Origin: a virus
Reading direction: 5' to 3' (one strand)
Length of the DNA stretch: 30,840 nucleotides
Virus record (IMG/VR): IMGVR_UViG_3300036985_003518
Location: 1 to 30,840 of that record
Shown: piece after piece, positions 1 through 30,840 of the stretch
How positions within the stretch are numbered: position 1 is the first letter of the stretch
Layout: each line of letters begins with the position of its first letter
Translations under genes and position numbers: made by a program
The notes under the pieces: generated by a model
The model's database searches: none
What the model was told of the DNA's origin: nothing
The model's input: only the letters and a program-made list of their open reading frames with translations

Positions 1-185
1 ATGGCATCTAATACTATTGAAATTTCTTTATCTTTATCTTTTTTATTATTGGTTTCACTATTAGCCATTAACTGCAAAGATTCATTAATCTCGTTGAGAG
101 TGTATTTTTTTAGGCTTTGCTGGACATTCTTAAAAAAAGTTTCCAGTTCTTTTTTTTCAGACATATTTACATTTAATGTATTCAT
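1..185 (-). CDS. Partial protein of unknown function, cut by the left edge
   Basis: An open frame runs from ATG at 185-183 (MNTLNVNMSEKK...) to the left edge without a stop, giving about 61 residues of an unfinished protein. A second in-frame ATG at 164-162 (MSEKKE) may be the true start, because the inverted repeat at 187-221 almost touches the first ATG. The visible part is helical and charged, with a lysine/aspartate stretch (KKDKDKE) followed by ISIVLDA. This layout, a short helical region followed by a segment ending in VLDAxxx, is reminiscent of small Bacteroidota phage proteins with a DnaA C-terminal-like helix-turn-helix, but the diagnostic part lies outside the window, so that is only a guess. 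It is divergent from the gene at 275. The plus-strand frame over the same bases is a shadow of this gene. Confidence 0.6.
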   Translation of the reverse strand, partial: MNTLNVNMSEKKELETFFKNVQQSLKKYTLNEINESLQLMANSETNNKKDKDKEISIVLDA

Positions 186-186
186 A

Positions 187-221
187 TTTTGTACGAAAAT
201 ACTAATTAATTTCGTACAAAA
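187..221. promoter_or_regulatory. Perfect 12-bp inverted repeat, likely operator
   Basis: TTTTGTACGAAA (187-198) and TTTCGTACAAAA (210-221) are perfect reverse complements separated by 11 bp. Each arm is itself nearly palindromic around GTAC. Arm centres lie about 23 bp apart, two turns of the helix, as expected for two dimers bound to the same face. The site lies between divergent genes and covers the likely promoter of the leftward gene. There is no T-run typical of a terminator. It is inferred to be a repressor or activator site; the ligand is unknown. Confidence 0.65.
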
Positions 222-252
222 AAATTAAACACGTAATTTTATTTATAAACTT

Positions 253-260
253 TAACTTTG
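253..260 (+). promoter_or_regulatory. Bacteroidota -7 promoter box (TAACTTTG)
   Basis: TAACTTTG is an exact match to the Bacteroidota -7 consensus TAnnTTTG. It lies 14 bp before the ATG at 275 and 20 bp before the ATG at 281, so the transcript leader would be very short. No convincing -33 TTG was seen. Confidence 0.55.
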
Positions 261-274
261 TAATAATTAAATGT

Positions 275-583
275 ATGAATATGGAACAAGATAGTAAAAT
301 AGAAAGTTTTAATAAAAACGATAAACAGTTATTTTTTAATCAGATTAAAGGCGCTATTTACGAAATAACTCCAAGTGAGGGCTGGTGTTCAATTACACTT
401 AATGTAGGACACGAAAGCACTCGCTTTGTAAATTTTTCTATAAAAACAGAGGCATACGAAAAAATAAAAAACAACCATTTAGTTGGAGACAAAGTTTTAA
501 TACGTTTTTATTTAACCAGTCGTTTTAAAAATGAACGTTGGTACACGGTTGCAAACATCCTACAAATGGATGCTACTATTTAA
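275..583 (+). CDS. OB-fold, DUF3127/SSB-like protein
   Basis: This is the only plus-strand gene I accept. The 102-residue product has the pattern of DUF3127 and related single-stranded-DNA-binding OB folds: an opening strand KGAIYEI, a central VNFSI strand, then VGDKVLIRF and SRFKNERWYTVANI, which parallels the V-GD-V...F...SR-...-WYT signature of that family. There is no acidic SSB C-terminal tail. A role in coating or sensing ssDNA during phage replication is inferred. ATG codons at 275 and 281 are both possible starts; the nearest promoter box (253-260) fits either. Its last 8 bases overlap the convergent gene ending at 576, so the two transcripts must run into each other. A second, clearer DUF3127 gene is at 23240-23530. 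Confidence 0.7.
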   Translation: MNMEQDSKIESFNKNDKQLFFNQIKGAIYEITPSEGWCSITLNVGHESTRFVNFSIKTEAYEKIKNNHLVGDKVLIRFYLTSRFKNERWYTVANILQMDATI

Positions 584-932
584 GAAATTCCTCCATTCCA
601 ATAGCGCAATTTTCAATAGAGTTGGCACGTTCACGCAATGATTCTATTTGCAACTTAATTTCTTGTTTGTCGTAGCTGACATAATATCCTTTGCTTGTGG
701 CTATTAATGGTAGCATACCATAAGAGCGAATATAATTACAAATTTTTCTTAAACGTGGTTGGCTTAATTTTGTATTGCCCTTTTTTATGTTGGCATTATA
801 CCTACTTACAATTTCGGGTGCTTTAATAGGGTTTTCTTTTGTGTACTTTTTAAACGCTTTAATGATGCTTGGCACGATAGCCAGTTCTTTATCGTTTAAT
901 TCTGGTGTGAGGTGTTCAAAATTTGTTATCAT
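576..932 (-). CDS. Small winged-helix-like protein, putative DNA-binding
   Basis: The product is 118 residues from ATG at 932. The frame could open at a TTG at 953, but that lies inside the promoter box (951-958), so the ATG is preferred. Residues about 10-80 (LNDKELAIVPSIIKAF, IKAPEIVSRYN, LSQPRLRKICNYIRSYG, LIATSKGYYVS) look like a helix-turn-helix followed by a wing. I recall similar small proteins in Bacteroidota phages, where they are uncharacterised. The C-terminus is a helix rich in Glu, Arg and Ile. The gene has its own promoter just downstream of the terminator of the long operon, so it is a separate unit, suggesting a regulator. A DNA-binding function is inferred from fold-like pattern only. 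Confidence 0.7.
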   Translation of the reverse strand: MITNFEHLTPELNDKELAIVPSIIKAFKKYTKENPIKAPEIVSRYNANIKKGNTKLSQPRLRKICNYIRSYGMLPLIATSKGYYVSYDKQEIKLQIESLRERANSIENCAIGMEEFLK

Positions 933-950
933 ACTTTTATTTGTTTTACA

Positions 951-958
951 CAAACATA
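951..958 (-). promoter_or_regulatory. Promoter for the 932-576 gene (TATGTTTG)
   Basis: On the minus strand this reads TTGTGTATGTTTGTGT, containing the -7 box TATGTTTG. It belongs to a family of eight near-identical elements in the window. It sits 18 bp before the chosen ATG at 932 and follows the terminator at 1008-1044. Confidence 0.65.
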
Positions 959-1007
959 CACAATAATAAAATGCTTGTCTAAAATAAGTTTTGAACAGAA
1001 TAATGTT

Positions 1008-1044
1008 AAAAACCGATAAAGCCCTTGTTTAAAGGCTTTACCAG
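1008..1044 (-). terminator. Rho-independent terminator of the large operon
   Basis: On the minus strand CTGGTAAAGCC pairs with GGCTTTATCGG (11 pairs, with G-T wobbles), followed at once by TTTTT. It lies 8 bp after the stop of the small membrane protein at 1053 and is the natural end of the operon that begins at 16252. Confidence 0.75.
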
Positions 1045-1052
1045 TTAATTTT

Positions 1053-1208
1053 TTATTTTGTTTGTTCTGCTTTACGCTTATCCATTTCGGGCTTAATAAC
1101 GTATTTATAGCCGAAATAACCTATCACGATTGCGCCAATTAAATAAATTATAGCGTTGCTACTCTTACCGCTACCAGAACCTCCAGAGGTTTCAAATTTT
1201 GTTATCAT
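1053..1208 (-). CDS. Small single-span membrane protein (51 aa)
   Basis: The frame runs from ATG 1208-1206 to TAA 1055-1053, 51 residues. A Gly/Ser-rich start (SGGSGSGKSS) leads into one strongly hydrophobic helix (about residues 19-36, NAIIYLIGAIVIGYFGY), then a lysine-rich tail (KPEMDKRKAEQTK). The charge pattern suggests a single membrane span with the basic tail in the cytoplasm. The start MITKFE resembles the start of the gene at 932 (MITNFE), perhaps chance. It begins 4 bp after the upstream gene stops and is the last gene before the terminator. Function unknown; GSGSGKSS is too short and isolated to be read as a P-loop. Confidence 0.65.
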   Translation of the reverse strand: MITKFETSGGSGSGKSSNAIIYLIGAIVIGYFGYKYVIKPEMDKRKAEQTK

Positions 1209-1212
1209 AATT

Positions 1213-1746
1213 CTATTTTTTAGTTAAAGTGAATAAATTATCATCTGTTTCAATCAATGTGAATTTACTGGTTTCAACACCATTGTCTCCACTACTGTCG
1301 TAATTTTGAAAAATTACTTCGTATGCCGTTCTGCTAATTGATTTTAACTCATCAAAACCAATTTCTTTTTTACCACTCGCAAAAACAACTTCAAGTTCAG
1401 CATCAATTTTTAAGCCTTTAGGGTCATTTGTAACAACTATTTCTGGTTCGTTTTTATCATCAGAATTATTATCATCATCCTCGTCATCATCATTATAATT
1501 ATCGGAATCATCATCATCCTCGTCATCAAGCATATCAACAATTTCTTGTGTAGCCATTTTGTCGCTGGTTCTAATTTTAGATAAAGTTGTTTCACTTGCC
1601 TCTTTGCCTTTACCTTGTGCCATCCTTATAGATTTTTCAAGGTCTTTAATAGCCGTAATACTGTTTCTTGCATCATCCGTTAAATCGGACATTTGCAAAT
1701 CGTTTTCAGCCATTAGTTTTTCGTAGCCATACTTATACTCGCTCAT
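1213..1746 (-). CDS. Acidic protein of unknown function with an Asp-rich linker
   Basis: The 177-residue product has three parts: a helical N-terminal region (residues 1-70), a very acidic low-complexity segment (about 72-97, runs of Asp with Asn and Ser), and a C-terminal region (100-177) that looks like a small beta-rich domain (KIDAELEVVFASGKKEIGF...FTLIETDDNLFTLTKK). I do not recognise the family. The start context AAAAATCAATAAGTATG matches the leader seen before many genes here, with AACCAATAAAAA just upstream. It lies next to a strongly basic low-complexity protein (2308-1772), so an acidic/basic partnership is possible but untested. Confidence 0.75.
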   Translation of the reverse strand: MSEYKYGYEKLMAENDLQMSDLTDDARNSITAIKDLEKSIRMAQGKGKEASETTLSKIRTSDKMATQEIVDMLDDEDDDDSDNYNDDDEDDDNNSDDKNEPEIVVTNDPKGLKIDAELEVVFASGKKEIGFDELKSISRTAYEVIFQNYDSSGDNGVETSKFTLIETDDNLFTLTKK

Positions 1747-1771
1747 ACTTATTGATTTTTATTGGTTTATA

Positions 1772-2308
1772 TTATTTTAATTTAGCTAAAAGTTTATTTA
1801 ATTTTTTGATAGCCTCTGTATGTTCAGCAATCATTTTTAAAATTTCGCCTTTCGATACCTCGCCTTTTTCAGCACGTTTTTCAATGTTTATATAAACTTT
1901 TTCATTAGTTTTTTCAACTTTCTCTTTGTTTTTTGTTGCTGGTGTTTTCTTTGGCTCGTTTGCACGTTTTTTAGCATTTGCTTTCGCTTTCGCTCTGCGT
2001 TCTTTGGCTTGTTTAATTACTTTGTCGCAATAATCATCCTCATCTTCTGGGTTTTTAGCCTCTGCTTTTGCTTTAGGTTCTGCTTTTGCTTTTGGCTCTG
2101 GCTTTGCTTTTGGCTCTGCTTTTTTCGGCTCTGCTTTTTTCGGCTCGGCTTTAGTAGGCTCTGCTGGTTTGGTTGGCGCTCCTTTAATTTGCGCTTTTAA
2201 ATCAGCAATCATTTTATTTAATGATGTTACTGCGGATGCTGGTAGGCTTGGGTTCTTTGACCTTTTTTCTAAATCAGCAATTTTGTTATTAATTTCTTGT
2301 GCGTTCAT
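1772..2308 (-). CDS. Lys/Ala/Pro-rich low-complexity protein
   Basis: The 178-residue product begins with a helical segment (MNAQEINNKIADLEKRSKN). It continues with a repetitive region, residues about 45-85, built from units such as AEPKK and AEPKAK, then a basic region rich in Ala, Lys and Arg, and ends in a helix (EILKMIAEHTEAIKKLNKLLAKL). The composition resembles histone-H1-like or linker segments, so nucleic-acid binding is plausible but not shown. The DNA is correspondingly repetitive (about 2050-2180). Function unknown. It lies inside the large operon between the duplicated-motif protein and the acidic protein. Confidence 0.7.
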   Translation of the reverse strand: MNAQEINNKIADLEKRSKNPSLPASAVTSLNKMIADLKAQIKGAPTKPAEPTKAEPKKAEPKKAEPKAKPEPKAKAEPKAKAEAKNPEDEDDYCDKVIKQAKERRAKAKANAKKRANEPKKTPATKNKEKVEKTNEKVYINIEKRAEKGEVSKGEILKMIAEHTEAIKKLNKLLAKLK

Positions 2309-2332
2309 TTTTTTTATTTTATTTTGTTAATA

Positions 2333-2701
2333 TTAAATACAACCTCCATCACAGAATTTTTGAGTATCTATAAGCATATCAAGTGTCTCAACCGCCTCGT
2401 TCCATTCTGCAATATCTTTAGCACTACCGCCTACCTCAATTAACATTTTAAGAGTTTCAGTAGCCTCTGTCCATTCTGCAATTTCTGGGCTTTCAGTAGT
2501 TGTTGTTGGTTCTGCTCCTTTGCCAATAGCATTTGGATAATCAATTTCGATTAATTCTTTTACTGCAACAAAGTCCTCATCGGTCTCATCCAATAAGTCA
2601 ATATCGTTATCCGTTAAAATTTGATTAGTAACGTATTCAGATGCCTTTTGAGGCAAAGCCGATAAGTTCAAATCATTAAAGTATTGTGTTATTTTTGTCA
2701 T
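2333..2701 (-). CDS. Protein with a tandem 23-residue repeat
   Basis: The 122-residue product is acidic. Residues about 72-110 hold two copies of a unit starting IAEW(T/N)EA(T/V)ETL(K/D)MLI, offset by 23 residues. The underlying DNA shows the same 69-bp offset (for example CCATTCTGCA at 2402 and 2471). The N-terminal part (TKITQYFNDLNLSALPQKA, ILTDNDIDLLDETDEDF) is unrecognised. The C-terminus ends CDGGCI, two cysteines that could matter. The two copies may form a helical hairpin repeat for protein contact. It starts 7 bp after the LPD1 gene ends. Function unknown. Confidence 0.75.
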   Translation of the reverse strand: MTKITQYFNDLNLSALPQKASEYVTNQILTDNDIDLLDETDEDFVAVKELIEIDYPNAIGKGAEPTTTTESPEIAEWTEATETLKMLIEVGGSAKDIAEWNEAVETLDMLIDTQKFCDGGCI

Positions 2702-2708
2702 TTTGTTA

Positions 2709-3869
2709 TTAATTTTGTAAAGTTAGTAAAAATTCATTTAATTTATCAGTATAGCCATATTTATTTTTTAAGTTACCGCCAGTCTCCATTTTTTCGGTTT
2801 CCAAAAGTTCCAAAAACGCTTTTAGTTTTTGTTTTACCGCAACTTTTTTAGTTTCATTTTTGGTCGGTTTTTTATCGTGAACGATTTTAATTGGTTTTTT
2901 GCTTTTATCATTAACAATTACTCCAGTTTCCTTATCATTTTCAATATCAAAATACTCATCCACACGCTCTTTAGTCCACGCTTTAAAGTCGCTTATATTA
3001 TATTCTGTTTTAATTGTTTGCATTAAAGCATCGTAAAGCAAAAATAATTCGGCACGTTCATCGCCTTGCGGATAAACACCCTCTGGTCTATCAAAATAAT
3101 CTCCACTTACCAAATAGTTATTAGCCCTACCTACTTTGTCTAATTTATCAAAAATATAAGTTTCAAACGCTCTGGCAAATAACTCCCACTCTCTCGACCA
3201 ATAATCAGAACCCATAGCCAAAGAATTGGCGTAGTATTGACTATTTCTGGTTTCAAATTCAAACTCATAATATTTATAACCAAACTTTCTAACAATAGCA
3301 CCTAAAACGCTTATATCTTTTGCTTTTAAATTTTCAATACGTTTGTATTGAGAGTAACGCTCCCTAAATTGCTCAAAATAATCTTCTATATTTTCTGGTT
3401 TAGGTTTTGCATAAAAAGAATCTGGTATTTGCCAACTTTTGTCGGAGGCGTTTATTAGTTTCTTTACTTTAACTATTCTTTGCTCCGATAATCTTCTGTT
3501 GTCTCCATCTATTGATGGCATAATTCTATTATATATATACTGAAAAATGTTATCAATAGCCTTAAATACGGCTTTGTTTTCAACTGGAGCGTTTCTCATA
3601 CCGTAACGACCCTCTTTTATAACAGAGGCGTACTCTTTAAATGAATATTCTGGTCTATTTATTTTAGGTATAATGTTATCAAGGTAGTGCATATATTCGT
3701 GAGCAACCGCTCCGCCACCTCTGGTTTTTGTAATATTAATAACCTTTCTCAACCCCTCGTAATGTGCCGATGCCTTTCCGTGTCCCCTACTTGCAAACGC
3801 TATTGATAAACCACCTAATTTATTAAGTTCAACAATATTCATATTAAGGATGTCTCCAAAGTCTGCCAT
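2709..3869 (-). CDS. LPD1-domain (zincin-like) polyvalent protein, C-terminal fragment of a split gene
   Basis: From the first in-frame ATG (3869) the product is 386 residues. It matches the LPD1 domain of large polyvalent proteins: LSIAFASRGHGKASAHYEG, then VINITKTRGGGAVAHEYMHYLDN. HEYMH (about residues 57-61) is an HExxH zinc-protease motif. The C-terminal half is helical and ends with METGG followed by a short tail. The ATG at 3869 lies inside the domain. The expected upstream LPD1 residues (FGFSNVELGQSLLDKEAKEHI) are encoded in the same frame up to about 4031, with no start codon, so this is best read as the continuation of the 5613-4027 gene after a one-base frame break. A peptidase role on host or phage proteins is inferred from the motif. 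Confidence 0.8.
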   Translation of the reverse strand: MADFGDILNMNIVELNKLGGLSIAFASRGHGKASAHYEGLRKVINITKTRGGGAVAHEYMHYLDNIIPKINRPEYSFKEYASVIKEGRYGMRNAPVENKAVFKAIDNIFQYIYNRIMPSIDGDNRRLSEQRIVKVKKLINASDKSWQIPDSFYAKPKPENIEDYFEQFRERYSQYKRIENLKAKDISVLGAIVRKFGYKYYEFEFETRNSQYYANSLAMGSDYWSREWELFARAFETYIFDKLDKVGRANNYLVSGDYFDRPEGVYPQGDERAELFLLYDALMQTIKTEYNISDFKAWTKERVDEYFDIENDKETGVIVNDKSKKPIKIVHDKKPTKNETKKVAVKQKLKAFLELLETEKMETGGNLKNKYGYTDKLNEFLLTLQN

Positions 3870-4035
3870 AGCACCTAAAAAGTGTCGTATATGCTCTTTT
3901 GCCTCTTTGTCAAGTAAAGATTGACCTAATTCTACATTAGAAAAACCGAAATGCTCTTGTATTTTTGGATAAGTCGCAAACTTTTTGCCGTTTTTTTCTA
4001 TTGTAACTGGCGTAATATCGCCATCTTCAATTTTT
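3870..4035 (-). other. In-frame coding extension and frame-break site joining two halves of the LPD1 protein
   Basis: The frame of the 3869-2709 gene stays open upstream to a TAA near 4078 but has no ATG, GTG or TTG. The upstream gene stops at 4029-4027 within ...GGA GAT AAA AAT TGA. Removing one A from the A5 run at 4031-4035 gives GAT AAA ATT GAA GAT GGC and fuses both frames into a single protein of about 967 residues, with a continuous LPD1 domain across the joint. Causes could be a natural indel, a sequencing error in a short homopolymer, transcriptional slippage or +1 frameshifting. Confidence 0.75.
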
Positions 4036-5613
4036 ATCTCCAGTACGTTTAATAAAAGATAGTGGCGGATAAGTGTTTATTTTAAGTTCTGAACGCTCTT
4101 TACCATCCGTTTCAGTAGCCTTTCCTTTCTTTGCTCCAGCCCAATCCCAATTATTCTCTCTTACACGATATTTATATTTAACCGCATCAATTCTTTTTTC
4201 ATCAGTTTTGATTCTTTCTTCAAGGTTTGAAATATATCTTTTTTTATACGCTAAAACTTGTTCCTCGCCTTTTAAATCTTTGTAGTAAAAATATTTTTTT
4301 CCTTTTAGTTGCCATTTCCAAAAATCGCCACCAGAAAAACCAGTATCGCCCTCGCTACCTTTAAAAAACTCATCGTAATCTTGTTTTCCCTTTAGTGTAT
4401 TTACTTTTACAAGTTTTTCTTTATTTTCCTCTAATCTTTTTAAACCATAACCGCTCTCTTTTTCAATCATCATTAAAGATTCTGGCAACGATAACGCCTC
4501 GTAATCTTTTGCCGTTTCAATAGTTTCTCTTACGGGGTCGCTACCAATAGTAATAAAGTTTACAAATCTTTTACCAAAAACTTCGGTAAATAATTGTTTT
4601 GCTACATAATTAGAACCTTGTCTTGAAAACCCTAAAGACTTAACAAATTCTGCCTCAATATCTGTTAAAGCGTGTACGTCTATATTATATAATTCGTTTC
4701 TGTAATTTCGTGATGAGTTTTTTATGTTAATTATATCTACTTCTTTTTGAGTTCCAATATCGGTATTTTCATTAAAATTTTTTTCAAGCGCCTCTATTTT
4801 TAAAGCCAATTCATCTACTTTTGATTGAAAATATTCTTTATCTTTTATTTTTTGTGCCGTTTCATCTTCAATATTTTCAATTAGTTCTGGTTTTAAAATT
4901 TTAATTATTTCTCGGATGCCAGTTCCTATTGTTTTTTGAGACCGAAAATCCTCAAAATCTTTTACGCTAAAAACACTTTCCATAGCCGTAGCCAGATATG
5001 TTGCATAACCTACATAAACTTTACGTTTTTCTTTTTTGTTTGGCGGTTCTCCAGCAAAAGCCTCACGTAATTTTACCTTTAAAAATACCGCTCCAGATGA
5101 AACGCCTTTGCCACGTTCCGCCTCAATGTCAACCTTTGGATAAACTTTGTCTTTTTTAATTAACTCAATAGCCGTTGCCTCATCGGTTTCAATTCCCTCT
5201 AAATCAGATAAGCCATAAACTTGACCTTTAAGTAATCGGTATGCAGATTTTTCTTTGGCGCTACCACCTATTCTACCCTCTGTATCACTAAAGGTTTTGC
5301 CCTCTTGCTTTTTCCTTAAACGTTCCTCAACCTTTGCGGTTAAATTTTCGTTTGGGTTAAAAATATCGCTTTCTGGCACGTTTTCAATATCGGTTAAACC
5401 AACCTTAATTTTATACATATATTCAGCGTTTCCGCTTTCAGCTAATTGCTCAAAACTTTTAGCGGTGCTTACTTTGGTATCACTAATAGCAATAACATAG
5501 CCTTGTTTACCCTTAAAGTATTTCTCGCTATAAGGCTTGTACTCGCCCTCTTCTTCTGTATATTTGTCCTTGTTAAATTCAACAAGACTACCTATTCTGT
5601 ATTTTGCGCTCAT
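4027..5613 (-). CDS. Polyvalent protein, N-terminal part of the LPD1 protein
   Basis: The 528-residue product starts 10 bp after the helicase gene ends. Residues 1-85 look like a beta-barrel of the KOW/Tudor kind (YRIGSLVEF, KGKQGYVIAI, MYKIKVGL). The middle (about 170-330) is helical and unrecognised, with VSSGAVFLKVKLREAF and VYVGYATYLATAMESVF. A Trp- and Lys-rich region (WKWQLKGKKYFYYKDLKGEEQVLAYKKR begins this, in parts) precedes the C-terminus PPLSFIKRTGDKN. In intact LPD1 proteins a segment of that type (L-x-x-I-x-R-x-G) directly precedes the domain, so this gene probably continues into the frame at 4031-2709. Its function, whether as a carrier of effector domains or a virion-delivered protein, is inferred from family context. 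Confidence 0.75.
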   Translation of the reverse strand: MSAKYRIGSLVEFNKDKYTEEEGEYKPYSEKYFKGKQGYVIAISDTKVSTAKSFEQLAESGNAEYMYKIKVGLTDIENVPESDIFNPNENLTAKVEERLRKKQEGKTFSDTEGRIGGSAKEKSAYRLLKGQVYGLSDLEGIETDEATAIELIKKDKVYPKVDIEAERGKGVSSGAVFLKVKLREAFAGEPPNKKEKRKVYVGYATYLATAMESVFSVKDFEDFRSQKTIGTGIREIIKILKPELIENIEDETAQKIKDKEYFQSKVDELALKIEALEKNFNENTDIGTQKEVDIINIKNSSRNYRNELYNIDVHALTDIEAEFVKSLGFSRQGSNYVAKQLFTEVFGKRFVNFITIGSDPVRETIETAKDYEALSLPESLMMIEKESGYGLKRLEENKEKLVKVNTLKGKQDYDEFFKGSEGDTGFSGGDFWKWQLKGKKYFYYKDLKGEEQVLAYKKRYISNLEERIKTDEKRIDAVKYKYRVRENNWDWAGAKKGKATETDGKERSELKINTYPPLSFIKRTGDKN

Positions 5614-5623
5614 TTATCTGTTT

Positions 5624-8600
5624 TTATATCATTTTTTCAAAAAAACCTCTGTCTTTGTCGAAATCAATATCATTAAAATACATTGTTTTTCCTTTCGGCT
5701 TTCTTACTGAATTATCTGTAAATTCTACTTTGTAGCCTTTGTTAGTTTTTTCAATAATCTTAGCGGTTGCATCCATATATTTATGTTTATAAATAGTTCC
5801 TCCATTTTTAAAAGCACCTTTTCTATAAGCATTTATAGTTTTAGCTGACATAGGAGAACCACCATCAATGTAATTTTGAGCCTCTTTTAAGGTATCAAAT
5901 TCCTCATCATTTGCATAGTATTTATCAGAGTTTGGTTCATACATTATTTCCTCGTCTTTATATTCAATAAATTCAATTTCGCCACCGTTTTTAAATATGC
6001 CAAATCTTTTCTTTTTAGGCTCTGCTTGTTTTGTATATCCAATTATTTCGCTTGGCATCACTTTAACTTGCGTAAATGATGTTGAAATAGTGTAACCATC
6101 GTTTAAAATATCAGTAATAGTGCCACTAACAACTTTTTCTTCGCCCTTTCTACCATAGTAAAAATCAACCACGTCTTTTAATTTGTAATCTCCAACTCCA
6201 CCACCTAAAGCGTACTCATCAAATTCACTTTTACCCTTTGTGCCTATTGGTCTTAAATCGTATGGTTGATTATCTAAGCCAGATTCAAAAGTATAACCAA
6301 CTGCATAAACCTCATCGTGCATATCAGCCATATCTTTGTAGTCCATATCTGATAAATCATCGCCAAACTTTTCAGCATATTTATCTAAAATAGTTTGCAC
6401 TTTTTCTGGTATGTTTTCGTAATCTTCAAACAAATCAATTCCTTGCTCATCTATACCGCCTCCAGTTTCTAATTTTACAGATGTAAAAAAGCCTTCTGGC
6501 GTTCTTCTTTTAGCGCTAATATCTTGTAAAGAGCCGTGTTTTTCAATAATTTTCTTTTTTAATTCATCAACGTTTTTTGCCGTAAAAAGAGTATCTCTCA
6601 TATCTGTACTCCCTCCTACTTTTTGAACTTCGTACATAAAACCGCCTCTGCCATATTCATTAATATCGCCTCCAGTTTTCTTTTTTAATGTAGGGTTGTT
6701 ATAGAAAAAACCATCCATACAACCTACTACTTCTTTTTTAGTTTTTAGGTTCATATAAACGCACTCATCTAACTTTGGAAAGTACCCTAAACACTCATAA
6801 CCTACGCCTTGCTCATCGTAAAAAATATGCCCTTTATGTTTGTTACTTCTTTTTTCAAGTTCAACTCCATCTTTTGTTTTAACTGTATTGGATGTTTGAA
6901 CGCCTCCACCTCTGCGCATTAACAATTCTTGGTTATTAAAAACACGTAATAAATTGATTAATTTTTTCTTTGCTGAAAGTTTACGTTTTTCCAGTTCAAA
7001 TTCAGCACCTTGTTTTTTATCATTTTCGGCTTGTTCTAAAGCATCGGCAATAGCTTGTTGTTCCTCATCAAACGCTTTTTGTTTTTCAGCATCAGCGCCC
7101 TCTCTATTAACCTCTGTTAGTTTTTCGATAAACACGTCTGGTTCTGGTTTTTTCTCCTCATCAGCGTATTCCTCTGCCATTAAATCGCCTTTAATTCTAT
7201 CAAACTCTTGCTCGATTAGGTCAACGGAACTACTAAAATTATCTTGTAAGTAGTTCACTAAATTGGTTATTTTACGTTCCTCAATAGTTGCAACCATTTG
7301 GTCTGCACTTTTATTAAAAGTTCCCTCTCTTGTTAATTTTATAATAGTTGCATCCAGATAAAATTTAGAACCTTTTTGCTTATTAAGTGGAACTAAAATT
7401 TTATAAAAATCATTACTTCTTATTAGTGAAAATAAATCGTTAGTTTGAATACTTCTACCAATAGACATTGACTTAATGATAGGTAAAGCCTTAACAATAG
7501 GTACTGTAATTCGCATTGCTTTTTTGTCGCCTCTTGCCTCCGTTGTAAAATATTCTGGTAACAAAATACCTTTTTTTACACCTCCAGTTGACGTTGTATA
7601 GCTAATTAAACTACCTCTTAATTCTTGCTTACCAAATGCTTGTAAAATATTTCCAGTAACAATGTAACGAATAGACTTATCAGTTGCTTTTTCCTTAATA
7701 ACATCCTCCCAGTTGTTAAGCATATCATCTTGCTCATCACTATAAATATTTTCGTATGTTAAAGCCCTTACACTATCTAATATTTGAAACTTAGATGCTG
7801 GTACAGAAACGTAGCGCTGACTACCAGCTATTGCAAATCTCAATTTAAGTGCCGATGGCGAGTATGGGTTTTTAACGGCATCATTTATTACAAAACCAAC
7901 AAAAATACCTTTGTAATATGCTCCATCAATGGAATATGTTACGCTTGGGTAAGCAACAACTTTACCAACATAGAAAAAATTAAAAATTCTACTAATATTA
8001 TCTTTTTTATTTCGAGTGCTTGTTTTAATCATTTCTAATGACTTTTCTCGAGCATCATTTATAACTTCAGTTCTTTCCTCAACATATTTAACAATATTTT
8101 CAGTTTTTAATGCTTGTTTTTCTTTTTTAATATTTGCAATAAGATTATCAGAATGTTCATTTTGCTCCTTAATATCATTTTCTAAATTTGTTACAACAAA
8201 CTTTTCGTATTTATCAATTATTGATGTTTTTAAACTTTCTGGTGTGTAACTGCCTAAAGATTCTTTTATAATTGCATCTAATTCCGATTTGCTATATGGT
8301 TTTTTTAGGTTATTTACGCTACACTTTTCTAATATAGAATGTCTGCCAAAAACACTATCTCCGCCTTTACCAACAACTACAATTTCTTTAGATAAAATTT
8401 CTGCACCTAAATTCATATTTTCAACCTCTAAATCGTATTCTCCAGATTGTCTTAAATATTCAATTTCGGCAATATATCTTTGTGCTATTTCGATATAAAA
8501 AGTTTCTTGGTCTTTTGTCGATAAAATTGCAACCCTACCAGATACTTTGTGCGCACCATCAATAATGTTAGGCGTTTCGCCCTCTTTTGTGTCAACTATC

Positions 8601-11600
8601 TTTAAAGGGTCTCCAATTTGTAAATTAATAAGTGGGTTTTCTCTTAAATAATCAAAAACAATTCTGTCTCCATATTTATTTAAAAAATCAACTTGTCTTA
8701 CATCCATTAATTCCTCCGACTGCTTTTGACTTGACGTAGTGTTGGCATCTAAAGACTTTAGCTTTTTTTGTAGCATCATCATTAAACGTTTTTCTGCTGG
8801 AATAGAACTAATAACATAATCGTAAATAGGTTTAAATATTTGACCAGTACGATTGATACGACCACGTTTTTGAACCTCTGTATTAATGTTTAATTCTGCT
8901 TGTAAAATAATTAAAACACGTTGCTTTACTTTGTCTGCTTTTATTTTAGCGTTTGGCAAAGCGTGTGCGGATGCTCCAGTTGAACCAGATTGATTGATTA
9001 ACAAACAGTCAATTTCGTTATTGTTAAATTGTCTGAAACCATCGTTTGCGCCAATTTTAACTCTCGACTTAACTTGTCCTTTGTCGCCTCCTAAAATTTT
9101 TAATTGTCTGTCTCGACCAGTAACCTCAACGCAACTATAACCAGCCTTATTTATTCTGTCAACAAGCGTGTCAATAGGACTGCTACTAATACCAATAGAT
9201 GCACCTTTAATTTTATTTAAAATTCTAAAATATTCTGCTTGAAAGCGCTCATCCATAGCCATTACATCAAGTGTCATTGGCGTTGAATTTCCCTCTGCAT
9301 CTTTTTCTGTGTACTTTAAAACACCAGCAAGTCTTTTTTCAAAAATCTTACTAAAATCGGCATTAACAATATCGCCATCTTCAACTGGCGAACCATCATC
9401 GTTGCTCATTGTGTTTAAAAAAGACTCCATTGTACTTGCAAAAGCAATTACTGGCTTTTTGCCCTCTTTTAATCTTTGTATTGCTACATCCCCAACCGCT
9501 ATTGCCTTAATTGAAAATAGTAATTGATTAATTATATTAAAAACTCCACTAAATACTGGTGGGTTATCAACTCCAGCGCCTTTAGTTCCCTTTCTTTTGT
9601 CAACTTCTTTATATTCTGCTTTTGCAATTTTATCAAGTTGGTCAATTACTAAATCTACATAGTCTCTTTGAAAGTTTATAATATCACGAATAATATCGGT
9701 AGCCCTATCCATTATTGCACGATGAGACACTTCTAAATCTAAATTTGGATAACCTCTTTTTGCTTGTGAAACATCCAGATATTCGTAATTAACTTCAATA
9801 CCCTCAAAAGAACGCTCCCTACGAATCATTTGTCCCTCTGAAACCAGATTAGAACTCACAATCTCTTGTAAAGCAACGCCTCCAAGCATAATAGCCGATA
9901 CTAATTGGTCGCTTGTCATATTTGCATCACTCATAGCCGTTTTACCAGCATAAATAGGCATATTGTCTGGTCGTTTTGAGAAAGTTGCTGAAAGGAATGT
10001 AACACCTAAAGCGCCCTCTAAAACTTTACCTAAAAATGTACCAACGTTTGACTTACCACTTGCATTGTGGCTCTCATCCATAATTACAATGTTTCCTTGC
10101 GCAATTTTCAATAAGTACTGCATTTTTGTACTATCAGTAGCGCCTCTAAATTGGCTATAAGTAGAAAGCACAAAGTCGTAACCCTCTGGAATTTTACCGC
10201 TATCAATTATATTTTTGTTTTCATTTGGTGCTAACCCTTTGTATAAAATATGTCCCTCCTCATCTTTAATTGCGGTTTTTGAACCACTACCATTAACGAT
10301 GTAAGGTATCATTGATTTTTTTCTGGTTCTTTTAACCCTTGTTGAGTTTCCATTTTCGTCTGTTTTTACAAACGTATAACTGTTTGGATAATCTGGGTTT
10401 CTTTTATAAACTGGTATTAAAACCGTTTCTGTTTGTTCTAAATCGCTATCTTCCTCATCATCATCATCGCTATCTTCGGCATCTTTTTTTACTAATTTTT
10501 TTTCAACTTCTTTCGTACCAACTAATATATCTAAAGGAATATCATCATCGCTACCAATAGCAATAATATCACGGAATAAATCAGAAAATAAGTTTGGCTT
10601 TTCTGTTAAGAAAATTGGCTTTAAACCTCTATTAATAGCATATCTTACCATACCTCCAGCAATACGACCTTTACCAATACCAGTTTGGTCGCCAATAATA
10701 CATCCTTGCCCTTTTTCCTCAATGTTATAAATAGCTACTGCAATGGCATCAACTTGTTCAGATGAGAAAGCATCGCATAAACACTTTAAACCATCTTTAC
10801 GTTGCTCCATAGTGCAATTTCCAACTATATAGCCGAGTTTTTCAGCAACAAACTCATCCACGCCATTAACTCTGCGGTCAATAGTTTCAATAGCTTTGTG
10901 CATATCGTAACGCATAGATGCTGGTACAACTGTATCTACTGACTTACAACTTTCGGATGCTGGTATATAAGATAAATCTTTTACTTGCGCATTTTGTAAT
11001 TGTATTTCCTCCAAAGGTGCTTTGTTTACCTCTGTTTGCATAATGCTTTCAACTATTTTGGTTTCTGTTTTAGTCTCGTTTGTCATTTCCTTTTTTTTAA
11101 AAACTGTTGTATCTTTATATTGCTCAAATTCCGCCTCTGTAAATGTACCCTCATTTCCACTTGCGTTTCTATTTTTTTGCCAATCCTTTGCTTTTTCTGG
11201 TATAAATATTTTTCTTACTGGCTTATTACGTGTATCTAAATAATCAGTCATACCTAAAGTACGTGTACCAAAACCATCGTAAGATTCCGTTGCCGTAGTG
11301 TAATAAACATCGCCTTTAACCTCTTTTTCAACTGCCAATATAAGTTCATTTTCTGGCACTAATTCTGGTTCACTTTGTGAATCCCACTTAATTAAATATT
11401 CGTTATTAGGCTCAATGCTTTGAACCGTTCCTTTAATAGAATTATCATCAGCTATTGATATTCTGTCGTATAAATTAAATTTTGGCATTTTTTCTTTATT
11501 TAATTGCTCTACAAGTTTTTTGTAACTCGCTTGTTTCGGTGTATCTAATTTTTCTAAAAATTGAGGTGCTAACTCATATTTTTCAGCATCTTTTTTTGAT

Positions 11601-11950
11601 ATAAAAATAAATGGAAATAATCTTGCATCCCTTTTGTCTGGGTTGTTAGCAATTAATCTACCGCTATCACTTGCAAGTTTTTGTAATCTTCTTTTTATTT
11701 TTTGAGCCTCCCTCACGTCTTTTTCATCAAGTATAACACTAATTTTTACTTCATTATCTGTTATTGAAAGTAAGCCTACCGTTTGTGTTAAATTTAACTG
11801 AATCATACCGCCATCATTTGTAAATTCAACACTTACAATATTATCTGCATAAACGTCAATCGTATTTAATTCTAATTCGCTTAAAAATTTACCTTTTGAT
11901 AAACCTCCGCTAAATTCAAAGTCCCAATCGTATTTTTGTTGTTTTTCCAT
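5624..11950 (-). CDS. Giant Strawberry-notch-type helicase (DarB-like polyvalent protein)
   Basis: The 2108-residue product carries a superfamily-2 helicase core of the Strawberry-notch type. Seen motifs: Walker A-like GDQTGIGKGR (about residue 420), DESH box (about 625), SAT box in TFLSATFSKRP (about 655), and the C-terminal helicase lobe with SGSTGASAHA and QKRGRINRTGQ (about 1030). The first ~330 residues are beta-rich and helical of unknown fold. Residues ~1500-2108 are modules separated by Gly-Gly joints (RRGGGVQ, KTGGDIN, ETGGGID, ALGGGVG, KNGGEI, KNGGTI). The neighbouring methyltransferase starts one base upstream of its ATG, so the pair mirrors phage P1 DarB, which joins both activities, enters with the DNA and blocks type I restriction. 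Anti-restriction is inferred, not shown. Confidence 0.9.
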   Translation of the reverse strand: MEKQQKYDWDFEFSGGLSKGKFLSELELNTIDVYADNIVSVEFTNDGGMIQLNLTQTVGLLSITDNEVKISVILDEKDVREAQKIKRRLQKLASDSGRLIANNPDKRDARLFPFIFISKKDAEKYELAPQFLEKLDTPKQASYKKLVEQLNKEKMPKFNLYDRISIADDNSIKGTVQSIEPNNEYLIKWDSQSEPELVPENELILAVEKEVKGDVYYTTATESYDGFGTRTLGMTDYLDTRNKPVRKIFIPEKAKDWQKNRNASGNEGTFTEAEFEQYKDTTVFKKKEMTNETKTETKIVESIMQTEVNKAPLEEIQLQNAQVKDLSYIPASESCKSVDTVVPASMRYDMHKAIETIDRRVNGVDEFVAEKLGYIVGNCTMEQRKDGLKCLCDAFSSEQVDAIAVAIYNIEEKGQGCIIGDQTGIGKGRIAGGMVRYAINRGLKPIFLTEKPNLFSDLFRDIIAIGSDDDIPLDILVGTKEVEKKLVKKDAEDSDDDDEEDSDLEQTETVLIPVYKRNPDYPNSYTFVKTDENGNSTRVKRTRKKSMIPYIVNGSGSKTAIKDEEGHILYKGLAPNENKNIIDSGKIPEGYDFVLSTYSQFRGATDSTKMQYLLKIAQGNIVIMDESHNASGKSNVGTFLGKVLEGALGVTFLSATFSKRPDNMPIYAGKTAMSDANMTSDQLVSAIMLGGVALQEIVSSNLVSEGQMIRRERSFEGIEVNYEYLDVSQAKRGYPNLDLEVSHRAIMDRATDIIRDIINFQRDYVDLVIDQLDKIAKAEYKEVDKRKGTKGAGVDNPPVFSGVFNIINQLLFSIKAIAVGDVAIQRLKEGKKPVIAFASTMESFLNTMSNDDGSPVEDGDIVNADFSKIFEKRLAGVLKYTEKDAEGNSTPMTLDVMAMDERFQAEYFRILNKIKGASIGISSSPIDTLVDRINKAGYSCVEVTGRDRQLKILGGDKGQVKSRVKIGANDGFRQFNNNEIDCLLINQSGSTGASAHALPNAKIKADKVKQRVLIILQAELNINTEVQKRGRINRTGQIFKPIYDYVISSIPAEKRLMMMLQKKLKSLDANTTSSQKQSEELMDVRQVDFLNKYGDRIVFDYLRENPLINLQIGDPLKIVDTKEGETPNIIDGAHKVSGRVAILSTKDQETFYIEIAQRYIAEIEYLRQSGEYDLEVENMNLGAEILSKEIVVVGKGGDSVFGRHSILEKCSVNNLKKPYSKSELDAIIKESLGSYTPESLKTSIIDKYEKFVVTNLENDIKEQNEHSDNLIANIKKEKQALKTENIVKYVEERTEVINDAREKSLEMIKTSTRNKKDNISRIFNFFYVGKVVAYPSVTYSIDGAYYKGIFVGFVINDAVKNPYSPSALKLRFAIAGSQRYVSVPASKFQILDSVRALTYENIYSDEQDDMLNNWEDVIKEKATDKSIRYIVTGNILQAFGKQELRGSLISYTTSTGGVKKGILLPEYFTTEARGDKKAMRITVPIVKALPIIKSMSIGRSIQTNDLFSLIRSNDFYKILVPLNKQKGSKFYLDATIIKLTREGTFNKSADQMVATIEERKITNLVNYLQDNFSSSVDLIEQEFDRIKGDLMAEEYADEEKKPEPDVFIEKLTEVNREGADAEKQKAFDEEQQAIADALEQAENDKKQGAEFELEKRKLSAKKKLINLLRVFNNQELLMRRGGGVQTSNTVKTKDGVELEKRSNKHKGHIFYDEQGVGYECLGYFPKLDECVYMNLKTKKEVVGCMDGFFYNNPTLKKKTGGDINEYGRGGFMYEVQKVGGSTDMRDTLFTAKNVDELKKKIIEKHGSLQDISAKRRTPEGFFTSVKLETGGGIDEQGIDLFEDYENIPEKVQTILDKYAEKFGDDLSDMDYKDMADMHDEVYAVGYTFESGLDNQPYDLRPIGTKGKSEFDEYALGGGVGDYKLKDVVDFYYGRKGEEKVVSGTITDILNDGYTISTSFTQVKVMPSEIIGYTKQAEPKKKRFGIFKNGGEIEFIEYKDEEIMYEPNSDKYYANDEEFDTLKEAQNYIDGGSPMSAKTINAYRKGAFKNGGTIYKHKYMDATAKIIEKTNKGYKVEFTDNSVRKPKGKTMYFNDIDFDKDRGFFEKMI

Positions 11951-11951
11951 C

Positions 11952-13247
11952 TTAAATGCTTTTGTTTATTCGTTCCCAGAGTACATCAAAACTGTTTACT
12001 GGCGTTGGAGAGTTTATTTCGTTCATTGGTATAGGGTTCTCAATTAATGGAGGGAAACCGCTTGGCGTTTCCTTTCTGCCATCAATTAAAATAAGCCTTG
12101 TATTAAAAGCCGTTCCTTGTCTGCTATACAAATGCCTACCAGATATATTAATTACATCCATTACGTTATAATGCTTGTACAAATATACAAAATAGGTTCT
12201 GTTTTTGCCAGACTGGATGCGACCCTCTTTGTCGTATTCTGTATGCCCTCCAATTATAATAGCGCACCTACCGTTATCTTTCATTGTATCTAAAGCCCTT
12301 AAACTCATAACTTGTTCAAGGCTTTTAATATCAGACTTTCCGTATGTTACTACTTCTGTTTTACCGAATGGTGGGTTGGTTATAACTGCATCAAACTTAT
12401 GCTCAAACTCTTTAAATGGTTCAGAGGCATCTTGTTTTAATACTTTTTTAAAACCTAATACACTTAAATTTCGGTTTCTTACTGTGTCAATTTCGTTTAC
12501 TGTAAAATCTTCGGTCTTACCAGCTATTGTTAATAAGCCGTTACCAGCACTCGGCTCAAAATAATTGCCTCCCTCTTTGTCAAAACCACAAAATAAACCA
12601 GCCAAATAGCCTATTGGCGCTGGTGTGCTATATTGTTGCAACATTATACTTTCACTTGTGCGGTGGCTTAAATTAACTTGGCTTTCGTATAGTTTTACTA
12701 TTTTTTCAAATCTTTGTTTTGGTGTGAGTGCGCCCTTTAAATTGTAATAGTGAGCGTAAACCCTTGCAACAAAAGAAATGCTTAACTCCGCTAATTCCTT
12801 TGCTAAATTTTGCTCTTTAATTCCGAACTCATTTGCCAGTTTTTCTAACTTAATTTTATTATACTTTACATCAGCGTAATTGTCTCTAATTAGTTTATCG
12901 ACAAACTTTTGTTCGTTTTCTGCAAATAAAGAATTTTTAATGTCTTTTATTTTAGGCTTTGAAACCTCAACATCAGCATCATCGCCAACGCCAACTGTAT
13001 TAAAGCCATCGTTATTTATTTTAGATTCCTTTAAAAATATATCATTGCTTACATCCTTTAACATTTTATTTTGTGGCTCTGCAAAAAACATAGCATCAAA
13101 AATAGCCCTATCAAGTACTTCAATCCTTTGACTATGTTCAGTTCCGTTTTCTTTAATTGCACGATGCAACAAATTAATGGCATCTTGAATATCCGTATCG
13201 AATATATCAAAATTAAAGTCTTTATTTTCTAAATATGTTATTATCAT
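11952..13247 (-). CDS. N6-adenine-type DNA methyltransferase, partner of the Strawberry-notch helicase
   Basis: The 431-residue product has a methyltransferase core: LQQYSTPAPIGYLAG before the S-adenosylmethionine motif FEPSAGNG (about residue 230), DAVITNPPFG as the catalytic (N/D)PP(Y/F) motif (about 290), and MKDNGRCAIIIGGHTEY as the following strand. The first ~180 residues are helical and unrecognised. Together with the helicase it matches the split arrangement of DarB-like systems. TAA of the upstream gene and ATG of this one share one base (TAATG), and its own stop lies 1 bp from the helicase ATG, so translation is tightly coupled. The target site is unknown. It could modify DNA or act without methylation as part of the anti-restriction complex. 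Confidence 0.88.
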   Translation of the reverse strand: MIITYLENKDFNFDIFDTDIQDAINLLHRAIKENGTEHSQRIEVLDRAIFDAMFFAEPQNKMLKDVSNDIFLKESKINNDGFNTVGVGDDADVEVSKPKIKDIKNSLFAENEQKFVDKLIRDNYADVKYNKIKLEKLANEFGIKEQNLAKELAELSISFVARVYAHYYNLKGALTPKQRFEKIVKLYESQVNLSHRTSESIMLQQYSTPAPIGYLAGLFCGFDKEGGNYFEPSAGNGLLTIAGKTEDFTVNEIDTVRNRNLSVLGFKKVLKQDASEPFKEFEHKFDAVITNPPFGKTEVVTYGKSDIKSLEQVMSLRALDTMKDNGRCAIIIGGHTEYDKEGRIQSGKNRTYFVYLYKHYNVMDVINISGRHLYSRQGTAFNTRLILIDGRKETPSGFPPLIENPIPMNEINSPTPVNSFDVLWERINKSI

Positions 13248-16200
13248 TAGTTTGCTCCTCCCTCCTCTGTTTTAAATGCTCCTATTGGTAGTTTCCACTC
13301 ATCAACAATAATTGGCGATATAAAAGTTCCGTTAGCCTCTTTACTCCAGCGTTCCTTTAATTCTTTTGGTATGTAAGAAACTCCTTTATTTACTTTACTT
13401 TCGTAAATATCAGCCCTTTCGCCTTTCCAAACTTTACCAACTTTGCCCTTAATATTTTGCATTTTGCCAGATTTTGTAATTTTGGTGTGTGCTGGTATAA
13501 ATTCCTCAACTTTTATTTTGTCTCCATAAAGATACGGTAAATTAATAAATGGTTTTGGTTCGAGTATTTTCGTTTCTTTGTTTGGTTTCCACTTAATAAG
13601 TGATGGGTTTTCTGTTTCCGCTTTTACTATTGCCGAGCCTTTCGCATCTAAATCTTTTTCAATTTCAGCAATACGCTTTACTTTTTCTGGGTTAATTTCA
13701 TTAATAGATGCCCAAGTATTAGCTGAACTAAATATACAAAGTTGGCAACTGCATCTATTCCAACCCAACTCATAACAAGGATGCGGTTGAACTTTATGCT
13801 CTTTAATTATATCCCAAACTTTTTGCTCATCCCAGTCAATTATAGCCCTCCATTGTATTAACTGTTTATTTATTGTGTTTTTGCTATTATCAACCTCATC
13901 GTATTTTGCACGATTTGTACTTTCAGTACGTCTTTCGCCAGTCATTACACAAACTTTAGATTTTTTAAATCTATCCCAGTTGTTAATAACTTTGCTCATA
14001 ACGTCTATTTTTACAACGCTTGAACACCAACGTTTATTTAAGTCCGATGCTACTGCTGGAAATTTTAAACGTGTATTTAAAAACCTTTCAGAGCCTTTGG
14101 TAGTAATTTTATTAAACTTTCCCTCTGGTTCAGATTGATAAAAAACGCTTTGAGGTGGCGCATCTTGTCTGTAAATGGCATCTAATATTCCGCCCTCCGC
14201 ATAAGATGAGTACATTTTTAAATCAAACGCTTTGGCAAACGCCTCGCAATAAGATGGCGTACAAGCCCAGTCAAAAAGTTGCTCCCCTTTGCCATCAACT
14301 TCGTGATGCCATAATTCAATTCTTTCTTTTGGTATTTTTAATTCAAATAGAGCATATAACACTAAAGCAATACTATCTTTGCCTCCAGAGAAAGCAATTA
14401 TAAGGGTAACGTCTTTTGAATTACTTACCCAGTCAATAACAGATTGCCTATTATTTACCGTATTAATGTCTATTTCGCTAAGGTTTTCGATGTTTTTGTA
14501 TTTTTTTTTTAATCTTTCAACTGTATCATCAATTAATTTGCCTAAATGTTCTTTTTTTTTATCTGGCGAATCATCCTCCAGTAATAGTTTTAAAGCCTTT
14601 AATTTGTTTTTTGAACTAAATTTTTTGGCGTAACCTCTTAACTTATCTAAAAACCTCTCATCTGCCTTTGTTATATTATACTCGCTCTCTTTTAAACGAG
14701 CCTCAACGTCTTTTAATTTAACAATACCTTTTTCTAAAAATTCGTGCAACTGCTTATCATCCAAAATAGCGTATTTATAAATTTGTCGAGCATATTGGTT
14801 ATTAGCCTCTTTTTTTGTAAAGTTATTTTTGTAATAATCTGCTGACAAATACAACTCTTTTGGAATAAGCCAAACGGATGCGCCATAGTTTTTTACTCTA
14901 TCGTAGTCCAAAAGTTCTTTAACAAATCTGTTGCTTTCTTTCCACGCTCCAACGCTTTCAATTATTTCCTTAACTTTTTCGTAAGGTAGTAAGCCAGTTT
15001 CAACCGCTAATAAAAATACATTACGTTCAGCCGAATCATCCAGTAAAGGCAATACAACTGCATACTTGTAATAGTCTTTACATTCCATTTTTGCTTTAGT
15101 GCCATCAAGTCTGGTATCGACCTCATAGTTTTCAGCATACTCGCAAAATTCACTTTGTGTTAAGTGCCAGAAAATAGGCTTATAATTAGAATCAAAATGT
15201 TTTTCCTCATCCGCTCCCTCATCATTCTCATCAAATTCGGCATCTTCCTTATTACACGATGAACTCCAACTGGTATTGCCAGTCGGTTTACAACTAATTA
15301 ATTCTGTATATCTATCATCATCTTTTTTAGCAATATCAATAGCCTCGTTTCTGTTTTGAGCGCATATCCACGTTTTAACATTGTGCTTTTTGCCAGTATT
15401 AATGTAGTACTTTACTAAAAATTCTTTGTGTGTCGGCTTTTGTTCAACTCCGCCTCCAGTATCAAATTTACTTTCAAATTCCTCTAATTTTGTATAGTAT
15501 TGGCTATCTTCTGCCAGATGCTCTTTTGCAATGCTTTCTGGTGCTTGTTTTGGCGTAATTTCGTGCTTATAAAGTTTGGTAGCCGTACCGATATGCTCTC
15601 GCTCTGATTTTATTCCTTTTGCAAGTTCGCCTCCAGTCTCTAATTTGTTTTCTTTTTTCTTTATTTCGGTTTCAATAAGGTTTTTCATAAAGTCCCAGCC
15701 CTTATCGACCTTGTTAAGCCACTTTAAATTTGCTATAACTCCAGCAATACGAAAATCCCCTTTGTGTCTGGCATTAAAACTTTGCCATTTAACATACATC
15801 CATTCCTCGTTTTCAGTCCAGTAGCCACGCTTTAAAGCACGTTCAAGATTTTCAAAAGCCGTATTGCCAAACTCGTTTCCTCCAAGCGCCCAAACTTTTG
15901 GATGTTTGTCTTTAATTTTTTTAGCGTAATTGTATATCCATTTTTGCGGTATATGGTTTGGGTTAAATTCAATGGTTCTACCGCCTTGCTTATATTCTTC
16001 GGTGTCTGCCATTGCCTTATCTGGAGGCAATATAGGAACTCCGTTACCAGCGCTCTGGTTAATTCTGCTTAATTCTTTCCAATGTTTTTTAGATGCCTCC
16101 TTGTTTATAATAACCTCTCCGCCCTCCAGTTCAACCATCTGTTTGGTATCTGTAACAATAGCCTTTATACCGCCCAAAGACTTACCGCTTTTATCGTAAT

Positions 16201-16252
16201 GAGGTTTGCCTTTCAGCAATCCACCATCTTTGCCGTTATTCGTTGTTGCCAT
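13247..16252 (-). CDS. Polyvalent protein with C-terminal PP-loop (PAPS-reductase-like) domain
   Basis: The 1001-residue product is the first gene of the large operon. The N-terminal ~200 residues include SGKSLGGIKAIVTDT, LEGGEVIINKEASK and a Trp-rich helical stretch. Modules are joined by ETGGELA and DTGGGVE. The C-terminal ~400 residues are a PAPS-reductase/PP-loop ATPase: IIAFSGGKDSIAL (about residue 620), VCVMTGERRTEST, and a Cys cluster NRCSCQLCIFSS (about 834). This family includes sulfate-reduction enzymes and DndC-like proteins of DNA phosphorothioation; phage members are mostly uncharacterised. A nucleotide- or DNA-modifying reaction, or metal-cluster chemistry at the cysteines, is possible. 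No DndD or DndE partner is seen, so a complete Dnd system is not claimed. Confidence 0.85.
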   Translation of the reverse strand: MATTNNGKDGGLLKGKPHYDKSGKSLGGIKAIVTDTKQMVELEGGEVIINKEASKKHWKELSRINQSAGNGVPILPPDKAMADTEEYKQGGRTIEFNPNHIPQKWIYNYAKKIKDKHPKVWALGGNEFGNTAFENLERALKRGYWTENEEWMYVKWQSFNARHKGDFRIAGVIANLKWLNKVDKGWDFMKNLIETEIKKKENKLETGGELAKGIKSEREHIGTATKLYKHEITPKQAPESIAKEHLAEDSQYYTKLEEFESKFDTGGGVEQKPTHKEFLVKYYINTGKKHNVKTWICAQNRNEAIDIAKKDDDRYTELISCKPTGNTSWSSSCNKEDAEFDENDEGADEEKHFDSNYKPIFWHLTQSEFCEYAENYEVDTRLDGTKAKMECKDYYKYAVVLPLLDDSAERNVFLLAVETGLLPYEKVKEIIESVGAWKESNRFVKELLDYDRVKNYGASVWLIPKELYLSADYYKNNFTKKEANNQYARQIYKYAILDDKQLHEFLEKGIVKLKDVEARLKESEYNITKADERFLDKLRGYAKKFSSKNKLKALKLLLEDDSPDKKKEHLGKLIDDTVERLKKKYKNIENLSEIDINTVNNRQSVIDWVSNSKDVTLIIAFSGGKDSIALVLYALFELKIPKERIELWHHEVDGKGEQLFDWACTPSYCEAFAKAFDLKMYSSYAEGGILDAIYRQDAPPQSVFYQSEPEGKFNKITTKGSERFLNTRLKFPAVASDLNKRWCSSVVKIDVMSKVINNWDRFKKSKVCVMTGERRTESTNRAKYDEVDNSKNTINKQLIQWRAIIDWDEQKVWDIIKEHKVQPHPCYELGWNRCSCQLCIFSSANTWASINEINPEKVKRIAEIEKDLDAKGSAIVKAETENPSLIKWKPNKETKILEPKPFINLPYLYGDKIKVEEFIPAHTKITKSGKMQNIKGKVGKVWKGERADIYESKVNKGVSYIPKELKERWSKEANGTFISPIIVDEWKLPIGAFKTEEGGAN

Positions 16253-16279
16253 TAATTATTAATTAATTTTAAATAACAA

Positions 16280-16310
16280 CAAAAATATATAATATAAAAA
16301 TATAAAACAA
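16280..16310 (-). promoter_or_regulatory. Promoter of the 15-kb polyvalent operon
   Basis: On the minus strand TTG (16310-16308) is followed after exactly 20 bp by TATTTTTG (16287-16280), matching the Bacteroidota -33 and -7 elements and their spacing. The -7 box ends 28 bp before the ATG at 16252, leaving a leader of about 20 bases. This is the clearest two-part promoter in the window. Confidence 0.65.
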
Positions 16311-16336
16311 CTAAATAACAAATTATTACACACTTG

Positions 16337-16344
16337 TATATTTG
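16337..16344 (+). promoter_or_regulatory. Plus-strand promoter-like box (TATATTTG), antisense
   Basis: CTTGTATATTTGTGT on the plus strand matches the extended motif used by the minus-strand promoters. It points rightward into 16383-16697, which is coded on the other strand, so any transcript would be antisense. It is divergent from the operon promoter about 50 bp away. Confidence 0.4.
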
Positions 16345-16382
16345 TGTATGCGTTGAGTACGTTGGTTTTATTAGATTTTACT

Positions 16383-16697
16383 CTAAAAAATTTTATGTGG
16401 GCGTTTAATTATTCGATAGTGAGTAATATCGTTATTATTGGATGACCAGCCCATACTATTCCAAGTTTCGTAATGTTGCTTTCCGCTTTTTTGTCGGTAA
16501 ACTTCATATTTACCATATTCTTTTGGTCTGCTATCAATATCGTTAAAATTATATTTAACCCAGTTTGTTGGCGTTGATTCTTCTACTACCAGCCTTGCAT
16601 ACTCGATAAACATTATAATTTTAGTTTCCTCCGATAAATTTTTATCGGCTTTCATTACATCGAGGCTATGATATAAATATTGATTGCTTTTACTCAT
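16383..16697 (-). CDS. Small protein of unknown function (104 aa)
   Basis: The product starts MSKSNQYLYHSLDVMKADKNL and has a helical first half. The second half is aromatic-rich (NWVKYNFNDIDSRPKEYGKYEVYR, in parts; W-SMGWSSNNN; THYRIIKRP). The spacing of Trp, Pro-x-x-x-Gly-x-Y and a final W/Y-Pro resembles small phage proteins of the DUF551 type, but I cannot confirm membership. It lies at the end of the recombination-region transcript, before the divergent promoter pair at 16280-16344. Start context ATAAGTAATATG. Confidence 0.6.
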   Translation of the reverse strand: MSKSNQYLYHSLDVMKADKNLSEETKIIMFIEYARLVVEESTPTNWVKYNFNDIDSRPKEYGKYEVYRQKSGKQHYETWNSMGWSSNNNDITHYRIIKRPHKIF

Positions 16698-16724
16698 ATT
16701 ACTTATTTTTTAATCATCTTTATT

Positions 16725-16871
16725 TTATTTAGCAAATTGACCGTTTTCTCCGCCATAGGAAAGTATTAAAACCATTGGTATCATAGAAATTACAACCCCT
16801 AAAATCGCTGACATACTTCTTCTTCGCTTGATTGATTTTAGGCATTGAGTCTCTTTGCTTTTTTTATTCAA
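16725..16871 (-). CDS. Possible small membrane protein (29-48 aa)
   Basis: A frame from TTG at 16871 (48 residues) or ATG at 16814 (29 residues) to TAA 16727-16725 encodes a basic N-terminus (KSIKRRRS) followed by one hydrophobic helix (MSAILGVVISMIPMVLILSY) and a short polar end. Basic residues followed by one hydrophobic segment make a plausible single-span membrane protein with the N-terminus inside. With the TTG it overlaps the end of the DUF4406 gene by 8 bases. A competing frame (16845-16729, 38 residues, basic and Cys-containing) covers the same bases and looks less protein-like. Function unknown. Confidence 0.4.
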   Translation of the reverse strand: MNKKSKETQCLKSIKRRRSMSAILGVVISMIPMVLILSYGGENGQFAK

Positions 16872-17157
16872 AAATAACAATTAAATTTAATTCCCTTGCT
16901 AAATTATATTCAATATTTGCACCTCTGGATGTGTGCCAGTTCTTTAACATATAAATATGCGTACAGTCTAACATAGCCTTTAAATCTGCTTTCATATAGT
17001 TTTCCCAGCTACCATCGTGGTCGTGGTTTAAACGCATTGGGTTTATAACTTCAAAGCCTTGTTCAATACATTTTTCTTCCGCATCACAAAAGGTTAAGTA
17101 AGCGTATCCATATTCAAGTCCACTAATTTTTCCACTTATGTAAATTGTTTCTGTCAT
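16864..17157 (-). CDS. DUF4406 protein (nucleoside deoxyribosyltransferase-like fold)
   Basis: The 97-residue product fits the DUF4406 pattern end to end: TIYISGKISG at the start, FEVINPMRL in the middle, SWENYMKADLKAMLDCTHIYML, then WHTSRGANIEYNLARELNLIVIFE. The family resembles nucleoside 2-deoxyribosyltransferases and is common in phages, where a role in nucleotide metabolism or nucleotide signalling is assumed but rarely tested. The length is typical. It is preceded by the AACCAATAAAAACAAATAAG leader, of which a second copy stands before the 16-codon frame just upstream. Confidence 0.85.
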   Translation of the reverse strand: MTETIYISGKISGLEYGYAYLTFCDAEEKCIEQGFEVINPMRLNHDHDGSWENYMKADLKAMLDCTHIYMLKNWHTSRGANIEYNLARELNLIVIFE

Positions 17158-17158
17158 A

Positions 17159-17249
17159 CTTATTTGTTTTTATTGGTTATTTAAAAGTTCTTTGATTAGT
17201 TCTTTGAAATTCAAAGACATTCTTATTTGTTTTTATTGGTTACTTAAAA
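17159..17249 (-). repeat. Two near-identical 28-bp translation leaders
   Basis: The plus-strand bases 17159-17186 and 17222-17249 are identical at 27 of 28 positions (CTTATTTGTTTTTATTGGTT...). On the minus strand they read AACCAATAAAAACAAATAAG directly before an ATG: one before the DUF4406 gene (17157), one before a 16-codon frame (17220). Variants of AACCAATAAAAA also precede the starts at 1746 and 24440. It is likely a favoured ribosome-binding leader. Confidence 0.65.
17170..17220 (-). CDS. 16-residue leader or micro-ORF
   Basis: ATG 17220-17218 to TAA 17172-17170 encodes MSLNFKELIKELLNNQ, an amphipathic helix. It is preceded by the same 20-base leader as the next real gene, which argues that ribosomes initiate on it. 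It sits between RusA (ends 17240) and DUF4406 (starts 17157) and could be a leader peptide, a true microprotein, or a remnant left when the leader was duplicated. Confidence 0.35.
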   Translation of the reverse strand: MSLNFKELIKELLNNQ

Positions 17250-17734
17250 ATTATTATACTTCCTTTGTACGCCCATCGTTTCTCTGCTTTTTCCCACCAA
17301 ATATCGCCATCTTCTTTACGCAACGTATCTTTAACCGCTTTTGTAATGTTATCTGTGTCTGGCTTACTTTCGCAAGGCATACCGTTTTTATTAGCTTTTT
17401 TCTTTTTACTCCAACTATCTGGCATTGGTACGAGGTAAAGCAAATCAATACATTTACCCAGTTCAAAATTTACACTTTTGGCTTGTAATTGCAATAAGGT
17501 TTTAAATGCGAAATATTTTGTTACTGCTGGTCGTTGGCGTTTTTTTGGGTCTGGATGGTTTGGGTTAAGTTTCCAAGTGTCGCTCTTTGTCATTCGCACC
17601 GCTCCCATCGGCACTACATCAAAAATAAAATAACCACGTGTGTTATCCATAACGTATTTTGTAGCTGGTATATTCAGCACCGAGCCATCGTTTGAAACTA
17701 TTTGCCCCAGACTATTTTGTACTCTTTTAGCCAT
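17240..17734 (-). CDS. rusA: RusA-like Holliday-junction resolvase
   Basis: The 164-residue product fits the RusA family. The N-terminal core has VVPMGAVRMTKSDTW, followed by LVPMPDSWSKKKK, the catalytic segment KPDTDNITKAVKDTL with its paired Asp residues, and a closing EDGDIWWEKAEKRWAYKGSI. RusA dimers cut four-way DNA junctions formed during phage recombination and replication. The N-terminal ~40 residues are longer than in the E. coli protein and unrecognised. It overlaps the upstream 103-aa gene by 8 bases and belongs to the recombination block with the RecE-like nuclease and the annealing protein. Confidence 0.88.
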   Translation of the reverse strand: MAKRVQNSLGQIVSNDGSVLNIPATKYVMDNTRGYFIFDVVPMGAVRMTKSDTWKLNPNHPDPKKRQRPAVTKYFAFKTLLQLQAKSVNFELGKCIDLLYLVPMPDSWSKKKKANKNGMPCESKPDTDNITKAVKDTLRKEDGDIWWEKAEKRWAYKGSIIIFK

Positions 17735-18038
17735 TGAATATTGCTTTTGATATTTTTTTTAGTAAATAAAATTCATTGGATTGTTTAAACATAAAGGGGT
17801 TGCTACTTAGATTCCATTCGGTTGCTTTAAAGATAAAGGCGCTATTATTGAATTGTTTTACAAAACGTATAGGCGTATCAATAATGTGCTTTGGCTTGTA
17901 AACATCCCCAAATGGATGGTTTATATCAAAATCACGCTCAACCATATAAGAGGTATCAAAAAAGTAAAGTTTTTGGCTACCATTTTCGTTTATTAAATAA
18001 TGCTTACAGTTATTAATCTCAATTATATTTTGCATCAT
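17727..18038 (-). CDS. Unknown protein (103 aa) between HNH and RusA genes
   Basis: I do not recognise this product. It is rich in aromatic residues and Asn (HYLINENGSQKLYFFD, NHPFGDVYKPKHIIDTP, FIFKATEWNLSSNPFMF), suggesting a small globular beta-containing protein, and it lacks cysteines beyond C11. Its ATG overlaps the stop of the HNH gene (ATGA-type, 4 bases) and its end overlaps RusA by 8 bases, so it is translated in series with two DNA-processing nucleases. A supporting role in recombination is guilt by association only. Confidence 0.7.
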   Translation of the reverse strand: MMQNIIEINNCKHYLINENGSQKLYFFDTSYMVERDFDINHPFGDVYKPKHIIDTPIRFVKQFNNSAFIFKATEWNLSSNPFMFKQSNEFYLLKKISKAIFNG

Positions 18039-18289
18039 TGTTTGTTTAAATGAATTTTATGCCTTTCGTTTAAGTAGTCCATATATTGAGGCTTATCTCC
18101 GTATTCAATGTGGCACGTTCTACATACCGCCATTAAATTTTCAATATCATCTTTGCTTTTACTACCTCCCATACCTCTGGCGTTAATGTGATGTATGTCA
18201 ACCGCTCTTGCACTACAACACTCGCAAGGGATAAACTCATCCCCAGCGATGTTGAAATGCTTAAAATAAACCTTTGTGTGGTTTTTCAT
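18035..18289 (-). CDS. HNH endonuclease (84 aa)
   Basis: The product is a compact HNH nuclease: CECC zinc-ligand pair (residues about 23-26), then VDIHHINARGMGG, where DIHH gives the first catalytic histidines, IENLMAVCRTCH with the central Asn and the second zinc-binding Cys pair, and H for the final motif. The arrangement with the GMGG turn is common in small phage HNH proteins placed among recombination genes. It is a DNA-cleaving enzyme by family; whether it acts in packaging, recombination or homing is not clear. It abuts the lipoprotein gene stop and overlaps the next gene by 4 bases. Confidence 0.85.
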   Translation of the reverse strand: MKNHTKVYFKHFNIAGDEFIPCECCSARAVDIHHINARGMGGSKSKDDIENLMAVCRTCHIEYGDKPQYMDYLNERHKIHLNKQ

Positions 18290-18523
18290 TTACCATTTAG
18301 TTGTATTGGTTATGCAATAACTTGAACCTACGTGAGCGTTCATCCAGTCCGCTTGTTGTAATATAAATTCTTTATTGTTTCCAGTACATTCGTTTTTAAT
18401 GACAACAGAATAATTTGCTACATTGTCGCTTTGAACGATTCCGCAATTACAAGGCTTATCTTCTTCTTTTTTGCAAGATGCTAATGTTAAAACAGTAGCA
18501 ATTAATAAAATTGATTTTTTCAT
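18290..18523 (-). CDS. Phage-encoded lipoprotein with a surface-export-like motif
   Basis: The 77-residue product has a signal peptide (MKKSILLIATVLTL) and lipobox LASC, so Cys17 should be lipidated. The residues after it, KKEED, fit the K-(D/E)2-type lipoprotein export signal described for Flavobacteriia, predicting display on the outside of the outer membrane. The mature part is about 60 residues with four more cysteines (CNC, C, C), possibly disulfide-linked. Small phage lipoproteins often block superinfection by binding a receptor; that role is inferred. It is odd to find it inside a recombination operon, preceded by the ACCAAACAAAATG leader. Confidence 0.8.
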   Translation of the reverse strand: MKKSILLIATVLTLASCKKEEDKPCNCGIVQSDNVANYSVVIKNECTGNNKEFILQQADWMNAHVGSSYCITNTTKW

Positions 18524-18549
18524 TTTGTTTGGTTTTATATGGTTAATTT

Positions 18550-19416
18550 TTAAAGTGGTAATTCTCCTTTGTCTGTTTTTTTGCCTTGTTTTTCTTTTAG
18601 CGCATCCGTTACTTTAACCTCTATTTGCTCAACTTCTTTAGTTTCGGTTGCGGTTGTTTTGGTGTCTTTAATTTTGTTTTTAAAAGCCTCCTCAACCGTT
18701 GTATCTCCATCTTTAATTGCTTGTGCAATACCTATCAATGTAATAAGGTTATCTGTATCAATATGGTCGATACTGGCTTTGCCAATTACTGCCAAAACTT
18801 CTTTTTCGCTAACTGAATAAGATTCTTTAAAGCCCTCTAAAACTTTTTTACGTTTTGCCATTAATTTTGTAGCATCCGAAACGTCTCCAGTAATTGTTTT
18901 TTTTGCCTCGTTGTAAACTTTGTCAACAATAGCACGAGGTATAACTGATAAAATAGCGTTTCTCATTGCAATACTATTACCAGCGTTACCAGTAACCGTA
19001 ATCATATCATCGTTAAAACGACCATATTTGCCAACTATACTGCGCTTAACCTCAACTTTAATAGCAAGGTTGGTTTCTAAATCAAATGCAATAGCTTGGC
19101 TTGTTACGTGCTTGGCATCAATGTTAATTACCTTTGCCTCAATTCGTAAATTTCCCCAGTTTTGCGCTAAGATTTTTGCTAAATGTACTGATGCTCCAGT
19201 AATAGTTTTGCCAGAACGAGGAACAGAATACGTGCAAGTTGATGCCGTTTCAATATCCATTGTGGCTATTACTATTGAGTTTTCCAGCGCTCTTTTAACG
19301 CTACGTGGGTAAGCCTTTGCCGTTGTTATCTGCATATCAATCGTGGCTTTGTCTTGTTGGTAAACAATATCCGTGCCTTGCACTTCTGCTACCGTTACTT
19401 CTTCTGTGTTTTCCAT
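18550..19416 (-). CDS. Putative single-strand annealing/recombination protein
   Basis: The 288-residue product resembles a widespread phage family found beside RecE-like nucleases: AYPRSVKRALENSIVIATMD, SGKTITGASVHLAKILAQNWGNL, a central beta region (VTSQAIAFDLETNLAIKVEV), then VTGNAGNSIAMRNAILSVIPRAIVDKVY. Such proteins are thought to anneal complementary single strands, as RecT and Red-beta do. The C-terminal third is helical with a charged low-complexity end (DALKEKQGKKTDKGELPL). The assignment rests on pattern memory and context (RecE-like exonuclease at 21409-20543, RusA, HNH), not on a catalytic motif. It has its own promoter at 19459-19466 and the AAAAACAAATAAGTATG start context. Confidence 0.65.
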   Translation of the reverse strand: MENTEEVTVAEVQGTDIVYQQDKATIDMQITTAKAYPRSVKRALENSIVIATMDIETASTCTYSVPRSGKTITGASVHLAKILAQNWGNLRIEAKVINIDAKHVTSQAIAFDLETNLAIKVEVKRSIVGKYGRFNDDMITVTGNAGNSIAMRNAILSVIPRAIVDKVYNEAKKTITGDVSDATKLMAKRKKVLEGFKESYSVSEKEVLAVIGKASIDHIDTDNLITLIGIAQAIKDGDTTVEEAFKNKIKDTKTTATETKEVEQIEVKVTDALKEKQGKKTDKGELPL

Positions 19417-19458
19417 ACTTATTTGTTTTTAATTTGGTGCTAAATTAATCTTTATTCA

Positions 19459-19466
19459 CAAACATA
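19459..19466 (-). promoter_or_regulatory. Promoter for the annealing-protein operon (TATGTTTG)
   Basis: The minus strand reads CGTGTATGTTTGTGA, containing the -7 box TATGTTTG, 43 bp before the ATG at 19416. Its upstream flank (GTTAATAACTTTAT) resembles that of the promoter at 21444 (GTTAATAACTCTAA), extending the similarity beyond the box itself. Confidence 0.6.
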
Positions 19467-19501
19467 CACGATAAAGTTATTAACATCACTCGACATTTTT
19501 T

Positions 19502-19780
19502 TTATTTGTCGAGTACACTATTTTTGTCGAGTCCTTTTTTGTTAATTTCTTTTGCCAACTTATGAACATCTATTCCAACTTTCCTTAACGCAATCTTTAA
19601 AACTTCTGCAAAATTTTTTGATAATTTTTTGTCGGCATATTGTACTATTGACAAATGGCTATCAAAAAACTTTTCTACATCCGTTATTTTAGCCCACTCC
19701 GATAAAATTAATTCTTTTGGTAGTTCCGTTTTAGATAACTTTTTTCTAATCGCTTTTATTAATTTTTCTTTGTCGCTCAT
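19502..19780 (-). CDS. DUF6965-like small protein (92 aa)
   Basis: The product has the pattern ELPKELILSEWAKITDVEKFFDSHLSIV, in parts: an LP-x-E-(I/L)-x-L segment, then an I-x-D-V-x-x-F-x-x-SHL segment. This resembles DUF6965, a small helical family of Bacteroidota and their phages with no known function. The rest (LSKNFAEVLKIALRKVGIDVHKLAKEINKKGL) departs from the usual ending and is lysine-rich. The start follows the AAATAAGTATG leader, which also contains the stop of the 58-aa gene upstream, so the two are linked. No function can be given. Confidence 0.7.
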   Translation of the reverse strand: MSDKEKLIKAIRKKLSKTELPKELILSEWAKITDVEKFFDSHLSIVQYADKKLSKNFAEVLKIALRKVGIDVHKLAKEINKKGLDKNSVLDK

Positions 19781-19782
19781 AC

Positions 19783-19959
19783 TTATTTTTTTATTTGTGT
19801 GTAATTATCTTTAATTTTTTGGCTTAATTTTTCTGCTTTTTTTCTTAATTTTATCCTTCTAATTACATCGCTACCACTATTGGCTATCCAGCCACCATTA
19901 AGGTAAGCATCAAGCACTTTTGTTACTTCTTTAAGTGTTTCTAAATCTACTTTATACAT
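19783..19959 (-). CDS. Small basic protein (58 aa)
   Basis: ATG 19959-19957 to TAA 19785-19783 encodes 58 residues: MYKVDLETLKEVTKVLDAYL, then NGGWIANSGSDVIRRIKLRKKAEKL and a lysine-rich end. It looks like two helices around a Gly/Trp turn. The gene fills the gap between its neighbours, and its stop codon lies inside the leader (AAATAAGTATG) of the next gene, which supports translation. I do not recognise it. Confidence 0.6.
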   Translation of the reverse strand: MYKVDLETLKEVTKVLDAYLNGGWIANSGSDVIRRIKLRKKAEKLSQKIKDNYTQIKK

Positions 19960-19977
19960 TTCGTTTATTTTTAATTG

Positions 19978-20319
19978 TTAATCGGCATAAGCACCGTCAT
20001 CTTCAAAGTTTTTGGGTTCTCTTACTGGAGGTGCAATATGCTCATTATATGCTATTAAAACACGCTCTGAACTAACAACAACACCTCTCTTTAAATCAAT
20101 CCACTCATCATCATTATTTACTTTTTGTTGAAAGTTTTGGTCTATAAATTCTGAAAGTCTGTGATAGTGTCTTAATAGGTGCTTATCCATTGCATCTTCA
20201 ATACCTTTGAGGAACGTTATATAGCCATCGCTTTCAAGCATATCATCCCAATCGTGTTGCTTTAACTCTGGCATCTTTGCAAAAGTGCATTTTTTTACTA
20301 AATCTAATTTTTTGCTCAT
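19978..20319 (-). CDS. Unknown protein (113 aa)
   Basis: This mostly helical acidic product has His- and Asp-rich stretches (MPELKQHDWDDMLESDGYITFL, in parts; MDKHLLRHYHRLSEFIDQNF) and ends in an acidic tail (PKNFEDDGAYAD). I recognise no motif. Its start overlaps the stop of the 75-aa gene by 4 bases and it follows the exonuclease gene in the same transcript, so a helper role in recombination is possible but unsupported. Confidence 0.7.
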   Translation of the reverse strand: MSKKLDLVKKCTFAKMPELKQHDWDDMLESDGYITFLKGIEDAMDKHLLRHYHRLSEFIDQNFQQKVNNDDEWIDLKRGVVVSSERVLIAYNEHIAPPVREPKNFEDDGAYAD

Positions 20320-20543
20320 TTTTGTTGTTGTTGGGCTTTTTGCCAGATTAATTTTGCGTTTTCAAGTATATAACCTTTTTTATGAATGATGCCATTTATT
20401 TTACTTGTGTAAATAGGCTGAACCGCTCCATTATCTAATTGTGCAAGTTCTGTAATTATATTAACACTTTTGTTTACTTCAATTAAAGTTGTTCCAACCT
20501 CAATCGTTTGGTTTAATACCAGTCTGTGAGTTTCTTTTGCCAT
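20316..20543 (-). CDS. Unknown small protein (75 aa)
   Basis: The product reads like a short beta-rich domain (HRLVLNQTIEVGTTLIEVNKS, VNIITELAQLDNGAVQPIYTS, in parts) followed by one helix ending in glutamines (LIWQKAQQQQK). No family is recognised. TAATG links it to the exonuclease gene (stop and start share a base at 20543), and it overlaps the next gene by 4 bases, so the three genes are translated together. Confidence 0.7.
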   Translation of the reverse strand: MAKETHRLVLNQTIEVGTTLIEVNKSVNIITELAQLDNGAVQPIYTSKINGIIHKKGYILENAKLIWQKAQQQQK

Positions 20544-21409
20544 TATCTTAAAATTGTTATTTTTTCACTTTTGTTAATTATATCAAAAAAGTCTGTTAAA
20601 TTTTCAAGTTCGTAACATTCCTTTAAAATCTCAAACTCGTTGTAACTGCACCAGTAATTGTTATCCATAGACCACTTTAGTAAGTCGAGACCCATACGAT
20701 ACATTTTTCTGCCATACTCGGTCATTTCATCATCCAATACATATAAAGCCGTTTGATAAGGCGCTGATTTTTCTATTGCGCAAAATACATAGTTTTCACG
20801 CTTTAAAAAGTCCATATAAAACGCTGAACTAATTGAGTAACCATACTTGTAAACATCGCTTTTAAATGAGCGAGGGCTACTTTGTTGGCACGTTTTAATA
20901 TCTGTAATGGTGCTTTTGTTATTAGCAAAACTATCTGGGCGCATACGAATTTTTAAACCAGTTTTGTCGTCAACTGTATAGCAACTTACTTCTCGGTAGC
21001 TATCTTTAATTAGTTCCAGAAACGTTTCGTTTTTACTGGCGCTTAATCCCATTTTAATAACCATTTCGTACTCATCCATAAATAGAATGGTTTTGCCGTT
21101 TGAGGTTTCTAAAAATTCAGCGTAACCTTGTTTACCAGCCGTTGTACGCATATCAAATTTGGGCGCTACTATATAATTGCTTTTAAACAACTCTTGCTCC
21201 AATACAAGTTCGTGCAATGCTGAACCTATTGGAAAGTGCCTTTCTGTTGTCTTATTGGGTTCTTTAACCTCCTCAAAGGCTTTATAAAAGTAATAACGAG
21301 GCGAGTGTAAAAAGTTTTTTATATCGGATGCGCTGATATGGTCTTTTTTACTTAGATACTCCTCAAAGGTATCTTTTACATAATTTACTTCTGTTTTTAT
21401 AGTTTCCAT
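20543..21409 (-). CDS. RecE-like PD-(D/E)XK exonuclease
   Basis: The 288-residue product resembles the RecE C-terminal nuclease (DUF3799-type). ISASDIKNFLHSPRYYFY opens the domain, with FPIGSALHELVLE as the conserved helix carrying the first acidic residue. Next come GLKIRMRPDSF and STITDIKTCQQ, giving the D...DxK core of the PD-(D/E)XK fold, and SSAFYMDFL. Family members degrade one strand of a DNA duplex to expose ssDNA for an annealing protein, here probably the product of 19416-18550. It has its own promoter (21444-21451) and starts in the AAAAATAAGTATG context. Between it and the annealing gene lie four small genes, an unusual separation for this pair. Confidence 0.85.
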   Translation of the reverse strand: METIKTEVNYVKDTFEEYLSKKDHISASDIKNFLHSPRYYFYKAFEEVKEPNKTTERHFPIGSALHELVLEQELFKSNYIVAPKFDMRTTAGKQGYAEFLETSNGKTILFMDEYEMVIKMGLSASKNETFLELIKDSYREVSCYTVDDKTGLKIRMRPDSFANNKSTITDIKTCQQSSPRSFKSDVYKYGYSISSAFYMDFLKRENYVFCAIEKSAPYQTALYVLDDEMTEYGRKMYRMGLDLLKWSMDNNYWCSYNEFEILKECYELENLTDFFDIINKSEKITILR

Positions 21410-21443
21410 ACTTATTTTTTTTTACAAATTTAATTTTATTACA

Positions 21444-21451
21444 CAAACGTA
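21444..21451 (-). promoter_or_regulatory. Promoter for the exonuclease operon (TACGTTTG)
   Basis: The minus strand reads CTTGTACGTTTGTGT, with -7 box TACGTTTG. A TTTG lies 17 bp upstream (after ATA, before TTAATAACTCTAACTTG) and may be the -33 element. The box ends 35 bp before the ATG at 21409. Confidence 0.65.
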
Positions 21452-21478
21452 CAAGTTAGAGTTATTAACAAATATATG

Positions 21479-21742
21479 TTAATTATTATCATCTTCTAAT
21501 ACGGCTGGTTCTACTGGTTTTTTATACATAAATACTTCCTCAACTGACGTTTCAAGGGCTTGTGCCACTTTAATTGCAATAGGCAAACTAATACAACGCC
21601 TTTGTCCGTTAATGATTCTCGATAGGTGTGATGGTCGAACTCCAGATATATCTGATAGTTCTTGTATGGTCATTTGCTTATCTATTAACATAGACTTAAT
21701 TCGATTGCCGTACATTTTTTCTTTTGCTTTTTTCTGTATCAT
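21479..21742 (-). CDS. XRE-family helix-turn-helix regulator (87 aa)
   Basis: The product has a Cro/C1-type helix-turn-helix: IKSMLIDKQMTIQELSDISG, with the recognition helix region VRPSHLSRIINGQRR, then ISLPIAIKVAQALETSVEEVF, which completes the five-helix fold (residues about 10-75). The C-terminus is a short acidic tail. It could repress phage promoters; the inverted repeat at 187-221 and the extended promoter motifs are candidate targets, but no binding evidence exists. It follows DnaB by 11 bp and is therefore expressed with replication genes, and the exonuclease promoter begins right after its stop. Confidence 0.88.
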   Translation of the reverse strand: MIQKKAKEKMYGNRIKSMLIDKQMTIQELSDISGVRPSHLSRIINGQRRCISLPIAIKVAQALETSVEEVFMYKKPVEPAVLEDDNN

Positions 21743-21753
21743 TTTATTAATTT

Positions 21754-23247
21754 TTAGAATGGTAAATTATCGTACTCATCTTCTTGTTCTGGTTCATTTG
21801 AGTTTGGGCTTTCGCTCAAAAAATCATTATTTTCTGCTATTTTTTTTGGCTCTGGTGTGGTAAACGAACTACTTTGATTGCTCTTAAACGTGTCGTAGTT
21901 TTCAAGTTTAGTTAATTCGCCATTAAAACCAAGCCTTAACTCGCCCAAACTACCAGCACGATGTTTGGCTACAATTAAAGACATTAAGCCGTTACACTCC
22001 AGCGTTTCGCCTCCTATTTCGTATGTTTCAATTCCATAGTACTCTGGTCGGTAACAAAATATAACCATATCGGCATCTTGTTCAATACTACCAGATTCAC
22101 GTAAGTCGCTTAACATTGGTTTTTTGTCTCCGCCTCTGCTTTCAACCGCTCTGCTTAATTGACTTAGTGCTATGATAGGAACATCAAGTTCTTTTGCAAG
22201 TGCTTTTAACCCTTTGCTTATCATTGAAACCTCTTGCTCCCTATTGCCTTTACCAGCATCAACGGTCATTAACTGTAAATAGTCAATAACAATTAACCTC
22301 ACTTTTTTATCTCTAACTAATTTACGTGCCTTGCCCTTTAAATCAATAAGGCTTAAAGATGGCGTGTCATCAATATAAATAGGTGCGGTGTTAAGTTCTA
22401 AACAACGGCTTTCAACAAGCAATACCTCGTCAACTGTTAATTGCTTTTTTATTATTCGGCTTGAATTTATTCCAGATAAACTACTTTGCGCCCTACCTAC
22501 TAACTGGTCGTTTGACATTTCCAAACTAAATACTGCGGTTGCTATATTATCTCTAATAGCTGGGTTCAAAGCAAATGCCAAAGCGCAAACAGATTTCCCC
22601 ATTGCTGGTCTCCCAGCTAAAATAATAAGGTCTGTTTTTTGCCAACCATTTGTAAAATTGTCAATATTTCTAAAACCAGTTGGTACGCCAGACTTAATAC
22701 CACTTTGAGCAACAAATATACTTTCTGCAATAACTTTTTCGTGTACCTTTCCAATTTGCTTTACATCGTATTTAATTACTCCAGATATTGCACCCTCAAT
22801 TTTTGTTATACCTTTCTGAAACGTATCAAAAACATCCAAAGTGTCATCGTAAGCGTTTTTAATATTTTCAGTACTTAAACGTATCATTTCACGTTTTAAA
22901 AATTGTTGTACCACAATTCTGGAATGATACTCAATGTTAGATGATGATGCAATTCTGTTAGTAAGACTACTAATATAATAAGCGCCTCCAACTTCTTCGA
23001 GTTTATCCAAACTTTTTAACTTTTGACAAACTGTTAGAATATCAATAGGACTGGAGCGCTTATACAAATCAATAATAGCCATAAATAAGATTTGATTAGC
23101 CTCTTTATAAAAACACTCTGGCGTAAGAATATCCACGACTAAATTAATAGCCTCACTTTCGAGCATACAAGCGCCTAATATAGCCTCCTCTAATTCTACC
23201 GATTGAGGTTGCAATAAGCCGTACTCTGGTTGTTTTCTTTTAGTCAT
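21754..23247 (-). CDS. dnaB: Replicative DNA helicase DnaB
   Basis: The 497-residue product has both DnaB domains. The N-terminal helical domain begins QPQSVELEEAILGACMLES. The C-terminal RecA-like domain has GVPTGFRNIDNFTNGWQ, Walker A GRPAMGKS (about residue 213), MSNDQLVGR, LIVIDYLQLM as Walker B, SQLSRAVESR and DLRESGSIEQDADMV. It should form the hexameric ring that unwinds the phage fork. The C-terminal ~45 residues are an added low-complexity tail rich in Ser, Asn and Glu that ends DEYDNLPF, much like the protein-binding tip of bacterial SSB. It overlaps the DUF3127 gene by 8 bases. No phage DnaC-type loader was recognised. Confidence 0.95.
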   Translation of the reverse strand: MTKRKQPEYGLLQPQSVELEEAILGACMLESEAINLVVDILTPECFYKEANQILFMAIIDLYKRSSPIDILTVCQKLKSLDKLEEVGGAYYISSLTNRIASSSNIEYHSRIVVQQFLKREMIRLSTENIKNAYDDTLDVFDTFQKGITKIEGAISGVIKYDVKQIGKVHEKVIAESIFVAQSGIKSGVPTGFRNIDNFTNGWQKTDLIILAGRPAMGKSVCALAFALNPAIRDNIATAVFSLEMSNDQLVGRAQSSLSGINSSRIIKKQLTVDEVLLVESRCLELNTAPIYIDDTPSLSLIDLKGKARKLVRDKKVRLIVIDYLQLMTVDAGKGNREQEVSMISKGLKALAKELDVPIIALSQLSRAVESRGGDKKPMLSDLRESGSIEQDADMVIFCYRPEYYGIETYEIGGETLECNGLMSLIVAKHRAGSLGELRLGFNGELTKLENYDTFKSNQSSSFTTPEPKKIAENNDFLSESPNSNEPEQEDEYDNLPF

Positions 23248-23530
23248 TAGTTTGTCTGCCTATGTTATTGATTTCCCATAAATTTAATTGATTAAAATGC
23301 TTTCCATCTGGGTTCGCTTTGCCTTTTAAATTGCATTTAGCACATACCTTAAAACCACTCTGGAATTGCTTTAATAAATCAGTCTTATTGTTTATGGCTT
23401 GAACAATAATATCTTGCGGATATTCGGTGTTCTCATCAATGGTAACGACAAACTCAACTTTTTTTAGCGTTTCATTAATTACTTTTTCTGCATAAATCAC
23501 TTTTAAAGTGCCTTTTAAATCTATTGTCAT
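23240..23530 (-). CDS. DUF3127 OB-fold protein, SSB-like
   Basis: The 96-residue product matches DUF3127 closely: MTIDLKGTLKVIYAEKVINE, then KKVEFVVTIDENTEYPQDIIVQ, NNKTDLLKQF and GFKVCAKCNLKGK with HFNQLNLWEI at the end. DUF3127 proteins are Bacteroidota-specific OB folds thought to bind ssDNA. Two cysteines (VCAKC) replace the usual V-x-F strand residues, which is unusual. Its end overlaps the DnaB start by 8 bases, placing it directly in the replication unit, and it has its own promoter at 23559-23566. It lacks an SSB-type acidic tail, which is instead on the neighbouring DnaB. Confidence 0.85.
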   Translation of the reverse strand: MTIDLKGTLKVIYAEKVINETLKKVEFVVTIDENTEYPQDIIVQAINNKTDLLKQFQSGFKVCAKCNLKGKANPDGKHFNQLNLWEINNIGRQTND

Positions 23531-23558
23531 ACTTTTGTTTTTTTTAATTTATAATACA

Positions 23559-23566
23559 CAAATATA
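23559..23566 (-). promoter_or_regulatory. Promoter for the DUF3127-dnaB-XRE operon (TATATTTG)
   Basis: The minus strand reads CGTGTATATTTGTGT, identical over 15 bases to the promoter at 28644-28651. The -7 box TATATTTG ends 29 bp before the ATG at 23530. Confidence 0.65.
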
Positions 23567-23603
23567 CACGCTATATTGATTGTTTTTACTATTGTTAATA
23601 AGT

Positions 23604-23978
23604 TTAAAATAAATCTTTAAGCCACTCAAAATCACTTACAAAAGATACTTCTTTGCCGTTTTTTAAAAATACAATTACATTTGTTTTTGTAACTTGTACT
23701 TGTGAAATTTGACTAATTGCTAAAAAGCCACCATCATAATTTACAGTACCACTTTTTAAAGACTTACAAATTTTTTCAAGCCTATAAATTTTTTTTTCGC
23801 ACCTTTCAGTACTTTCTTTGGAATATTTATCATACGAAATAAGAAAGTTGTACTTTTCAAAAAGTTGTTTTACTTTTTCTTTTGATGTTTTGTTTGTGAG
23901 TTTTCGGCATTTAGCTGGTATCAATAACATTTCTCGTTTAAATGTCCACATTGTTAAATTTTCTTGTTCAGTTTCCAT
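23604..23978 (-). CDS. Unknown protein (124 aa)
   Basis: The first 80 residues are helical and basic (KREMLLIPAKCRKLTNKTSKEK, in parts; EKKIYRLEKICKSLKSG). The last 45 look like a small beta-barrel (FLAISQISQVQVTKTNVIVFLKNGKEVSFVSDF) ending WLKDLF. No family is recognised. The beta part resembles LytTR- or SH3-like strands only vaguely. It is preceded by AAAAATAAGTATG and lies upstream of the DUF3127 promoter, at the end of the methyltransferase transcript. Confidence 0.7.
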   Translation of the reverse strand: METEQENLTMWTFKREMLLIPAKCRKLTNKTSKEKVKQLFEKYNFLISYDKYSKESTERCEKKIYRLEKICKSLKSGTVNYDGGFLAISQISQVQVTKTNVIVFLKNGKEVSFVSDFEWLKDLF

Positions 23979-23996
23979 ACTTATTTTTTTTTAGTT

Positions 23997-24440
23997 TTAT
24001 TTACTTCTTTTACTTAATACATAATCTTTTAAATCGCTGATACAAGCCTTGCAAACTTTAAAAGCAGAATCATAATTATTTATATCCATATCTTCAACCG
24101 CATCACATATTTTGCAACTAAAACCAACAGATAAAACTTTTTTTGTTTCCTTATCAAATTTTACGTTTTTATTTATTTTAGCATACATTTTATTAGCTAT
24201 TTTATCTTCCGATAATTCAATTATATCGTAAGGTATTGGCACTCCAGCGCTTAACTGGTCTGGAATTATAAAGTCCATAAAAGCCTCTTGGTCGTCTTTT
24301 TTAACGAGGTACGATTTTAGTGTGTTTTGCCAAATGATAAAGTCTTTTAGGCTATCAACAGTTGTTTGCATTGGTTTTTCACTTTCCGTGCATTGGTAAA
24401 TTAGGTTTTCGCCTACTTTTAATAAAATTGAGTGTTTCAT
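23997..24440 (-). CDS. Unknown protein with a C-terminal zinc-ribbon-like Cys cluster (147 aa)
   Basis: The N-terminal ~100 residues are unrecognised (SILLKVGENLIYQCTESEKP, DFIIWQNTLKSYLVKKDD in parts). Near the C-terminus two Cys pairs, SCKICD and VCKACI, stand 22 residues apart, a spacing that fits one zinc-binding site, followed by a short basic helix (LKDYVLSKRSK). A DNA- or RNA-contacting role is possible. Its leader carries the AACCAATAAAAACC element shared with other genes. It sits between the methyltransferase and the 124-aa gene. Confidence 0.7.
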   Translation of the reverse strand: MKHSILLKVGENLIYQCTESEKPMQTTVDSLKDFIIWQNTLKSYLVKKDDQEAFMDFIIPDQLSAGVPIPYDIIELSEDKIANKMYAKINKNVKFDKETKKVLSVGFSCKICDAVEDMDINNYDSAFKVCKACISDLKDYVLSKRSK

Positions 24441-24464
24441 TTTGTTTGGTTTTTATTGGTTAAT

Positions 24465-26042
24465 TTAAAAAATATTAAGTTGATTTGGTTTTGTTTCTGT
24501 TTTAGTGGTTTTTTTGATAGTTGGTTTTTCCTCTAAATAATTATCAATTCTCGCTTGTGCTATCTTTGAGTATTCGGCATCTTGCTCCAATCCTACAAAT
24601 TGAAATCCCTCTAACTTACAAGCAACTCCTGTTGTTCCACTTCCGCAGAAAGGGTCTAATACTATTCCGTTTTTAGGTGTAATTAATCTAACAAGGTATT
24701 GCATTAACTTAACTGGCTTAACTGTTGGATGAATATTTGCCATTGGCGTTGGTCTTGGTTTATATGCTACGTTTCTATCATCTTGACCCTCATCCCTCCC
24801 CTCTATTACTTTTTCATCAAAATCATCAAGCCCTTTGTTCCTTTCACTTTTTGATGCTTTTGCTACATAAAAAAACCTACTCGCACCACCAACATCTGAA
24901 TATGTACTATTAGGACTTCTATGACCACTTGCGCTATTTTTAACACTTCTACCCTCTGTATCATTTATGTATAACTTTGCTGATTTACTACTCTTACTTT
25001 CTCCACTTTGTTCGTCAAGTATTTTAATAGGACAATCATCAACACAGTTCCAATTTTCTATGGTTTCTTCTCTATTTTCGTCAGCAAATTTATTTCCCAT
25101 ATCCTCTCCATCTTTCCAACCACCGTTATATAAAGTTTCATTACCATTATATTTCGTAGTATGGTGAGCATCGCTTTTTACTTTTTTCGTTCCAACACAC
25201 TCGCAATCTTCGTGATGAGTTAATATCAAATTTGCTGGGAAACGACCTTGTGGTTGATTAAAAAATTCAAGTTTATCATTTTTAAATCCACTATTTTCTT
25301 TCCATTCTCCATTAGACCTCTCGCCACCGCTATACGCACCACCATTCAAATTATCATTTGTACCAACTCTACACCCATCAATGTTAATAGCACCAGTTCC
25401 CCACTTCAATACATTTTCTGCAATAGTTAATCCTTTCTCTAAAGGTTTTCTGGCAAGTACAATAGGTTCATTTGCTGGTTTTAAGGCACTACCCCAACCA
25501 TCCCATTGTTTTGCTTGGTCGGTAGCTGGTGCGGTATATTCAAAATCTCCACTTGTATTATTTTCATTCCAACCATTTGAATCATCGTATGGTTTTACAT
25601 TTCTTGTCCTTTTGCCAATTATCTGCGTTCTTTCTGCTCCTTGCATTTTATCAATAGCTTTGCTAATATTATGCGACTTTGGGAAACCACTACCATAAAG
25701 CCATTGAATACAATCCCTTACCTCAAAACCAGAAAATCTCATAGCCATAACACCCCAATCGTATGTTCGTGTACCAAAAAAAGATAAAACGTGTCCTCCG
25801 TGTTTTAGAACTCTAAATACTTCTTTCCAAAATATTGGTTGAGGGACAAAGGCATCCCATTCTTTACCCATAAAACCGCTACCAGTAACTTCGTGATAAC
25901 CTTTTTCAATCCAATCTTTCATTAATTCTGGAGCGTTTGGCTCTTTACCCAATCCATAAGGAGGGTCTGTTACAATGGCATCAAAATAGTTATCTGGGTA
26001 TTGCTTTAAAATATCAATGTTATTGCCGTTTATTATTTTCAT
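24465..26042 (-). CDS. Beta-class DNA methyltransferase (amino-methylating)
   Basis: The 525-residue product has the catalytic motif first, DAIVTDPPYGLG (DPPY at residues 26-29), and the S-adenosylmethionine-binding motif last, VLDPFCGSGTTG (about 461-472), the order of beta-class N6-adenine or N4-cytosine enzymes. Between them lie HPTVKPVKLMQYLVRL, which is motif X-like, and a long variable middle (about 120-400) that probably reads the target sequence. The extreme C-terminus is NQLNIF, similar to the QLxLF peptides that bind the bacterial sliding clamp. Likely roles are self-protection against host restriction or marking of replicated DNA. It starts 2 bp after the short coiled-coil gene. 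No cognate nuclease is nearby. Confidence 0.92.
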   Translation of the reverse strand: MKIINGNNIDILKQYPDNYFDAIVTDPPYGLGKEPNAPELMKDWIEKGYHEVTGSGFMGKEWDAFVPQPIFWKEVFRVLKHGGHVLSFFGTRTYDWGVMAMRFSGFEVRDCIQWLYGSGFPKSHNISKAIDKMQGAERTQIIGKRTRNVKPYDDSNGWNENNTSGDFEYTAPATDQAKQWDGWGSALKPANEPIVLARKPLEKGLTIAENVLKWGTGAINIDGCRVGTNDNLNGGAYSGGERSNGEWKENSGFKNDKLEFFNQPQGRFPANLILTHHEDCECVGTKKVKSDAHHTTKYNGNETLYNGGWKDGEDMGNKFADENREETIENWNCVDDCPIKILDEQSGESKSSKSAKLYINDTEGRSVKNSASGHRSPNSTYSDVGGASRFFYVAKASKSERNKGLDDFDEKVIEGRDEGQDDRNVAYKPRPTPMANIHPTVKPVKLMQYLVRLITPKNGIVLDPFCGSGTTGVACKLEGFQFVGLEQDAEYSKIAQARIDNYLEEKPTIKKTTKTETKPNQLNIF

Positions 26043-26044
26043 AT

Positions 26045-26188
26045 TTATTTATTTTTTAATTTTTCATAATACTCTTTTTGCGACTTTATAAACTTATTGG
26101 CTATTGCTATTTCCACTACCAATTTATGAATTTCGGCTTTTAATTTAGCATTTTCTGTTTCCAGTTTTTTTATTTTTTCAATTTGCAT
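26045..26188 (-). CDS. Short coiled-coil protein (47 aa)
   Basis: ATG 26188-26186 to TAA 26047-26045 encodes 47 residues that are almost entirely one charged helix: IEKIKKLETENAKLKAEIHK with leucine/isoleucine heptads, continuing to YYEKLKNK. It should dimerise as a leucine zipper. It is packed between the stop at 26201 and the methyltransferase ATG (2 bp away), so it is very probably translated. A subunit or adaptor for the methyltransferase is conceivable; no function is known. Confidence 0.6.
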   Translation of the reverse strand: MQIEKIKKLETENAKLKAEIHKLVVEIAIANKFIKSQKEYYEKLKNK

Positions 26189-26200
26189 ATTGTTATGTTT

Positions 26201-26794
26201 TTATTCGCCAAGCAACTTACTGCTTGACTTGATGTTTTCTTTTGTCGTTTTATCTAAATTGTGAGGAATCCAGTAAGTAAAGTGTTTTATACAATCGGCA
26301 AAATTTTGATACTTTTTATCAAACGTGGTTTGCTCCTTTACAAACAACTCAATAAGCGTTTCTAACTGGCGCTTACTTATCTTATGTTTCATTGCGGTTA
26401 ATTCGTGCAACGTTTGATTTTTAAGCAACTCATCTTTAAATTGCTCTGCCGTTTGAAACTGAAACCCAGCAACGTACTCTTGCGGACTTACTTTGTTTAG
26501 TAACGTTCTATCAATATGTTTACCCCAGCAATTAACAAATGAAACGGCATTAAGACCAACGACAACGAGACCAGCCTTATGTAATTCCTCAAACACACGC
26601 TCATACTTCGTATAGTTTGGTATATCGTTTTTAAATATATCAAAAGAAACTGCATTACTTACGGTTGGCGTTTTACTTTTAAAGTGATACGTGATACAAT
26701 TAACGTAAAGCATTTTAGCCATCGTAGATAGCTTTATTTCGGCATCTTCGTTGAATATCTTATCTATCGTGTATAAGTTGATTACTGTTAGCAT
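26201..26794 (-). CDS. Unknown protein (197 aa), possibly replication-associated
   Basis: The N-terminal ~90 residues look like a winged helix (LSTMAKMLYVNCITYHFKSK, in parts; YTKYERVFEELHKAGLVVVG, FVNCWG). The C-terminal part (ISKRQLETLIELFVKEQTTFD, then ADCIKHFTYWIPHN) is reminiscent of the small C-terminal domain of DnaD-like and other phage replication proteins of Bacteroidota, which end in a similar aromatic W/Y segment. I cannot place it in a named family with certainty. It is the first gene after the 26879-26911 terminator, has a -7 box at 26834-26841, and has 10-bp tandem repeats between promoter and start, which would suit an initiator binding its own leader. That role is inference. 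Confidence 0.7.
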   Translation of the reverse strand: MLTVINLYTIDKIFNEDAEIKLSTMAKMLYVNCITYHFKSKTPTVSNAVSFDIFKNDIPNYTKYERVFEELHKAGLVVVGLNAVSFVNCWGKHIDRTLLNKVSPQEYVAGFQFQTAEQFKDELLKNQTLHELTAMKHKISKRQLETLIELFVKEQTTFDKKYQNFADCIKHFTYWIPHNLDKTTKENIKSSSKLLGE

Positions 26795-26798
26795 ACGG

Positions 26799-26820
26799 TT
26801 GTTTACGATTGTTTACGATT
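26799..26820. repeat. Tandem 10-bp repeats upstream of the 197-aa gene
   Basis: GTTTACGATT occurs twice back to back (26801-26810, 26811-26820), preceded by a partial copy (TT at 26799 and the GGTT before it). The minus strand reads AATCGTAAAC twice, then AACCG. The array begins 5 bp from the ATG at 26794. It could be an operator or iterons. Confidence 0.6.
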
Positions 26821-26833
26821 ATAATTCTGGTTT

Positions 26834-26841
26834 CAAATATA
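26834..26841 (-). promoter_or_regulatory. Promoter for the 197-aa gene operon (TATATTTG)
   Basis: The minus strand has TATATTTG, an exact -7 match, 40 bp before the ATG at 26794 and just downstream of the terminator at 26879-26911. The tandem repeats at 26799-26820 lie between box and start, so a bound protein would sit over the initial transcript. Confidence 0.5.
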
Positions 26842-26854
26842 AATAAATTACTTG

Positions 26855-26862
26855 TATGTTTG
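26855..26862 (+). promoter_or_regulatory. Plus-strand promoter-like box (TATGTTTG), antisense
   Basis: CTTGTATGTTTGTGG on the plus strand matches the extended promoter motif. It faces the DUF932 gene, which lies on the other strand, and is back to back with the minus-strand box at 26834-26841. TTTC stands near the -33 position. Confidence 0.35.
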
Positions 26863-26878
26863 TGGTTTGTTTATAAAT

Positions 26879-26911
26879 AAAAAAAGACGTAGGTTTTTAC
26901 GCCTACGCCTT
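26879..26911 (-). terminator. Rho-independent terminator after the DUF932 gene
   Basis: On the minus strand AAGGCGTAGG pairs with CCTACGTCTT (10 pairs, one G-T wobble) across an 8-base loop, followed by TTTTTTT. It starts 7 bp after the DUF932 stop. The plus-strand reading has no T-run, so the terminator acts on leftward transcripts. Confidence 0.85.
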
Positions 26912-26917
26912 AATTAA

Positions 26918-27943
26918 TTAGTTCCAGTTATTCTGCATTATCTGATAGCCTATTTGCTCCAGTTCAGTACTTCTATCGTAACTGTGAACGTCTTGCGCCA
27001 TTCGTGTAACGGCATTGCCAAGACCCCAACTCGATAAATCGCCTCCTTGTATTAAGTGGCTTAACACGTTACTATTTTCGTGTTGAGTGAGGTTGAATTT
27101 TTTTGCAATCAACTCAATAGCTTTCTCTGGCACTTCAATTTTACGTGTAGCGCTTTCTCGCATACTCTCCACAATTTGTTCAAACGTAACCGCATCCAAC
27201 GAAAATTTAACTAAATCACGTACCTTTAACCAGAACGCTTTGTCAACTGCTTTTAGCGTATCATTACTAAATTCAATTTGGCTCATTTCGTCTGTCTTAC
27301 CAGCGTGGTACTTACGCATTGCAAAATCATCCGCTATCATTCCATTACTGCAAACAAGTCTGTAAACAAGTGGCTTAATACTTAAACTGCCGTGTCCAGT
27401 CTCGCTATTGCTTATTAAGATACCAGCGCTAACTACGTCTCCTTTCGTTACCTCTGCTTGTACTTTGTGAGTGATAGCTTTAATGTAAATCTTTTTGTCC
27501 GTAATCTCGCAACTTTCGATTGTAGCGTTTGCATCCAGTATCATAGGTAAAACGTTTTGCGCTAAATCAAAATTGTCAAGTCTGCGATACTTATCGCTTA
27601 AAATCGCTCTTACGTTACCATCTAATGTACGTACCATACGTTTGTCGTTACTCATAGATAACCAATGTTGCACGTTTGTCGCAAGTAACGATGGGTGTGA
27701 TAACATCATATCGTAATACTTTTTAGGAATGTCGCAAAATGAACCTAATTGCACGTGTCCGTTACTCGTTAATGGAGCGGTAAATAACTCGCTATCGTTG
27801 TCCTTAATAGGAAACCCAAGTTCGAGGTTGTCGCTATTCACAAATGCGTTAATTTTGTTTGCTGGAATCATAAAGTCTCGCTTTGAGTCTTGTTGGCGTT
27901 GTACTTCCATTGCCAGTTCTTGAATTGTTCTACCGTGTTTCAT
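26918..27943 (-). CDS. DUF932 (phage/plasmid-like) protein
   Basis: The 341-residue product fits DUF932: FTAPLTSNGHVQLGSFCDIP, RMVRTLDGNVRAILSDKYRRLDNFDLA (in parts), KIYIKAITHKVQAEV, then VVSAGILISNSETGHGSLSI, KPLVYRLVCSNGMI and a helical C-terminal part with HLIQGGDLSSWGLGNAVTRM. DUF932 proteins are frequent in phages, plasmids and other mobile elements. Their function is not settled; links to DNA repair or to evasion of host defence have been suggested. It starts in the context ACAAAAAAAGTATG and ends in a strong terminator, so it closes a short transcript. Confidence 0.88.
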   Translation of the reverse strand: MKHGRTIQELAMEVQRQQDSKRDFMIPANKINAFVNSDNLELGFPIKDNDSELFTAPLTSNGHVQLGSFCDIPKKYYDMMLSHPSLLATNVQHWLSMSNDKRMVRTLDGNVRAILSDKYRRLDNFDLAQNVLPMILDANATIESCEITDKKIYIKAITHKVQAEVTKGDVVSAGILISNSETGHGSLSIKPLVYRLVCSNGMIADDFAMRKYHAGKTDEMSQIEFSNDTLKAVDKAFWLKVRDLVKFSLDAVTFEQIVESMRESATRKIEVPEKAIELIAKKFNLTQHENSNVLSHLIQGGDLSSWGLGNAVTRMAQDVHSYDRSTELEQIGYQIMQNNWN

Positions 27944-28006
27944 ACTTTTTTTGTTTTATATATTATAGTTGTGTAGTGTTTTCAAGGATGCTACGCCCCT
28001 CTTATT

Positions 28007-28276
28007 TTAAAGATTAGTAGTCATAGTAAAGCTAACTTCGTAAAATTTATCATTAAACTCTTTTTCAGTAATTACACTACATTTGTCATCAAATGCCATC
28101 CAAATATTGTACTCTGTTAAGTCTATTGTGCAATATTCTTTATCACTGCCAGAATATATCTTAATCATTTTAGTTTCAGAAATAGCCTTGTACCAATGGC
28201 ATATATTATCTGTTGAATAGTGAGGGAATGATACTTCAATTTGCTCCTCTGTTACGTTTCTTCTTGTAATAATCAT
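28007..28276 (-). CDS. Unknown protein (89 aa)
   Basis: The product is rich in aromatic residues and alternating hydrophobics (EEQIEVSFPHYSTDNICHWY, KMIKIYSGSDKEYCTIDL, FNDKFYEVSFTMTTNL), suggesting a small beta-sandwich. No family is recognised. Its ATG overlaps the TGA of an 11-codon frame (28305-28273) as ATGA, which could couple translation. It lies between the hairpin at 28342 and the DUF932 gene. The 27944-28006 gap after it holds no clear promoter match. Confidence 0.65.
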   Translation of the reverse strand: MIITRRNVTEEQIEVSFPHYSTDNICHWYKAISETKMIKIYSGSDKEYCTIDLTEYNIWMAFDDKCSVITEKEFNDKFYEVSFTMTTNL

Positions 28277-28341
28277 AATAAAAAGTTGGTTCGCCTATAC
28301 ACCATAAGGTTTTAGTTTATAGTTGTTTTTAAATTTTTAAA

Positions 28342-28359
28342 GGGAGGTTTGAGCCTCCC
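28342..28359 (-). terminator. Hairpin after the 79-aa gene, likely terminator
   Basis: GGGAGG and CCTCCC form a perfect 6-bp GC-rich stem with a 6-base loop, 15 bp after the stop at 28375. On the minus strand it is followed by TTTAAAAATTT, a weak T-run. On the plus strand it is followed by AATAGTTTTT, so it may act in both directions. Confidence 0.55.
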
Positions 28360-28374
28360 AATAGTTTTTAGTTG

Positions 28375-28614
28375 TTATTTATTAAATTTGTTCCATAAAA
28401 GAAGTGCTATTACTCTACTTTCAGTACCATTCATATACTCTAATATGTTCCAAGCGTTATCGTAAGTAACCTCCTCATACGCCTCTTTAATCGTAATACC
28501 GTAATGACTGGCGATGTTAGTTAAGATTAAAGTTTTGTAGTCTCCGATTGAGTCTAAAAAAGCCTTGTTTTCTAAGTGGTTACTGTTGTTTTGGGTGTTT
28601 GTTTTAGTTGTCAT
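28375..28614 (-). CDS. Unknown small protein (79 aa)
   Basis: The product has a polar Asn/Thr-rich start (MTTKTNTQNNSNHLENKAFL) and a helical body (LILTNIASHYGITIKEAYEE, WNILEYMNGTESRVIALLLWN). Small phage proteins of this type are common in Bacteroidota phages but uncharacterised. It is the first gene after the repeat-rich gap and is driven by the motif at 28644-28651, so it is a candidate immediate-early product. Confidence 0.7.
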   Translation of the reverse strand: MTTKTNTQNNSNHLENKAFLDSIGDYKTLILTNIASHYGITIKEAYEEVTYDNAWNILEYMNGTESRVIALLLWNKFNK

Positions 28615-28643
28615 ATTTTTATAGTTTTTAGTTTAACAATACA

Positions 28644-28651
28644 CAAATATA
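28644..28651 (-). promoter_or_regulatory. Promoter for the 79-aa gene (TATATTTG)
   Basis: The minus strand reads CGTGTATATTTGTGT, with TATATTTG as the -7 box, 30 bp before the ATG at 28614. A TTTG lies 22 bp upstream of the box (in ACGTTTGTCGG) and may act as the -33 element. Confidence 0.65.
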
Positions 28652-28944
28652 CACGTTAATTCGATACCTCCGACAAACGTGTTGAAAAAAAGTTATAAAC
28701 ATAGCTTAACTCACTCATTTTCAGTCAATTAAATTTTAGTTCACACTCCCTTGCGTGTGTTATACGTGTATATATAATGTATGTTTGTGTGTGCTATACG
28801 TGTGTGCGCCTTTACTGGCGTGGGTTGTACGCAATTATATCACGTACCAGCGTATAAATATGCGCTCATATACGGACATAAATTTTAATAACAAAATAAA
28901 AAGTGTTAAATTTTAGTGGATGTGCGTAACTTTTTACGTTTACC

Positions 28945-28980
28945 TATAATGTTAATAAATACCGTATAATGTTAATAAAT
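28945..28980. repeat. Two direct 16-bp repeats with a 20-bp period
   Basis: TATAATGTTAATAAAT occurs at 28945-28960 and again at 28965-28980, with matching TACC flanks. Two copies spaced by two helical turns suggest binding sites on one face of the DNA, as in iterons or tandem operators. Confidence 0.65.
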
Positions 28981-28986
28981 CGTAAC

Positions 28987-29085
28987 CTAAAGGGTGTTTT
29001 TTACCCTCTTTTTTGCCCTCTTTTTAACAAAAAAAAGTGTCGATTTTGGGTTATAAATTCTTTTCAACATTCTTGCAAAGTTCAT
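28987..29085 (-). CDS. Possible small basic peptide (32 aa)
   Basis: ATG 29085-29083 to TAG 28989-28987 encodes 32 residues with 12 lysines or arginines (MNFARMLKRIYN, then FFVKKRAKKRVKNTL). It lies just after the polymerase-like gene. The start context is not the usual AAATAAG, and much of the charge comes from A-rich and GAGGG repeats, so it may be non-coding. Confidence 0.2.
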   Translation of the reverse strand: MNFARMLKRIYNPKSTLFFVKKRAKKRVKNTL

Positions 29086-29113
29086 AACTATTTCGTATAT
29101 GCAAACGCTTTTT

Positions 29114-30010
29114 TTACCGCCCAAAAAATTGTGATGTATCTTCAATCGTACTATTGACTATTTGAGATAGTGAATATTCATAGTAACGCTCAACTCCAGT
29201 CGCAATAACACGCCCTTTCTCGTTTTTCTTAGTTCCATCAAAGTCAAGCCAAGTAACTCGTTTCTTTGCACGGTCAACGCTAATGAACTCAACTGGCTTA
29301 TTCTTTACTTTGTAGCCCTCATCCATCAAATAACGCTCAACCCAGCGCTTTTTGTCGTATGTAGTAACGATACAGTCCGTTAAAAACATACAAAACGTGT
29401 TACCCATTTGCGAAAATAAGTACTCAAACATTTTAAATACGTGAGTAATGATGTGATTGCGGATGTATTGGTAATGTACTGGTGTACGCTCAATTCTCCT
29501 TGCTGAAAGTACTGGTTTACCGCCCTCGAATGGTACTATTGTAGTACTTTTACATAAAGAACCAATACAAGCGTTTCGCCCTACTTTCCAGTCTTTTTTT
29601 CTTTTACCGATTAAATAAGTTTCGTATGTGATGTAACCCAGTTTATAAGCGGTGCGCCAGTAACAATCATTAATATCAATCATTACTAAGCATTTACCGA
29701 TGTTACGTTCAATAGCATCCAGATTAAACATTTGCTCCGAATAGTTATTGCCGTATGCCAGTAGCGTGTCTCCTTTAGTTTCCATAAAGCTATCAATGTC
29801 TTTCATAAACAACTTATTCAAATGGTGTCCGTGTCCGCCACTCCCTTGCAAATCTAATGATATATACTCTTTGCCGTTGTACTGTATCTTATCCACGCTC
29901 CCAGAACTTCGATAAATAAAAGACTTACCCTCACGAATCAGATATTCCTTTGTGTTTATGAATGTTTCACGTTCCGTGATTACAATTTTCTTTAGTTTTT
30001 CCGTTTCCAT
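29114..30010 (-). CDS. Compact family-B DNA polymerase palm-like protein
   Basis: The 298-residue product contains, in order, the three palm motifs of family-B polymerases. Motif A is VMIDINDCYWRTAYKLGYI (Asp112, Tyr117), motif B is KVGRNACIG (Lys142, Asn146, Gly150; the K-x3-N-x3-G pattern), and motif C is MFLTDCIVTT (Asp212). The usual D-T-D of motif C is reduced to L-T-D, but the second, catalytic Asp remains. Ordinary family-B polymerases have 570-900 residues with a 3'-5' exonuclease; here the ~105-residue N-terminal part shows no exonuclease motifs. It could be a minimal polymerase, a primase-like enzyme or a palm-derived non-enzyme. It lies 8 bp after the lysine-tailed protein and next to the repeat-rich gap. 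The family name is inferred from motifs only. Confidence 0.6.
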   Translation of the reverse strand: METEKLKKIVITERETFINTKEYLIREGKSFIYRSSGSVDKIQYNGKEYISLDLQGSGGHGHHLNKLFMKDIDSFMETKGDTLLAYGNNYSEQMFNLDAIERNIGKCLVMIDINDCYWRTAYKLGYITYETYLIGKRKKDWKVGRNACIGSLCKSTTIVPFEGGKPVLSARRIERTPVHYQYIRNHIITHVFKMFEYLFSQMGNTFCMFLTDCIVTTYDKKRWVERYLMDEGYKVKNKPVEFISVDRAKKRVTWLDFDGTKKNEKGRVIATGVERYYEYSLSQIVNSTIEDTSQFFGR

Positions 30011-30018
30011 ACATTAAT

Positions 30019-30786
30019 TTATTTTATACCCAGTAATTTATTGATTTCCGCTTTAGTGTAGCCCTTTTCAAGCAAAGTCAACACTTTATCTATCTTTTTT
30101 AACTCCAATTCAATCGTTTTTTGTTTTTCTTTCTCTATGGCGATTAATTCAGCCGATGTGAACCCTTTACCCTCCGATGTGGTTTTAGATGCTCCAGAGG
30201 TCGTTTCTGTCGTTTCTGGTGTGGTTTTTTGTGTTTGTTGCTCCCCAACTTCTACTTTATAGTCCGCAAACGTTTTATTGTCCGTGTCCGTTAAAACAAA
30301 TGTAGTATAGCCATCGTAATTGTTTCGCAAGTGTCTATAAAAACCCAACTTGTATTCATCAATTACGTCTTGTGGCTCTCCAGAGGCGCTATATTCCCCA
30401 CTTTTGTCCGTAAAGGTGTAAGATACCGTTACTCCATCAAACTGCGGTAAATTAAGCGTTTCCTCCAGTTTATAAAACTTAAAATCATTCGGAAATTCTC
30501 CCTTTACTGGCTTTTTTACAAGGTCTATATATAGCTGGTCAACATTCTGCTCAATGAATTTTAAAGGATATTTCTTTGTTTTTTCATTAAATTCAGCACA
30601 AATTTTAGTAAAATTCTTTCCAAACTTAACCCCAGTCTCTTTGCTATAAGCCGAAAGTATCTGTTGAATTGTGTTAAACCTATTCGGTTTCCTTACAATC
30701 TTTTTCTTTTTAATCGTTTTTTTAGCGGATGCTTTCTTTGTAGGCATCGACTTTTTTTTAACTGATTTTTTTTTCTTACTGGACAT
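30019..30786 (-). CDS. Protein with lysine-rich histone-like N-terminal tail (255 aa)
   Basis: From ATG at 30786 the product opens with about 35 residues of mostly Lys, Ser, Ala and Thr (SSKKKKSVKKKSMPTKKASA), like the tail of histone H1 or other DNA-condensing proteins. A globular part follows (NRFNTIQQILSAYSKETGVK..., residues about 36-180, with FYKLEETLNL and VSYTFTDKSGEY), then a Thr/Glu-rich linker and a helical C-terminus (ELELKKIDKVLTLLEKGYTK) that ends AEINKLLGIK. An in-frame ATG at 30804 would lie only 3 bp from the -7 box (30807-30814), upstream of the expected RNA start, so 30786 is preferred. DNA binding is inferred from composition; the globular part is unrecognised. Confidence 0.75.
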   Translation of the reverse strand: MSSKKKKSVKKKSMPTKKASAKKTIKKKKIVRKPNRFNTIQQILSAYSKETGVKFGKNFTKICAEFNEKTKKYPLKFIEQNVDQLYIDLVKKPVKGEFPNDFKFYKLEETLNLPQFDGVTVSYTFTDKSGEYSASGEPQDVIDEYKLGFYRHLRNNYDGYTTFVLTDTDNKTFADYKVEVGEQQTQKTTPETTETTSGASKTTSEGKGFTSAELIAIEKEKQKTIELELKKIDKVLTLLEKGYTKAEINKLLGIK

Positions 30787-30806
30787 AGTTATTTTTTTTC
30801 TCATTA

Positions 30807-30814
30807 CAAAATTA
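30807..30814 (-). promoter_or_regulatory. Promoter for the 30786-29114 genes (TAATTTTG)
   Basis: The minus strand has TAATTTTG, an exact TAnnTTTG match, 21 bp before the ATG at 30786. The -33 region is close to the window edge and not clear. This box argues against the alternative start at 30804. Confidence 0.5.
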
Positions 30815-30840
30815 CAAATTATATTTCACTTATACTAATT

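Follow-up and report, generated by a model that had tools for sequence, protein, structure and literature searches.

A palm-like protein of about 300 residues encoded beside a basic protein near a probable genome end in a rare group of uncultured phages

The 30,840-bp virus record analyzed here, referred to below as the window, encodes close to one end a 298-residue protein in which motifs reminiscent of family-B DNA polymerases (PolBs) survive a test of conservation, though not as those of a proven family-B enzyme. The protein is likely to adopt a palm fold, and its family has no match in any of the protein-family libraries tried. Its bearers are a rare group of uncultured phages, in which the palm-like gene lies second from one genome end. 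This position is the most useful addition of the present work, since it makes a concrete hypothesis testable, namely that a compact palm polymerase initiates DNA synthesis at the ends of the genome, its primer or partner being the basic protein encoded beside it, and that a host enzyme carries out elongation. The hypothesis is offered tentatively. The features concerned are the following.

29114-30010, minus strand: gene for the 298-residue palm-like protein, supported by its open reading frame, its homologues (L001:109-987 and L012:822-1727) and its codon-position bias
29654-29677, minus strand: motif A, D112-I-N-D-C-Y-W-R (residues 112-119), with D112, Y117 and W118 invariant in the three homologues
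29561-29587, minus strand: motif B, K142-VGRNACIG150, with K142, R145, A147 and G150 invariant and N146 replaced by Leu in L012
29372-29383, minus strand: motif C, L210-T-D212-C, with D212 invariant and T and C replaced by V and G in L012
30019-30804, minus strand: gene for a 261-residue basic protein (pI 9.6, Lys-rich N terminus), a candidate terminal or partner protein whose gene ends 8 bp before the palm gene and whose homologue is encoded in the inverted repeat of contig G001
30805-30840, no strand: contig end, 36 bp upstream of the ATG of the basic gene
28620-29113, no strand: intergenic region that follows the palm gene downstream, of 31% G+C and containing short direct repeats

The preliminary description, made from the sequence alone, had reported a 298-residue protein with three PolB palm motifs, and its inventory of residues holds. 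The minus-strand ORF does encode 298 amino acids, D112, K142, N146, G150 and D212 stand where they had been placed (DINDCY, K142-x3-N146-x3-G150 and T-D212-C), and the two putative metal-binding aspartates are retained, the first Asp of the DTD having been lost from a motif C that reads LTDC. The view that the protein has no exonuclease domain and only a short thumb is likewise borne out by the 111 residues which precede D112, too few for an exonuclease-sized N terminus, and by the 86 which remain after D212. The gene is under selection, its nucleotide differences from the closer homologue numbering 95/85/176 at codon positions 1/2/3. The possibility that the ORF is a fragment of a longer PolB was ruled out, as stop codons delimit it and its length differs little among the three members.

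Two homologues of the protein were found, both in IMG/VR. The closer one (L001, 58% identity) is encoded on a 64,784-bp contig, G001, which represents the genome of a relative, and the more distant one (L012, 27% identity) occupies the same genomic position; the latter was located by using the downstream DUF932 gene as bait, and its tblastn E value of about 1e-6 over motifs A-B applies among the candidates only. Across the three sequences 52 residues are invariant, and 20 of these fall within the 48 positions of the motif windows (Fisher P about 1e-5). They comprise L108, I111, D112, I113, Y117, W118, T120, A121, L124, G125 and I127 around motif A, K142, R145, A147, G150, L152 and K154 around motif B, and G203, F206 and D212 around motif C. 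The expectation that the motif residues would be conserved in homologues is thereby upheld for D112, D212, Y117, K142 and G150 but not for N146, T211 and C213, which vary, as does C116. Motif A reads DINDCYW or DITTAYW, with D and Y invariant and the S, L and P of the family-B pattern D-x2-S-L-Y-P replaced. In motif B, compared with K-x3-N-S-x-Y-G, the Lys and Gly are invariant, the Asn is present in two of the three homologues and the Tyr is replaced by Ile or Leu. Motif C reads LTDC (FLTDC) or WVDG (YWVDG), so that only the second Asp of D-T-D is kept. The textual match to the motifs is weak when taken alone; conservation strengthens it, because the invariant residues concentrate in the motif windows. 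Within the sensitivity of the searches, neither phage nor plasmid records nor GTDB genomes yielded a relative of the protein. Scanning IMG/VR with DNA patterns for the three motifs produced chance matches only, besides the record of L001 itself, profile-based scans of IMG/VR, for which poor stretches had been chosen, added nothing new, and plasmid and gut-phage loci with DUF932 relatives showed no recognizable palm gene. Four related contigs (L011, L013, L014 and L015) break 24-681 bp upstream of their DUF932 gene, near the position that the repeat-rich stretch occupies in the window.

The protein resembles the protein-primed PolBs (phi29 gp2, PRD1 P1 and His1 ORF12) in the order of its motifs, in a D-[IV]-N-x-x-Y motif A, in a K-x7-G motif B and in the B-to-C spacing, which is 66-70 residues in the homologues and 63-95 in a comparison set of 11 phage and archaeal-virus PolBs. 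The sensible spacing first ascribed to the motifs stands for B to C (70 residues in the window protein) but fails for A to B (30 residues); the three homologues have 28-30 residues versus 120-162 in the 11 PolBs in this interval, which in family B contains the fingers and, in protein-primed members, TPR1. Unlike the protein-primed PolBs, the protein has neither an exonuclease domain (106-124 residues precede the motif-A Asp in the homologues, with no Pfam match to a 3'-5' exonuclease) nor TPR1 and TPR2, its tail after motif C measures 82-86 residues, compared to 94-278 in the 11 PolBs, and no significant profile similarity connects it to them. Loss of the first Asp of DTD is not disqualifying, because the annotated PolB of His1 lacks it as well, its motif C at about residue 562 reading MLATDCVMIEE (ATDC), and because the catalytic carboxylates of phi29, Asp249 and Asp458 (246 and 455 in the sequence record used for spacing), correspond to the Asp of motif A and the second Asp of motif C (PMC4974454).

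At the sequence level, the proposed assignment to family B is unsupported. A motif-matrix scan gave the window protein 13.9 bits, a score equaled by 19 of 4000 shuffles, and L012 6.2 bits (335 of 4000 shuffles), and in L001 the best placement missed motifs A and B as proposed; the range for true PolBs is 82-138 bits. HHalign against full PolBs was not significant, with a probability below 1%. Against a spliced PolB core, from which the A-to-B insertion had been cut out in order to favor the family-B hypothesis, all three motifs and the helix before motif C came into register. The score was 14.95-15.85 according to settings, yet column-permuted controls reached 15.85 in 53 of 400 cases, and the DKD register itself arose in 3 of 400. 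Since the profile comparison with PolBs did no better than permuted controls, and the register arises among them, membership in family B is not established. Pfam, PHROGs, NCBIfam, PADLOC and PDB sequences yielded no meaningful match for the protein, and none to a polymerase.

Structure prediction bears on the broader question of a palm. AlphaFold modeling with two close sequences (the window protein and L001) reached a pLDDT of only 36; with L012 as query and three sequences the mean pLDDT was 46.5, and about 60-75 around the motifs. In the latter model a strand at 120-125, with D125 at its end, is followed by predicted helices at 126-136, 142-150, 153-165 (motif B) and 184-209, and then by a strand at 214-217, D219 in a hairpin turn, a strand at 220-225 and a helix at 227-239. 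This is the palm order of elements, β-α-(fingers)-α-β-β-α-β with two carboxylates, at a pLDDT of 46.5. When the L012 model was compared with the PDB by Foldseek, ranks 1-10 were nearly all palm enzymes (telomerase and the HIV, retron and DRT9 reverse transcriptases), and AbiP2 appeared at rank 32; no match was below E 0.001, the best having an E of 0.098 and TM scores being at most 0.23. A viral structure library returned one "DNA polymerase B-like" phage protein besides several RdRps and fragments of polymerases, likewise with none below E 0.001. The window-protein model gave random matches and no palm enzyme, and the enrichment obtained with the L012 model is not generic, because the poorer model does not produce it. 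The L012 model and its Foldseek list thus lend moderate support to a palm core but do not discriminate between PolB and the other families with this fold.

The strongest alternative is that the protein has some other, unrelated fold and that the likeness of its short D-x4-Y, K-x7-G and single-Asp patterns to polymerase motifs is a coincidence; we regard this as possible, if somewhat unlikely. It would account for motif-matrix scores that lie far under those of true PolBs and are reached by shuffled sequences of both the window protein and L012, for the absence of a profile match anywhere tried and for the low confidence of both structure models; it sits less well with the clustering of invariant residues in the motif windows and with the palm enzymes at the top of the PDB matches of the L012 model. 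A palm fold is indicated, though not proven.

As to the kind of palm, reverse transcriptases (retron, DRT9, HIV and telomerase) provide the top Foldseek matches of the L012 model and share with the protein a motif-A Asp with an aromatic residue at D+5. Unlike them, the protein has no YxDD (it has FLTDC or YWVDG), no reverse-transcriptase motif B and two predicted helices between motifs A and B, and PADLOC gave no reverse-transcriptase match for it. We infer from the model that these two helices favor a fingers insertion of the A/B type over that of reverse transcriptases. Comparison can also be drawn with the truncated A-family polymerase primases, in which, as proposed in PMC10061031, mobile elements use a reduced palm of the replicative type for priming; unlike those, the protein lacks the A-family motif pattern by eye and has no family match in any library.

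The surroundings of the gene point to the genome ends. A gene for a basic protein of 222-261 residues lies directly upstream of the palm gene in all three members, and the window, G001 and L012 contigs each have an end close to where this gene starts; the end of the window contig is probably close to a physical genome end. G001 begins 108 bp before the palm ATG, within the tail of the homologous basic gene, and its bases 1-111 match exactly, in inverted orientation, positions 64052-64162, where the basic gene recurs and is followed by unrelated sequence with no palm gene. This is the sole exact inverted match of at least 30 nt in the contig. As it is what an assembler would yield from collapsed repeats, it suggests that G001 is linear, with inverted terminal repeats which include the basic gene and which were collapsed in assembly, an arrangement that is indicated rather than proven; an invertible segment would look the same. 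In L012, 156 bp separate the contig start from the basic gene found upstream there (222 residues, pI 9.8), which overlaps the start of the palm gene by 4 bp. The window and G001 basic proteins are homologues of each other, and that of L012 has no evident homology to either; searches found no homology of the basic proteins to known terminal proteins (TPs). The order of genome end, basic protein and polymerase is shared with PRD1 (TP at 233-1012, PolB at 1016-2677). The preliminary description had also placed the gene beside DNA rich in direct and inverted repeats. Exact direct repeats downstream of the gene indeed exceed the expectation of a Markov model, with eight repeated 11-mer pairs (0 of 1000 simulations), but exact inverted 11-mers are absent and only imperfect inverted arms occur.

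Regarding other replication functions, a phage DnaB gene is found at 21754-23247 of the window, and G001 has DnaB, two matches of the DnaA C-terminal type, DUF3127/SSB, RusA, a PD-(D/E)XK exonuclease-like protein and a HerA-like ATPase. Among the families listed for some 80 G001 ORFs scanned, a few of them in part, there was no Pfam-recognizable polymerase or primase, and no DnaG- or PrimPol-type match. One G001 ORF (L022:283-933, minus strand) resembles the DNA-binding C-terminal domain of DnaA and, judging by its sequence, is presumably one of the two matched by Bac_DnaA_C. G001 also carries two tandem genes for Tet/JBP-type dioxygenases (L019:4398-5264 and 5519-6394), to which the Pfam Tet_JBP matches in two members are provisionally assigned; they are not at the same place in the window, and their products could act on thymine or cytosine bases to modify phage DNA. 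A 275-residue HerA/DUF87-like ATPase (L020:13064-13888, E 9e-4) is encoded in G001 beside many small membrane-anchored-looking proteins, and no terminase was seen. It could be the packaging ATPase of a tailless membrane-containing phage, although 65 kb is unusually large for such a phage and some tail-like PHROG matches argue against it. In the window, a predicted 2108-residue strawberry-notch-type helicase-like protein (5624-13247, minus strand) is encoded beside a 431-residue methyltransferase-like protein.

In the mechanism favored here, the protein would be a stand-alone compact palm-type nucleotidyltransferase. Its architecture would run from the strand and helix of motif A through a very short fingers insertion, whose two helices bear motif B, and a long helix to the motif-C hairpin with its single Asp, and finish in a C terminus of a helix plus strands; D112 and D212 would be the ligands of two metals, and Y117, at D+5, would select the sugar. 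The protein would be produced along with the basic protein, whose gene directly precedes its own at the end of a linear phage genome, and would start DNA synthesis at the genome ends, where the first nucleotide or nucleotides would probably be added to the basic protein, or a short primer made, after which the host replicase would take over. The gene, the conservation of its key residues, its place in the gene order at a contig end and the inverted match in G001 are established; the catalytic activity, the priming by the basic protein and the hand-over to the host enzyme are what we infer beyond them, and the genome ends are preferred as the site of action because gene order and contig-end position point there. 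That no Pfam polymerase or primase came up among the G001 ORFs scanned, although DnaB did, also speaks for this mechanism. Several observations count against such an end-initiating polymerase: the DnaB and DnaA-C-like genes of G001 suggest ordinary origin-based replication as well, model confidence is low, HHalign scores lie among the permuted controls, there is no TPR1/TPR2-sized room for terminal-protein contacts, and the basic neighbor in L012 lacks evident homology to the others.

The protein might instead be a palm-type primase, making primers for the phage DnaB and a host polymerase at forks or at an origin, with no role at the ends. This we consider unlikely. The presence of DnaB in the window and G001, the lack of a DnaG- or PrimPol-type match among the scanned G001 ORFs and the repeat-rich region of 31% G+C adjoining the palm gene would all suit such an enzyme; phages with DnaB, however, commonly borrow the DnaG of the host, and gene order and contig-end position indicate the genome ends instead. 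Truncated A-family polymerase primases paired with SSB, which PMC10061031 proposes in mobile elements, offer a further parallel in favor of a primase. Less likely still is a palm fold that no longer polymerizes and whose role as a partner of, for example, the basic protein or DnaB is structural or regulatory, for although DTD has lost its first Asp, the motif-B Asn is not conserved and the fingers and thumb are reduced, both metal-binding aspartates, the steric-gate Tyr and the motif-B Lys are invariant across 27% identity, which would be unexpected in a dead site.

Taken at its fullest, the end-initiation reading describes a palm polymerase of about 300 residues, without an exonuclease, which together with a basic partner encoded in the terminal repeats initiates at the ends of a linear genome of about 65 kb before the host replicase continues; this version, which would make the protein an initiating polymerase of a kind not yet described, is unlikely on present evidence. 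If the palm reading is true, the protein would be a very small stand-alone palm protein of the replicative type, showing how little polymerase is needed to start a chain. Systems of the phi29 type carry out initiation and elongation with one enzyme; if the protein works at the genome ends with its basic partner, a very small strand-initiating enzyme would become available for study, and initiation would here be split from elongation in protein-primed replication.
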